A stretch of DNA of 48,107 nt from Patescibacteria group bacterium (GTDB taxonomy: Bacteria > Patescibacteriota > Minisyncoccia > UBA6257 > 2-01-FULL-56-20). The stretch spans positions 1-48,107 of the forward strand of contig JAGWKM010000005.1 in assembly GCA_028865305.1 (NCBI GenBank), written 5' to 3'. The notes under the pieces are model-generated. The model was not told where the DNA came from, ran no database searches, and saw nothing but the letters and a program-made list of their open reading frames with translations. The position numbers and the translations under genes are program-made. Of this stretch, positions 1-48,107 are shown in pieces. The first letter of the stretch is position 1. Each line of letters starts with the position of its first letter.

Positions 1-108
1 GCCGCGGTCGCCGAAGCGCTGCGACGGCATCGCGGCCTTCATATCTCACAGAAGAAAATACTCGTTTCGATCATCCTCTCCCATTTGACGAGAGAAAAAC
101 CGAAATGA
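1..108 (+). CDS. Partial CDS, 3' end of unknown protein
   Basis: An open frame enters from the left edge and ends at TGA 106-108. The visible 35 residues are basic and contain AEALRRHRGLHISQKKI followed by a hydrophobic stretch, which could be part of a helix-turn-helix. The stop overlaps the next start as ATGA, a translational-coupling arrangement, so it is probably the upstream gene of the same small operon. No family is recognised. Confidence 0.4.
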   Translation, partial: AAVAEALRRHRGLHISQKKILVSIILSHLTREKPK

Positions 109-254
109 ACATTCTCCTGAAAAAAACACACCGATTTTTCCTTAACTCGGATTCTTTGGTGAAGCGATACTGGAGTCGCGAACTCCAAGTCGAGCCTCAA
201 GCCTTCTTCAACCAGCTGAAACAGGTCAAGGTGCGGATTTATGCCGAGGACTAA
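105..254 (+). CDS. Small hypothetical protein, 49 aa
   Basis: ATG at 105 overlaps the preceding stop (ATGA). The TAA stop is at 252-254 and the next gene starts 5 nt later. The product is basic (start MNILLKKTHRFF) with a central WSRELQVEPQAFF segment. It resembles, without proof, the C-terminal part of small LAGLIDADG/HTH-like proteins found in CPR mobile elements. A 28-bp piece of this gene (121-148) recurs inverted at 47960-47987. It could be a fragment of a longer gene broken by a frameshift. Confidence 0.4.
   Translation: MNILLKKTHRFFLNSDSLVKRYWSRELQVEPQAFFNQLKQVKVRIYAED
121..148 (+). repeat. 28-bp inverted repeat, left copy
   Basis: Positions 121-148 are identical to the reverse complement of 47960-47987. 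The shared core includes CACACCGATTTTTCC. The left copy lies inside the 49-aa ORF; the right copy begins at the stop of the last gene in the window. Confidence 0.8.
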
Positions 255-259
255 GACCT

Positions 260-469
260 GTGAACTTAAAACAAGAAACGATGGACAAACTCCGGTCCAT
301 CCTGAAAAACGACTGGAACATGGAACCAGACGAAAAGGAGTTGCACAAGATCGCCCGTGATCTGGTGGGCATGGGCGATCTGCTTCTCAAATTGTTCTTT
401 GAGGATGCGCAAAGAGAAGGCCTGCCGTTTCCGTCCTACTATGTCAAACCCAACGAACCAAAAAGTTAG
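260..469 (+). CDS. Small helical hypothetical protein, 69 aa
   Basis: The frame opens with GTG at 260, 5 nt after the previous stop. The protein is acidic and all-helical in appearance, with the pattern KLRSILKNDW...DEKELHKIARDLVGMGDLLLKL. This pattern is typical of small proteins that accompany recombinases in CPR integrated elements (recalled pattern, not a search). Its 3' end overlaps the next start (ATG 441) by 29 nt. The molecular function is unknown. Confidence 0.6.
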   Translation: MNLKQETMDKLRSILKNDWNMEPDEKELHKIARDLVGMGDLLLKLFFEDAQREGLPFPSYYVKPNEPKS

Positions 470-998
470 AGATTATCGTGAAGCGCCATTCGCTTATCAA
501 GATAAGCCGGCTTTACGGTACATGCGACAGCAATGGATCGATAAGCATGTGAGCGATGATGCATATCGCAATCTGCGCAACGTGTACTGCGCTCTGACTG
601 AGATTGCCTCAAACAAGGCCAGCCAAACAATAGAAGCATCGAATAAGACGCTTCGAGTTTATTCCGGCCTCAAGGATTGGCGGACTATCAAGAAGTGTTT
701 GGACAAGCTCGAGGAATGGACATTCATAGCGATCACTAAAACTCGAGGCGAGGATGCTAAGTTCAAGCCCAGAGGGATCACTTTGCTATCCGTCCTACAT
801 CTGACGCAGAATGGAAACCAATCTGCACATAAAGCCGGACGGCACGGAAAGCAGTCCGCATACGACGGCGATGATTTAGAAGTTAAGGATTTAAAAGAAA
901 TTAAAGAAAATTATAAAGAAGTTAACGGCCGATCCGAGAAATTAAAAAGCATCGCCCAAGCCAGAGCGGAATTACTCCGTAAGATGTCGATCAAATAA
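441..998 (+). CDS. Winged-helix-like protein, possible replication/partition factor
   Basis: I chose ATG 441 (MSNPTNQKVRDY) because the upstream part of the frame is only the shadow of the 69-aa gene. The 185-aa product has a predicted wHTH around residues 40-115 (VYCALTEIASNK, then LKDWRTIKKCLDKLEEW), similar in layout to DnaD or phage replication-initiator N-termini. A charged, low-complexity C-terminus (EVKDLKEIKENYKEVN) follows. It stops 1 nt before the next gene. The neighbouring HTH gene, iteron-like repeats and recombinase suggest an element replication or control role. This is inference. Confidence 0.5.
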   Translation: MSNPTNQKVRDYREAPFAYQDKPALRYMRQQWIDKHVSDDAYRNLRNVYCALTEIASNKASQTIEASNKTLRVYSGLKDWRTIKKCLDKLEEWTFIAITKTRGEDAKFKPRGITLLSVLHLTQNGNQSAHKAGRHGKQSAYDGDDLEVKDLKEIKENYKEVNGRSEKLKSIAQARAELLRKMSIK

Positions 999-999
999 T

Positions 1000-1395
1000 A
1001 TGCCTAAGCTCACTTACTTAAGACCAAAGCATAAACGAGCAATCGAAATGAGGTGGCTTAGTGTTCCTTACGAGGAAATCGCCAAAGAAGTGGGAGTATC
1101 CTACGACACGGTTAAGTCATGGTTTAGAGCGAAAGGATTTTTGAGAGAAGCATATAACCAGTATGCCGATGATCAAATTCTGATTAGAAAACTTAAAGAC
1201 AAGAAAGACAGAATAAATACACTTAACCGCAATAATCGGCAACAAGATGCAGTAAATTCGCTCAGTTTGCCGATCCGTAAAGCCTTTCAGAAACTTTCGC
1301 CGAAAGACAGAGATGAAGTAATGGAAAGATTCAACGAGCTAAACAAAGAATCACAAAAAAGAATTAATACACTAAACGGAACTAAACCGAACTAA
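1000..1395 (+). CDS. Helix-turn-helix DNA-binding protein
   Basis: A 131-aa protein. Residues about 8-47 form a clear HTH (KRAIEMRWLSVPYEEIAKEV, then VSYDTVKSWFRAKGF) of the terminase-small-subunit/transposase-like class. The C-terminal half is charged and helical. It starts 1 nt after the upstream stop, so the two genes are probably co-transcribed. Copies of TAAATACACTTA lie inside and just downstream of this gene and could be its operators. A phage packaging role is unlikely because no other phage genes are visible. Confidence 0.6.
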   Translation: MPKLTYLRPKHKRAIEMRWLSVPYEEIAKEVGVSYDTVKSWFRAKGFLREAYNQYADDQILIRKLKDKKDRINTLNRNNRQQDAVNSLSLPIRKAFQKLSPKDRDEVMERFNELNKESQKRINTLNGTKPN

Positions 1396-1552
1396 AGCAC
1401 GCCAACCCACACTAACTAACACCAAAAGGGCAAAGAATAAATACACTTAGACCCGATAAAATCCAACATAACCCAGCAAATAAGGAAAAAATACTCCAAG
1501 TCACCATATCAAACCTTAACCGACCGGTGAAAATGAAAAATAAATACACTTA
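1214..1552 (+). repeat. Iteron-like 12-mer TAAATACACTTA (3 exact, 1 degenerate)
   Basis: Exact copies of TAAATACACTTA are at 1214-1225, 1438-1449 and 1541-1552, and a degenerate copy (TTAATACACTAA) is at 1364-1375. Two exact copies fall in the gene-free stretch 1396-1743 before the recombinase. That stretch also holds a short direct repeat (GATAAATAGT twice, near 1611-1629) and TTACAG motifs. An operator or plasmid-type origin is possible. No other gene is seen in 1396-1743. Confidence 0.6.
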
Positions 1553-1743
1553 TTTACAGGAAATTACAGTTAATTACAGCGTTTGAGCAAAAAAATCGTC
1601 ATAAGTGGAGATAAATAGTGATAAATAGTGCGAATTGAGAAAACTCCGGATGCTGTGGGCAACTTGAGCTTAGCTTGTCCGAAAAATTAGTATAGGGTGT
1701 TTGGTACCAAAGGTCACAATCGAACTATTAAAAATTAACAAAC

Positions 1744-3381
1744 ATGACTATGACAATGACAGATGAAAAACAATCAAGGGCCGTCGGCTATGCCAGGGTG
1801 TCGTCCAAAGATCAGGAGGACACCGGTTATTCTTTGCCGGCCCAAGAGAAGCTCCTCAAGGAGTATGCCGAACGAGGCGGATTGAGTCTGGTGAAAGTGT
1901 TCGCCATTCAGGAATCCGCCAGCGGACGGGTCCAGCGTAAAATCTTCCACGAGATGCTGGAATACATCCGCAAAGAAAAAATAAAGGTGGCCATCGTAGA
2001 GACCACCGACCGGCTGACAAGAAATTTCTCGGAAGCTATCGAGATCGACAAATGGGTCGTCGAGGATTACGACCGGCAAATCCATCTCGTAAAAGAAAAC
2101 TGCATTTTGCACAAAGACTCGCGGTCGCACGAATGGTTTATGTGGCGAGTCAAAGTGGCAACAGCTGAATATTACATCCGGCTCTTGTCCGAGAACGTCA
2201 AAAAGGGACAGAAGGAAAAGCTGGCGCAAGGATGGCTTCCGACCAAACCGCCGTTGGGATATAAGACCACAGGCGAGAAAGGACATAAAATCCATGTGCC
2301 CGATGAAAACACAGCGCCGTTCATCAAGAAATTATTCGAGCTCTACGCCACCGGCCAATACTCGGTTAAAACCATAACCGAGAAAATTTATGAGGAAGGT
2401 CTGCGATCCCGGTCCGGCCGGAAAGTTTACAAAGCTCACATCCACCGCCTGCTCTGCGATCCGTTCTACCACGGCATGAACCAGTGGAAAGGCCAAGTGA
2501 CGCAAGGCAACCATCAGCCGATCATCGATAAGGAATTATTCGATCGGGTCCAAGGCATTCTGCGCAACTTTTCAGCCCCGAAGCATAATAAGCATGATCC
2601 GATATTCAAGGGACTTTTCCGATGCAAAGAATGCAACTGCCAAATTACCTGGGAAATACACAAAGGCCACTGGTACGGGCACTGCAATCATTATCGCAAC
2701 TGCACTCAGAAAGGAAATGTCCGGGAGGATTACCTGAATACCGATATCGCCGATGCCATTTTAGGCATGACCCACGGACGAAGCGATGACGCGACCGTAA
2801 ACCTGCTCTCTTGGATACAGCTGGCGCTTAAAGAATCCCATGCCGATGAAATAAGCTACCGGGACAACGCGGTAAGCGAGCTTCAGCGGACTCTTGATCA
2901 GGTAACCAAGCGTTTGGATCACCTGTATGACGACAAAATCGACGGCAAGATCAGCCAGGACTTCTACCAAAAGAAATTCCAGCAATACAAGAAAGATCAG
3001 GACGACATTATGGCCAGCATGGAAAGCCATAAGAACGCCAATCTGAAATACTACGACATGGGAATGACCGTTTTGGAGGTAATCAAGTATGCAAACGAGA
3101 TTTATACGAACAAAAATCGAACTCCCCAGCAAAAACGACTGATGTTGGACGTATTCTTCCAAAATTTCATAGTAAATAACGGAGAATTGGAGATGACCTT
3201 CAAGTGGCCGTACCAAGAATTCAGAAGTCGTCTCGAAGCCCTCCCACCGGATTTTGAGAAAAATTTTGCAACAATCGAACCGCCAAAAGAGCCCGTAAAT
3301 AAAAGAGAAAGCGGAGCTTTTGGCTCTGCTTGTCCCATCTGGCTCCGCAGCCAGGACTCGAACCTGGAACCATCGCCTTAA
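1744..3381 (+). CDS. Large serine recombinase (site-specific integrase)
   Basis: A 545-aa large serine integrase that would cut and rejoin attP/attB through a phosphoserine intermediate. The N-terminal resolvase domain carries the nucleophile in YARVSSKDQ (about residues 16-24) and DRLTRNFSEA. The recombinase domain follows (PPLGYKTTGEKG to about residue 270). Next comes a zinc ribbon (FRCKECNCQITW ... GHCNHYRNC, about 295-325) and a coiled coil (about 380-440). The stop TAA (3379-3381) lies in the anticodon loop of the antisense tRNA-Asn, so the last ~13 residues (WLRSQDSNLEPSP) are encoded by the opposite strand of the tRNA. The true start may be ATG 1756. It marks one end of an integrated element. 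Confidence 0.95.
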   Translation: MTMTMTDEKQSRAVGYARVSSKDQEDTGYSLPAQEKLLKEYAERGGLSLVKVFAIQESASGRVQRKIFHEMLEYIRKEKIKVAIVETTDRLTRNFSEAIEIDKWVVEDYDRQIHLVKENCILHKDSRSHEWFMWRVKVATAEYYIRLLSENVKKGQKEKLAQGWLPTKPPLGYKTTGEKGHKIHVPDENTAPFIKKLFELYATGQYSVKTITEKIYEEGLRSRSGRKVYKAHIHRLLCDPFYHGMNQWKGQVTQGNHQPIIDKELFDRVQGILRNFSAPKHNKHDPIFKGLFRCKECNCQITWEIHKGHWYGHCNHYRNCTQKGNVREDYLNTDIADAILGMTHGRSDDATVNLLSWIQLALKESHADEISYRDNAVSELQRTLDQVTKRLDHLYDDKIDGKISQDFYQKKFQQYKKDQDDIMASMESHKNANLKYYDMGMTVLEVIKYANEIYTNKNRTPQQKRLMLDVFFQNFIVNNGELEMTFKWPYQEFRSRLEALPPDFEKNFATIEPPKEPVNKRESGAFGSACPIWLRSQDSNLEPSP

Positions 3382-3414
3382 CAGGGCGCCGCTCTACCAT
3401 TGAGCTACTGCGGA
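3340..3414 (-). tRNA. tRNA-Asn (GTT), CCA encoded; integration site
   Basis: On the minus strand the acceptor pair TCCGCAG/CTGCGGA, a D-arm with AGCTCAATGGTAGAGC, the anticodon loop CTGTTAA (GTT) and a T-arm with GGTTCGAGTCC are all present. The discriminator is G and CCA is encoded (3340-3342). The 3' half overlaps the end of the serine recombinase CDS, so this gene is the likely attachment site. Confidence 0.95.
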
Positions 3415-3484
3415 ATGCTTTGATATCTTACCAGAGGGAGTTAAAAAATAAAAGTGTGGGCCGTATTTGCGCTTTTTTTCAAAG

Positions 3485-3513
3485 TTGACGAATCTATAAC
3501 AATTTTGTACTAT
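3485..3513 (+). promoter_or_regulatory. Sigma70-type promoter of the VWFA gene
   Basis: TTGACG (3485-3490), a 17-nt spacer, then TACTAT (3508-3513). Transcription would start near 3520. An SD (GGAGG, 3534-3538) precedes the GTG start at 3544. Confidence 0.7.
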
Positions 3514-3543
3514 TCGAGCAGATTTCGACTCACGGAGGACCTT

Positions 3544-4431
3544 GTGAAATTTGTGAAAATAGCGTTTGCCTTTACGTTATTTTTCGCGGCCTTCGGACAA
3601 AATATAATTACGGTAGCCCCCAAAAACTCCGTACCGCGGAAAGCGAATCTGCGTGTTGATCGCATCATGGTTTTGGTTCCGGCGACGGTAACTGATATCC
3701 ATGATCATCCGGTGCTTAACCTTACCGGGGATAAATTCCGGATCAGCGAGAATGGCGTCGAACAGATGGTAGTTTCCGCATCCGTTGAAGACGGCCCGAT
3801 TTCCTTCGGCATCGTCTTTGATGGCAGCGGAAGCATGAAGGGGCCGAGAATCGCCTCTGCCAGGATGGCCGTGGATGCCCTATTAGAGGGCGCGATCGAA
3901 GGAGATGAATTTCTCCTCGCCTTTTTCAATGATCGCCCGTCGCTTCTCTGCGGATTCACGCCGAATCCGAGCGACATCTTCTCGCGCTTATCATTTGTCC
4001 AACCGGTTGGTTGGACAAGCTTGAATGATGCCCTGATTCTCGCGGCTGCCCGGATGAAAAATGCCAGGAACCGCCGCGTCCTGTTCGTCGTTTCCGATGG
4101 CGGCGACAACAACAGCCGATACGACGACAACGAAACATTCAAAATTCTTCTGGAATCGGATGTTGCCGTCTACACGCTCGGCATTCTGACAAAACAGAAA
4201 TTATTGCAGCGGCTGGCAGATGGAACCGGCGGCGTTGTTTCGATGGTCCGCTCTCTCGGAGACGTTGCCCCAGCAGCCAATCGGCTGGCGCGCATCATGC
4301 GGAACCGCTACTTTCTTGGATATTATCCCCGCCTGCCCAATGACGGACGGTGGCGGAAAATTAAGGTCAGCATCCCGTCCAATCCTGATCTCATCATCAG
4401 GGCGCGATCCGGCTATTGGTCGCCTGAATGA
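3544..4431 (+). CDS. Exported VWFA protein, Acidobacteria-type (TIGR03436-like)
   Basis: I chose GTG 3544 because it follows an SD (GGAGG) and gives a signal peptide (VKFVKIAFAFTLFFAAFG). About 295 aa. The VWA domain has the MIDAS motif DGSGSM, the threonine in GWTSLNDAL and the aspartate in VVSDGGDNN. The C-terminus has RYFLGYYP, DGRWRKIKV and RARSGYW, the hallmark of the 'VWFA-related Acidobacterial domain'. The likely role is secreted adhesion or protein binding. It has its own promoter and terminator next to tRNA-Asn. With its SD-led start, unlike most genes here, it looks acquired. Confidence 0.85.
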   Translation: MKFVKIAFAFTLFFAAFGQNIITVAPKNSVPRKANLRVDRIMVLVPATVTDIHDHPVLNLTGDKFRISENGVEQMVVSASVEDGPISFGIVFDGSGSMKGPRIASARMAVDALLEGAIEGDEFLLAFFNDRPSLLCGFTPNPSDIFSRLSFVQPVGWTSLNDALILAAARMKNARNRRVLFVVSDGGDNNSRYDDNETFKILLESDVAVYTLGILTKQKLLQRLADGTGGVVSMVRSLGDVAPAANRLARIMRNRYFLGYYPRLPNDGRWRKIKVSIPSNPDLIIRARSGYWSPE

Positions 4432-4440
4432 TTTTCTCCA

Positions 4441-4469
4441 TGGCCAGTTTTTTAAGCTGGCCTTTTTTA
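4441..4469 (+). terminator. Rho-independent terminator of the VWFA gene
   Basis: Stem GGCCAG (4442-4447) / CTGGCC (4457-4462), followed by a T6 run. Confidence 0.85.
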
Positions 4470-4612
4470 TTTGACAAGCGAGGAGCAGAACCCGAATCCC
4501 GATTTATATTGCGGCCTATTTAAAATTGCTTTGCCCCGACGGGGATGCTACCCTTCAAACAGAATCCGCACAAGAATAACAATCCGGACACAAACGAAAA
4601 AAGGAGGCACTT

Positions 4613-5140
4613 ATGAGGCTGTTAGCCCTGGTTGTGATTATTTGCCCAATCGGGTGGTCGAATTCGCCGTCTTGCGAGCGGGCGTTTCCGGGCAGCATAC
4701 CGCTCGAGAAAAACCATCGCACATATCGCCTGTTGGGCGATTTGGAACGAAAGGCGAAAATACCGCAATCAATCCTTCTTTGCGTGTGGAAAACTTTCGG
4801 GGACCGATCGCTTGATATCAGGTCGCTCCGCGCGAATGCGCAAACGGCGCCAGCCGGGACAATTGTCGCGACACGCACTTTGTTGGAAATCTTTTCGAAT
4901 GCCGCGCTCGATGGAGCCCTGGCCCATGAACTCGGCCATATAATAATCGGCCGATGGTTGGTACCGCAATCCAAGAGTGGAAAGGAATATGAAGAGCGAC
5001 GGGTCGATGCTTATGCGATCAGGCTCGCCGGATCCGCTTCGCTCCGATCGACCTACCTGGAATACACGGGCAATGCCGCCCTTGCAAAACGCAGAGTTGC
5101 GCGCGCAGAAGCATTGATGTTCACGCAAAAGTCGCCATAA
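4613..5140 (+). CDS. Exported zincin-type metallopeptidase (M48-like)
   Basis: A 175-aa protein with a signal peptide (MRLLALVVIICPIGW) and a zinc motif HELGH (in ALAHELGHIIIG, about residues 104-115). A plausible third ligand lies in EERRVDAYAIRLAG, the M48 arrangement E..xD..A. It is short for M48, little more than the catalytic core. The start has a strong SD (AAGGAGG, 6 nt upstream of ATG). It sits downstream of the VWFA gene in the tRNA-Asn neighbourhood, and both look like recent arrivals. The substrate is unknown. Confidence 0.7.
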   Translation: MRLLALVVIICPIGWSNSPSCERAFPGSIPLEKNHRTYRLLGDLERKAKIPQSILLCVWKTFGDRSLDIRSLRANAQTAPAGTIVATRTLLEIFSNAALDGALAHELGHIIIGRWLVPQSKSGKEYEERRVDAYAIRLAGSASLRSTYLEYTGNAALAKRRVARAEALMFTQKSP

Positions 5141-5153
5141 AAGGCGGCTATTT
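5126..5153 (+). terminator. Weak terminator after the peptidase
   Basis: CGCC / GGCG hairpin with an ATAAAA loop, followed by TATTTTTA. Confidence 0.5.
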
Positions 5154-5190
5154 TTATGAAGCAACGAAACTCAAAATACGTTTTTTGCGT

Positions 5191-5202
5191 TATAATAAGC
5201 AT
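5191..5202 (+). promoter_or_regulatory. -10 box directly before ATG (leaderless start)
   Basis: TATAAT (5191-5196) is followed by six bases and ATG 5203, so the transcript should start at or next to the A of the start codon. No SD is present. Confidence 0.65.
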
Positions 5203-6483
5203 ATGCATTCCAGATCTTTTTGGGCCTTTTTGGTTTTAATTTCATTATTATTGCCTCTTTCGGGGAAAAACATCGCGGTTGCCGATAATGCGACGACTAC
5301 GGCTGGCGGAGCCACCCCTTCGGCTTCGACGAGCACGCTCCAGGCGCAGATTGACGCCAATAACCAGCAAATTGCGGCGCTGAACCAGCAAATTGCCGAC
5401 TATCAGGCGAAACTGCTCCAGATCGGCGCGGATAAAAAAACACTCCAGGCAGCCATCAAAAGCCTCGACCTCAAGCGGAGCAAAATACAAACGCAGGTCG
5501 CCATCACCCAAAAACAAATCAATACCACCCAATTGCAAATCCAGGAGCTGGGGGGCCGGATCGAGGACACGCAGCAATCCATCGCTTCGAACCAGGTGGC
5601 GCTTGGCGCTTATCTCCGCAACCTGCAAAAAGCCGACGGCCGGACGGTCTTGATGCAGGTCCTCGGTTCAAACACGCTGTCCGACATATGGACCGACGTC
5701 AATGCGACGCTTGAGATGCAAAGCGCCGTCGAAGACCAGATGTCGTCCCTCAAGACGCAGCAAACCACGCTCGCCGCTTCGCGCACCGCATCCCAGCAGA
5801 AACAGCAGATGCTCACGGCGCAGCAGCAAACCCTTGCTTCGCAACAGGTTTCGCTTACGACAACCGAACAGCAAAAGACACAGCTCCTCGCCCAAACCAA
5901 AGCCAAGGAATCGAACTACCAAAAATTGCTGGCCGCTGCCGAAGCCGAACTCCAAAGCTTCACGGCCTTCACCCAAAATGCCGGCGGTTCGAAACTGCTC
6001 GGCAGCCAGACCGTTTGCGACAACTGGGGCTGCTACTACAACCAGCGCGACGCCGCCTGGGGCAACAATTCACTGAACGGAACCCGCTACACGCTCGCGA
6101 GCGACGGCTGCCTGATCACTTCGCTTGCGATGGTCATGACGCACTACGGCTACCGCGACGTGACGCCGGCCACCATCAATTCGAACCCGGACAACTTCGC
6201 CTCGTATTATCCTGCCTACCTGCTCTACACCATCAACGTTGACGGCGTTTCGGCAACCCGGACGGCCGCCGCCATCGACGCGACGCTTGCGACCGGTAAT
6301 CCGGTGATCGTCGGCGTGCATGCGTACGGCGGGACGCACTACGTGGTCCTCGTGAGCGGCAAAAGGGGAAATTACCTCATGCGCGATCCCTATATCGCAA
6401 ACGGCGACAACGTTGCCTTCGCCGACCATTATTCAGTGAATAAAATTTTCGGCATCACGAAGGTCGTGATCAATAATTCCTAA
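5203..6483 (+). CDS. Exported coiled-coil protein with C39-like peptidase domain
   Basis: I chose ATG 5203 because TATAAT lies 6 nt upstream; the longer frame would start inside the promoter. The 426-aa product has a signal peptide (FWAFLVLISLLLPLSG). A long Gln-rich coiled coil of the EnvC/CwlO/PcsB type follows (about residues 45-265). The C-terminal papain-fold domain has cysteine in SDGCLITSLAMV, histidine in GGTHYVVLV and aspartate in MRDPYI (peptidase C39-like family 2). The likely role is cell-wall hydrolysis or remodelling. The vanY-type gene follows with ATG directly after the stop, consistent with a peptidoglycan operon. Confidence 0.85.
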   Translation: MHSRSFWAFLVLISLLLPLSGKNIAVADNATTTAGGATPSASTSTLQAQIDANNQQIAALNQQIADYQAKLLQIGADKKTLQAAIKSLDLKRSKIQTQVAITQKQINTTQLQIQELGGRIEDTQQSIASNQVALGAYLRNLQKADGRTVLMQVLGSNTLSDIWTDVNATLEMQSAVEDQMSSLKTQQTTLAASRTASQQKQQMLTAQQQTLASQQVSLTTTEQQKTQLLAQTKAKESNYQKLLAAAEAELQSFTAFTQNAGGSKLLGSQTVCDNWGCYYNQRDAAWGNNSLNGTRYTLASDGCLITSLAMVMTHYGYRDVTPATINSNPDNFASYYPAYLLYTINVDGVSATRTAAAIDATLATGNPVIVGVHAYGGTHYVVLVSGKRGNYLMRDPYIANGDNVAFADHYSVNKIFGITKVVINNS

Positions 6484-7383
6484 ATGCGTTTCCTGCAGGA
6501 ACATAAACGGCTCATCGGCGGCGGCCTTGCGGCAATCCTCGCGGGCGGACTTTTGGGGTACGGCATCCGGATGGAAATCGAGCTCCTGATCATGAACCGG
6601 ATGCTGCGCGGCGAACTCGCGGGCGAACGGCAGACCGCTTCCGCCGAGCGGAACTATTACGAAAACCTGCTCTCGCTTGCGAGTTCCACGAACCAAAATC
6701 TGCAGCAACATTTGCAGGGCGAGCAGAGCCGGAATAACGCCATCGAATCGCAGGTATTGCAACTTTCGGGGAATGTGAACCAGCTCACGCAACTGCAGAA
6801 CACCGATCCGCAGCTCCTCGAAAAATATTCGCGGGTCTATTTCCTGAACGAAAACTACCAGCCGAAATCGCTTACCGCAATCGATTCGAGTTATCTCTAT
6901 AATCCGAAAAGGACGGAACAATTCCTGGCGCCGGCACTCCCCTATTTGCTGAGCTTGATGAACGCCGCAAAAATTGCCGGAATCGATTTAAAAATCGCCT
7001 CAGCTTACCGGTCCTTTGGTACTCAGGCGGCGCTCCATACGGAATATCTGGTGACCTACGGAATCGGCACCAACCAATTTTCCGCAGAGGAAGGATATTC
7101 CGAACACCAACTCGGCACGGCTGCCGATTTCATCACCTCTCCCATGACGGCACTTACCACAACATTTGCTTCCACATCCGCCTACGCCTGGCTCCAATCG
7201 AATGCTTATAAATACGGTTTCGTCTTGTCCTATCCCAAGGGCAATCCGTATTACATCTTTGAACCGTGGCATTGGCGGTTTGTGGGCGTTTCGCTCGCGA
7301 CCTGGCTTTATCAAAGTAACCAAAGTTTTTACGACGTTTCACAGAGAACTATTAACCAATATCTGATTTCAATATTCAATTGA
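6484..7383 (+). CDS. VanY-type D-alanyl-D-alanine carboxypeptidase
   Basis: A 299-aa membrane-anchored enzyme of peptidase family M15B, which removes the terminal D-Ala from peptidoglycan stem peptides. It has an N-terminal TM (LIGGGLAAILAGGLLGYGI), then a short coiled coil (about residues 45-105). The zinc site is in SEHQLGTAADF, with EPWHWRFVG supplying the catalytic Glu and the third His. SAYRSFGTQ is the usual substrate-cleft motif. ATG follows the upstream stop immediately, so it is co-translated with the coiled-coil peptidase. Confidence 0.92.
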   Translation: MRFLQEHKRLIGGGLAAILAGGLLGYGIRMEIELLIMNRMLRGELAGERQTASAERNYYENLLSLASSTNQNLQQHLQGEQSRNNAIESQVLQLSGNVNQLTQLQNTDPQLLEKYSRVYFLNENYQPKSLTAIDSSYLYNPKRTEQFLAPALPYLLSLMNAAKIAGIDLKIASAYRSFGTQAALHTEYLVTYGIGTNQFSAEEGYSEHQLGTAADFITSPMTALTTTFASTSAYAWLQSNAYKYGFVLSYPKGNPYYIFEPWHWRFVGVSLATWLYQSNQSFYDVSQRTINQYLISIFN

Positions 7384-7412
7384 GGCGGCGGTTTCCCTGG
7401 AAGACGGTCGTT

Positions 7413-7439
7413 AAAAAAAACAACGGGACGCGCCCGTTG
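7413..7439 (-). terminator. Rho-independent terminator (minus strand)
   Basis: On the minus strand CAACGGG (7439-7433) pairs with CCCGTTG (7427-7421) and is followed by T8. This strong minus-strand terminator just past 7479 argues that the minus ORF ending there is expressed. Confidence 0.85.
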
Positions 7440-7478
7440 TGAATGAAACATTGGATTTCATGCCGCCGATCGAAAATC

Positions 7479-7790
7479 CTAGTGGTCCACAACCAGGATT
7501 ATCGAATAAGAAATCACCTTGACAACCCTGCCCACCATAACGAGATGAAGCGGTTGTGCCGCATCGCACAACACCGGCCAATCCAAACTGAGCCAAAGGT
7601 AATCAATAGTCGCAGATAAATCTTGCCCCGCCGAAATTACGACAAATATCTCGCGTCCTTCCCCATATCCGCAGACATTCCAAGAAACCGACGTGCATGT
7701 AATTTTGCCAGCAATCCCGGGAATAATGCAATTTCCGTGCAGTGCCACAGGATACGAACGCACAAAAGCCTCCTCCGTGCAATGTACCAT
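7479..7790 (-). CDS. Small hypothetical protein, ~103 aa
   Basis: Minus-strand frame ending at TAG 7479-7481, 40 nt before a strong terminator. I prefer ATG 7790 (MVHCTEEAFVRSYPV); an upstream ATG at 7808 adds six residues. The protein is Cys-containing with alternating beta-like strands, ending LVMVGRVVKVISYSIILVV, which suggests a small beta-barrel (OB-like). It is convergent with the vanY-type gene. The unusual composition leaves doubt, but the terminator supports a real gene. No family is recognised. Confidence 0.55.
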   Translation of the reverse strand: MVHCTEEAFVRSYPVALHGNCIIPGIAGKITCTSVSWNVCGYGEGREIFVVISAGQDLSATIDYLWLSLDWPVLCDAAQPLHLVMVGRVVKVISYSIILVVDH

Positions 7791-7841
7791 GCATATCCGC
7801 CTGTGCATAATTCCCCTTCATGAAAGGAGTAAAATAAGGGT

Positions 7842-8867
7842 ATGGAAAACAATATAAAAATGGATCGGGTGGGCGTGCTGTGGGGACAAACCTGGCAAAT
7901 GTACCGCGAGCGGCTCCGGGGATTGATGAAAATCATCCTCATTCCGGCGCTTTTCCTGGTGCTGGGGGAAATCGCCGTCCGCTCCGGGTCCGTTCCGGCC
8001 ATCGGATTGGGCGTCATTTTCATTATTGCGGGAGCCATTCTCGCCGTTTTTGCTTATATTGCCGCAACCATCTCAATCCACGAAAAAACCAATTTCAACG
8101 ACTCCTATCGCCGCAGCACGCAGTTCTTCTGGCCGATGGTTTGGGTCGGCATCCTGGGTACGCTGGTTAAAATAGGAGGCCTCGTCATGCTCATCGTTCC
8201 CGGCATCCTCTTCGCCATCGGCCTCACGCTGAGCTTTTATGTCCTCATCCTTGAAAACCGCCGCGGCCTCGGCGCCCTCATGCAAAGCTTGGCCTACGTA
8301 CGCGGATTCGAATTCGAAGTATTCGGCCGGATGCTTTTGCTCGCGCTCTGCGTCATGGTGCCGTTTTGGGTCATTTATACTCCGGCGCTCGCTATTTTCG
8401 GGCTTACGATCGGACTTTTGGTTTATGCGGTCCTGATGCTCTTTGTCGTGCCGTTTTCATTGATTTATCTCTACGTGATGTATCGGAATTTCGTCGCGAT
8501 GAAACCGGATGTGGCGGCCGGACAGGCGATTCGGAGCAAGGGCTGGCTTACGGCTGCGGCAATCGTCGGCCTCGTGGTCCCGTTGATTTTGATTGTTATC
8601 TTCGCTTCCGCGATAGCGTTTTTCGTCCGCCAAAATCCGCAATGGCAAAATCCCGCATATTGGCAACAAATGAACCAGCAGCAATGGAATATTCAGGGAA
8701 TATATCCTGAACCGTCCGGCGCGCCGAGCTCGACAGCGACATCTTCATCCCCGCTCGGCATGCATTGCGGCGGATTTATCAGGAACGCACCTACTTGTCC
8801 GACTGGATATCGCTGCCAATTGGACATCAATCGTCCGGACACCGGCGGCGTATGCGTGCCGGATTAG
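7842..8867 (+). CDS. Multi-pass membrane protein with Cys-containing C-terminal tail
   Basis: ATG 7842 follows TAAAAT (7830-7835) by six bases, which suggests a leaderless start; the AAGGAG further upstream is too far for an SD. The 341-aa protein has about six TM segments (for example IILIPALFLVLGEIAV, AGAILAVFAYIAATI and VGLVVPLILIVIFASAIAFF). The layout resembles DUF975 or glycerophosphodiesterase membrane-domain families. The soluble tail is Ser/Thr/Pro-rich with four cysteines (MHCGG..APTCPTGYRCQL..GGVCVPD) that may form disulfides outside the cell. The function is unknown. Confidence 0.7.
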   Translation: MENNIKMDRVGVLWGQTWQMYRERLRGLMKIILIPALFLVLGEIAVRSGSVPAIGLGVIFIIAGAILAVFAYIAATISIHEKTNFNDSYRRSTQFFWPMVWVGILGTLVKIGGLVMLIVPGILFAIGLTLSFYVLILENRRGLGALMQSLAYVRGFEFEVFGRMLLLALCVMVPFWVIYTPALAIFGLTIGLLVYAVLMLFVVPFSLIYLYVMYRNFVAMKPDVAAGQAIRSKGWLTAAAIVGLVVPLILIVIFASAIAFFVRQNPQWQNPAYWQQMNQQQWNIQGIYPEPSGAPSSTATSSSPLGMHCGGFIRNAPTCPTGYRCQLDINRPDTGGVCVPD

Positions 8868-8904
8868 AATTTATAAAGCCAGCAGATTATAATCGCTCCG
8901 TTTA

Positions 8905-9076
8905 GAACCCATCTCAAAAATAGGCCGAGCGCACCCATGAGGAATTTTCGAGATGAAAACGGCGATTTCGGCTGAAGAAATAGCGGGCTATTCCAAGGGC
9001 GAAATCGCCGTTTTCAGCCGAAAATAACCATGGGTGCGCCGGATCTTCGGACATCAGCTATTTTTGAGATGGGTTC
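8905..9076. mobile_element. MITE with TA target duplication (IS630/Tc1-like)
   Basis: A 172-bp imperfect palindrome. The outer 19 bp are perfect inverted repeats (GAACCCATCTCAAAAATAG, 8905-8923; complement at 9058-9076). Inner arms also match (ACCCATG and CGGCGATTTCG blocks). TA flanks both ends (8903-8904 and 9077-9078), as for IS630/mariner elements. There is no coding capacity. The rest of the 331-nt gap (9079-9198) holds only a small hairpin (CTGACA/TGTCAG near 9143). Confidence 0.7.
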
Positions 9077-9198
9077 TAGTCCGCATTAACCAACCAGCCA
9101 GTCGGCATCAACCGCTTGGCGGGTTTCCTGTTTTATTGCCTGACAGTTTATTGTCAGACAGTCCGCCGGGGCAATTTATCCGGCCGGCAGAATCCATA

Positions 9199-10215
9199 TC
9201 AGGCCGCCGCCATCTCCGGATAGATTTTTAAAAGTGATATCAAAAGCGCCACGACGAGCGGACCGGCCAAAAATCCTATCGGGCCGAAAAAGCTGATGCC
9301 GCCGAGGACGGCCAATAAAATGATAAAAGGATGGATGGCGGCGCGGCGGCGGACGAACTGCGGCGTTATCAGGTTATAGATCAGATTGATGAGGATAATG
9401 CTCCAAATGAGCAAACCGATGGCCGGAGCAGTTTGGCCGATCACGAAAAGATAAACAACGCCCGGGATCGCCACGAGCCACGTGCCCACGATCGGCACCA
9501 AAGTCACAATGACCGCAAGCGCGCCCCAGAACGCCGGATTTGGAATGCCGAAGATGAAAAAGCCGATACCAAGGACGACGCCCTGAATAACCGCGACGAC
9601 AAGCGTCCCCTCGAAAACCGATTTAATGACGAGCTCGATTTCGCCGAGGACCTGTTCGGTGTTCTGCCGGGAAAGCGGCGTATGATCCATGACCCACGCC
9701 CGCAGCGCGTCCCCCTCCTTCAGGAAATAGAAGAGGCCGATCAAGCTCACGAGCGCAGTAAAGAAAAGCTGCGCAAGCCCTGAAAACAGCGAGCCCAAAT
9801 TCTGGATAAACCAGGAAAGCACCTGCCGGGCGGCATTATCCAGCGTGGCGGAAGCCGTCGAACCCTGCAGGTTCGGGAAAACGGTGCTCAATACTTTCGC
9901 CAAAGCGCTTTGCGATCCCGAGGAACTGCCCGTAAGCGAGCTGTAGAGATTGGTCGCCTCGCCGACAATCCGCACGCCGAAAAGCGCCAATGGCAGGAAA
10001 ATGACGGCAATCACGATTACGACGACAAGCGCGGCCGAAAGGGTGGCATTCCCGGAAATTGACGCAAATTTCCGGTACAGCGGCCTGAAAAGAAACGCCA
10101 GCGCGCCGCCCAGTACCAATGCGCCAGCATACGGTTGGAAAACAAACCAGGAATAAAGCGCCGCCAAAGCGAGCAGGATGAAAAAAAACCAATATTCAAC
10201 GCGCGCAGATGGCAT
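9199..10215 (-). CDS. AI-2E family (PerM/YhhT-type) membrane transporter
   Basis: A 338-aa polytopic inner-membrane protein with about eight TM segments. It starts WFFFILLALAALYSWFVFQP and carries the PLYRKFA region. The C-terminal part has IPNPAFWGALAVIVTLVPIVG and GPIGFLAGPLVVALL, typical of the AI-2E/UPF0118 family. ATG 10215 is 6 nt after TAGAAT on the minus strand (TGTTAGAAT extended -10), so the start is probably leaderless. The cargo is not predictable; some family members are sodium/proton antiporters. Confidence 0.9.
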   Translation of the reverse strand: MPSARVEYWFFFILLALAALYSWFVFQPYAGALVLGGALAFLFRPLYRKFASISGNATLSAALVVVIVIAVIFLPLALFGVRIVGEATNLYSSLTGSSSGSQSALAKVLSTVFPNLQGSTASATLDNAARQVLSWFIQNLGSLFSGLAQLFFTALVSLIGLFYFLKEGDALRAWVMDHTPLSRQNTEQVLGEIELVIKSVFEGTLVVAVIQGVVLGIGFFIFGIPNPAFWGALAVIVTLVPIVGTWLVAIPGVVYLFVIGQTAPAIGLLIWSIILINLIYNLITPQFVRRRAAIHPFIILLAVLGGISFFGPIGFLAGPLVVALLISLLKIYPEMAAA

Positions 10216-10221
10216 ATCTAC

Positions 10222-10246
10222 ATTCTAACACAGTGAGGGCTGCCCC
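10222..10246. terminator. GC-rich palindrome between YHS and permease genes
   Basis: A near-perfect hairpin (GAGGGCTGCCCC / GGGGCAGCCCTC) without a T run. It probably ends YHS transcription or insulates the permease promoter. Confidence 0.5.
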
Positions 10247-10289
10247 GGGGCAGCCCTCGAATCCCTGCCTTTATTTCCGTACCTCTGCG

Positions 10290-10460
10290 TCAGGTCGCAT
10301 ATTGATCCGGATCTTCATTGAATGTACTCTTACATTCCGCAGAGTCGAAATAATAAACCTTTCCTTTGTAGTTTGCGCTGTATTCGGCGGTTTCCGGATC
10401 TACGTCCTTGCCGCAAACAGGATCCTTCACCCGCGTTTTGGTTTTCGCTTCGTCAGCCAT
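10290..10460 (-). CDS. YHS-domain protein, 56 aa
   Basis: Minus-strand ORF from ATG 10460 to TGA 10290-10292, encoding 56 aa. The core VKDPVCGKDVDPETAEYSA followed by YKGKVYYFDSAECKSTF matches the YHS domain (P-V-C-G ... Y.G..YYFCS..C...F). This domain is a small metal- or thiol-associated module also seen fused to copper ATPases and monooxygenases. The two cysteines (CG and AEC) are present. No SD is seen upstream. Immediately upstream lies a short 7-bp-periodic repeat (near 10474-10500). Confidence 0.75.
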   Translation of the reverse strand: MADEAKTKTRVKDPVCGKDVDPETAEYSANYKGKVYYFDSAECKSTFNEDPDQYAT

Positions 10461-10577
10461 AATGTTAGTTGTTTTCGATTTTCGGATTTTCGGAGTTCAC
10501 CAAAAATCCTTCGACCTTTTGGCATTATTGAGAATACGGAACTGCGACTGAAGCTGTGATGAAGGCGGGGAGAGATT

Positions 10578-10633
10578 GTATAATGTATAAAGTATAAGGT
10601 ATAAAGTATAATGTATAAGGTATAAAGTATAAG
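10578..10633 (+). repeat. Eight tandem 7-mers GTATAAN before mscL
   Basis: Eight uninterrupted heptamers (GTATAAT, GTATAAA, GTATAAG and so on) occupy 10578-10633. They end 9 nt before the mscL ATG, and the intervening AAGGATGAGGG is SD-like. Two units contain TATAAT (10579-10584, 10607-10612), so the array offers several -10 boxes. Copy number could tune mscL expression. Confidence 0.85.
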
Positions 10634-10642
10634 GATGAGGGC

Positions 10643-11065
10643 ATGCTTAAAGGATTTCGACAATTCATTTTACGCGGCAATGTCGTAGACCTCGCGGTCG
10701 GCGTTATGATCGGCGCGGCTTTTAATTCGGTCGTGCAAAGCTTGGTAAAAGACATCCTGACGCCCATTGTCGGCGCTCTTGTAAAAACACCGGATTTTTC
10801 AAGCATTGCCTTTACCGTGAACGGCAGCAAATTTGCCTACGGCGACTTCCTGAACAACCTTATCTCATTTGTGATCACGGCCATCGCTGTCTATTTCTTC
10901 GTCGTCCTCCCGATCAACACGCTTCATGAACGCTTTGCAAGAAAACAGGCGCCGCCGGCGCCCACCGAAAAAAAATGCCCGGATTGCGCAAGCAACATTC
11001 CGATCGATGCCAAGCGCTGCCCCCAATGCACGAGCTGGATCGATTCTCCGGGAAAACATGCATGA
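10643..11065 (+). CDS. mscL: Large-conductance mechanosensitive channel MscL with C-terminal zinc ribbon
   Basis: A 140-aa protein. The N-terminal part is a typical MscL, the pressure-relief pore of the inner membrane, with MLKGFRQFILRGNVVDLAVG, TM1 and TM2 (LNNLISFVITAIAVYFFVV). After the cytoplasmic helix a zinc ribbon follows (CPDCASNIP..CPQCTSW, about residues 112-130), which standard MscL lacks. The ribbon could cap the pore or bind a partner; this is inference. A heptamer array lies directly upstream and a bidirectional terminator downstream. Confidence 0.95.
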   Translation: MLKGFRQFILRGNVVDLAVGVMIGAAFNSVVQSLVKDILTPIVGALVKTPDFSSIAFTVNGSKFAYGDFLNNLISFVITAIAVYFFVVLPINTLHERFARKQAPPAPTEKKCPDCASNIPIDAKRCPQCTSWIDSPGKHA

Positions 11066-11066
11066 A

Positions 11067-11130
11067 AAATAAAAAAAAACGGCGCGGCGCTTGAAAAACT
11101 GTTTTCAAGCGCTAGCGCCGTTTTTTTATT
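11067..11130. terminator. Bidirectional rho-independent terminator
   Basis: A long stem (CGGCG..GCGCTTGAAAA / TTTTCAAGCGC..CGCCG) flanked by A-rich sequence on the left and T7 on the right. It serves mscL (+) and the small RS-rich gene (-). Confidence 0.9.
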
Positions 11131-11258
11131 TATCTTCCTTCCTCTTCTTCCTGCCCGCGATTCGAGCGCGCATGGCGGCGTGAGGAGCTGCGCCGGCGTC
11201 CCCGCGAATTATTTTCATTGTGGCGGGTACTTCGGCGGCTGCGGCTGCGATTAGGCAT
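11130..11258 (-). CDS. Small RS/RG-rich basic peptide, 42 aa
   Basis: Minus-strand ORF, ATG 11258 to TAA 11130. The product starts MPNRSRSRRSTRHNENN, continues with SRGRRRSSSRR and ends in an acidic tail EEEEG. It has no SD. It is convergent with mscL and shares its bidirectional terminator, which supports transcription. Arg/Ser-rich composition suggests nucleic-acid binding, as in small ribosomal or nucleoid proteins, but no family can be named and GC-rich chance ORFs of this kind exist. Confidence 0.5.
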   Translation of the reverse strand: MPNRSRSRRSTRHNENNSRGRRRSSSRRHARSNRGQEEEEGR

Positions 11259-11337
11259 GTTTATGTTATTCAAGATGATTTCTGTGATTCGACCTTGAAC
11301 CGCACCGTAGCACAGCTAGGGTGAAATGCCTGTGAAA

Positions 11338-11451
11338 ATGCCAAATGGCAAATGACTAATGGTAAACGTATGTCCAATGAAAGAAATATCCATTAGACAT
11401 TTTTCTCATTTGTCCCATTCGTTTGTCATTTGTCATTAATCGTTTGTCATT
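11338..11451. repeat. 7-bp-periodic palindromic repeat (AAATGGC/CATTTGT type)
   Basis: Units such as AAATGGC, AAATGAC and TAATGGT face CATTTGT, CATTAAT and CGTTTGT in a hairpin arrangement. It fills most of the gap before the next gene; nothing else is seen there. Confidence 0.7.
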
Positions 11452-12369
11452 TCAATACTTATATGTGTCCACGAGCAGTCCATTCCTATCGAACAGGTAT
11501 ACGTTATCGTGGTACGGATCAAGCGGGCTCGCGCCCATCCAGGCGCGCCATTCTTTCGAGAGGAAATTGGAATCATTCAGGTGGGCATTGAAGCACGCGC
11601 GGTAATTGAAATTATCGGCAATGTAAGCGCGGCAGGTATAATCGTTCAGCGGGATCTGCGGATTATTCAAATTGGGAACCTGGCAGGATCCGATGGAATA
11701 GATGAAGTTCTGGCATGCGCCGGTGAAACCGGAAAGCGGGGCGCGGTCGGGCGCGGGGCAATTCATGGGCAACGGCGGATTGAAATGGTTTGCGGTGCCG
11801 ATATAGCCGATGCATTCGTTGAGGCGGAGGTTGAACGGCCCAGACTGCGAATACAGGTTCACGTACTGGCTGTTTTGGGTAAAAATGATGTCGCTCGGCG
11901 CGGTGAGTCCGGACGGATCATACAGATTGACTGCCTGCGGCACGTATTCCCCTCCCCGATTTGCGACAATGTGCCAGCCGGTCACATCGACCGATTCGCC
12001 CTGGCTCAAATTCGTGGCATAGAGCGAAATTTGGCCGTAGGCGCCGGTGCTTACGGATCCAAGCAGAACTTGGTGGAAATACGGGGAGAGCCCGGCGGCG
12101 GTAAAACCGGCCGGTATGTCGGCGGGATTTATCGTATTAGTTGCCTGCTGGTTACTGGTTACCGACTGCTGGTTACCGGCTGCTGGCTGCGGATTCAAAT
12201 AGGTCTGGCCGGACGACGGCACACTCGGCCTTGAGTAAGTGCTCGACGGGAACCGCAATGCATTCCCTAAACTGCTGAAAGCGTTGCCGACCAAGCCGGA
12301 ATTTATGGCGTATATCAAAATCGCAAGGATGAGGACGAAGAAAAGAATGATGCCGATTTTGGAGCCCAT
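11452..12369 (-). CDS. Surface protein with lamin-tail-like domain
   Basis: A 305-aa protein anchored by an N-terminal TM (IGIILFFVLILAILIYAI). A low-complexity linker (about residues 45-80) is encoded by 7-bp-periodic repeats (CTGGTTA, CCGGCTG units at 12130-12190), giving GNQQSVTSNQQATN. The globular part has ISLYATNLSQGESVDVTGW, VNLYDPSG and a C-terminal VYLFDRNGLLVDTYKY, the pattern of LTD (lamin tail) domains on bacterial surface proteins. Several cysteines suggest disulfides. The role is unknown. Confidence 0.65.
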   Translation of the reverse strand: MGSKIGIILFFVLILAILIYAINSGLVGNAFSSLGNALRFPSSTYSRPSVPSSGQTYLNPQPAAGNQQSVTSNQQATNTINPADIPAGFTAAGLSPYFHQVLLGSVSTGAYGQISLYATNLSQGESVDVTGWHIVANRGGEYVPQAVNLYDPSGLTAPSDIIFTQNSQYVNLYSQSGPFNLRLNECIGYIGTANHFNPPLPMNCPAPDRAPLSGFTGACQNFIYSIGSCQVPNLNNPQIPLNDYTCRAYIADNFNYRACFNAHLNDSNFLSKEWRAWMGASPLDPYHDNVYLFDRNGLLVDTYKY

Positions 12370-12371
12370 GT

Positions 12372-12488
12372 GTCAAATGTCGAATATCTAATTAATAATT
12401 AATAACGAATGCAAAATATTAAATGTCCAATGGGAATTCTGACATTGGGCATTCGTTATTAATTAGACATTATTAATTAGTCATTTTC
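12372..12488. repeat. AT-rich heptamer palindrome, copy 1
   Basis: About 115 bp of 7-bp units (ATTAATA, ACGAATG, TCCAATG ... CATT, CGTTATT, AATTAGA) forming one long hairpin. It is the intact reference copy of the family also at 15432, 24119, 30424 and 31565. Confidence 0.85.
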
Positions 12489-12494
12489 CATAAA

Positions 12495-15368
12495 TCAAAC
12501 CACCACGTTTACCAACCGCTTCTCCACGTAAATCACTTTCCTCGGTTCCTTCCCGGCCATGGCGTGCCGCACTTTTTCGCTCGCGAGCGCCGCCTCCTTC
12601 GCCGCCGGTTCGTCTATATCCGCCGTTACCATAATTGTATCACGCACCTTGCCGTTCACCTGCAGCACCAACCGGATCTCCGTATCTGCAATCAATTTCG
12701 GGTCGTATGCCGGCCATGGCTCGAAATCGAGGAATGAGGCATGGCCAAGCATTGACCAAGCTTCCTGCGCGAGGTGCGGCGCAAAGGGATGCAGCAGTTT
12801 GATGAAAATTTCGAGCTCGGATTTTTCGGGCGCGCCGTTTTTTTCCGCTTCATTCAAAAAAATCATGAGTGCCGAAACCGCCGTATTGAATTTGAAACCC
12901 TCGATGTCCTCCGTAACCTTTTTGATGGTCTTCTGCAATGTTATCCCGGACGAACGCGATGCTTCGCCGACCGCTCCGGCATGGCCGGCGGCAAAGTTCC
13001 AGCAGCGCTTCAAAAACCGCTCCACGCCCAAAATGCCCTGCGGATCCCACGGCTGGCCTTCCTCAAACGGCCCCATGAACATTTCGTAAAGCCGGACGGA
13101 ATCCGCGCCGAACTCGCCCACGATCTCGTCCGGGTTCACGACATTCCCTTTGCTTTTCGACATCTTCTGGCCATCGGCGCCGCGGATAAGGCCTTGATGG
13201 CGGAGCTTCAGGAAAGGCTCGTCGAATGCGAGCAATCCTTCGTCATATAAAAATTTCGTGATGAACCGCGAATAGAGCAGATGCAAAACCGTATGCTCCG
13301 CGCCGATGACATACAAATCCACCGGCAGCCAATGCTTTGCCTTATCCTTATCGAAAATGGCATTGGCATTATGCGGATCGGCATAGCGCAGGTAATACCA
13401 GGATGAATCGACGAACGTGTCGAGCGTTTCCGGGTCGCGTTTCGCCTCGCCGCCGCACTGCGGACATTTCACCCCGATGAACTCCGGCGAACTCGCAAGC
13501 GGCGGCATGCCGTGCGGCCGGTAATCCTTGAGATCGGGAAGCGTGACCGGCAGCTCATCATCCGGCACCGGGACAATGCCGCACTGCGGGCAATGGACCA
13601 TCGGAATCGGCACGCCCCAGTACCGTTGGCGGGAAACGGACCAGTCGCGGAGCTTATATTGGATTTTTTTCTTCCCGCCGGCAAATTCGGTGATTTTCCA
13701 TTTCGCCGTTTCGGAATCCATGCCGGTAAATTTCCCGGAACCGGCCAGCTTGCCATAACCGGAATACATTTCCCCTAAAACAAGCCGCTTGAAAACCAGC
13801 AGATGATTTTCATCCTGCATACGGGCCAGTATCTCGTCTTTGGCATTCCATTTCACCTTAAATTTCCCGTTTTCGTGGGCTTCCAATTTATTTTCCTTGC
13901 GACCGTCGCCCTTCAGGCGGAAATACAACCCGGTGACTTCAGAAGCGCGCGCCACATGCTTCGAAAACGCAAAATAATGGTGGTGCATTTTTTCAGAACG
14001 CGAAACCAATTCCATGTCGTGATAGCCGGTTTCCTCCTGGATTTCGCGCAACGCGCTCTGAACCGGATCTTCGCCCTTCTCGATGCCGCCGCCGATGAAA
14101 AGATCGCCGCCGTATTGCGGTCCCCAATCCAAGACCAAAAATTTCTTCGTTTCTGGATCTTCCACGACGGCCACAATGCTTTCCCGGAACTCTTCGTTCG
14201 GCAATTGTTTGCCGGTTTCCGGCTCGATCACGGTTTTCACGGGCAAACCGAATTTCTTCGCGAATTCAAAATCGCGCTCATCGTGCGCCGGCACCGCCAT
14301 GATCGCGCCGGTGCCATACGAACCAAGGACATAATCCGCGACCCATATCGAAATTTCTTCGCCCGTAGCCGGATTAATTGCCTTTACGCCCTTCAGTTCG
14401 ACGCCGGTTTTTTCTTTTGCTTGCACCTCGCGCATCAGGTCGGTCTTGTGCTTCGTGGCCTCCGCATACGCTTTCACCTCCGCCTTGTTATCAAGCACAT
14501 CATGCCCGTCATCCGTTGCAAGCGTCACCCATGCATGCTCCGGCGCAAGCACCAAATATGTCGCGCCGAACAGCGTATCCGGACGCGTCGTGAAAATCCT
14601 GATTGCAGCCCGTTCGCCGTTCGGACCGCGGCGCTCATTGTCCTCCGGATTCTTCTTGAAAGAAAGGAGGAAATCGATCTCGGCGCCATCGGATTTGCCG
14701 ATCCAATCCTCCTGCCGTTTGACGGTCGCGGCAGGCCAATCAAGTCCCGGCAAACCGTCGAGCAACCGCTCCGCGTAATCCGTGATCTTCAGAAACCACT
14801 GCTCCATGTCGCGCTCCTCAATCTCGGAGCCGCACCGCTCGCAACGCCCGTTTACCACCTGTTCGTTCGCAAGAACCGTCTGGTCCTTCGGACACCAATT
14901 CACCTTCGCTTTCGCGCGGTAAGCCAATCCCCTTTTGAAAAGCCGGATGAAAAGCCACTGGGTCCATTTATAATATTCCGGCGAAGCGGTGTTGATCTCG
15001 CGGTCCCAATCGTATGAAAGGCCGAACATCTGCACCTGCCGTTTGAAGTTTTTGGTATTCTCTGACGCAACTTCCTTCGGGCTTTTGCCTACTTTGATCG
15101 CGTAATTCTCGGTCGGCAACCCGAAGGCGTCCCAGCCCATCGTGTAAAGCACTTCATGGCCACGCATCCGCATGAAGCGGGCGTGGACATCTTCGGCGAT
15201 ATACCCTTTCGGATGGCCTACGTGCAACCCCGCCGCCGAAGGATATGGAAAAGTTTCAAGCTGGTAATATTTCGGTTTTATTGAATCATCTTTCGCGCGG
15301 AACGCCTTTTCATCCAGCCATTTTTTCTGCCATTTCGCCTCGATTTTTTTCGGGTCATACTTGGCCAT
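12495..15368 (-). CDS. leuS: Leucyl-tRNA synthetase with internal Nudix domain
   Basis: A 957-aa class I synthetase that charges tRNA-Leu. The HIGH motif is in AAGLHVGHPKGY (about residue 47) and KMSKSKGN is at about 733. The CP1 editing region (about 225-390, with VPAHDERDFEFAKKFG) is followed by an extra domain of ~130 aa. That domain carries a Nudix box (GGGIEKGEDPVQSALREI then QEETG, about residues 421-445) before the sequence returns to LeuRS at YKLRDWSVSRQRYWG. Standard LeuRS is ~860 aa. On the minus strand TAAAAT lies 8 nt upstream of ATG, so the start is probably leaderless. Confidence 0.96.
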   Translation of the reverse strand: MAKYDPKKIEAKWQKKWLDEKAFRAKDDSIKPKYYQLETFPYPSAAGLHVGHPKGYIAEDVHARFMRMRGHEVLYTMGWDAFGLPTENYAIKVGKSPKEVASENTKNFKRQVQMFGLSYDWDREINTASPEYYKWTQWLFIRLFKRGLAYRAKAKVNWCPKDQTVLANEQVVNGRCERCGSEIEERDMEQWFLKITDYAERLLDGLPGLDWPAATVKRQEDWIGKSDGAEIDFLLSFKKNPEDNERRGPNGERAAIRIFTTRPDTLFGATYLVLAPEHAWVTLATDDGHDVLDNKAEVKAYAEATKHKTDLMREVQAKEKTGVELKGVKAINPATGEEISIWVADYVLGSYGTGAIMAVPAHDERDFEFAKKFGLPVKTVIEPETGKQLPNEEFRESIVAVVEDPETKKFLVLDWGPQYGGDLFIGGGIEKGEDPVQSALREIQEETGYHDMELVSRSEKMHHHYFAFSKHVARASEVTGLYFRLKGDGRKENKLEAHENGKFKVKWNAKDEILARMQDENHLLVFKRLVLGEMYSGYGKLAGSGKFTGMDSETAKWKITEFAGGKKKIQYKLRDWSVSRQRYWGVPIPMVHCPQCGIVPVPDDELPVTLPDLKDYRPHGMPPLASSPEFIGVKCPQCGGEAKRDPETLDTFVDSSWYYLRYADPHNANAIFDKDKAKHWLPVDLYVIGAEHTVLHLLYSRFITKFLYDEGLLAFDEPFLKLRHQGLIRGADGQKMSKSKGNVVNPDEIVGEFGADSVRLYEMFMGPFEEGQPWDPQGILGVERFLKRCWNFAAGHAGAVGEASRSSGITLQKTIKKVTEDIEGFKFNTAVSALMIFLNEAEKNGAPEKSELEIFIKLLHPFAPHLAQEAWSMLGHASFLDFEPWPAYDPKLIADTEIRLVLQVNGKVRDTIMVTADIDEPAAKEAALASEKVRHAMAGKEPRKVIYVEKRLVNVVV

Positions 15369-15431
15369 ATAGGCCTATTTTACGCTCATTTTCATTGCTT
15401 GTCATCCCGGCCACTGAGCTGAAATCTATGT

Positions 15432-15501
15432 GTAAAATGACTAATATCTAATTAATAATTAATAACGAATGCAAAATATTAAATGTCCAATGGAAATTCT
15501 G
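15432..15501. repeat. AT-rich heptamer palindrome, copy 2, left half (split by IS)
   Basis: The left arm of the palindrome family (ATTAATA, ACGAATG, TCCAATG units). It ends in the target duplication AAATTCTG (15494-15501). The right arm continues after the IS at 16343. Confidence 0.85.
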
Positions 15502-16342
15502 GGGTAATGTAAGCCAGATGGTACAGCTTCGCTATCATGAAAAGCATGTACCAGTTGAATCAAATTCCGTCGGAGCGGCAGATCAAGAAATTCATCCGCC
15601 GCGTGGTGTTCGGGAAGAACGTGTTCTGCCCGGAATGTCGGTCAAGAAAGGTCGTTGTCTTTGAGCGGAGATACCGGTGCCGGGCATGCCGCTTGAAGTT
15701 CACGCTCATCTCGCATACGTGGCTCAAAGGCATGAAGCTGTCGTATGGGAAGTTCTGGATGATCCTCTGGTGCTGGACGACGAGCATCCCTGTCTCGCAG
15801 ACGGCAGAGCTCTCCGGCCTCTCGCGCCAGGCCGTTGCCCGCTGGCATGACCTCTTCCGCGAACACCTCCCGAAAGACCATGTCATTCTTGGGAAAATAG
15901 TGCAGCTCGACGAGGCATATTTCAAGGGGTGGTCGCTTGTCATGGGGAAGGAACAGGGCACGCGCAAGATCGCGTTCATGATGTGGCGGAGCGCGGTCGA
16001 GAGGCATCATGCGGTGCAGTTCCTCGAACAGCATGTGCGCCCGGGGTCAGTGCTCCATACGGACGGCTCGTGGATCTACCGTGCCATCCAGCACTCCTGG
16101 CCGGTCGACCATGCGTGGGATATCCACAAGCGATTCGAGTTCGGGAAGACATCCGAGATCGAAGGGATGTTCGGCATCCTCCGCACCTTCCTGCGCCGCG
16201 TCTATCATCATGTGACGCCCGAAAAACTGCCGGAATACGTGAGTGAATTCCAGGTCCGTTTTTCCTCGCCCGAAATCTTCAAAGACCCCCGATTCTATCT
16301 ATCAAAAACACTATCGCTTGTACCATTTGACTAACATTACCC
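15502..16342 (+). mobile_element. IS1595-family insertion sequence, 841 bp
   Basis: Terminal inverted repeats of 24 bp (15502-15525 and 16319-16342, 21 matches) begin GGGTAATGT and end ATGGTACA. The 8-bp target duplication AAATTCTG is exact on both sides (15494-15501 and 16343-16350). The single transposase ORF is intact and its stop lies in the right repeat. The insertion sits at the centre of an AT-rich heptamer palindrome. Confidence 0.95.
15537..16334 (+). CDS. IS1595-family transposase
   Basis: A 265-aa DDE-type transposase. The N-terminal zinc ribbon (FCPECRSRKVVVFERRYRCR with ACRLKF) is typical of IS1595/ISXO2-like elements, and an HTH (TAELSGLSRQAVARW) follows. Catalytic acidic residues are likely in LDEAYFKGW and HTDGSWIYR, with a third ligand position in the FGKTSEIEGMFG block. 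ATG 15537 is used; ATG 15546 lies 7 nt after TATCAT and is an alternative. The ORF is unbroken, so the element may be active. Confidence 0.93.
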   Translation: MKSMYQLNQIPSERQIKKFIRRVVFGKNVFCPECRSRKVVVFERRYRCRACRLKFTLISHTWLKGMKLSYGKFWMILWCWTTSIPVSQTAELSGLSRQAVARWHDLFREHLPKDHVILGKIVQLDEAYFKGWSLVMGKEQGTRKIAFMMWRSAVERHHAVQFLEQHVRPGSVLHTDGSWIYRAIQHSWPVDHAWDIHKRFEFGKTSEIEGMFGILRTFLRRVYHHVTPEKLPEYVSEFQVRFSSPEIFKDPRFYLSKTLSLVPFD

Positions 16343-16397
16343 AAATTCTGACATTAGGCATTCGTTATTAATTAGTCATTATTGATTATTCATTTTC
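16343..16397. repeat. AT-rich heptamer palindrome, copy 2, right half
   Basis: It begins with the second AAATTCTG and continues as the right arm (CGTTATT, AATTAGT, CATTATT). Joined to 15432-15501 it restores a palindrome like that at 12372. Confidence 0.85.
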
Positions 16398-17249
16398 AAA
16401 CACTGGATCCTGGATCAAGCCTGGCATGGCAGAAACTGCATTCTTCCAGATTTGCGCTTTCATTTCATCCGTTGAAACCCCTTTGAGCTCTGCCAGTCTT
16501 TTCACAACTTCGACCACATACGCCGGCTCGTTGCGCTTACCGCGATACGGCACGGGAGCCACGTACGGCGCATCGGTTTCGGAAAGAATGCGGTCGATCG
16601 GGATCAGCTTGATGACCTCGTCATAGCTTTGCGCGAACGTAATGACCCCGCCGAAGGTGAATGAAAAACCGAGATCGAGCAACGCCCGGGCATCATCTGG
16701 CGTTCCGGTGAAAAAATGGATGATTCCGGAATGGGAAGCCGGAAGCCGGGAACCGGAAGACAGAATGCCGATTAAATCGGGAAAGGCATTCCGGCAATGG
16801 ATCATAAGCGGTTTATCCAATTCTGCCGCCAATTCGATTTGAGCTTGAAAAATATTTTTTTGCTTTTCTCCAACTTCCGGCTTCCGTTCCCTGGCCTCGC
16901 GAAAATAATCCAAGCCGCACTCCCCTATCGCGACCACTTTCGGATGCTGCGCCAACTTCCTCAATCTTTCGACATCAAACACTTCCGCCTCTGCCTCCGC
17001 TTGTTCGTTCTTGTCGTGGTGCCAGTCGTCATCTTCGGCATGAGCCGGATGGAATCCAATCGCTGCCCACATCTCTTTCGGAAACCGTTCAGCTAATTTG
17101 ATAGCGGCTTCGGAAGTGGAGAATTGGGTGCCGACGTTGATCATTTTTACGCCGACATCACGGGCGCGCTGAAGCACCGACTCGCGGTCGGCATCGTATG
17201 CCGGAAACTGCGCATGCGTGTGCGCATCAAGAAAGGAAGCAGTTTCCAT
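16386..17249 (-). CDS. TatD-family metal-dependent DNase/hydrolase
   Basis: I chose ATG 17249 (METASFLDAHTHAQF) because the longer frame starts inside the upstream region; TAGAAT lies 10 nt upstream. About 287 aa. Metal ligands are visible in DAHTHAQF, GECGLDYFRE, MIHCRNAF, IIHFFTG and SETDAPYVAP, the TatD order. Two segments are encoded by 7-bp-periodic repeats: REARERKPEVGEKQ (DNA ~16868-16905) and SGSRLPASHSG (DNA ~16732-16772). Both sit at loops where family members vary. TatD enzymes act as 3'-5' exonucleases or D-aminoacyl hydrolases. Confidence 0.92.
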   Translation of the reverse strand: METASFLDAHTHAQFPAYDADRESVLQRARDVGVKMINVGTQFSTSEAAIKLAERFPKEMWAAIGFHPAHAEDDDWHHDKNEQAEAEAEVFDVERLRKLAQHPKVVAIGECGLDYFREARERKPEVGEKQKNIFQAQIELAAELDKPLMIHCRNAFPDLIGILSSGSRLPASHSGIIHFFTGTPDDARALLDLGFSFTFGGVITFAQSYDEVIKLIPIDRILSETDAPYVAPVPYRGKRNEPAYVVEVVKRLAELKGVSTDEMKAQIWKNAVSAMPGLIQDPVFENE

Positions 17250-17272
17250 AACAGAACCTATTCTAGCACGAA

Positions 17273-17815
17273 TCACTGGTTAACCAGTATCCCACTCGCA
17301 TCCACTACAACCGCGCTGTCGTCATTCGGAAAATTATCCGCCGTGCCAATGTCATCCGTCGAATTCCGCTCGATGTAATATAGTTTTTGGCCCGGCTGCA
17401 CGGTATATATTTGCGTTTTATAATTCGGATTCTGGGCAAGCAAAGTGAACTGCACCGCGCCGCCAGCAAGCATTTTCCGCTGCACTTTCATGCCGCTCAA
17501 TGCATTTTGCGTTGCGGCATTATACGGCATCGGCCCGGAAATCAAATACGCGTATTGCGCATAGGAGGAGCTTGCAAAAGACTGCCCGGCCGTCATTGAG
17601 GTTCCCGTATTTGAAGAAGCCGCCGACGGAGGAATGGTCGAGGTTGAAGCAGGCGCGCCCGTACTTGATCCTGCGGCGGCATAGGTTGACGTCGGCGCAT
17701 AAGTCGTAGGCCCAGGAGTGTATGAACCGCCATTGTTCATCGTCCAGTAAATAACGCCTATCAAGACCACCACGACAATCAAGATAATGAGAATAGCCCA
17801 AGAGGTTTTTGACAT
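17273..17815 (-). CDS. Single-TM exported protein, Ser/Thr-rich stalk
   Basis: A 180-aa protein with an N-terminal TM (WAILIILIVVVVLIGVIYW) and a Ser/Thr/Ala/Pro-rich stalk to about residue 75. A small C-terminal domain (SYAQYAYLISGPMPYN, VQRKMLAGGAVQFTLLAQ, KLYYIERN) follows. It is upstream of tatD with a short gap and may be co-transcribed. GACAAT lies 6 nt before ATG. It is a typical CPR surface protein with no recognised family. Confidence 0.65.
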   Translation of the reverse strand: MSKTSWAILIILIVVVVLIGVIYWTMNNGGSYTPGPTTYAPTSTYAAAGSSTGAPASTSTIPPSAASSNTGTSMTAGQSFASSSYAQYAYLISGPMPYNAATQNALSGMKVQRKMLAGGAVQFTLLAQNPNYKTQIYTVQPGQKLYYIERNSTDDIGTADNFPNDDSAVVVDASGILVNQ

Positions 17816-17897
17816 ATATCCATTGTCAATGATCGAAGCTGAAAACCTGATGAAGTTGAATAAAATGCAAAGTTTGGTTAAACTGGCATTGGATCAA

Positions 17898-17984
17898 GGA
17901 GGCGTGGCTGAGCGGTCGAAAGCAACTTCCTGCTAAGAAGTTGACCGGGAAACCGGTCCGAAGGTTCGAATCCTTCCGCCTCCG
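17898..17984 (+). tRNA. tRNA-Ser (GCT)
   Basis: 87 nt with acceptor GGAGGCG/CGCCTCC, anticodon loop CTGCTAA (GCT), the long class II variable arm (ACCGGGAAACCGGT) and T-arm GGTTCGAATCC. The discriminator is G, and CCA is not encoded (next bases CAG). Confidence 0.96.
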
Positions 17985-18046
17985 CAGCAAAAAATTACCA
18001 CCGATCGTGGGTTCCCCAGGCCGTTGTTTTGATCTGAAATTGCGCG

Positions 18047-18111
18047 CAAACAAAACGGGCGCTTCCGGAACAGCCAAACCAATGGTGTTCCGAAAGCGCC
18101 CGTTTTTGTTT
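18047..18111. terminator. Bidirectional terminator between tRNA-Ser and khpA
   Basis: A long stem with arms 18048-18072 and 18086-18111 (ACGGGCGCTTCCGGAACA against TGTTCCGAAAGCGCCCGT), with T-rich ends on both strands. Confidence 0.9.
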
Positions 18112-18142
18112 TTAAATTCGTACTCCTGCACGAGCAGAAGCT

Positions 18143-18436
18143 TTAGAGGTGGGCGTTCGGGCGTGGGCCGCGAGTCGAACCTTCCGGTTCCTCGATCTTG
18201 AGATTTACGCGGGCATTGTTTTTCACGCCCACGATCCGCAAAAGCGAGCGGATGGATTTCGCCGTCGCGCCTTGCCTGCCGACCACCTGACCCATGTCCA
18301 TCGGATTCACATGCAACGAGAGCAGCACTCCCATCTCATCAACCTTGCGGTCAACCTTCACGTCTTCCGGATGGTCCACGAGGGACTTCACCAAGTATTC
18401 CAGGAATTCCTGGTCAGCTGTCGATGAATTCGCCAT
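18143..18436 (-). CDS. khpA: KH-domain RNA-binding protein KhpA
   Basis: A 97-aa single KH domain protein (YlqC/KhpA family) with the RNA-binding loop VGRQGATAKSIR (the GxxG-type GRQG) and the helix FLEYLVKSLVDHPEDV. In other bacteria KhpA pairs with KhpB and binds RNAs affecting division and translation. It has a consensus promoter 55-85 nt upstream (18492-18520) and ends at the shared hairpin terminator. Confidence 0.93.
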   Translation of the reverse strand: MANSSTADQEFLEYLVKSLVDHPEDVKVDRKVDEMGVLLSLHVNPMDMGQVVGRQGATAKSIRSLLRIVGVKNNARVNLKIEEPEGSTRGPRPNAHL

Positions 18437-18491
18437 ATACGGTAAGGACAGTTTATATCAACGTTCGCGACCTTTGCTGGATTATGGTTCC

Positions 18492-18520
18492 ATTATAATC
18501 GATGTTTTAAAATTTGTCAA
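18492..18520 (-). promoter_or_regulatory. Consensus sigma70 promoter of khpA
   Basis: On the minus strand TTGACA (18520-18515), a 17-nt spacer and TATAAT (18497-18492). The 5' leader would be about 50 nt. Confidence 0.9.
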
Positions 18521-18534
18521 GCGTACGAAGGCCC

Positions 18535-18560
18535 AATAAAAAGCCAGCTTCTGAGCTGGC
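18535..18560 (-). terminator. Terminator of the response regulator gene
   Basis: On the minus strand GCCAGCT/AGCTGGC with a 4-nt loop, then TTTTTA. Confidence 0.85.
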
Positions 18561-18567
18561 AGGATCC

Positions 18568-18954
18568 CTATTTTTCCATGGCCTTAATGATTGAACTCAC
18601 GGCGGCCGGTTTTTGAAAATATCGCTCGATGTAAGGAGCAGGCTGCACCGTAGCGGCGGTAATCAGGAAAATACGCGCCGATTTTCCCAACTCTTCGACA
18701 ACCCGCCTGGCAAACTCGACCCCGTTCATTCTTTCTTTCCCCATCTCGTAATCCGTGAGGATAAAGTCGAAATCCTCATGACGGCAAAGTTCCAATGCCT
18801 TTTCGCCATTCGGCGCCGTCTTGATTAAAAACCCACGGCTTTCAAGGACCATGGACATAACCGTCCGAATGTCTTCATGGTCATCCACAACCAAAATCTT
18901 TTTACGCTTCACTTCCCTATCCTCTTCTCCGGCCATAAATTGAACCGCCGCCAT
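18568..18954 (-). CDS. Single-domain response regulator
   Basis: A 128-aa CheY-like receiver with no output domain. It has the acidic pair in ILVVDDHEDI, the phospho-acceptor Asp in FILTDYEMG and a Thr/Ala switch region (FLITAATVQ). A YFQKPAAVSSII segment carries the conserved Lys-Pro. ATG 18954 or ATG 18936 (MAGEED) could be the start. No histidine kinase is adjacent; partners may include the kinase at 42201. It has its own terminator. Confidence 0.88.
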   Translation of the reverse strand: MAAVQFMAGEEDREVKRKKILVVDDHEDIRTVMSMVLESRGFLIKTAPNGEKALELCRHEDFDFILTDYEMGKERMNGVEFARRVVEELGKSARIFLITAATVQPAPYIERYFQKPAAVSSIIKAMEK

Positions 18955-18971
18955 TATGACATATTTTCAGC

Positions 18972-19001
18972 AAAATAAAAAGAGGCCGGTTTACCAGCCT
19001 C
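18972..19001 (-). terminator. Terminator of pgk
   Basis: On the minus strand GAGGCTGG pairs with CCGGCCTC, followed by a T-rich tract. Confidence 0.85.
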
Positions 19002-19042
19002 ACTCGGCCGCCCCTCCTCCGAGGCGGCTGCGCGATTAACCA

Positions 19043-20137
19043 TCATTTTTCCAGCGCTGCAATTCCAGGCAGCGTCCTGCCCGCGAGGAAATCGAGCATT
19101 GCTCCCCCACCGGTCGAAATGAAGCTGAATTTTTTATCGAGATGCATTTTTTTGAGGAACATGACTGTCTCGCCGCCGCCGGTCAACGAAAAAGCGCGGC
19201 GGTTTTGGGCAATCGCCCTTGCAAGCGCCAAAGATCCTTTGCTGAACCGCTTCGATTCGATCTGCCCCATCGGCCCGCTCCAGAGAATCGTTTTCGCGCC
19301 GGCGATTGTTTTTGCATAAAGAACAGCGGTTTTGGGCCCAATGTCCAAAATCTGGTTCCGCCGCCACTTCAGGTCGACGGGCAATAAAATATTCCGGTAA
19401 GCGGCGATCTTTTTGATGGCTTTCAAATCGGTATCCTCATCTTTCACTGATTGCCCCACATCCATGCCGCGCAAAGCAAGCACGGTATTGGCCGGACCGC
19501 CCCCCAAAAGGAACCAAGTTGTTTTATTCTTGAAAAACCGCACGACGCCGAGTTTGTCTGCTGCTTTCGCGCCGCCGACGATAAACACGAACGGATGGCG
19601 CGGTTTTTCCATTGCCATTGTCAGATTTTCAATCTCCTGCTCAAGTTCGAGGCCGGCATAGCTCGGTAAAAATCGTGTAATCGCAGCCACGGAGGCATTT
19701 GCCCGGTGCGAAACCGCGAAAGCATCATTCACGTAAAAATCAGCTAATGAGGCGAGCTGTTTCGCGAGTTTTGGATTGTTTTTTTCCTCACCCGGCAAAA
19801 AACGAAGGTTTTCGAGAAGAAATATCGAATGCGCCGGGGCAGTTGCAATCTGGCGCCCCGCTTTATGGAAATCGAAATGATCGATAAAAATGATCTTTTT
19901 GCGAAGCAGTTCGGCAAGATGCGACGCATTTTTGCGCAAACTGAATTTCTTATCAAACGGCTTTGTCGGTCTGCCGCGATGGCTTATGATGACGATTTTC
20001 CCCGCATATTTTGCAAGCAATCTGATGGTTGGCAAAACAGCCCTCATGCGCCAATCGTCCTCAGTATTGAAATCCAAGCGCAATAGGACGGTGCCGCGGA
20101 GCGTTTCCGGATCGGTCCGGCTGAGAAAACGGATCAT
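19043..20137 (-). CDS. pgk: Phosphoglycerate kinase (short form)
   Basis: A 364-aa enzyme that converts 1,3-bisphosphoglycerate plus ADP to 3-phosphoglycerate plus ATP in glycolysis. Motifs are LLRLDFN, ISHRGRP, LLENLRF, FVFIVGGAKAADKL and the nucleotide loop FISTGGGAMLDFL. It is ~25 residues shorter than usual (~390), mainly in the N-terminal region. ATG 20137 lies 6 nt after TAAAAT (TGTTAAAAT), a leaderless-type start. Confidence 0.96.
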   Translation of the reverse strand: MIRFLSRTDPETLRGTVLLRLDFNTEDDWRMRAVLPTIRLLAKYAGKIVIISHRGRPTKPFDKKFSLRKNASHLAELLRKKIIFIDHFDFHKAGRQIATAPAHSIFLLENLRFLPGEEKNNPKLAKQLASLADFYVNDAFAVSHRANASVAAITRFLPSYAGLELEQEIENLTMAMEKPRHPFVFIVGGAKAADKLGVVRFFKNKTTWFLLGGGPANTVLALRGMDVGQSVKDEDTDLKAIKKIAAYRNILLPVDLKWRRNQILDIGPKTAVLYAKTIAGAKTILWSGPMGQIESKRFSKGSLALARAIAQNRRAFSLTGGGETVMFLKKMHLDKKFSFISTGGGAMLDFLAGRTLPGIAALEK

Positions 20138-20214
20138 GGGATTATTTTAACATAGCCATAAATCAAAAGCGGCTTGTTCATAAATATTTTATTTTTTCGT
20201 TAGAAATAATTTAG

Positions 20215-20410
20215 GTCCGTTATGATATCCTTCCAAAGCCGGTTGCAAAACGGCTTGCTCGTGGAACGGTATCACGATTGGCTCGCTATCCGATAATTCA
20301 GGGTTCGACTCCCTCGCGGTCCAAATTTACCCTTGGCAGCGATTCCGAATTGACATTTATAGCGTCGCGCGCACTATGGATGTCAGGATAGCGAGCCGAG
20401 ATACCGTTTA
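20215..20410 (+). ncRNA. Candidate structured RNA containing a tRNA-like module
   Basis: This gene-free stretch has a possible -10 TATGAT (20221-20226) and a hairpin AAGCCG/CGGCTT (20236-20256). A long-range inverted repeat (20265-20291 against 20386-20408, sharing GGCTCGCTATCC and ACGGTATC) encloses a T-arm-like hairpin. Pairing of the long arms would compete with a tRNA fold. It could be an ncRNA, a decayed element end or a pseudo-tRNA. The strand is judged from the tRNA-like part. Confidence 0.35.
20252..20323 (+). pseudogene. tRNA-like sequence, probably degenerate
   Basis: It has a D-arm-like GTGGAACGGTATCAC, a T-arm AGGGTTCGACTCCCT and a 3' acceptor GCGGTCC plus A. The 5' acceptor GGCTTGC pairs with one mismatch and two wobbles, the outer T-stem pair is C-C, and the anticodon loop has 8 nt (CTCGCTAT) instead of 7. 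No CCA is encoded. A normal translating tRNA is unlikely. Confidence 0.45.
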
Positions 20411-20416
20411 CATCAA

Positions 20417-20446
20417 CCAAAAAAACCGCGCGAGTGTGCGGTTTTG
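20417..20446 (-). terminator. Terminator of the VirD4-like gene
   Basis: On the minus strand AAACCGC and GCGGTTT form a stem followed by T7, right after the stop at 20455. It is weaker on the plus strand (T4). Confidence 0.8.
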
Positions 20447-20454
20447 GGTTGAAT

Positions 20455-22869
20455 TCACTCCCGCAATCTCCGGTAAATGCCTTCCTCCACAGTCTGCCGA
20501 TCCATGCCGTATTTGAGGCGCGAATATTCCTTCAGTTTCTCTGCCAACTCCTTATTGCCGCCGTCCCAGGATTCGGTGCCTACCTTCAAATTGAACGGCC
20601 TCGAGGTCTCACCGTTTACAAGCAGCCGCGCATAGGCATTCAGGTTATCAATGTTGATAAGGTCGTTTTTGTTAAATGTAGGCGCGAATTGCTTTTCCAG
20701 GAATTCCGCGTCCTGCACGCCCACCCGGAATGCCAGGATCGAACCGACGTTGCCGAACACCGCATCGCGGATCTTCTCGGCCAGTTGCGCGATGAACTGA
20801 TGTGCAACAATGAGGTCGAGGCGGTATTTGCGCGCTTCCGAAAGGATGGTCGAAATGGAATCGGTCGCAAAATTCTGGAATTCATCGATATACAGGTAAA
20901 AATCGCGGCGCTGGACCGAATCCGCTATCTCCACGCGCGACAGGGCGGCCATAAGGATCTTGCCGGTGAAAATAAGTCCCAAAAGCGACGCATTCAGGTC
21001 GCCGATCCGACCCTTCGAAAGGTTAATGAGCAGGATTTTCCCGGAATCCATGGCTTCGCGGAAATTGAACGCTGATTTGGGCTGCCCCACGATTGGCCGC
21101 ATATAGTCATTCGAAATAAACGTGTTGAATTTGGACGTAATGTACGGCGTCATGTTCGCAAGCGAAGCGTCGCCGCCGGCTTTGGCTGCTTCCTTTTGCC
21201 AAAAATCGATAACGACCGGATTATGGATGCGCTCCAGCTTTTTATTGCGCCAAACAGGATCCGAAAAGATGCGCGGCACCTCGACGAGCGTCGTCGGTTC
21301 ATTCGGCATGTCTTCCATCATTAAAAGCAGCGCGTTTCGCATGTATTGCTCGAACATCGGGCCGCCTGTCGTTTTCAGGTCATAGAGCTTATCGAAAATA
21401 TTGATCATCTCATTGATGATGAACGTCTTTTCCTCCGGCCGGTTAAAATTATAGTCAAGCATGTTCAACCCCATCGGGCGCGCAAGATCGCCGGGATTGA
21501 AATAAATAACGTCATCCATCCGTTCCTTCGGCACGAACCCAAGCGCGTTTTCAACCAGGTCGCCATGCGGGTCGATGATGGCAAGTCCCTTACCGGATTG
21601 GATATCTTCTTTCACCAGATTGCCGATGAGCGTTGATTTGCCAGTACCGGTTTGCCCAACGAGATACAAATGCCGGCGGCGGTCCTCGTCGCCCATGTAA
21701 ATCGGTTTGCGCTGGCCGCGAAAATCGCTTTCCCCAAGCAGCAGCCCTCCTTTGGGCAGATTTTCCGGCGGCGGGGCCTCCTTTGATTTCAACCACTTCA
21801 CCTTTGGCGTTTCGGTCGAGGAAATCGGGAAGTGGCAAAAACTCGCAACCTCTTCGACGGAAAGCGTCATCGCATGCGACGGCTCGAAATGGCGGAAAAT
21901 GAAATCGCTCACGATATTTTTCATGTTTCCGGGTTTTACGATCCGGAAACCGTTCCGCTCCGGCGCCGCAAACTGGCTGAAGCCGGCAGTCAATCCATCC
22001 AAAATGTCATTTGCCTGGAACTCGGACGAAGCCGACGCCACGAACCGGACATTTACGCTGAAGAGCGGTTTCGCAAGCTTCGCCTGGAGCGCCTTCACCA
22101 ATTCCTCGTCCACCGGCCGTTCGCGTTTTTCCTTTTCCTGTTCCTCTTTTGATTTCGGATTGAAAACAGCGCCGACATCCGCAAGCTCCATCGGGAATCC
22201 ATTGCCAAAAACCTTCTTTGCCGGCTCGCCCCGCTTCAAAAGATCTATATATTTCTCGATTGCCTTTTTCACGCCCTTTTCCGCCGGACGCATGATAACC
22301 TGCATGGCGGCACCTTCGCCAACCTCGTTTATTTTCGAAAACGCGCCAAGGATGGATTCAAAAGAATCAATGCCAAGTTCGGCATACGTCCGCATCGGCA
22401 CGGCGAATATTTCCTTCTCCATCAAGTAGGCAGCCGCAGCCGCGCCGTTTACGTTGAAAATATTGTAATCATCCATAACCAGTTCAACGCTTGCGCCGTT
22501 CCACAATCCCTGGATCTGCTTTACCGCGATTTCAGCCGCAAGCTTTGGCACGGCCAGGTAGAAATGGATTTCTTCGCCTACATGCGGCACTGCAACCTCG
22601 AACGCGAATGGTTTTTTTAATGCCGTAAAACTTCCTAAAAGCTGCTCGAAATGGGCCAGTTCCGCTTTGAAGTCCTTATTTTCCGAATTGCCCGGCTGAT
22701 CTTGCGGCGTCGGCCGCGGGATTTTAACCAAAAAGAGCGCCGTTTTGAGCGAGTTTATAATTTTCTGCCGCGTGAGCCGCTGGATCAGAAAATAAACCGC
22801 AAACCCGATAGCCGCGCCGAGAATAATTGCCAAAAAGAAAATAACAAAGGACATTAATTCATTATTCAT
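20455..22869 (-). CDS. VirD4/TraG-like membrane ATPase (type IV secretion coupling type)
   Basis: An 804-aa protein with an N-terminal TM (FVIFFLAIILGAAIGFAVYF), then a ~350-aa N-domain of the kind found in CPR 'type IV secretory DNA-binding' proteins. A RecA-like ATPase follows with Walker A GQTGTGKSTLIGN (about residue 405), IDPHGDLVE and Walker B LYIDEFQNF (about 658). It probably pumps DNA or protein, or powers a pilus-like machine. Its start overlaps the end of the PilB/GspE gene by 8 nt, so both ATPases are made together. No other secretion genes are in the window. Confidence 0.88.
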   Translation of the reverse strand: MNNELMSFVIFFLAIILGAAIGFAVYFLIQRLTRQKIINSLKTALFLVKIPRPTPQDQPGNSENKDFKAELAHFEQLLGSFTALKKPFAFEVAVPHVGEEIHFYLAVPKLAAEIAVKQIQGLWNGASVELVMDDYNIFNVNGAAAAAYLMEKEIFAVPMRTYAELGIDSFESILGAFSKINEVGEGAAMQVIMRPAEKGVKKAIEKYIDLLKRGEPAKKVFGNGFPMELADVGAVFNPKSKEEQEKEKRERPVDEELVKALQAKLAKPLFSVNVRFVASASSEFQANDILDGLTAGFSQFAAPERNGFRIVKPGNMKNIVSDFIFRHFEPSHAMTLSVEEVASFCHFPISSTETPKVKWLKSKEAPPPENLPKGGLLLGESDFRGQRKPIYMGDEDRRRHLYLVGQTGTGKSTLIGNLVKEDIQSGKGLAIIDPHGDLVENALGFVPKERMDDVIYFNPGDLARPMGLNMLDYNFNRPEEKTFIINEMINIFDKLYDLKTTGGPMFEQYMRNALLLMMEDMPNEPTTLVEVPRIFSDPVWRNKKLERIHNPVVIDFWQKEAAKAGGDASLANMTPYITSKFNTFISNDYMRPIVGQPKSAFNFREAMDSGKILLINLSKGRIGDLNASLLGLIFTGKILMAALSRVEIADSVQRRDFYLYIDEFQNFATDSISTILSEARKYRLDLIVAHQFIAQLAEKIRDAVFGNVGSILAFRVGVQDAEFLEKQFAPTFNKNDLINIDNLNAYARLLVNGETSRPFNLKVGTESWDGGNKELAEKLKEYSRLKYGMDRQTVEEGIYRRLRE

Positions 22870-24097
22870 GCACCACGCGAAGCACTTCTTCGAGCGACGT
22901 CAGGCCTTTCGAAACCTTGAGCAGCGCGTCATCCACCATCGTTTTCATCCCGTTCGCCACCGCCGCCGCCTTGATATCCTGGGCGCTCGCCCTTTGCATG
23001 ATGAGCTTCCGGACGTCATCGTTCACTTCGAGCACTTCGCGGATGCCGATGCGTCCCGTATAGCCAAGCCCCTTGCAGTTGTCGCATCCCTTCGGGCTGT
23101 AAAACTTCATTTCGATATCGACGTTCGGAATAAGCTCCTGCAAACTCTTCATCTCCTCGCGCGAAAGCTTCCGTTCCACCTTGCAAGTTTGGCAAAGCTC
23201 CCGGACCAACCGCTGGCCGATGGCAATGTTTACCGTCGAAGCCACGAGAAACGGCGGCACGCCCATATCAAGCAGCCGCGGGAAAGTCGTCGGCGAATCA
23301 TTGGTGTGCAACGTGGAAAGTACCAAATGACCGGTCAAAGCCGCATTCACCGCGATGGAAGCCGTTTCCTCGTCCCGGATCTCACCGACCATGATGACAT
23401 TTGGATCCTGGCGCAAAATAGACCGCAAACCGGTCGCAAACGTAAGTCCGACATCGGCGTTAGTTTGTATCTGCGTCGTACCGTCAAGGGCATACTCGAC
23501 CGGATCTTCAATCGTGATGATCGACACATCGGACTTATTGAGCTGCTTTAAAATGGTATAAAGCGTCGTCGTTTTTCCGGAACCTGTCGGACCGTTCGCA
23601 AGTATCATGCCGTACGGTTTCGAAATGGCACGTTGCACCTTGGCGACATCAGCAACCGAAAAGCCCAAACTGTCGATCGTGTATCCCTGGGTTTCCGCGA
23701 GCACGCGCAGAATGGCATTCTCTCCATGCGAAGTCGGCACAATGGATACGCGCACATTCACATCGCCGAAATCCTTGATGGAAATCTTGAAGCGGCCGTC
23801 TTGCGGCACCATGTGCTCATCCGTCCGGAGGCCCGCGAGCACTTTGATGCGGCTCACAATCTCATCGTAAATATCCTTCCGGATCCCCTGCGCCTTTTCG
23901 AAAATATCATGGAGCATCCCGTCAATACGGAACCGGATGCGCACAAAATGTTCCTCCGGCTGGATATGCACGTCGGAGGCGCGCAAAAGATACGCATATT
24001 CGACGAACGAATCGACGAGGTTGATAATGGAAATCTTTTCCACCGGCCGCACCAGGTTCTTCTCAATTTCGAGTTTCAGCTCCGAAGCATCCCGCAT
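22862..24097 (-). CDS. GspE/PilB-type assembly ATPase (short form)
   Basis: A 411-aa type II secretion/type IV pilus ATPase lacking the usual N-terminal GspEN domain. It has the N2 domain (ASDVHIQPEEHFVRIRFRID), Walker A GPTGSGKTTTLY (about residue 168), the Asp box ITIEDPVEY, Walker B VIMVGEIRDEET and the His box TGHLVLSTLHTND. A zinc-binding four-Cys motif is CQTCKVE..CDNCKGLGYTGR. ATG 24097 follows TACAAT by six bases (TGTTACAAT). It heads a two-gene unit with the VirD4-like ATPase and likely energises pilus or pseudopilus assembly. Confidence 0.95.
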   Translation of the reverse strand: MRDASELKLEIEKNLVRPVEKISIINLVDSFVEYAYLLRASDVHIQPEEHFVRIRFRIDGMLHDIFEKAQGIRKDIYDEIVSRIKVLAGLRTDEHMVPQDGRFKISIKDFGDVNVRVSIVPTSHGENAILRVLAETQGYTIDSLGFSVADVAKVQRAISKPYGMILANGPTGSGKTTTLYTILKQLNKSDVSIITIEDPVEYALDGTTQIQTNADVGLTFATGLRSILRQDPNVIMVGEIRDEETASIAVNAALTGHLVLSTLHTNDSPTTFPRLLDMGVPPFLVASTVNIAIGQRLVRELCQTCKVERKLSREEMKSLQELIPNVDIEMKFYSPKGCDNCKGLGYTGRIGIREVLEVNDDVRKLIMQRASAQDIKAAAVANGMKTMVDDALLKVSKGLTSLEEVLRVVHE

Positions 24098-24118
24098 GAT
24101 TTAATTGTAACATAGGCG

Positions 24119-24214
24119 GAATACCTAATATCTAATTAATAATTAATGATGGTTGCCCGGTGGGAAATACCCAACGGACATCCGGGTATTGTTCATCCGT
24201 TATTAATTAGATTT
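24119..24214. repeat. AT-rich heptamer palindrome, copy 3
   Basis: The arms match the family (CTAATTAATAATTAAT left, CGTTATTAATTAG right); the loop is divergent and GC-richer. It fills the gap between the PilB-like gene and the next response regulator. Confidence 0.8.
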
Positions 24215-24215
24215 A

Positions 24216-24698
24216 TCAACTGGAAGTTCCCAAAACCCTCCGCACCTTCTCCACGATCGCATCCAAACTCTCCGTTTTCATGATAAAATCCTCCGCACCC
24301 AATTCGTGGCTCACGTCCGGTTTATCACCCGACATGCCGGGGAATGGATCATCCTGGCCGCTCAAAAAGAGCGTTTTGACCCCTGCCGTATCCGGGTTCC
24401 CTTTGATTTCCAGAGCTGTCTCCGTGCCTGAAGGCCCCAGCGGCATATTGATGTCGAGAAGCGCCAAATTCGGCTTCAAATCTTTCGTTTTCGCAAGCGC
24501 CTCCGCCCCATCCTTCACGGCTATGACCTCGAATCCCGCCGCCTTAAGCTTCGTCGCCACCACTTCGCGGAAATTGTTATCGTCATCGGCAACCAAAACA
24601 AGCGGAACGGACCGAGCCGGACCGGCCGGCGGATTTTCATGGATCGGTTCCGAAGCCGGCGGCGCTGGCGGAACGGGAATGTTCTGTTCTTCGGGCAT
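24216..24698 (-). CDS. Response regulator with Pro-rich N-terminal extension
   Basis: I chose ATG 24698 (MPEEQNIPVPPAPP): TATACT lies exactly 6 nt upstream (TGCTATACT) and the upstream frame is only a shadow. About 160 aa. A ~35-residue Pro-rich leader precedes a receiver domain with VLVADDDNNFRE, the phospho-Asp in LALLDINMP, FLSGQD and FIMKTE (switch Lys). It has no output domain. It lies upstream of the pilus-type ATPases and might control their activity; this is inference. Confidence 0.88.
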   Translation of the reverse strand: MPEEQNIPVPPAPPASEPIHENPPAGPARSVPLVLVADDDNNFREVVATKLKAAGFEVIAVKDGAEALAKTKDLKPNLALLDINMPLGPSGTETALEIKGNPDTAGVKTLFLSGQDDPFPGMSGDKPDVSHELGAEDFIMKTESLDAIVEKVRRVLGTSS

Positions 24699-24846
24699 GG
24701 AAATAGTATAGCAAGGAGTAGGAAGTAAGCAAAAAAGCAAAAAAAACGGGCTCCAATGACCAAGGCGGAAACAGTCCAAAAAACCCGCTCATCATACCAA
24801 AAACCTATAAGCCTAGCGACTCATAAGGCGTCTTATATAACACCAA

Positions 24847-24873
24847 AGCAAAACCCCCGCTTTTGACGGGGGC
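24847..24873 (-). terminator. Terminator of rnpB
   Basis: On the minus strand CCCCCG/CGGGGG with loop TCAAAAG, then TTTT. It lies about 12 nt beyond the P1 stem. The gap 24699-24846 holds only a weak CGGGC/GCGGG hairpin. Confidence 0.85.
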
Positions 24874-24913
24874 TTCGCATGGAACTTTGGCAATCCATAA
24901 GCCGGATTCTGTG

Positions 24914-24993
24914 ATATGAGAAGTGAGACGTGAGAAATGGGATGTGAGAAAATTCTCATTCCCCACATCCCACATCTCACTTCCCATTTGACG
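24914..24993 (-). repeat. Heptamer palindrome extending an rnpB helix (P19-like position)
   Basis: Units TGAGAAG, TGAGACG and TGGGATG face CATCCCA, CATCTCA and CTTCCCA, giving a ~33-bp hairpin between the P18-side sequence and the P4 3' strand. Confidence 0.8.
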
Positions 24994-25042
24994 ATCATTT
25001 ATCTGGATCCTCGATTACTCTTGGATTCGAGCGGCACCCTGG

Positions 25043-25411
25043 ACTGGTAACTGGTTACTGGTAACTAGAAAACCTGGTAATAAAATTAATTTAAACTCTT
25101 AATCAACTGATACGGCTCCTTCCCGGTGATGACATATTCGCGTATTGACTTACAACGACCAAATCCTTCCGCTATATTTAAAGGAATGGATCGTGGCGAT
25201 CTCCGAATCTGGTCCGCGATATCAAACCGATACTCCCTCGGAAGGCCTAAGGAAATATTGTGTATCCGGACTGCTAATCGATAGGATCTTTGATAAACAT
25301 CCAAATCTCGGTAAGTCATTGCGCTATTTTACAACGCGATTATTAAATTTTTATTAAAGAACTATTGACTTATTACCAGGTTCGCTAACTACCAGTAACC
25401 AGCTACCAGCC
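25043..25411 (-). mobile_element. Intervening sequence (IVS) inside rnpB
   Basis: It is bounded by ~41-nt imperfect inverted repeats (25043-25084 and 25370-25410) made of CTGGTAA/CTGGTTA heptamers and an ACCTGGTAATAA block. It lies between GCAAGGCC (P15/P16 side) and GGGTGCCGCTCGAA (P6/P18 side), so it replaces or extends P16-P17. It carries a four-helix-bundle ORF, like 23S rRNA IVS elements. Confidence 0.85.
25086..25319 (-). CDS. 23S-IVS-type four-helix bundle protein, internally deleted
   Basis: A 77-aa protein. Its N-terminal part YRDLDVYQRSYRLAVRIH, then IADQIRRSPRSIPLNIAEG with FGR, is diagnostic for the four-helix-bundle (S23/IVP) family normally found in 23S rRNA intervening sequences. 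Members are ~115-125 aa. Here GRCKSI joins directly to REYVITGKEPYQLIKSLN, which resembles the family C-terminus, so ~45 central residues appear to be lost in frame. TAAAAT lies 6 nt before ATG. The ORF runs in the same direction as rnpB and lies within the IVS stem. The function of the family is unknown. Confidence 0.85.
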   Translation of the reverse strand: MTYRDLDVYQRSYRLAVRIHNISLGLPREYRFDIADQIRRSPRSIPLNIAEGFGRCKSIREYVITGKEPYQLIKSLN

Positions 25412-25639
25412 AGTACGGCCTTGCACCCGGTAAGGATTTTGCCGTTTCACCTTCACCTTTTTATCCCTATAGTGAAGTTAAGCCAACGAGCTTGGGATGG
25501 GGCTCCCGATCTCCTTTCGAAGACCGGCGTCACTGCTCGCACCTCTGTCCTTGCGGACGGCGGCTGTTAGCCGCTACCTTTTTATCCTGCAAAGCTCCGT
25601 TGGGGGCAAAACAGGAGAGTGTCCGGACTTTCCTCATGC

Positions 25640-25708
25640 TCAGATAACGGACTTCAGATATCAGATTTCAGACATTCTGCACCTGATTTCTGAAATCCGG
25701 AATCCGAA
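25640..25708 (-). repeat. Heptamer palindrome extending the rnpB P3 region
   Basis: On the plus strand CAGATAA, CGGACTT, CAGATAT and CAGATTT face CTGATTT, CTGAAAT and CCGGAAT. It forms a long helix between P1 and P4, the position of P2/P3. Confidence 0.8.
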
Positions 25709-25736
25709 CATGCGATCGTCTGGATTGCCGTTTTAT

Positions 25737-25765
25737 AGTATACTATATTCTACGGAAAAAATCAA
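25737..25765 (-). promoter_or_regulatory. Promoter of rnpB
   Basis: On the minus strand TTGATT (25765-25760), a 17-nt spacer and TATACT (25742-25737). The start would be at the 5' strand of P1. Confidence 0.8.
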
Positions 25766-25817
25766 ATCATTCATTCCAACATTCTGAAGAACGTCGGAAT
25801 GGGCAATTACCCCGATC

Positions 25818-26831
25818 ATGCCTCAAAAAACAAAACTCATCGCCATCGTAGGACCGACGGCGAGCGGAAAAACATCGCTCTCGATCGAACTTGCGCGGAA
25901 ATATCACGGCGAGATCGTTTCCGCTGATTCACGGCAAATCTATCGCGGGATGGATATCGGAACGGCGAAGCCGGAAGCGGATACGGAGAATGGAGAAACG
26001 AGAAATGAGAAAGGATTACCCATGCTCCATGCTCCATTCTCCATTCTTCATTCCCAAGGCATCCCTCACTTCCTCGTTGACATAAAGAATCCCGATGAAG
26101 ATTACACGGTTGCCGAATATCAGCGCGACGCGATGGCGGCGATCGACGGCATCCTGCGCCGCGGCAAACTGCCGATCCTCATTGGCGGCACGGGACTTTA
26201 CATGCGCGCGGTTCTCGAAAATCTGGACATTCCGAAAATCAAAGCAGATCCGGAACTGCGCGCGCAAATCGAACATGAAATCAAAGAAAAAGGCCTGGCG
26301 GCGGTCTTCAAAAGTTTAGTGGAGCGCGATCCGGAGGCGGCATATATTGTCGACCCGAAGAATCCGCGGCGCGTGGTGCGCGCGCTCGAGGTGGCCATTG
26401 CGACCGGCGAGCCGTTCACCGCGCAGCGGAAAAAGCAGGAACCGCTCTATGATGCGCTGAAAATCGGGCTGAATCCCCCGCCGGAAGTTTTGCGCGAGCG
26501 GATCAATCTGCGCATCGATCTCATGATGCAGGATGGCTTGGTGGCGGAAGTAGAGGGGCTGGCGAAGAAGTATGGGACATGGGACATGGGACATGGGACA
26601 TGGAAACTTCCCTCTGCCCTCGACGCGATCGGCTACCGCGAGATCATAAAATATCTCGAAAACAAAATTTCACTCGAAACCGCGGTCGAAGAAATGAAGT
26701 TGAACACCTGGCACTACGCCAAACGGCAGTTGACCTGGTTCCGCCGCGACGCCGGAATCCACTGGATTGAAAACGCAACAGAAGCGGATCGGCTCGTCGG
26801 GGAATTTTTAGCAAGCATAAAAGAAAAGTGA
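25818..26831 (+). CDS. miaA: tRNA dimethylallyltransferase
   Basis: A 337-aa enzyme that adds the isopentenyl group to A37 of tRNAs reading UNN codons. Motifs are IVGPTASGKTSL (P-loop), SADSRQIYRGMDIGTAKP, GGTGLYMRAVLE, NPRRVVRALE and AIGYREI. Two insertions are made of 7-bp repeats. One follows AKPEA (DNA 25985-26056, units GGAGAAT then CATTCTC), giving ENGETRNEKG..MLHAPFSILHSQ. The other is near residue 252 (four GGGACAT units, 26574-26601), giving GTWDMGHGTW. Both keep the frame. No SD is seen; rnpB is divergent. Confidence 0.95.
   Translation: MPQKTKLIAIVGPTASGKTSLSIELARKYHGEIVSADSRQIYRGMDIGTAKPEADTENGETRNEKGLPMLHAPFSILHSQGIPHFLVDIKNPDEDYTVAEYQRDAMAAIDGILRRGKLPILIGGTGLYMRAVLENLDIPKIKADPELRAQIEHEIKEKGLAAVFKSLVERDPEAAYIVDPKNPRRVVRALEVAIATGEPFTAQRKKQEPLYDALKIGLNPPPEVLRERINLRIDLMMQDGLVAEVEGLAKKYGTWDMGHGTWKLPSALDAIGYREIIKYLENKISLETAVEEMKLNTWHYAKRQLTWFRRDAGIHWIENATEADRLVGEFLASIKEK
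25985..26056 (+). repeat. Heptamer palindrome in miaA
   Basis: GGAGAAT, GGAGAAA, CGAGAAA and TGAGAAA face CATGCTC, CATTCTC, CATTCTT and CATTCCC. It is translated in frame. Confidence 0.85.
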
Positions 26832-26890
26832 ATTGTATAAAATATACCGCAGGATTTATAGATCTATCCACCGTGATTTTTTCATAAGCA

Positions 26891-26939
26891 AAAAAACAGC
26901 ATCCAGTAGCTCTTGGCCATCGGATGCCGTTTTTTTCTT
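26891..26939. terminator. Bidirectional terminator between miaA and rplL
   Basis: Stem GCATCC/GGATGC with a ~19-nt loop, A6 before and T7 after, so it works on both strands. Confidence 0.85.
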
Positions 26940-26942
26940 TCT

Positions 26943-27308
26943 CTATTGGATCTCCACCTGCGCCCCTGCTTCCTCCAGTTTCTTCTTGATTTCCTCCGCT
27001 TCCTCCTTCTTTGCGCCTTCCTTCACCGGCTTCGGCGCCGTGTCTACAAGATCCTTCGCTTCCTTGAGGCCGAGCGCGGAGTTCACTTCGCGGACCGCCT
27101 TGATGACGGCGAGCTTGTTCGCGCCAGCTGCTTTCAGGATGACATTGAAACTGGTCTTTTCCTCCGCCGGAGCCGCCGCCGCGCCGCCGACCGCGACCGG
27201 AGCCGCCGCCGAGATGCCGAACTTCTCTTCGAGCGTGTGGACAAGGTCCGCAAGCTCAACAACCGTCATTTTTTCGATTTGTTGGATTAAATCTTCGTGG
27301 TTTGCCAT
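26943..27308 (-). CDS. rplL: 50S ribosomal protein L7/L12
   Basis: A 121-aa protein of the ribosomal stalk that recruits translation GTPases. ATG 27308 ([14 protein letters not shown]) is chosen; the upstream extension is encoded by a palindromic repeat. It has the N-terminal dimerisation domain, an Ala/Pro hinge ([16 protein letters not shown]) and the C-terminal domain [20 protein letters not shown] ending in [11 protein letters not shown]-like sequence. It lies 71 nt downstream of rplJ, separated by a heptamer palindrome. Confidence 0.97.
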
Positions 27309-27321
27309 GGTTTTAGCAACT

Positions 27322-27381
27322 ATGGAGCAAGTAACAAGGAGCAAGGAAATTCCTTGTTCCATGTTCCTTGATCCTTGTTTC
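27322..27381. repeat. Heptamer palindrome between rplJ and rplL
   Basis: Units GGAGCAA, GTAACAA and GGAGCAA face CCTTGTT, CCATGTT and CCTTGAT around GGAAATTCC. The RNA hairpin would lie just ahead of rplL and might set the L10:L12 ratio. Confidence 0.85.
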
Positions 27382-27904
27382 AACCCTTCGCGACCTTTGA
27401 CTTTTGATCAAGTAAATACATGAACGATCGCAACGGCGCAACTAATATGCTTAAAAGCTGCGCAAGCATCACTTCGCGCGGCGGCAGTTTGCCGATAAAG
27501 ACAACCTGCGCGGCGTCCAGCGGATTCGATCGCTTGATGTCGTGGCCGGCAAGCAAATGCTTCACCCACATCTGCTTATCGCCGCCCTCCGGCACTTCGA
27601 GCTTGGAAAAGAATTGGTACGCCGGCCCGGCCACCTTCTCGATGTCATCGCCCGCAAAAATCGTACCGACCGAAACCTTGAACTGCTTCAAATCAGCATT
27701 AATCCCCTTTTCCTTGAGTAAAATGCCAAGGAGACGCTTTTTGATGACCAAAAAATTCGCATCCACTTTTTTGAGTTCGCGGCGGAAACGGCGGATATCT
27801 TCAGCCGAAATTTTAGTGAAGTCGGCGAAAATCAAGGCCTGGGCTTTATCCAAAAGCTGCCTTGCTTCTTTGAGCTCCTCTGATTTTTGCAGTTTGGTTT
27901 TCAT
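27380..27904 (-). CDS. rplJ: 50S ribosomal protein L10
   Basis: A 174-aa stalk base protein. ATG 27904 ([15 protein letters not shown]) is preferred over the upstream in-frame start at 27946, which lies in the leader hairpin. It has [20 protein letters not shown], the FLVIKKRLL element and VGTIFAGDD, followed by the C-terminal helix that binds L7/L12 dimers. It heads the rplJ-rplL operon behind a long leader with an L10-leader-type structure and a terminator-like hairpin. Confidence 0.96.
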
Positions 27905-27915
27905 AATAAAAGAAA

Positions 27916-28014
27916 AACGGCGTTCCAAAGCCGTAAAAATGATCAAAAAACATTGATCATTCCTCGGCGGGGCTTATTGAGCAACCAACAGCTTATGCCC
28001 GCTGTCTTTGGAAT
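27916..28014 (-). promoter_or_regulatory. L10 leader with attenuator-like hairpin
   Basis: The leader begins near 28014. It contains CCAAAGACAGCGGGCATAAG ... CCCCGCCGAGG, the fold expected of the ribosomal protein L10 leader (L10 binding, autogenous control). Just before rplJ a hairpin ACGGC/GCCGT (27916-27933) is followed by TTTTTC. Its loop CTTTGGAA (27929-27922) is complementary to TTCCAAAG near the 5' end (28013-28006), a possible antiterminator pairing. Confidence 0.7.
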
Positions 28015-28020
28015 GGTTAC

Positions 28021-28048
28021 AGTATACCCGGCCGAACGAAAATGTCAA
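28021..28048 (-). promoter_or_regulatory. Promoter of rplJ-rplL
   Basis: On the minus strand TTGACA (28048-28043), a 16-nt spacer and TATACT (28026-28021). Confidence 0.85.
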
Positions 28049-28064
28049 CCGCTGGCTGACGGAC

Positions 28065-28088
28065 CAAAAAAGCGCCCCGTTGGGCGCC
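28065..28088 (-). terminator. Terminator of the ECF sigma gene
   Basis: On the minus strand GGCGCCC/GGGGCGC with a 3-nt loop, then T6. It starts at the stop codon of the sigma factor gene. Confidence 0.85.
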
Positions 28089-28624
28089 TAGAAACGAAGA
28101 TTGTCCGGATTGAGCTCCGCCATTAAGCGGCGATTCATCCGAAAAACCCGGACCTTCAGCGTGTTTTCATCGGCTTGGAGTTCTTCCGCAATCCGGCCAT
28201 AGGGCACTTCTTCGATGCGGCGCCAGAAAAGCAAACGGTGCCCCGCGGAAACGTCCCGAAGGATAAACGTTATGCGCTCGACCATCTCCTGCCGCATCGC
28301 CTGCCTTTCCGGCGAAGAGACGACGGCGAATCCGCTTTGGCAAACGCCCGTATCGGCCAGTATTTCCGGCTTCCGTCTTCGCCGGCGGAGATAATCGCGA
28401 AACACATTCAAGGCAATGGTATAAATCCAGGTCTTCAGGGTGCTGTGGTTCCGCCCCTCGTAGGATTGAAAGGTCCACGCCCTGCAAAATGTCTCCTGGG
28501 CGAGATCCTCGGCTGCCGAGCGATAGTCGCAATCATATTGATGCAACTTTTCGGCGAACCTCCGCACGAGCGTTCCGTAATATTTTTCGTATGCCTTTAT
28601 GAACTCCTGTTCCGATACGGCCAT
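28088..28624 (-). CDS. ECF-type RNA polymerase sigma factor
   Basis: A 178-aa sigma70-family protein. Region 2 includes EDLAQETFCRAWTFQSYEGR followed by LKTWIYTIALNVFRDYLRRR. Region 4 (about residues 115-170) has FWRRIEEVPYGRIAEELQ and the recognition helix ENTLKVRVFRMNRRL. The start has a strong SD (AAGGAGG, 5 nt before ATG), unlike most genes here. No anti-sigma gene is adjacent, though the next gene upstream is a small membrane zinc-ribbon protein that might sense a signal. This link is inference. Confidence 0.93.
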   Translation of the reverse strand: MAVSEQEFIKAYEKYYGTLVRRFAEKLHQYDCDYRSAAEDLAQETFCRAWTFQSYEGRNHSTLKTWIYTIALNVFRDYLRRRRRKPEILADTGVCQSGFAVVSSPERQAMRQEMVERITFILRDVSAGHRLLFWRRIEEVPYGRIAEELQADENTLKVRVFRMNRRLMAELNPDNLRF

Positions 28625-28665
28625 AAAACCTCCTTTCCATATCGGATCGCTCTTATTACCTTATC

Positions 28666-29004
28666 TCAAAACCCGAGTCCGTTCAAGGATTGGTTCATGG
28701 CATTGATATAACCCTGCAGCCAGACATAGCCGATCCAGACGGTCGCAACCATTGAAATCGTCGTAAGCAGAATGGCAATCATGCCGATCTGCTGGGCCTT
28801 TGGATTGTCCTCGCGGAAATAACGGATACCCGGCCAGTAGCCAAGCGGCGGCAAGAATATGCTCAGGGCATAAATGCCGATCTGCATCCAAACGCCCACC
28901 GGCCGCGGTTTCGCCTTCAGGTCCTTGCCGCAGTTTGCGCAAAAATACCACTCCGGCCGGATCGGCTGGTGGCACTGCGGACAGGCAAGCGGGATTGAAT
29001 CCAT
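28666..29004 (-). CDS. Zinc-ribbon membrane protein, 112 aa
   Basis: ATG 29004 (MDSIPLACPQC) is chosen: TATCAT lies 6 nt upstream (TGTTATCAT) and the longer frame reads through a tRNA fragment. The N-terminus has a zinc ribbon (CPQCHQPIRPEWYFCANCG). Two TM helices follow (VWMQIGIYALSIFLPPLGYW; IGMIAILLTTISMVATVWIG). It is upstream of the ECF sigma gene on the same strand. The function is unknown. Confidence 0.75.
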   Translation of the reverse strand: MDSIPLACPQCHQPIRPEWYFCANCGKDLKAKPRPVGVWMQIGIYALSIFLPPLGYWPGIRYFREDNPKAQQIGMIAILLTTISMVATVWIGYVWLQGYINAMNQSLNGLGF

Positions 29005-29024
29005 TCTAAAATGATAACACGGCG

Positions 29025-29065
29025 TGCCCCCACCAGGATTCGAACCTGGGACCATCTCCTTAAAA
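29025..29065 (-). pseudogene. tRNA-Lys 3' half (from anticodon to discriminator)
   Basis: 41 nt identical to the 3' part of the complete tRNA-Lys (TTTTAAGGAGATGG to TGGGGGCA). Upstream of the anticodon the sequence changes to non-tRNA sequence (…GGCCTGCCGA). It forms one exon-like half of a split tRNA-Lys; the other half is 29266-29300. Confidence 0.85.
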
Positions 29066-29265
29066 TCGGCAGGCCATTTAAAATAAGAATAAAGCATCAA
29101 GCTTTCCAAGCGCAGTGCCCCCACCAGGATTCGAACCTGGGACCATCTCCTTAAAAGGGAGCTGCTCTACCAACTGAGCTATAGGGGCACTGCGCCGATA
29201 AAGTACTTTATGCTTATTTTAAATGGACGAACCGATTGATAAAATTTTCATCAGAAAATTTTATT
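29066..29265 (-). mobile_element. Insertion in a tRNA-Lys gene carrying a complete tRNA-Lys
   Basis: It splits an outer tRNA-Lys at the anticodon, with a 3-nt TTT overlap between halves (net insert 203 nt). Inverted repeats (CCATTTAAAATAAG on both sides, with AATCGG outside and GCGCAGTGCC next to the inner tRNA) enclose the intact tRNA 29116-29188. The 5' side also has a perfect 11-bp hairpin (ATAAAATTTTC). Confidence 0.7.
29116..29188 (-). tRNA. tRNA-Lys (TTT)
   Basis: 73 nt with acceptor GCCCCTA/TGGGGGC, D-arm AGCTCAGTTGGTAGAGC, anticodon loop CTTTTAA (TTT), T-arm GGTTCGAATCC and discriminator A. CCA is not encoded. It is embedded between two halves of a second tRNA-Lys. Confidence 0.95.
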
Positions 29266-29300
29266 AAAGGGAGCTGCTCTACCAACTGAGCTATAGGGGC
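29266..29300 (-). pseudogene. tRNA-Lys 5' half (to anticodon)
   Basis: 35 nt identical to the 5' part of the complete tRNA-Lys (GCCCCTATAGCTCAG ... GCTCCCTTT). The identity stops exactly at the anticodon. Confidence 0.85.
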
Positions 29301-29315
29301 AAATGCTCAGTAATA

Positions 29316-29723
29316 TTACAATTTTTTCACAAAAACAGTCAATCCTTGGCGCTTCTTATATTTCAATTTCTCTACGAACGGGAAGTTCTTCCTTTCGGTT
29401 TCACAATACAGCGTCGTGCCTTTCGCAAGCTTCTCGATCGCGCGCATCAGGTCCCGTCCGACGCCGTTCCGCTGGTATTCCGGCGCTATCACCATATCGA
29501 GGATCTTCGTATATTCTGCGCCATCCGTGAACGCCCGCGCGATGCCAACCAGGTCCCCCGCCACGTTGCGCGCCGAAACGACAATGTGGCAGTTTGCGAT
29601 CGATCTTTTCATCCGCCGCGGCGAATATTCCCGCGCAGTTCCCCAGCCAAGTTCGACATAAAGCGCCGCCGCTTCCGCGGGCGATACGGATTTTTTGTCG
29701 GACGAAATAATGATGCCCTTCAT
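29316..29723 (-). CDS. GNAT-family N-acetyltransferase
   Basis: A 135-aa protein of the GNAT fold that would transfer an acetyl group from acetyl-CoA. Motif A is ILDMVIAPEYQRNGVGRDLM (the pyrophosphate loop QRNGVG). The C-terminal strand is TTLYCETERKNFPFVEKLKY. The substrate is unknown. ATG 29723 overlaps the stop of the upstream RNase H-like gene by 4 nt, so they form an operon. The gene ends 15 nt before the split tRNA-Lys locus. Confidence 0.88.
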   Translation of the reverse strand: MKGIIISSDKKSVSPAEAAALYVELGWGTAREYSPRRMKRSIANCHIVVSARNVAGDLVGIARAFTDGAEYTKILDMVIAPEYQRNGVGRDLMRAIEKLAKGTTLYCETERKNFPFVEKLKYKKRQGLTVFVKKL

Positions 29724-30382
29724 GGCCGATGAAACCCGAGGTCGGCCGGATTGTGGCCGCCGGGAATCCGCCCAACCGTACCGCCGGCTGCTTCAAATTG
29801 CTCCCGCATTTTTGCCACTTTCGCCGCAAGCGCCACCGTTTCCACGGGCAGCTCCTTCCGTTTGATCCGCCACTGGGACCAATAATCGATGACGAGCCGG
29901 CTGTCACCGAAAATATTTTTCACTTTCATCTTTTTTGCGATCTCGAGCGCATAACGCAGGGCCAAAAGCTCACCGTAATTGTTCGTCCGCGCAGCGCCCT
30001 TCGAAGCCTCGTGCGAAGAAGGGGCCACCAAATGCTTCCCGAATTTATTCAATTCGGTTCCATCGACAACCTTGTGCAGCAAATTTTTTCCGTTTTCATC
30101 CGTCACGCTGATCTCCACCCCCTCCCCCCTGCCCGTCCCCGCATCAAAATAAATCCCCGGCTCGTTATTGAGCGGCCGCGCAATAACGAGCTGTTTGGCT
30201 TCATAGATTGCTCCTTTTTCAAGCCACGCTTCCGCTTCGGCTTTCGAATCGAACGCTTTGAACCTCGCACCGGTAACGCCTTTTACCATCTTTTCGGTCA
30301 CCGCCCAATCCGAAGTCACGCCATTTTTGCCGGACGACGGGATGAAATAGGCGTAAAATTTTGATTTTTTGGATTTGGACAT
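29720..30382 (-). CDS. Ribonuclease HI-like protein with viroplasmin N-domain
   Basis: A 220-aa protein. The N-terminal ~70 residues (KFYAYFIPSSGKNGVTSDW ... ARFKAFDSKAEAEAWL) match the viroplasmin/RNase H1 hybrid-binding domain. The RNase H fold follows with acidic residues in YFDAGTGRGEG, NNYGELLALRYAL, FGDSRLVIDYW and GGHNPADLG. It would cut RNA in RNA-DNA hybrids. The stop overlaps the GNAT start (ATGA). Confidence 0.88.
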   Translation of the reverse strand: MSKSKKSKFYAYFIPSSGKNGVTSDWAVTEKMVKGVTGARFKAFDSKAEAEAWLEKGAIYEAKQLVIARPLNNEPGIYFDAGTGRGEGVEISVTDENGKNLLHKVVDGTELNKFGKHLVAPSSHEASKGAARTNNYGELLALRYALEIAKKMKVKNIFGDSRLVIDYWSQWRIKRKELPVETVALAAKVAKMREQFEAAGGTVGRIPGGHNPADLGFHRP

Positions 30383-30423
30383 TCTATTTTGTCATGCCGC
30401 GAATGAATAGAACCCTGTCAAAA

Positions 30424-30535
30424 ATTAATAATGTCTAATTAATAATTAATAACGGATGTCCAATATTAAATTTCCAACGGACATTCGGACATTATCCATT
30501 CGTTATTAATTAGGCATTATTAATTAGTTATTCTA
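30424..30535. repeat. AT-rich heptamer palindrome, copy 4
   Basis: CTAATTAATAATTAATAACG on the left, CGTTATTAATTAGGC on the right, with TCCAATA/GGACATT units in the loop. It occupies most of the gap between the RNase H-like and DHH-type genes. Confidence 0.85.
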
Positions 30536-30582
30536 GGTATTTTCTCCGAAGAATCGGAAAATTCCGGGATGGCCGAAGTGCT

Positions 30583-31557
30583 TCACTTTCCATTCAGAAT
30601 CCTAATCACCTGCTCCGCGGCGGCAAGCGCTTCCTTGCGCGTTTTAAATTCCGCGCCGCCAACGCCGCGATGGCCGCCCCCGCCCGGAAAGTTTTTTTCG
30701 AGCATTTCGCCGATATGCATGGTTTTTTTGCCGCGCCGCCATGGGTTAACGCCAACACTGAAGTGGTACCAGCCCTTTTTTTCTTTTCTGATGCGCATGC
30801 CGTAGTGCGCTTTCGGATAAACGGAAAACGGAAAAAACCGCAGCTGCGCAAACCGTTGGGCGCCGAGATCGGTTATCACCGTATTGCCGACCAATTTCAA
30901 ATGGTTCCGGTAAAAAAGTTTCCCTCTTTCAATATCCTGCGCGATGGTCCGTATGATTGCCTTGACATCCTTCTCTTCCAGGATTTCCAAGAAGGATCTT
31001 TCTGCAATTTGCCGGATAAACCACGCATGCGTCATATACGGTTTCCATTTTTGTTCGTAACCGACAAAAGCACCCAAGGCCAATCCGGGAATTCCCAAGT
31101 CAAATGTTTGCTCGGGCGACTTGAAATTGGCACCATCGTAAATATCAAGCCACTCCACCAGTTCTTTGAAATGCTTCGGTGGCTTCCAATTGAAATCTTT
31201 TTTCAATGCCGCTTCGACAAGATGGCAGGCGGACTTATACGAAGGATCGTAATGTTGGAATTTTGAGGGTTTAAACCGTTTCCGCCAGGATTCATTGCGC
31301 CACGTCGTCGGATGGTGATCAAACCACCACGCTGCTTTAGGATGAAACAAAAAATCAACCACGATGGCGGGATTATGCCTGCCCCGCACCAGTTTGTTTT
31401 TTTCAAAAAAACCTTCTTTCGACCACTCCGGCAAAATATCATATTGCACCGGCACGTAGTGCCCGATATCATCCCCGCGCGAGCGCAAAAACGCGAGCAT
31501 CACGGCACCCGCCGCACGGCCGTCGAAGTCATCGTGAAAATAGAGATCGTAGAGCAT
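30583..31557 (-). CDS. DHH-family phosphoesterase
   Basis: A 324-aa protein with the DHH superfamily motifs: YFHDDFDGRAAGA (motif I), IVVDFLFHP (II), WWFDHHPTTW (DHH, III) and the DHHA1 glycine-rich GGGGHRGVGGAEF near the C-terminus. Such proteins hydrolyse cyclic dinucleotides, short RNA or DNA. The exact substrate is not predictable. Both flanks are AT-rich heptamer palindromes (30424-30535 and 31565-31678). Confidence 0.85.
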   Translation of the reverse strand: MLYDLYFHDDFDGRAAGAVMLAFLRSRGDDIGHYVPVQYDILPEWSKEGFFEKNKLVRGRHNPAIVVDFLFHPKAAWWFDHHPTTWRNESWRKRFKPSKFQHYDPSYKSACHLVEAALKKDFNWKPPKHFKELVEWLDIYDGANFKSPEQTFDLGIPGLALGAFVGYEQKWKPYMTHAWFIRQIAERSFLEILEEKDVKAIIRTIAQDIERGKLFYRNHLKLVGNTVITDLGAQRFAQLRFFPFSVYPKAHYGMRIRKEKKGWYHFSVGVNPWRRGKKTMHIGEMLEKNFPGGGGHRGVGGAEFKTRKEALAAAEQVIRILNGK

Positions 31558-31564
31558 GGGTTTA

Positions 31565-31678
31565 AATATCTAATTTCTAATATCTAATTAATAACGAATG
31601 AATAATGCTCGAATGTCCGTTGGAAATTTAATATTGGACATTCGTTATTAATTATTAATTAGACATTAGAAATTATTT
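31565..31678. repeat. AT-rich heptamer palindrome, copy 5
   Basis: ATCTAATTAATAACGAATG on the left, CATTCGTTATTAATTATT on the right, with TCCGTTG/TAATATT loop units. It reaches into the last codons of lepA. Confidence 0.85.
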
Positions 31679-33499
31679 CTTAAGTATCTCACGAAACACC
31701 TCCGGCGATAAGTTCACGCGGGCAGATTCCTGTAAGCGCTCCTTACCGCGCTGCTGCTTCTTCCATAATTTCATCTTGCGCGTCCGGTCGCCGCCGTTCT
31801 TGCCGAAGTTGCCAAGCTCCTTTTTCATCGCCGAGATCGTCTCGCGCGCAATGATGCGTCCCATCGATTTTGCCTGGATTGCCTGCGAAAACTGTTCCTT
31901 TGGCAAGAGCTCTTTCAACCGCTCGACCGTCTGCCGCCCTTCCCGCTCCAGGTCTTTCTTCGGCACGATCCGCGTCAGCGCCGGAACAACCTCCTCCACG
32001 ACCAGGATTTCGAGCTTTTCCACTTCCGCCTCCCGCTCGCCGTCAAGCTCATAGGTGAAAGATGCATACCCCTGCGAAACCGATTTCAACCGGTCATCGA
32101 AATCGCGGATCAGCTCCCGGAGCGGCATCTTCGCGTGAATGAGCAGGTTGTCGCCGATATTCTCCACTTCGGAAACCTCAATATCGAAAACCTGCTGCAA
32201 ACCCAAAACAGCGCTCAGATATTGCTGGGGCGTGAGGATTTCAAGATCCACGATCGGCTCCCAAACTTTCTCCGGCTTTTCCGGAAAATCTTGCGGCTGT
32301 TTGATTATCTTAACCTCGCCGCGATCCTGGATCCGGTAGGCGATGGACGGAAAACTCGTCAAAAATTCCAGGTTATATTCGCGCTCCAGGCGGCTTGCGG
32401 TGATCTCAAAATGAAGCTGCCCCAAAAAACCGGCTTTCAATCCCCTGCCCAAGGCCTCGTTCGAATCCGGCTCGAAGCTCAAGGCCGCGTCATTTAAATG
32501 CAATTTTTCAAATGCGCGCTTCAGGTCGTCGAATTTGGTCGTGCCATCCGGATAAAAAGAAATGAAAACGACCGGCGCGGGTTCGCGATATCCCGGCAAA
32601 GCAAGCCGCCGGTTATCGGTTGCCTGCTGCTCATTGCCGGAAATCACCGTATCGCCGATTTTTACGAGCGACGGCTCCTTCAAGCCGGTCGCGATATAAC
32701 CGATTTCACCGGTCGCGATTTTCGGGGCGGCTTTCAGGTCCGGCGAAAAGAAGCCGACCTCCTTCGGCTTGAACGCTACACCCGAAGCAACCAGCTCCAT
32801 TTCTTCCGTTTTGAATTCGCCGTCAAAAACACGGACATTTGCGATAATACCTTTATGGTCATCGTAGAGAGAGTCGAAAATGAGAGCACGGGAGAATGGA
32901 GAATGGAGAACGGAGAACGGATGTTTCGGCGGCGGCACTTTTTTGATCACTTCTTCCAATAATTCCGCTACGCCGACGCCGGTTTTCGCTGAAACCTTGA
33001 AAATACTCTCCTTCGAGACCTTGAGCAAAGCGGCGACGGATTCGATTACTTTTTCAATATGCGGCAATGCCAAATCGATTTTATTGACGGCAGGAATGAC
33101 GAGAAGTCCGGCCTTTTGCGCCGCGCGCAGGTTCGAAAGCGTCTGCGCCTGGATCCCGCGCGTGCCGTCGATAAGCAAAATGGCGCCTTCCACCGCCGCA
33201 AGCGCGCGGGAGACCTCGTAAGAAAAATCACTGTGCCCGGGCGTATCGATCAAATTAAGGATATAAGTTCCTTGTTCCTTGTTCCATGTTCCATGTTCCT
33301 GATATCGCATCCGCACCGGAGCCATTTTTATGGTAATACCCCGCTCGCGTTCGAGCGGCATCCGGTCAAGGTATTGCGCCTGCATCGAACGCATCGGCAC
33401 CGTACCGGTAACCTCGAGAAAACGATCTGCCAGCGTTGATTTTCCGGAATCGATATGGGCAATAATGACAAAGTTGCGGATGTTCGGCTCTTGTTTCAT
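31673..33499 (-). CDS. lepA: Elongation factor 4 (LepA) with repeat-encoded insertions
   Basis: ATG 33499 (MKQEPNIRNFVIIAHID) is chosen; TATCCT lies 8 nt upstream. A ~608-aa ribosome-associated GTPase. It has G1 AHIDSGKST, G2 RERGITI, G3 DTPGH, G4 NKID, the EF4 core and a C-terminus with GRIIARETISAMKKELGNFG and GKNGGDRTRK. Three heptamer-repeat segments are inserted in frame. EHGTWNKEQGT precedes G3 (33267-33300). VLHSPFS follows VPPPKHPFS (32891-32920). NEQQATDNRRL lies in domain II (32605-32640). All lie at loop positions. Confidence 0.96.
   Translation of the reverse strand: MKQEPNIRNFVIIAHIDSGKSTLADRFLEVTGTVPMRSMQAQYLDRMPLERERGITIKMAPVRMRYQEHGTWNKEQGTYILNLIDTPGHSDFSYEVSRALAAVEGAILLIDGTRGIQAQTLSNLRAAQKAGLLVIPAVNKIDLALPHIEKVIESVAALLKVSKESIFKVSAKTGVGVAELLEEVIKKVPPPKHPFSVLHSPFSRALIFDSLYDDHKGIIANVRVFDGEFKTEEMELVASGVAFKPKEVGFFSPDLKAAPKIATGEIGYIATGLKEPSLVKIGDTVISGNEQQATDNRRLALPGYREPAPVVFISFYPDGTTKFDDLKRAFEKLHLNDAALSFEPDSNEALGRGLKAGFLGQLHFEITASRLEREYNLEFLTSFPSIAYRIQDRGEVKIIKQPQDFPEKPEKVWEPIVDLEILTPQQYLSAVLGLQQVFDIEVSEVENIGDNLLIHAKMPLRELIRDFDDRLKSVSQGYASFTYELDGEREAEVEKLEILVVEEVVPALTRIVPKKDLEREGRQTVERLKELLPKEQFSQAIQAKSMGRIIARETISAMKKELGNFGKNGGDRTRKMKLWKKQQRGKERLQESARVNLSPEVFREILKK
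32891..32920 (-). repeat. Tandem heptamers in lepA (GGAGAAT/GGAGAAC)
   Basis: Two GGAGAAT and two GGAGAAC units on the plus strand, translated in the minus-strand gene. Confidence 0.85.
33267..33301 (-). repeat. Tandem heptamers in lepA (GTTCCTT/GTTCCAT)
   Basis: Five consecutive units on the plus strand: GTTCCTT twice, GTTCCAT twice, then GTTCCTG. Translated as EHGTWNKEQGT just before the G3 motif. Confidence 0.85.
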
Positions 33500-33534
33500 A
33501 CGGAGATAGGATAGCTCAACCACGCATCGAAATC

Positions 33535-33564
33535 AAAGCAGCCTCGCGCGAGGCTGCTTTTGGA
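33535..33564. terminator. Terminator between surface protein gene and lepA
   Basis: Perfect stem AGCAGCCTCG/CGAGGCTGCT with T4 on the plus side and a T-rich stretch on the minus side. Confidence 0.8.
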
Positions 33565-33583
33565 AAACAGAACAGGTTTCGGC

Positions 33584-35530
33584 CTAAGGCGTACAGGTAG
33601 CAGGATTGGTTATGCCGTAGAAAAAGTCGGGCTTATCACCGTCCGTCAGCCCCCACGTACCATAGCATTTGGCATTATACGCGGACCAATTTACGTTCAT
33701 ACCGATGGAAGGTATGGTGCCTCCGGGAAGCTGCGGCGGAACTGACCCTGTAATGGCATAGAGAATATTGCAATCAATCTTATAAGTGCCGGTCCAGTCG
33801 GTGTGATAGCAGGCGCCCTGATCAGCATAATCGAGACTCGCAACCCATGTCCTGCCTTGTCCGGACGGGCTTATTGCCCGGCAAATCACGTCAACCGGCG
33901 GCCTGGCAAATTGCCCATAGGGCTGGCCATAGAAATCTATTCCATTCGAGACGTTGCTGGAGTTTGCCTGAATAAGATCCATATTGCAGGTCTCTGGGAG
34001 GGAATCAGTGATACCAGGTCCGACCAACGTTCCGTATTCATCAAGAATGGTAGGGGCGGGATTATTGCCGTTAGTACCGGCATAAGCCGAACGCAATGAG
34101 TTCAACTGGCCGCTCGTCAGATAACTTAACGCAGCCGGGAGCGTGGACGTGACAACACCTCCCGCCACAATCGACGGCTGTTGCGTAGTGCTAATAGCAC
34201 TGTTATTCCCCTGCCACGAAGCCGATGAGCAATTTTGAGAAATCATTTCCAGGGGTGTCACACACGGCGTAGTCCAAGAAGCGTTGCCAAGCATTTTGAT
34301 ATTCATCGGCACGACGCCACTCACTGATAACATCTGCTCGGAGACATTTGCCGGAAGCGCTTGCATACTCTCCCAGTGGTTGGTATTAGGCAACAGCTGG
34401 TCCCACGCCTGCATGGCGGTAGGACTGAAATAGTAAAGCCCATACTGGCCTGAAATGCCTTGGGCCACCAGATAAACGGTTCCGGCCGGTAAATTCTGCT
34501 GGTTCAACTCATAATTATAAACAGCCGCGCTAAATGGCAAAGTAACCAATTGGCCAAAACGAATTCCCGCTCCCGTAACGGACGGAGTCAGATTTACCGA
34601 TGTCGAAGTCGGCACGGAATTGAGCGCGGTTTGCGGAGGCGGCGTAATGTTGTAGAGCATTTGGACCGCAGAGGTGCAAGGATACGCTTCGGTAAATCCA
34701 TAATCAAACTGTCCGCTGCTCGTCAAAAAACATTTGGCATTATAAGAAGACCAATTGACATTTTCTCCCCTGACAGGAAGCGTATCGCCGCCGTAAGGAA
34801 GTTGCGGCGGAACCGATCCCGTAACGGAAGCAAACGTGGCGCAGTCCATCTTATAAGTGCCGGTCCAGTCGGTGTGATAACAGGCGCCATCCTGCCCGGT
34901 ATAATCGATGCTGCCTAACCAAATTCTGCCGATTTCCCGGCACATCGCGTCTAAAGTAGGAAACCCGGGCGTCCCCGGAGGATATTCATTAGTGGTCTTA
35001 CCGAGCATCTGCATGTTGCAGGAAGGCGAAAGCGAATCCGTAATGCCAGGACCAACCAAGACGCCATAACCGTTAAGGACGGTCGGGTTTCCCACGGAAT
35101 ATCCATTATTGGAATTGGCGTAAGCCGAACGCAGGCTGCCGAGCTCGGACGAAGAAGAGGCAATGGTCTTCGCGGCAACGTTATTTGAAAAAGAAGACGT
35201 CGCAACGGCAGTTAACGGCAACGACGGAGGTTGGTTTTCTTGGTTATTCGGAGCGCTAAACGTGTACTCGGGAGGAGCATTAAAATCGACTGGTGAAGTA
35301 TGCTCATTCGAATAATTCGAATAAAGAGCATGCGTACCGGCACCCACGGAATAACTCGACGAATCCGGAGATGAAACAGGGTTCTCTGAAAGAGATTTCT
35401 GGACAGCAGCAACCACCTGACTTGCGGCGCTAATCGCCTGTTGTTGTTGTTCAGAAGTGATACCTGGATTGTCCTGAATCGTCAAAAGTAGGGCAAAAAC
35501 CGCTTGCAGTAATGCAACTAAGGTTGTCAT
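33584..35530 (-). CDS. Large exported repeat protein, 648 aa
   Basis: A hydrophobic N-terminus (TLVALLQAVFALLLTIQ) and a Gln/Ser/Asn-rich linker precede two copies of a ~140-residue module (about residues 130-290 and 495-648). Both contain SLRSAYA, VGPGITDSL, CNM, ACYHTDWTGTYK, TGSVPPQLP and NWS.YNAKC. Conserved cysteines suggest disulfides outside the cell. The middle part (about 290-490) is unrelated to the modules. No named family is recognised. It probably acts at the surface, and its low-GC, Asn-rich composition differs from neighbours. The 162-nt gap upstream holds only AT-rich sequence. Confidence 0.7.
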   Translation of the reverse strand: MTTLVALLQAVFALLLTIQDNPGITSEQQQQAISAASQVVAAVQKSLSENPVSSPDSSSYSVGAGTHALYSNYSNEHTSPVDFNAPPEYTFSAPNNQENQPPSLPLTAVATSSFSNNVAAKTIASSSSELGSLRSAYANSNNGYSVGNPTVLNGYGVLVGPGITDSLSPSCNMQMLGKTTNEYPPGTPGFPTLDAMCREIGRIWLGSIDYTGQDGACYHTDWTGTYKMDCATFASVTGSVPPQLPYGGDTLPVRGENVNWSSYNAKCFLTSSGQFDYGFTEAYPCTSAVQMLYNITPPPQTALNSVPTSTSVNLTPSVTGAGIRFGQLVTLPFSAAVYNYELNQQNLPAGTVYLVAQGISGQYGLYYFSPTAMQAWDQLLPNTNHWESMQALPANVSEQMLSVSGVVPMNIKMLGNASWTTPCVTPLEMISQNCSSASWQGNNSAISTTQQPSIVAGGVVTSTLPAALSYLTSGQLNSLRSAYAGTNGNNPAPTILDEYGTLVGPGITDSLPETCNMDLIQANSSNVSNGIDFYGQPYGQFARPPVDVICRAISPSGQGRTWVASLDYADQGACYHTDWTGTYKIDCNILYAITGSVPPQLPGGTIPSIGMNVNWSAYNAKCYGTWGLTDGDKPDFFYGITNPATCTP

Positions 35531-35692
35531 ATTTTTTATTTTTTAAGTTCCCTGACTAAAGAAGGGCGACTTTTATTTATACCAATAGCCTAACATAACA
35601 ACCGCAAGGGCAATTGTTTATAACTCAGTAAAATAAAATCAGAAAATATATAAATATTTTGTCAAATATCGGGGTCGTCGGGGCATATTTTT

Positions 35693-37723
35693 CTAAATTT
35701 TCTGCAAAGTCAAACTGATGATTATCCTTCCCGGCAAATCATTAGTCTTATATTCATAACTTGCCAGGCCGTTTTCAGCGAAAACGTAACCCAGCGGCGC
35801 ATCTATTTCAAAATCATAATGCCGCCTCGTGCCAGCCTGCTTTTCGAAGACGAACTGATATGATACGCCCGGTGCCGGCGCAACAAAAAGAGGGTGCGCA
35901 TAGCTCATGGAAATCGTTGCAGCTTGGCCGGCGGCGATCCGCACCCAAGTTGAAAATACTTCCTTGCCGGATTCCTCGTGCGCAGTTACGGCCGGGTAGG
36001 AAAATAATGGTTGCGTGCTTGATTCGATCGCAAAGACCAACGGATCAGTCGTATAGCCGTTACGAACAAAGTTGACCGGTGCCGGAATGTTCTTTTTGGC
36101 GCCGCCGCTCTCGTTCGTAAGCGCGCTTCCCGGCGGGACGAATACCTGCAGATAATCCTGGTTCGGCGCGCGATACCACCAATACGGGCTCGCGTTGCCG
36201 TCATGCTCGCGGATGATCGAGAGTTCATCGGTGAGCGTCCCATCCGCACCGATCTGGCTCACGAGCCGCACCGTCGAAGAAACATACAGGTCCGATTTCT
36301 GCCCGTTGATATTCGCGTCAACGACGGCCAGATAATCGCCGTTGAACGACTGCGGCAAGCCGTAAACGTCGCCCGTCGCGCCGTAAATCGTCAAAAAATT
36401 TTCAATATTCGGATCGGTAAAATATGCCATGACATCGCGATCCGCTATCCACCGTTCCGCAAGCACGAGGAAGCTCTGCTTCTGTATGTCCGTAGAGGAT
36501 GCCAGTTTCTGAAACAAGGCATTGCCGAGATCGCTCAAAATTTGTTTCGGATAAGTTGCCGAAGAGGCCTGGCCCTGCTGGACCAGTTTTTGGATCTCGA
36601 CCAGCAGGTTATCAGCCGTAAACTTCGTCTTGCCGATCACAAGCGGGCCGGTAAGGGAAAGCAGATCGCTTACCACCTGGGGCGTGAGGGCAATAACCCC
36701 ATCATAAGTGGCAGAATCAAGAACCGGCGAAGCTCCCCGGACATCGGATGTCGCCGTATTCAAATTATTGAAAAACCAAAGCGTTTCAGAGGCGGAAGTC
36801 GGAAAATCGAAAAACCAGTTGGCATCGGCGGGACGGAAGTGATTAATCTCCAATTGCAAGGGCTTCGGTGGAATGATTTTTTTAGTGAACGCGGCGTCGG
36901 CGTCCGCAATATCATGCACGGCAATGTGCGCAATAGTACCGCTTGCGATCGTCACATCAGCATAGCTGCCCAAAAATCCGCCGCCGGGCCGAAGCTCCGA
37001 AGGATTGTTCAAGAGGACAAGGATATGGTGCGGCGTCGAAGTTGAAAGCCACGGTATGAATGCATCCAAAAATTTCTCCGCGGCGGTGAGTTGGATCTTC
37101 ATGGAGATATAATCGCCTCCTTCAAACGGCGAACTGCTGCCGAGAAATGATGCCGCGGCGGTGAGCTCGTCAGTATCGGCATCCACATTCGCCAAGAGCG
37201 CACGCGCATTCCGGAGATCGGGCACGAGGGAATTCGGCGCGCCGCTCAAAAAAGCAAGCAAATCCGCTTTCACCGGATCAATTTGGGCCGACAAGGCATC
37301 CAGCTGTTTCGTAAGGTCGGCAAACGAACCGATTGCTCCGGCGCCGCCGCCGAGAAGCGAACCCAATTTTTGGAACGCCGCCGTAAGGCCGCCGATGTTG
37401 CCGTTCAGCATGGAAAATTTTTCCTGTGCGCCCTGCGTATCGAAATTTTGGAGGTCCAGAATGCCCGCGCGAAGCGTGGCGCCCTGGGTCGCGATGGAAC
37501 GCGCCACTTCATGCTTGGCGACGTAAAAAGAAATGGTGAAGCCGACCACGAAAAGGACAATGATCCCCGCAATGCCCCAAGCAATGCCCTTCGGAAAAGC
37601 GGACCGTCCGGCTTCCATCCGTTCCCGCCGGAGAATGGCTGCGGGGGTTTCCTCTTTGAAAAAATGCTTCTTCGGGACCAGGCGTTCGAGTAATTTCTTC
37701 TTAGGCGGCCGCGGAATTTCCAT
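35693..37723 (-). CDS. DUF4012 membrane-anchored protein
   Basis: A 676-aa protein. The N-terminal cytoplasmic basic segment (PPKKKLLERLVPKKHFF) is followed by one TM (WGIAGIIVLFVVGFTISFYV) and a large extracellular part. It contains HHILVLLNNPSELRPGGGFL, SYADVTIASGTI, GVIALTPQVVSDLLSLTGP and a C-terminal beta domain (GYTTDPLVFAIESS). This is the DUF4012 layout, common in CPR and Actinobacteria genomes near envelope polysaccharide genes; an LCP-like role has been suggested but not shown here. TAAAAT lies 6 nt before ATG. A glycosyltransferase is divergent. Confidence 0.88.
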   Translation of the reverse strand: MEIPRPPKKKLLERLVPKKHFFKEETPAAILRRERMEAGRSAFPKGIAWGIAGIIVLFVVGFTISFYVAKHEVARSIATQGATLRAGILDLQNFDTQGAQEKFSMLNGNIGGLTAAFQKLGSLLGGGAGAIGSFADLTKQLDALSAQIDPVKADLLAFLSGAPNSLVPDLRNARALLANVDADTDELTAAASFLGSSSPFEGGDYISMKIQLTAAEKFLDAFIPWLSTSTPHHILVLLNNPSELRPGGGFLGSYADVTIASGTIAHIAVHDIADADAAFTKKIIPPKPLQLEINHFRPADANWFFDFPTSASETLWFFNNLNTATSDVRGASPVLDSATYDGVIALTPQVVSDLLSLTGPLVIGKTKFTADNLLVEIQKLVQQGQASSATYPKQILSDLGNALFQKLASSTDIQKQSFLVLAERWIADRDVMAYFTDPNIENFLTIYGATGDVYGLPQSFNGDYLAVVDANINGQKSDLYVSSTVRLVSQIGADGTLTDELSIIREHDGNASPYWWYRAPNQDYLQVFVPPGSALTNESGGAKKNIPAPVNFVRNGYTTDPLVFAIESSTQPLFSYPAVTAHEESGKEVFSTWVRIAAGQAATISMSYAHPLFVAPAPGVSYQFVFEKQAGTRRHYDFEIDAPLGYVFAENGLASYEYKTNDLPGRIIISLTLQKI

Positions 37724-37781
37724 GACCTTATTTTAACAGGAGAAAGCAAAAATCAAAAAGCAAAATGGTAAAATTCAAAAT

Positions 37782-39800
37782 ATGCCCAGTTTTGTCCGGA
37801 AAATTTCTTCCACGTTCGCCGTCTGGACGGTCATCTTACTTTGCTTTATTTCCTTCTCGCTCATGTTCTGGGCCTCGCGGACCGATTCCGCAATCGACGA
37901 CGAACTGGCGCACATCCCCGCCGGTTACGGCTACGTCCACAACCTGGACTACCGCCTAAACCCAGAACATCCGCCGCTCGTGAAAGCGCTCGCCCTGCTG
38001 CCGGTGCTTTTTTTGCAGCCGAATTTTCCAACCGCCATCCCCGCCTGGACGCAGGGCGTGAACAACCAATGGGACATGGGCCGCGCCTTCCTTTACCAGT
38101 CAGGCAATGACGCAAACGCCATCATCCGGACGGCGCGCATCATGCCGATCCTGATCACGCTCCTTACGGTCATGTTCGTCTTTCTCCTGGCGCGCCGGCT
38201 GCTCGGCAATTTTTGGGCCCTGCTTCCGACGGCGCTTTTTTCACTCTCGCCCATCGTCCTCGCGCACGGCCATTACGTGACGACCGATGTCGGTGCGGCG
38301 TTCGGAGTGGTATTTGCAACATACTTCTTCTTGCGGTTTTTAGAGGAACAAGGAGCAGGAGACAGGGAACAGGGACATTCCTTATTCCATATCTCTTGTT
38401 CCCGATCTCTTTTCCTCGCCGGAATCGCCTTCGGCGTTGCCATGATTGCCAAATTCTCGACGCCGTTTTTGATTCCGCTTTTCCTTTTTATGGCGCTCCT
38501 TTGGGGACTTCTTTATAAGAGATGGCATATCGTTTGGAAAACGCTCCTTCTCTTCGCCGTCGGCTATCTCGTCGTTGTCTATCCGATCTACCTTCTCTTC
38601 ACCCTTCACTATCCGATTGCAAAACAGGTTTCGGACACCACATTCATCCTCGGCTCTTTTGCCAACGGCCCGACACCGGCCGGAACAATCTGCCACGGCA
38701 TGCGCTGCCTCGCCGACCTCGATATCTGGATGTCGCGCCATTACGCCACGCGGCCGTTCGCGGAATACCTGCTCGGATTACTCATGGTGCTCCAGCGTTC
38801 CGATGCCGGCAATACCATCTATTATCTCGGCCACGTCGTAAACTCCGGCGGCTGGACCTATTTCCCGGTGTTGTATCTCCTGAAGGAACCGATCCCGACG
38901 CTTATCATCGTCCTCGGCGCGCTGCTTTTGGGATTGTGGCGGCTGTTTAAATCCATTTTTCATTTTTCATTTTCTATGCTCCGAAAAATCCCCGGTTGGG
39001 CGCGGCAGAACTTTGCAGAAATATCCATGTTCGCGTTCGTCGCGCTCTATTGGGGCTACAGCATGCACAGTCCCCTGAATATCGGCATCCGGCACATCCT
39101 GCCAACCTTGCCTTTCATTTATATCTTGGCCGCCGGCGCCTGGAAAAAATTCGCCTCTTTCCCCAAATTCGAACTTTCCGGGATGGGCGGCGGCAGAACC
39201 GTTTTCGACAGCATGAATGCCATGATGAGCAACGTCCGCACTTCGCTCGTCCGTATGGCTGTTGTCTACGGGGCAATGGTGCTGCTCATCATTTGGCTGT
39301 TGCTTGAAACGCTTTTCGCCGCGCCGTATTTCCTCTCCTACTTCAATGAATTCGGCGGCGGCGTCTGGAACGGCTACCATTATGTGACTGATTCGAATTA
39401 TGATTGGGGCCAGGACCTCTTGCGGCTGCAGCAATGGATTGGCCAGCAAAACAAATCCTGCGCGATGTCCGGAGCATCGCCAAGCACCTGCATCGATAAA
39501 ATCGCGGTGGATTATTTCGGAGGCGGCGACCCGAATTATTACCTGAATACAGAGCTCGGAACACGGGAAGTGGATTGGAATTCGTCCAAAGGCAACCCCG
39601 CCGGCCAAGGCATCCACTGGTTCGCGGTATCCGTGAACCAACTCGAAGGCGGCATCCAACCGGTCGCAAACGGCGAGACGCGGGACCCGCAAAACCAATA
39701 TTCATGGCTCACGGCCCTGCGGCCGCCGCAGCCCGGCATGGGAAACGTTCCGCAGCCCGACTTCCGCGTAGGCACCAGCATCTTCATTTATCACCTTTAA
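37782..39800 (+). CDS. Polytopic GT39/ArnT-like glycosyltransferase
   Basis: A 672-aa membrane enzyme with about 11 TMs. The first loop has the acidic pair in DSAIDDELAHIPAGYGY and LNPEHPPLVKALA, typical of GT-C enzymes using lipid-linked sugars (PMT/ArnT). The C-terminal exported region includes YVTDSNYDWGQDLLRL. Two heptamer-repeat segments are in frame: EEQGAGDREQGHSLFHISCS (DNA 38342-38410) in a loop, and SIFHFSFSM (DNA 38950-38975). TAAAAT lies 7 nt before ATG. It likely glycosylates surface proteins or polymer. Confidence 0.85.
   Translation: MPSFVRKISSTFAVWTVILLCFISFSLMFWASRTDSAIDDELAHIPAGYGYVHNLDYRLNPEHPPLVKALALLPVLFLQPNFPTAIPAWTQGVNNQWDMGRAFLYQSGNDANAIIRTARIMPILITLLTVMFVFLLARRLLGNFWALLPTALFSLSPIVLAHGHYVTTDVGAAFGVVFATYFFLRFLEEQGAGDREQGHSLFHISCSRSLFLAGIAFGVAMIAKFSTPFLIPLFLFMALLWGLLYKRWHIVWKTLLLFAVGYLVVVYPIYLLFTLHYPIAKQVSDTTFILGSFANGPTPAGTICHGMRCLADLDIWMSRHYATRPFAEYLLGLLMVLQRSDAGNTIYYLGHVVNSGGWTYFPVLYLLKEPIPTLIIVLGALLLGLWRLFKSIFHFSFSMLRKIPGWARQNFAEISMFAFVALYWGYSMHSPLNIGIRHILPTLPFIYILAAGAWKKFASFPKFELSGMGGGRTVFDSMNAMMSNVRTSLVRMAVVYGAMVLLIIWLLLETLFAAPYFLSYFNEFGGGVWNGYHYVTDSNYDWGQDLLRLQQWIGQQNKSCAMSGASPSTCIDKIAVDYFGGGDPNYYLNTELGTREVDWNSSKGNPAGQGIHWFAVSVNQLEGGIQPVANGETRDPQNQYSWLTALRPPQPGMGNVPQPDFRVGTSIFIYHL
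38342..38410 (+). repeat. Heptamer palindrome in the glycosyltransferase gene
   Basis: GGAACAA, GGAGCAG, GAGACAG and GGAACAG face CCTTATT, CCATATC, TCTTGTT and CCCGATC. It is translated in frame. Confidence 0.85.
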
Positions 39801-39879
39801 AGGTCAAGGCAGCCCTTTTGAATTCCGCCTTATTGAAGATTCCGGTTTAATGAAGTAAGCTGCCTAATAGGAGTGTTTT

Positions 39880-40122
39880 ATGGCTGACGCGAAATCAAAA
39901 CCTTCCGCAGCCCAGCTCGTTTCCCGGGGAGACAATAGTCGTGGCTATACCGTCTCGCCGGATACCCATAAACAGGCAGCCCACGCAATGCTCGATTTCT
40001 TGTTGGACCATGCTGGACAAGGATGCGCGCAGAAATCATGCGATTTGTGCGATAGGCTCGAAAAAGTAATAGGCCTGTTGTTCACGGACTTTTGGACAAG
40101 CACCCCTTATGGAAACAAGTAA
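39880..40122 (+). CDS. Small Cys-containing protein, 80 aa
   Basis: It starts at ATG 39880 behind an SD (AGGAG, 7 nt upstream). The product is soluble, with a polar N-terminus and a helical C-terminal half, DTHKQAAHAMLDFLLDHAG and CAQKSCDLCDRLEKVIGLLF. The three clustered cysteines could bind a metal. A terminator follows (40132-40161). No family is recognised. A possible promoter is TTGAAG/TAAGCT about 25 nt before the SD (weak). Confidence 0.65.
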   Translation: MADAKSKPSAAQLVSRGDNSRGYTVSPDTHKQAAHAMLDFLLDHAGQGCAQKSCDLCDRLEKVIGLLFTDFWTSTPYGNK

Positions 40123-40131
40123 AGTCCCCTT

Positions 40132-40161
40132 CCGCAACGACATCGCTGCGGATTTTTATTT
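40132..40161 (+). terminator. Terminator after the 80-aa gene
   Basis: Stem CCGCA/TGCGG followed by ATTTTTATTT. Confidence 0.75.
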
Positions 40162-40164
40162 CCT

Positions 40165-40178
40165 GCTATAATAAAACC
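40165..40178 (+). promoter_or_regulatory. Extended -10 box of the HtrA-like gene (leaderless)
   Basis: TGCTATAAT (hexamer 40167-40172) is followed by six bases and ATG 40179. Confidence 0.75.
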
Positions 40179-41231
40179 ATGGACGACAAGGAAGTCATTA
40201 AAATAATAAAAAAGGTGATGCCGTCGGTCGTGTCGATCGCCATCGCGAAAAAACTGGAAGACCTGGAGCGCGACATCCCGAAAGAACTCTACCCCTTTTT
40301 ACCGACCGGCCCCGACGGCAAAAAGAAATTGGAAATCCCCGACGGCATGGTTGACCAGCACGGCATGGTTGAGATCGGCGGCGGCTCGGGCTGCATCGTC
40401 GATCCGAACGGTTTGATTTTGACCAATAAGCATGTCATAGACGATCCAAATGCGGAATACACGGTAATCCTGAATGACGGCCGGCGTTTCCCGGGAAAAG
40501 TGCTAACGCGCGATCCCATAAACGACGTCGCCGTCTTAAAAATTGAAGCAGGCGGGCTCCCCTGGCTCAAGTTTGGCAATGCGGCCGAACTCGAACTCGG
40601 CCAAACCGTCATCGCAATCGGCAACGCGCTCGGCATCTTCAAAAATACGGTTTCCAAAGGCATCGTTTCCGGACTTTCCCGCGCCATCACCGCGCAAGCA
40701 GACCCGACCGCGCCCGCGCAGGAAATGCGGGGCCTCATCCAAACCGATGCGGCCATCAATCCGGGCAATTCCGGCGGCCCGCTCGTCAATGCCGATGCCC
40801 GGATAGTCGGCATCAATGCCGCCATCGTTTCCGGAGCACAAAGCATAGGCTTTGCCATTCCGGTGAATGCCGCGCGGCGTGACCTGGACGACCTCAGAAA
40901 ATTCGGCCGCATCCGGCGTCCGCTCCTCGGCCTTCGATATGTGATGATCGATGAAGCATTAAAACAAAAAATGAAACTGCCGGCCGATCACGGCGCGTTT
41001 GTGGTACGCGAAAGCCAAAATGACCACGGCGTGATTCCGGGAAGCCCGGCGGAAAAAGCGGGCGTGCAGGAAAAGGATATCGTCCTCGAAATGAACGGCA
41101 ACCGGCTGGACCGCGAACACCTGATCCAGGATTTTTTGGAAAACGCGAACGTGGGAGACGTGGTAAAACTTTCGATTCTGCGGAATGGGGAGCCGATGAG
41201 CGTGAATGTGACGCTCGAAGAACGGAAATAG
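40179..41231 (+). CDS. HtrA/DegP-type serine protease without signal peptide
   Basis: I chose ATG 40179 (MDDKEVIKIIKK) because the -10 box ends 6 nt upstream. About 350 aa: a trypsin-like domain with His in LTNKHVID, Asp in INDVAVLKIE and the nucleophile in NPGNSGGPLV, then one PDZ domain (LGLRYVMIDEAL ... IPGSPAEKAGVQEKDIV). There is no signal peptide or TM, so the enzyme should act in the cytoplasm, unlike DegP. An extra ~45-residue polar segment precedes the protease core. It is followed by a two-component system. Confidence 0.93.
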   Translation: MDDKEVIKIIKKVMPSVVSIAIAKKLEDLERDIPKELYPFLPTGPDGKKKLEIPDGMVDQHGMVEIGGGSGCIVDPNGLILTNKHVIDDPNAEYTVILNDGRRFPGKVLTRDPINDVAVLKIEAGGLPWLKFGNAAELELGQTVIAIGNALGIFKNTVSKGIVSGLSRAITAQADPTAPAQEMRGLIQTDAAINPGNSGGPLVNADARIVGINAAIVSGAQSIGFAIPVNAARRDLDDLRKFGRIRRPLLGLRYVMIDEALKQKMKLPADHGAFVVRESQNDHGVIPGSPAEKAGVQEKDIVLEMNGNRLDREHLIQDFLENANVGDVVKLSILRNGEPMSVNVTLEERK

Positions 41232-41325
41232 CGCGGACAAGTACTCCGATACGTTGCGGAGGATTCAAAAATCGGGGCTTCGGATTGAAACCGGAACGGC
41301 AGAAACAACGGCCGAACCGGAATCG

Positions 41326-41332
41326 TATAATC
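41326..41332 (+). promoter_or_regulatory. Possible -10 box of the two-component operon
   Basis: GTATAAT ends about 65 nt before the response regulator start. No good -35 is seen, so support is moderate. Confidence 0.45.
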
Positions 41333-41396
41333 TAAGGCAAGGGGCTTCATTAAACCTTCACCCCGAATTCATGAGAATGGATCAATAACCATACCT

Positions 41397-42074
41397 ATGA
41401 GAATCCTAATCATCGAAGACGAAGAAAAGCTTGCGGAATCGTTGAAAAAGGGGCTTGAAAAAAGCGGCTACGCCGTGGATTACCTTACGGACGGCGAGGC
41501 CGGCCAGCGGCGCATCGAGATGGCGCACAAAAACTATGATCTCGTGATCCTCGACCTCATGCTCCCCGGCAAAAGCGGTTTCGAAATCTGCCAGGCGGTC
41601 CGCAAACGCGGCATTATGACTCCCATCCTCATCCTTACCGCCCGCGACATGACGGATGATAAGATCCTCGCACTCGACAACGGCGCCGACGACTACCTCG
41701 TAAAGCCATTCTCATTCGAAGAATTGCTCGCGCGCATCCGGGCCCTCTTGCGGCGGCCGCCGGAAACCTTGGCAAGCGAGCTCACCGCAAAAGATGTCGT
41801 CCTCAAACCGACCGAACGCGAGGTGTATCGCGGCGGCCGGAAAATTGATCTGACCCTCAAGGAGTTCGAGTTGCTCCATTATCTGATGCGCCACCCGGGC
41901 GAAGTATTGAACCGCGAGGACATCTATTCCCATTTATGGGATTTTGAAGACAATTCTTTCAGCAATATCATTGACGTGCACATCAAGAATTTGCGGAAAA
42001 AACTGCAGGACCAGGACGAAAAAAACCGGCTTGTGGAAACCATACGGGGCGTGGGATACCGGTTGAGAAAATGA
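41397..42074 (+). CDS. OmpR/PhoB-family response regulator
   Basis: A 225-aa protein. The receiver domain has IIEDEEKLAESLKKGLEKSG, phospho-Asp in LVILDLMLPGKSG, the switch Thr in ILTARD and Lys in YLVKPFSFEELLAR. The winged-helix output domain follows (LTLKEFELLHYLMRHPGEVL, then DVHIKNLRKKL and VRGVGYRLRK-like end). It is a transcription factor controlled by the adjacent kinase at 42201, separated by a heptamer palindrome. Confidence 0.95.
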   Translation: MRILIIEDEEKLAESLKKGLEKSGYAVDYLTDGEAGQRRIEMAHKNYDLVILDLMLPGKSGFEICQAVRKRGIMTPILILTARDMTDDKILALDNGADDYLVKPFSFEELLARIRALLRRPPETLASELTAKDVVLKPTEREVYRGGRKIDLTLKEFELLHYLMRHPGEVLNREDIYSHLWDFEDNSFSNIIDVHIKNLRKKLQDQDEKNRLVETIRGVGYRLRK

Positions 42075-42077
42075 TTT

Positions 42078-42195
42078 CCGGCATCCGATTGCCAATTTCC
42101 GGCCAATATCCAATAATTTAAATGTCCAACCCTGAAGGGTTGGCATTCTGGCACTAGAAGCTGATCGGAAGCCGGCTATTGGCGATTGGAAATTC
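42078..42195. repeat. Heptamer palindrome between regulator and kinase genes
   Basis: Units CCGATTG, CCAATTT, CCGGCCA and ATATCCA face CGGAAGC, CGGCTAT, TGGCGAT and TGGAAAT, with an inner CCAACCC/GGGTTGG hairpin. It would form a stable mRNA stem inside the operon. Confidence 0.8.
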
Positions 42196-42200
42196 AATCC

Positions 42201-43214
42201 ATGACCGTCCAAACCACCGCTCCGCGCGCCGATATCTTAACCTCGGCACGCCTCAAAATAACGCTGCTCTATCTCGTTATGGGAGGGGCCATATTTGTCG
42301 TCGGCGGCTATTTGGTCTACGACCGCATCGTGGCGGTCATCGTGAGCGCTCTCGCATCGCTCCGCAACCTGGCCGCGACGCACGCAACGGGCAGCTCAAC
42401 AGCGATTGCCTCGATCATTGAATCGGAAATCCGCCAGATGAACCTCGAAGTCGGCGCCTGGATTCTGGTAGCCATCATCGTCGCCGCATGGCTCTTGGCG
42501 ACGCTCACCCTGGAACCGGTAAAAGCGGCCCTGGAGCGCGAACAACATTTTATGGCAAACATTTCGCACGAACTCCGGACGCCGCTTTCCATCATGAAGA
42601 CCAACGCCGAGGTGGCACTCATGGATTCCGAACTTACCGACGAAGAACTGGCAGAAACGGTAAAAAGCAACCTGGAAGAGATCGACCGTCTGACGAACAT
42701 CATCCGGTTCCTGCTCACATTTTCAAGCTTGGAAAACCGGCTTACGAACATCCAATTGGAACCGGTAAACCTTAACAAGGCATTTACGAAGGCAGCCAAA
42801 CTGGCAAAAGGAAAGGCCGCCGAAAAGAACATCCGCCTCTCCGTTGAACCGGGGAAGGGAGAACTGGCGGTTGCGGGCAACCTGGCACTGCTCGAGGAGC
42901 TGGCCCAAAATCTCCTCGGCAACGCCATCGCCTATACGCCGGCAGGAGGATGGATCCGCGCGCGCACCATCCGCGAGAACGGGAACGTCGTGCTTTCCGT
43001 CGCCGATTCCGGCGTCGGCATTCCGCCGAAAGATATCGCGAACGTTTTCGAACCCTTCTATCGCGGAACGAATACGGCTTACGATAAGAGCGGCCGGAGC
43101 GCCGGGCTCGGCCTCACCATCGTAAGGGAAATCGCCGGCGCGCACCACGCAATAATCAACGTGGAAAGCAAGCTCGGCAAGGGAACGAAAATCGACGTGA
43201 AATTTCCGAAGTAA
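42201..43214 (+). CDS. Sensor histidine kinase
   Basis: ATG 42201 (MTVQTTAPRADIL) is used. About 337 aa. Two TMs (ITLLYLVMGGAIFVVGGYLV; VGAWILVAIIVAAWLLATL) flank a short ~40-residue extracellular loop. The HisKA domain has the phospho-His in ANISHELRTPLSIMK. The ATPase domain has N-box NLLGNAIAYTP, G1 VADSGVGIPP and G2 SAGLGLTIV. There is no clear HAMP domain. It pairs with the OmpR-type regulator just upstream. The short sensor loop suggests sensing in or near the membrane. Confidence 0.94.
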   Translation: MTVQTTAPRADILTSARLKITLLYLVMGGAIFVVGGYLVYDRIVAVIVSALASLRNLAATHATGSSTAIASIIESEIRQMNLEVGAWILVAIIVAAWLLATLTLEPVKAALEREQHFMANISHELRTPLSIMKTNAEVALMDSELTDEELAETVKSNLEEIDRLTNIIRFLLTFSSLENRLTNIQLEPVNLNKAFTKAAKLAKGKAAEKNIRLSVEPGKGELAVAGNLALLEELAQNLLGNAIAYTPAGGWIRARTIRENGNVVLSVADSGVGIPPKDIANVFEPFYRGTNTAYDKSGRSAGLGLTIVREIAGAHHAIINVESKLGKGTKIDVKFPK

Positions 43215-43221
43215 GGAGCGC

Positions 43222-44061
43222 CTACTGGATCGTCACCGTCACCCGGAGCGCTGACGAGGATGCCGAATAGAAGACATAGATACTCCCTGGCGCGAGTGGC
43301 GCAGTATCAAACGTATACGAACCTCCCGGCTCCAGGGTAAAAGGGACGCCAAACCCGGAAATGGTGATGACATAGGCCGTTTGGTCCTGGTTCGCGAAGA
43401 GCAGTTTAGTACCGTGCTGGACGGTTATCGCCGAAGATGAAAAAACGCCGTCTTTGACCGCCAGATTATAAACCAAGGCCCGCACCTGGTCCGGCTGGAT
43501 GATTGAGAAGGACGGGCTCACGATAGCCGGCCACTGCGCCGAGTCGAAAATGACCTTCAGGAAATATTTTCCCGGCTGGACGGTAATTTTCGTAGCACTC
43601 GTCCGGCTGACATACAGGTCGCGGGTATTCCAGGTGAAAGAAGTATCACCGCCGTTCGTCTGGCCGATAAGCCATCCAACCATACTGCCATCAGCGGCAT
43701 TCATGAGCGCGATACCGCCCGTGACGCGGGTCGCCCGTTCCCAGCTCACCACATGATTCGCGCCAAGCGCCCAGTCAGCTCCGGCCGCCGGAGCCGTCAC
43801 CGCGTTTTGGCCCAAGGGACCGGTCCGGACCGGTCCGGCCGGAATTTGGGCGCCGGACACCGTTTTGGCGCCAGAGCTCGCAATAACACGGGCCTGATTC
43901 GCGCCGGCGGCGGTAGTAAGGGCCGTTGAGGTGCCCCCTGCGGCGGGCGCCCTGTTCTGGATAATAGTCCCGTCCGGTTGTGGCGTCTGGAAAATGACCC
44001 AAACGAGGACCGCCAAAGCAGCCACGAAAACTATTCCAAGGACGAAAGTTCTTTTAGGCAT
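43222..44061 (-). CDS. Exported protein with Kre9-like and cupredoxin-like domains
   Basis: A 279-aa protein with an N-terminal TM (TFVLGIVFVAALAVLVWVIF) and a Ser/Thr/Ala linker. Next is an ~85-residue domain starting WALGANHVVSWERATRVTGG, like the Kre9/Ser-Thr-rich GPI-anchored family. The C-terminal beta domain (SSSAITVQHGTKLLFANQDQ, then TLEPGGSYTFDTAPLAPGSI) resembles cupredoxins but lacks clear copper His/Cys ligands. TATAAT lies 14 nt before ATG. It ends convergently with the kinase gene, 7 nt apart. Confidence 0.72.
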   Translation of the reverse strand: MPKRTFVLGIVFVAALAVLVWVIFQTPQPDGTIIQNRAPAAGGTSTALTTAAGANQARVIASSGAKTVSGAQIPAGPVRTGPLGQNAVTAPAAGADWALGANHVVSWERATRVTGGIALMNAADGSMVGWLIGQTNGGDTSFTWNTRDLYVSRTSATKITVQPGKYFLKVIFDSAQWPAIVSPSFSIIQPDQVRALVYNLAVKDGVFSSSAITVQHGTKLLFANQDQTAYVITISGFGVPFTLEPGGSYTFDTAPLAPGSIYVFYSASSSALRVTVTIQ

Positions 44062-44107
44062 TTTATATATTTATCATTATATCAAAACTCCCAATACGCA
44101 ACGCCGT

Positions 44108-44683
44108 TCAATCCTCCACGACGCACCGTTTATCAAAATGCTGCAAAAGCTTGGGGTGCGCAATCAGTTCATCCTGCATCGCAACAGAAGAGGTACCCAT
44201 AATAGACCTAAGCCGGTCGCAAAAGCCGAAAAATTCACCCGCGGACAGGTTGGACTGCTCCGCGCCATTCATCGAATTTTCCATTTCATGGTGCAGGTCA
44301 TCCTTGAGCTTCGGCAAGGCATTGCTACCCGGATTCCGGTGGGAGAGGTCATCAATCTCTCCGAGCCGCCGCGCCGCGAATTTTTCCTGAAGCGCCGGCC
44401 GCGCCTGGGTAGCCGCAAATGCCAACTGGACGGATTCCGCGACGCGCTTCAAGGGATAAAGCGGGCTGTCCACCGGGACATTCTGGGCATTCGCGTAAAT
44501 CGCCATGCCGGAGGTCAAACCGAAAACCGCGATAACGGCTATGAGTACCTTGAAGGCAAGGGTGGAAAAAAACCGGGGACGGAAAACCGGGGACCGAGCC
44601 CCGCCGAATTCCACATCAAACGCAGCCAGGAATTTTTCTTTTCCGGCCGCTAAAGTGGTTTTTGGCGGTTTGAAATAATCCAT
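44108..44683 (-). CDS. DUF5667-like membrane protein, possible sigma partner
   Basis: ATG 44683 (MDYFKPPKTTLAAG) is used. About 191 aa. A cytoplasmic ~45 residues precede one TM (VLIAVIAVFGLTSGMAIYA) and an extracytoplasmic helical domain starting VPVDSPLYPLKRVAESVQLA, the DUF5667 signature. It starts 5 nt after the ECF sigma stop, so it is coupled to it and is a candidate regulator of that sigma factor. A 14-bp doublet (DNA 44568-44600) encodes the repeat-like SPVFRPRFFS. Confidence 0.78.
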   Translation of the reverse strand: MDYFKPPKTTLAAGKEKFLAAFDVEFGGARSPVFRPRFFSTLAFKVLIAVIAVFGLTSGMAIYANAQNVPVDSPLYPLKRVAESVQLAFAATQARPALQEKFAARRLGEIDDLSHRNPGSNALPKLKDDLHHEMENSMNGAEQSNLSAGEFFGFCDRLRSIMGTSSVAMQDELIAHPKLLQHFDKRCVVED

Positions 44684-44688
44684 GGCTT

Positions 44689-45252
44689 TTATAATGAATT
44701 TCCAAATTCCTTTTTGATTTTTGATTTCAGCCGCGAAACGGCAATGCGCAGGGCGCCTTCGGATTTTCCGCAAAGCGCCGCCATCTCGCTGTAGGGCATC
44801 TCCGCAACAAAACGGTACTGGAAAAGCTCCCGATCGCTTTCCTCAAGGGTTTCAACCCATTGCCGGACCTTGAGTGCCCCAAACCAATGGTCAAAATTCG
44901 GCGCGCCAGCGACGGCCAAAAGCGGCACGGCTTCTTCCTCGAACGAGGAGAAAGGAACCGGTTTCTTTTCACGATAATGGTCGATGAGCGCGTTCCGGGC
45001 AATCTGCCAAAACCAGACCGTGAACGCCCCGCGCGAAGCGTCAAAGCTGCCGATCTTTTCCAATAATTTTATGAAAATTTCCTGGGACAGGTCTTCAACG
45101 GTTTCGCGCTCGTTCGTCCGCGTAAAAAGAAAACCGTAAAGCTTCGGCGCAAGCTCGTCATACAGCGCCGCAGCGGCTTTCCGGTCGCCTTTTTGCATCC
45201 GGAGCGCAAGCTGCGTCAAACGGCCGCTCTTCAGTTTTTTGCGAAGTTCCAT
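44689..45252 (-). CDS. ECF-type RNA polymerase sigma factor
   Basis: A 187-aa sigma factor. Region 2 has DLSQEIFIKLLEKIGSFDAS with FTVWFWQIARNALIDHYR. Region 4 has YRFVAEMPYSEMAALCGKSE followed by GALRIAVSRLKSKIKK. It is followed at 5 nt by a membrane protein typical of sigma-linked DUF5667 genes. The second sigma factor in the window (28088) is distinct in sequence and has an SD; this one does not have an obvious one. Confidence 0.93.
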   Translation of the reverse strand: MELRKKLKSGRLTQLALRMQKGDRKAAAALYDELAPKLYGFLFTRTNERETVEDLSQEIFIKLLEKIGSFDASRGAFTVWFWQIARNALIDHYREKKPVPFSSFEEEAVPLLAVAGAPNFDHWFGALKVRQWVETLEESDRELFQYRFVAEMPYSEMAALCGKSEGALRIAVSRLKSKIKKEFGNSL

Positions 45253-45270
45253 AAGGAAATACGAACCGGC

Positions 45271-45540
45271 CTAGGAAAGGTTACCTTCATCTATGAATGC
45301 AAACCTTGGCTTCATTTGGCCGTCGCGCTCGACGGTTTCCAAAAACATCTGCACGGGCCGGATCCAGAAATACGGCTCGCCCGCCCGATCGCCGGTGAGG
45401 TGCCGATATACCGCGAATTCTTCCAAAGTTTCGCTATGCACCGCGATGCCGACGACTTCCATAATGTCCCCTTTGAAATGCCGGTACTTGCCGGGCTTCA
45501 CGGCCTGCGCCTCCCGCGACAACGCCAATGGTTCCTTCAT
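45271..45540 (-). CDS. DUF1653 family protein
   Basis: ATG 45540 (MKEPLALSREAQ) is preferred because TATAAT lies 7 nt upstream; the longer frame would start inside that box. The ~89-aa product matches the DUF1653 pattern: PGKYRHFKGDIMEVVGIAVH, EFAVYRHLTGDRAGEPYFW and RPVQMFLETVE. This small beta-barrel domain is widespread and of unknown function. Confidence 0.88.
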   Translation of the reverse strand: MKEPLALSREAQAVKPGKYRHFKGDIMEVVGIAVHSETLEEFAVYRHLTGDRAGEPYFWIRPVQMFLETVERDGQMKPRFAFIDEGNLS

Positions 45541-45573
45541 GGAGACCATTATATACCGAAACCCCGGATTTAC

Positions 45574-46002
45574 CTATTTCCCGGTCGTGCCGAATCCGCC
45601 GCGGGTCTTATGCTCCATTTTTTCGACTTCATCCCATTCGACCGGCACAAACTTGATAATCATGGCCTGCGCTACCCGCTCGCCGCGCTCAACCCGAACC
45701 GGCGCATCGGTGAAATTGTAGTAAGCTGATTTGACCTCATCGCCATCGCCGCAAAAATCAGGATCCAAAATGCCGATGCCGTTCGCGGGAATCAATCCCT
45801 TTTTATGTGTCGAACTGCGCGGCGCCAAAAGCAGAAAATGCTCCGGCGGCGTCTCAAGCGCCACGTTCAGCGGCACATAACCAACCGTGCCCGGCTGGAT
45901 CTCCACCGTTTCGCGCGCCGTAAGGTCAAAGGCGGCCGCGCCCGCCGTCTTCCGTTCCGGCAGAGGCAGATCTTTTTGGAACCGTTTGATTTTGATTTTC
46001 AT
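45574..46002 (-). CDS. dut: dUTP diphosphatase
   Basis: A 142-aa trimeric dUTPase that hydrolyses dUTP to dUMP, keeping uracil out of DNA. All five motifs are visible: AAAFDLTA, LLLAPRSSTHKKG, GILDPDFCGDGDEVK, RGERVAQAMI and the C-terminal RGGFGTTGK. Motif 3 is slightly divergent (DPDFCGDGDE rather than DYRGE). The start overlaps the stop of the CCA-adding enzyme gene by 4 nt. Confidence 0.96.
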   Translation of the reverse strand: MKIKIKRFQKDLPLPERKTAGAAAFDLTARETVEIQPGTVGYVPLNVALETPPEHFLLLAPRSSTHKKGLIPANGIGILDPDFCGDGDEVKSAYYNFTDAPVRVERGERVAQAMIIKFVPVEWDEVEKMEHKTRGGFGTTGK

Positions 46003-47504
46003 ACCCGATGTTTTTTCCTGATTTCCTGTTCTGCGGCTTCCTCCGCTTCCTTTTCCTTCCGCTTCGCCTTGAGGGTCAGCTCTTTCAGCTCGTCATCGCT
46101 TAAGGCATTGAGCTCCCGCGTACGCCGGATAAGATGCTCCCGCTCGTTTTTTTCCGGGTCATCCAAGACCTCCTCAAGCAGCGAATGCAGGATCCACCCA
46201 ATGCGCATGCCCGGCGGCAAGCCAAGCAGTTCCATGATATCATCCCCGTTGATTTTGAGCATCTTCGGCGAAAGCGGGTCGCGCTTCACCTTGTCCATCA
46301 TGAAAAGCAAATGGCGCAGCTTGTAGGGAACGGCTTTTTGCACGCCGGAGCCGATGCGGTCCGCCTCGCGGACTTTCAGGAGATCATCCACGTGCTCCGG
46401 GCCGATACGCACCAAAAGGCGCCGGACGCCCGCAGGCGAAACATCGCCGACGTTGTAATAAAACATATGCCGCCGCACGAGATGCGCGACTTTTTCCACG
46501 AACTCGCGCGGGAAACGCAGCCGGTCAAGCGCCCGAACCGCCATCTTCGCGCCGATATACTCGTGCTGGTAAAAGGTCGCATGATACCCTTCGCCCTGCT
46601 TCGCGCGCGGCTTGCCGGCATCGTGCAAAAGCGCCGCCATGCGGATCGGCAGATCATATTGCTGCTTCGCCGCATAATCGAGCGCTCGGACGTTATGTTC
46701 GAAGACGGTATAGATATGATGCAGGTTCTGGCCGACGCCGATCCCCTCCCGCAGCTCCGGCAAAATATATTTTAGCAAACCCAATTCCTCGAGCATCAGG
46801 ATTCCTTTGGCCGCATTCGGCGCCAGGAGAATCTTCGCCAGCTCATCGCGGATCCGTTCCTTTGCGATGATTTCAAGGCCGCGCGCATGCTTCTGGATGG
46901 CGGCCCATGTCTCCGCTTCTATCTCGAAATCCAATTGCACCGCAAACCGCACCGCACGCATGAGACGGAGCGCGTCCTCGTCAAAGCGTTTTTCCGGGTC
47001 GCCGACCGTACGGATTATTTTTTTCTTTAAATCATCCTGACCGCCAAAGAGATCTAAAATAACGCCCGCCATCACTCCTTCGCCGAATCCTCGAAGGGCA
47101 AGCGCATTCACGGTAAAATCGCGGCGACTGAGATCCTCTTCGATCGTTTTTGCAAACCGCACTTCATCCGGCCGCCGCTTGTCGGTGTATTTGCCTTCGA
47201 TGCGGTAGGTGGTTATTTCAACGGTGCGTATTCCATTTTTCGTTTTCCATTCTCCGTTCTCCTTCATTTTCACAAGCACCGTCCCGAATTCATTTTCGTA
47301 AATGCTGTCCGGAAAAATTTTCAAAACCTCCTCCGGCCGAGCATTCGTCGCCACATCCCAATCCTTCGGCTTTTTATCAAGCAACATATCCCGCACGCAT
47401 CCGCCGACGAGATACGCCTCAAAACCCGCCTCCTCCAATTGGGCGCAGATTCGTTTCGCTTCATCGGGAATAATGATGGCCTCAGGTTTCATTTTATACG
47501 CCAT
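45999..47504 (-). CDS. cca: CCA tRNA nucleotidyltransferase with HD domain
   Basis: A class II CCA-adding enzyme, essential here because the tRNA-Ser and tRNA-Lys genes lack encoded CCA. I prefer ATG 47504 (MAYKMKPEAIIIP); the frame can be opened at 47516. About 501 aa. The catalytic loop is LVGGCVRDMLLDKKPKDWDV, followed by RRDFTVNALAL and the HD domain (LLHDAGKPRAKQG). Residues KENGEWKTKNGIR (DNA 47232-47268) come from 7-bp repeats and sit before TVEITTYR. The C-terminus is Lys/Glu-rich (KRKEKEAEEAAEQEIRKK). Confidence 0.94.
   Translation of the reverse strand: MAYKMKPEAIIIPDEAKRICAQLEEAGFEAYLVGGCVRDMLLDKKPKDWDVATNARPEEVLKIFPDSIYENEFGTVLVKMKENGEWKTKNGIRTVEITTYRIEGKYTDKRRPDEVRFAKTIEEDLSRRDFTVNALALRGFGEGVMAGVILDLFGGQDDLKKKIIRTVGDPEKRFDEDALRLMRAVRFAVQLDFEIEAETWAAIQKHARGLEIIAKERIRDELAKILLAPNAAKGILMLEELGLLKYILPELREGIGVGQNLHHIYTVFEHNVRALDYAAKQQYDLPIRMAALLHDAGKPRAKQGEGYHATFYQHEYIGAKMAVRALDRLRFPREFVEKVAHLVRRHMFYYNVGDVSPAGVRRLLVRIGPEHVDDLLKVREADRIGSGVQKAVPYKLRHLLFMMDKVKRDPLSPKMLKINGDDIMELLGLPPGMRIGWILHSLLEEVLDDPEKNEREHLIRRTRELNALSDDELKELTLKAKRKEKEAEEAAEQEIRKKHRV
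47232..47268 (-). repeat. Tandem heptamers in the CCA-adding enzyme gene
   Basis: CATTTTT, CGTTTTC, CATTCTC and CGTTCTC units, translated in the minus-strand gene as ENGEWKTKNG. Confidence 0.8.
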
Positions 47505-47543
47505 CCCGACCGCCAAGCCGAGATCCAGATTATTGTAGTATTC

Positions 47544-47572
47544 TTGACAAAATAAATCAATAAAATTATAAT
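47544..47572 (+). promoter_or_regulatory. Consensus sigma70 promoter of the last gene
   Basis: TTGACA (47544-47549), a 17-nt spacer and TATAAT (47567-47572). Transcription would start near 47579. Confidence 0.9.
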
Positions 47573-47604
47573 TTATGAAGAAATTTGCTCGTTGAGAGGT
47601 GAAT

Positions 47605-47961
47605 ATGAATATAAGTGAAGCGAGTGAAATGATGAAAAATTCTTATGTCGCAGGAAAGGGGAAAATCGATCCATGGGGCACGATTTATATTCTTGATCTC
47701 GAAGTGCCGGACCCCGGCCGCGACCCCTTGAAACCGTTCTGCCTGCGTCCCGGACTCGCCGTCTGGAGCGAGAAGCTGCTGCAATACGGTAAGGATCCGA
47801 AATACCGCGCCGACATGAATTCTTCGAGCATTTCCGTGAAGGAAGGGAGGGTAACAAAAGAAAAAATTTCTTTTGTCGAATTTTCGGGTCATGTAAAGGA
47901 TATGGAACAGCCTAGAGGGATTTTGCTATGTAATCAAAAGGGTTTTTTGACGAATTCCTGA
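47605..47961 (+). CDS. Hypothetical protein, 118 aa
   Basis: ATG 47605 (MNISEASEMMKNSYV) is preferred, with GAGAGG as a weak SD; GTG 47599 adds two residues. The protein has a beta-rich middle (GTIYILDLEVPDPG, FCLRPGLAVWSEKLLQYG) and no known family. It has a perfect promoter. The stop TGA (47959-47961) touches the 28-bp inverted repeat, so the C-terminus (NQKGFLTNS) may be the result of a rearrangement that truncated the gene. Confidence 0.6.
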   Translation: MNISEASEMMKNSYVAGKGKIDPWGTIYILDLEVPDPGRDPLKPFCLRPGLAVWSEKLLQYGKDPKYRADMNSSSISVKEGRVTKEKISFVEFSGHVKDMEQPRGILLCNQKGFLTNS

Positions 47962-47987
47962 GTTAAGGAAAAATCGGTGTGTTTTTT
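47960..47987 (-). repeat. 28-bp inverted repeat, right copy
   Basis: Exact reverse complement of 121-148. In the matching frame it would encode KTHRFFLNS, like the start of the left 49-aa ORF, then diverges. Confidence 0.8.
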
Positions 47988-48002
47988 GAAGCGTCAGCAC
48001 AG

Positions 48003-48073
48003 ACGAAAAAGCTAGATATCATCAAGCTCTTTCGTTTGGGTTGACTTCGAAACAGACAAGCGCTTGTCTGTTT
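48003..48073. promoter_or_regulatory. Dyads at the right edge, possible operator
   Basis: An imperfect dyad (ACGAAAAAGCT ... AGCTCTTTCGT, 48003-48035) is followed by a perfect 24-bp palindrome with half-sites AAACAGACAAGC (48050-48061) and GCTTGTCTGTTT (48062-48073). No gene is visible in 47962-48107. The palindrome has the size of a repressor operator. Confidence 0.45.
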
Positions 48074-48107
48074 GCATGAGAAAATACAACAAAATATGCG
48101 AGCAGTG

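Follow-up and report, generated by a model that had tools for sequence, protein, structure and literature searches.

Intervening sequences (IVSs) have been described as elements of 16S and 23S rRNA genes (PMC4990558). Does the RNase P RNA gene (rnpB) of a Patescibacteria group bacterium harbor an element of the same kind, and what would such an insertion mean for the ribozyme? The question arose from the window, the whole stretch of DNA analysed (48,107 nucleotides, contig JAGWKM010000005.1), which belongs to a single genome, a metagenome bin assembled into 2.0 Mb in 388 contigs (~98% complete, contamination estimate 8%). The original prediction placed all conserved rnpB blocks on the minus strand around an insert encoding a four-helix-bundle protein. 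The gene and its two parts are the following.

24885..25731, minus strand: interrupted gene for the class A RNase P RNA of bacteria (rnpB), recognized by conserved blocks and leave-one-out profiles; no other rnpB was found in the genome
25416..25731, minus strand: 5' part of rnpB, from P1 to the 5' strand of P15, recognized by leave-one-out nhmmer and the GAGGAAAGTCCGGAC block
24884..25037, minus strand: 3' part of rnpB, from the 3' strand of P15 to P1, recognized by leave-one-out nhmmer

Profiles of the relatives' rnpB genes, from which the window had been excluded, were used with nhmmer. They matched the locus on both sides of the insert, at 25480-25416 on the 5' side (E=2.9e-18) and at 25037-24988 (E=3e-11) and 24916-24887 (E=7e-6) on the 3' side. 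The class A core blocks were found conserved on both sides at the predicted positions, and P1 pairs when the joined flanks are folded. When the bacterial RNase P model (RF00010) was run on the locus, as had been proposed, no continuous match was obtained: the model did not span the gene and scored 27 bits against a gathering score of 100, as expected if the 378-nt insert breaks the alignment. A match to RF00010 over the cut-off was absent in 41 of the 61 close-set genomes, the window's own genome counted. Also in agreement with the prediction, a search of the assembly (2.0 Mb, 388 contigs) revealed no further rnpB. On either side of rnpB lie ordinary genes: upstream, on the opposite strand, one that resembles miaA, and downstream one for a response regulator.

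It is improbable that the rnpB of the window is a pseudogene, with the functional copy missing from the assembly or a protein-only RNase P acting instead. Such a situation would be compatible with the fragmented, ~98% complete assembly and with the failure of the Rfam model to span the gene, but both rnpB flanks are well conserved, all blocks of the catalytic core are kept, and the insertion is confined to a dispensable peripheral helix.

The insert separates the 5' strand of P15, GCAAGGCCG, from the 3' strand, GTGCCGC, by 378 nt, and consists of an open reading frame between two arms.

25038..25415, minus strand: insert of 378 nt between the P15 strands, at the P16 position, where 47 of 61 rnpB loci of the order have 2-51 nt
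25370..25409, minus strand: 5' arm of the insert, degenerate heptads CTGGTAG CTGGTTA CTGGTAG, an inverted repeat predicted to form 25 + 14 bp with the other arm
25044..25083, minus strand: 3' arm of the insert, an inverted repeat predicted to pair with the 5' arm
25086..25319, minus strand: 77-codon open reading frame for a PF05635 protein (23S_rRNA_IVP / four helix bundle protein) that lacks its C-terminal half; Pfam, NCBIfam and PDB matches

The inverted repeats were present as predicted, except that the arms measure 40 nt each instead of ~41 nt; an inverted-repeat search showed them to be 88% complementary. Folding predicted 39 bp (25 + 14) between them, and in the minimum-energy structure the arms continue the host hairpin. 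The fold of the insert had a z of -8.9 relative to dinucleotide shuffles, with none of 100 shuffles equally good. The location had been given as P16/P17; the site is better described as the P16 hairpin, since no separate P17 was visible there in the relatives inspected. The arms show a degenerate period of seven: in the best 35-nt window identity at lag 7 was 64%, versus 43-52% at lags 5, 6, 8 and 9. Elsewhere in the genome the arm sequence recurs just as short CTGGTTG-type arrays and in one stretch at window position 12148. Searches for a group I or group II intron detected no Rfam intron family up to E=1 within 24800-25800, the insert matched no other RNA family of Rfam either, and matches of the palindromes to plant or animal microRNA families were below-threshold chance hits.

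Since the sequence comes from a metagenome bin with a contamination estimate of 8%, an assembly chimera joining an intergenic PF05635 element to rnpB has to be considered. It would, however, require that two joins within a 48-kb contig fall exactly at the apex of P16 and produce complementary arms that prolong the host helix, and we regard it as very unlikely.

The open reading frame at 25319-25086 matched PF05635 of Pfam (E=3.9e-16), TIGR02436 (four helix bundle protein) of NCBIfam (E=1.1e-13) and, weakly, the solved structure of XCC0516 (PDB 2gsc, E=2e-4). Its three closest relatives among the matches listed, from Anaerolineales, Bacteroidales and Ca. Sungiibacteriota, share 47-57% identity with it. 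The predicted family assignment was correct. The match covers positions 1-58 of the 106 of the PF05635 profile, short of a full four-helix domain, and from the conserved GFGR motif to the stop there are ~75 nt. The C-terminal half of the bundle is thus missing and, because the match is limited in this way, the gene has probably decayed. Whether protein is produced is doubtful, since the frame is incomplete and not preceded by an obvious ribosome-binding site.

Like an IVS, the insert is located at the apex of a peripheral helix, replaces a short loop, has long complementary ends and contains a PF05635 reading frame; the RNA that hosts it is rnpB, not 16S or 23S rRNA. It is an IVS-like element in a new host RNA rather than an rRNA IVS, and the central claim of the original prediction, an element of this type in a peripheral hairpin of RNase P RNA with arms extending the host helix, is supported.

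The P16 site was compared across the order in 61 rnpB loci, with a few genomes counted twice. The gap between the P15 strands was 2-51 nt in 47 of them, mostly a simple P16 hairpin, and 13 (12 distinct) had a non-coding hairpin of 67-216 nt. The insert in the window exceeded all of these in length, and no other contained a recognizable gene. A 7-nt period was found in about 8 of the 12 long non-coding hairpins, some of which are AT-rich and score at other lags too. Neither these hairpins of the same style nor the 7-base periodicity of the arms had been noticed in the original prediction. Its suggestion to look for the protein family in other CPR rnpB genes yielded no additional case: inspection of loci from 244 genomes of the order (matches listed) did not reveal a further rnpB with a PF05635 gene, and no overlap between rnpB and PF05635 positions was seen among the matches listed for the order genomes. 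The 20 order loci with weak or missing rnpB matches did not contain a PF05635 gene either. A custom model of the 5' flank was too family-specific for use over the phylum (matches in 55 of 380 genomes). In one locus (L168, G480) about five tandem TCCTGAGTTTAATCGAAGGGCTGCAAG units were observed in the P18 region of rnpB.

Two more hairpins of the interrupted rnpB itself are lengthened in the heptad style, without any gene.

24911..24992, minus strand: P19-type extended hairpin between P18 and the ACAGAA block, formed by a long heptad-like palindrome, an inverted repeat with a 20-bp uninterrupted helix
25640..25708, minus strand: heptad-like palindrome forming an extended P3, from inverted-repeat search and folding

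These observations bear on a competing explanation, which has a substantial though less than even chance of being right: P16 grew by slippage or hairpin acquisition, a PF05635 gene landed in the loop, and the insert is a passive extension that stays uncut in a one-piece RNA. The extension of P3 and of the terminal hairpin, and the long non-coding P16 hairpins of the relatives, are what this would lead one to expect. In addition, rnpB genes with extended peripheral helices and scores below Rfam thresholds have been reported in CPR bacteria (PMC8172020). Against it, the predicted stem of 25 + 14 bp suits RNase III, and the genome of the window encodes this enzyme.

We consider it likely that rnpB was colonized by a coding heptad-hairpin element of the IVS type, a PF05635 gene between inverted arms at the P16 apex. 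The coding element would have arrived by transposition-like movement, the C-terminal half of its gene being lost afterwards. Cotranscribed with rnpB, the arms would pair and merely lengthen P16, a peripheral helix already variable in the order. As the arms only prolong a peripheral helix that is there anyway, the folding model suggests that the catalytic core can still form with the insert in place, and the RNA presumably keeps its activity. A long double-stranded stem such as this one (25 + 14 bp) is a good substrate for RNase III. By analogy with the IVS of Coxiella, the enzyme could cut the 39-bp stem and release the insert without ligation, leaving two paired pieces of RNase P RNA. The chances of such excision into a two-piece RNA appear about even; an uncut extension is nearly as likely as cutting.

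The original prediction had described the protein family as normally confined to 23S rRNA, which an Rfam scan of PF05635 relatives did not support. Among the 80 best GTDB loci of the matches listed, none was in 23S rRNA, none in RNase P RNA and one in 16S rRNA (L079, Ca. Sungiibacteriota); one locus (L152) has a tRNA gene on either side, and the remaining loci overlapped no Rfam family. The 16S-embedded gene of L079 (JACOZA010000039.1, 1489-1851) is at a different site from the 16S copy described below, shortly before the 515 region, and an AT-rich repeat-like hairpin was observed near 1080-1170 of the same locus.

Eight PF05635 copies were found in the genome of the window, one of them in 16S rRNA and the other scanned copies outside any Rfam RNA. 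The 16S copy (C236:20135-20440) is full-length (profile positions 2-105), and heptad-like arms pair around it (fold z = -8.8). The first 59 nt of this 16S are identical to the Sungiibacteriota record and the other exon segments are 77-87% identical; because of these matches the 16S suggests a host of the Parcubacteria group. Given the contamination estimate of 8%, this contig may derive from a related organism instead. A search for 23S rRNA, intended to detect an IVS of its own, gave no match in the assembly. The same 16S gene has a second large insertion (L067, ~4157-5065), which splits the GGATTAGATACCC region and contains several heptad hairpins; all Rfam intron families were below threshold there. 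As to the other copies in this genome, one (L002, 1442-1741) has an in-frame TGA and one (L001, 550-1929) lies within an open frame of 460 codons.

In many phyla PF05635 genes are flanked by tandem repeats of 7 or 8 bases, which are often inverted. A flank was scored when a 42-nt window within 150 nt of the gene was at least 60% identical at lag 7. In the GTDB set (the best 80 among the matches listed) this was found upstream in 52% and downstream in 45%, compared with 3.6% of control segments; for 30 loci of the same order the values were 70%, 47% and 5%. Both sets are made up of related sequences and are not independent samples. Within the GTDB loci period-7 repeats covered 30.2% of intergenic bases near the PF05635 gene versus 4.7% elsewhere, and period-8 repeats 22.1% versus 0.9%; coverage by periods 5, 6, 9 and 10 was ~1% or less. 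Upstream and downstream flanks were more complementary to each other than 99% of swapped flanks in 28 of 85 loci and in 9 of 30 order loci. In two Nostoc loci (L134 and L138, ~1440-1475) the PF05635 genes are flanked by GGGGAGT-type heptads, in the style of cyanobacterial heptameric repeats.

Heptads are also abundant apart from these genes. A 340-kb sample of the genome contained 73 period-7 arrays (N runs excluded) and ~0-5 arrays at other periods. Heptads of the GAATGGA, GGAACAA and TAATTAT types form the arms of PF05635 copies and occur as stand-alone arrays as well. In the window, comparable arrays were lacking at periods 4-6, 8 and 11, and one was found at period 10. Stand-alone period-7 arrays were seen at window positions 10570, 12370, 15436, 16360, 31565, 31639, 32883 and 33258, some with inverted partners.

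Several known systems share features with the insert. IVSs of rRNA with an S23p/IVP reading frame (Coxiella, Leptospira, Salmonella) likewise occupy the apex of a peripheral helix and have long complementary ends and a possibly decaying PF05635 gene (PMC4990558); their host is 16S or 23S rRNA, whereas here it is RNase P RNA. The arms of the present insert consist of heptad repeats. In Coxiella the IVS is excised by RNase III and the S23p gene is decaying (PMC4990558). Abundant intergenic heptameric repeats, some of them inverted, have been ascribed to polymerase slippage in Xanthomonas (GGGAATC) and Nostoc (GGGGAYT); these are 7-base intergenic tandems as found here, and the available text of that report does not mention an association with PF05635 (PMC4692102). 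The extended-helix RNase P RNAs of the CPR share the sub-threshold Rfam score, and a coding element in rnpB is not mentioned in the accessible part of their description (PMC8172020).

The rnpB of heterocystous cyanobacteria reportedly contains STRR heptanucleotide repeats (Vioque 1997, Mazel 1990). Heptameric arrays are also reported to harbor small dispersed repeats (Elhai 2008). The STRR are 7-base tandem repeats in peripheral parts of rnpB, as the degenerate heptads of the window appear to be; by contrast, the repeats of the window are inverted arms around a PF05635 gene. In REP/REPIN systems short palindromic non-coding copies exist beside a coding copy, with its RAYT transposase, in one genome. 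This serves as a working analogy, PF05635 being a small four-helix bundle unlike the RAYT transposase, and no catalytic activity is known for the family. In the open-access literature, whose coverage is incomplete, we found no paper describing an rnpB that contains a PF05635 gene, or heptads beside genes of this family. The insertion into rnpB is new to elements of the IVS kind; extended helices in CPR and heptameric repeats were already known. The link of PF05635 with heptad and octad inverted repeats is correlational, and is both broader and more novel than the rnpB insertion.

One tentative explanation, which we think possible but rather doubtful, is that PF05635 proteins are trans-acting mobility or amplification partners of heptameric and octameric inverted repeats. 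Coding copies would be autonomous and bare hairpins non-autonomous, and both would colonize the tips of structured-RNA hairpins (16S, 23S, RNase P RNA), intergenic regions and reading frames. If PF05635 proteins do act as such partners, the RNase P RNA of this organism would be a fragmented ribozyme. If an IVS occupies the sole rnpB, such elements would be shown to target structured-RNA hairpin tips in general, and the interrupted gene is a natural opportunity to ask whether a two-piece RNase P RNA works. The link to the repeats is a testable lead to two old puzzles, the role of the PF05635 protein and the origin of bacterial heptameric repeats.

Arrays of GAATGGA and ACATGGG were also observed in frame inside the miaA-like gene, at window positions 25981-26060 and 26563-26612, where they encode extra peptide, e.g. 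YGTWDMGHGTWKL. They resemble the Rickettsia palindromic elements, which are inserted in proteins.
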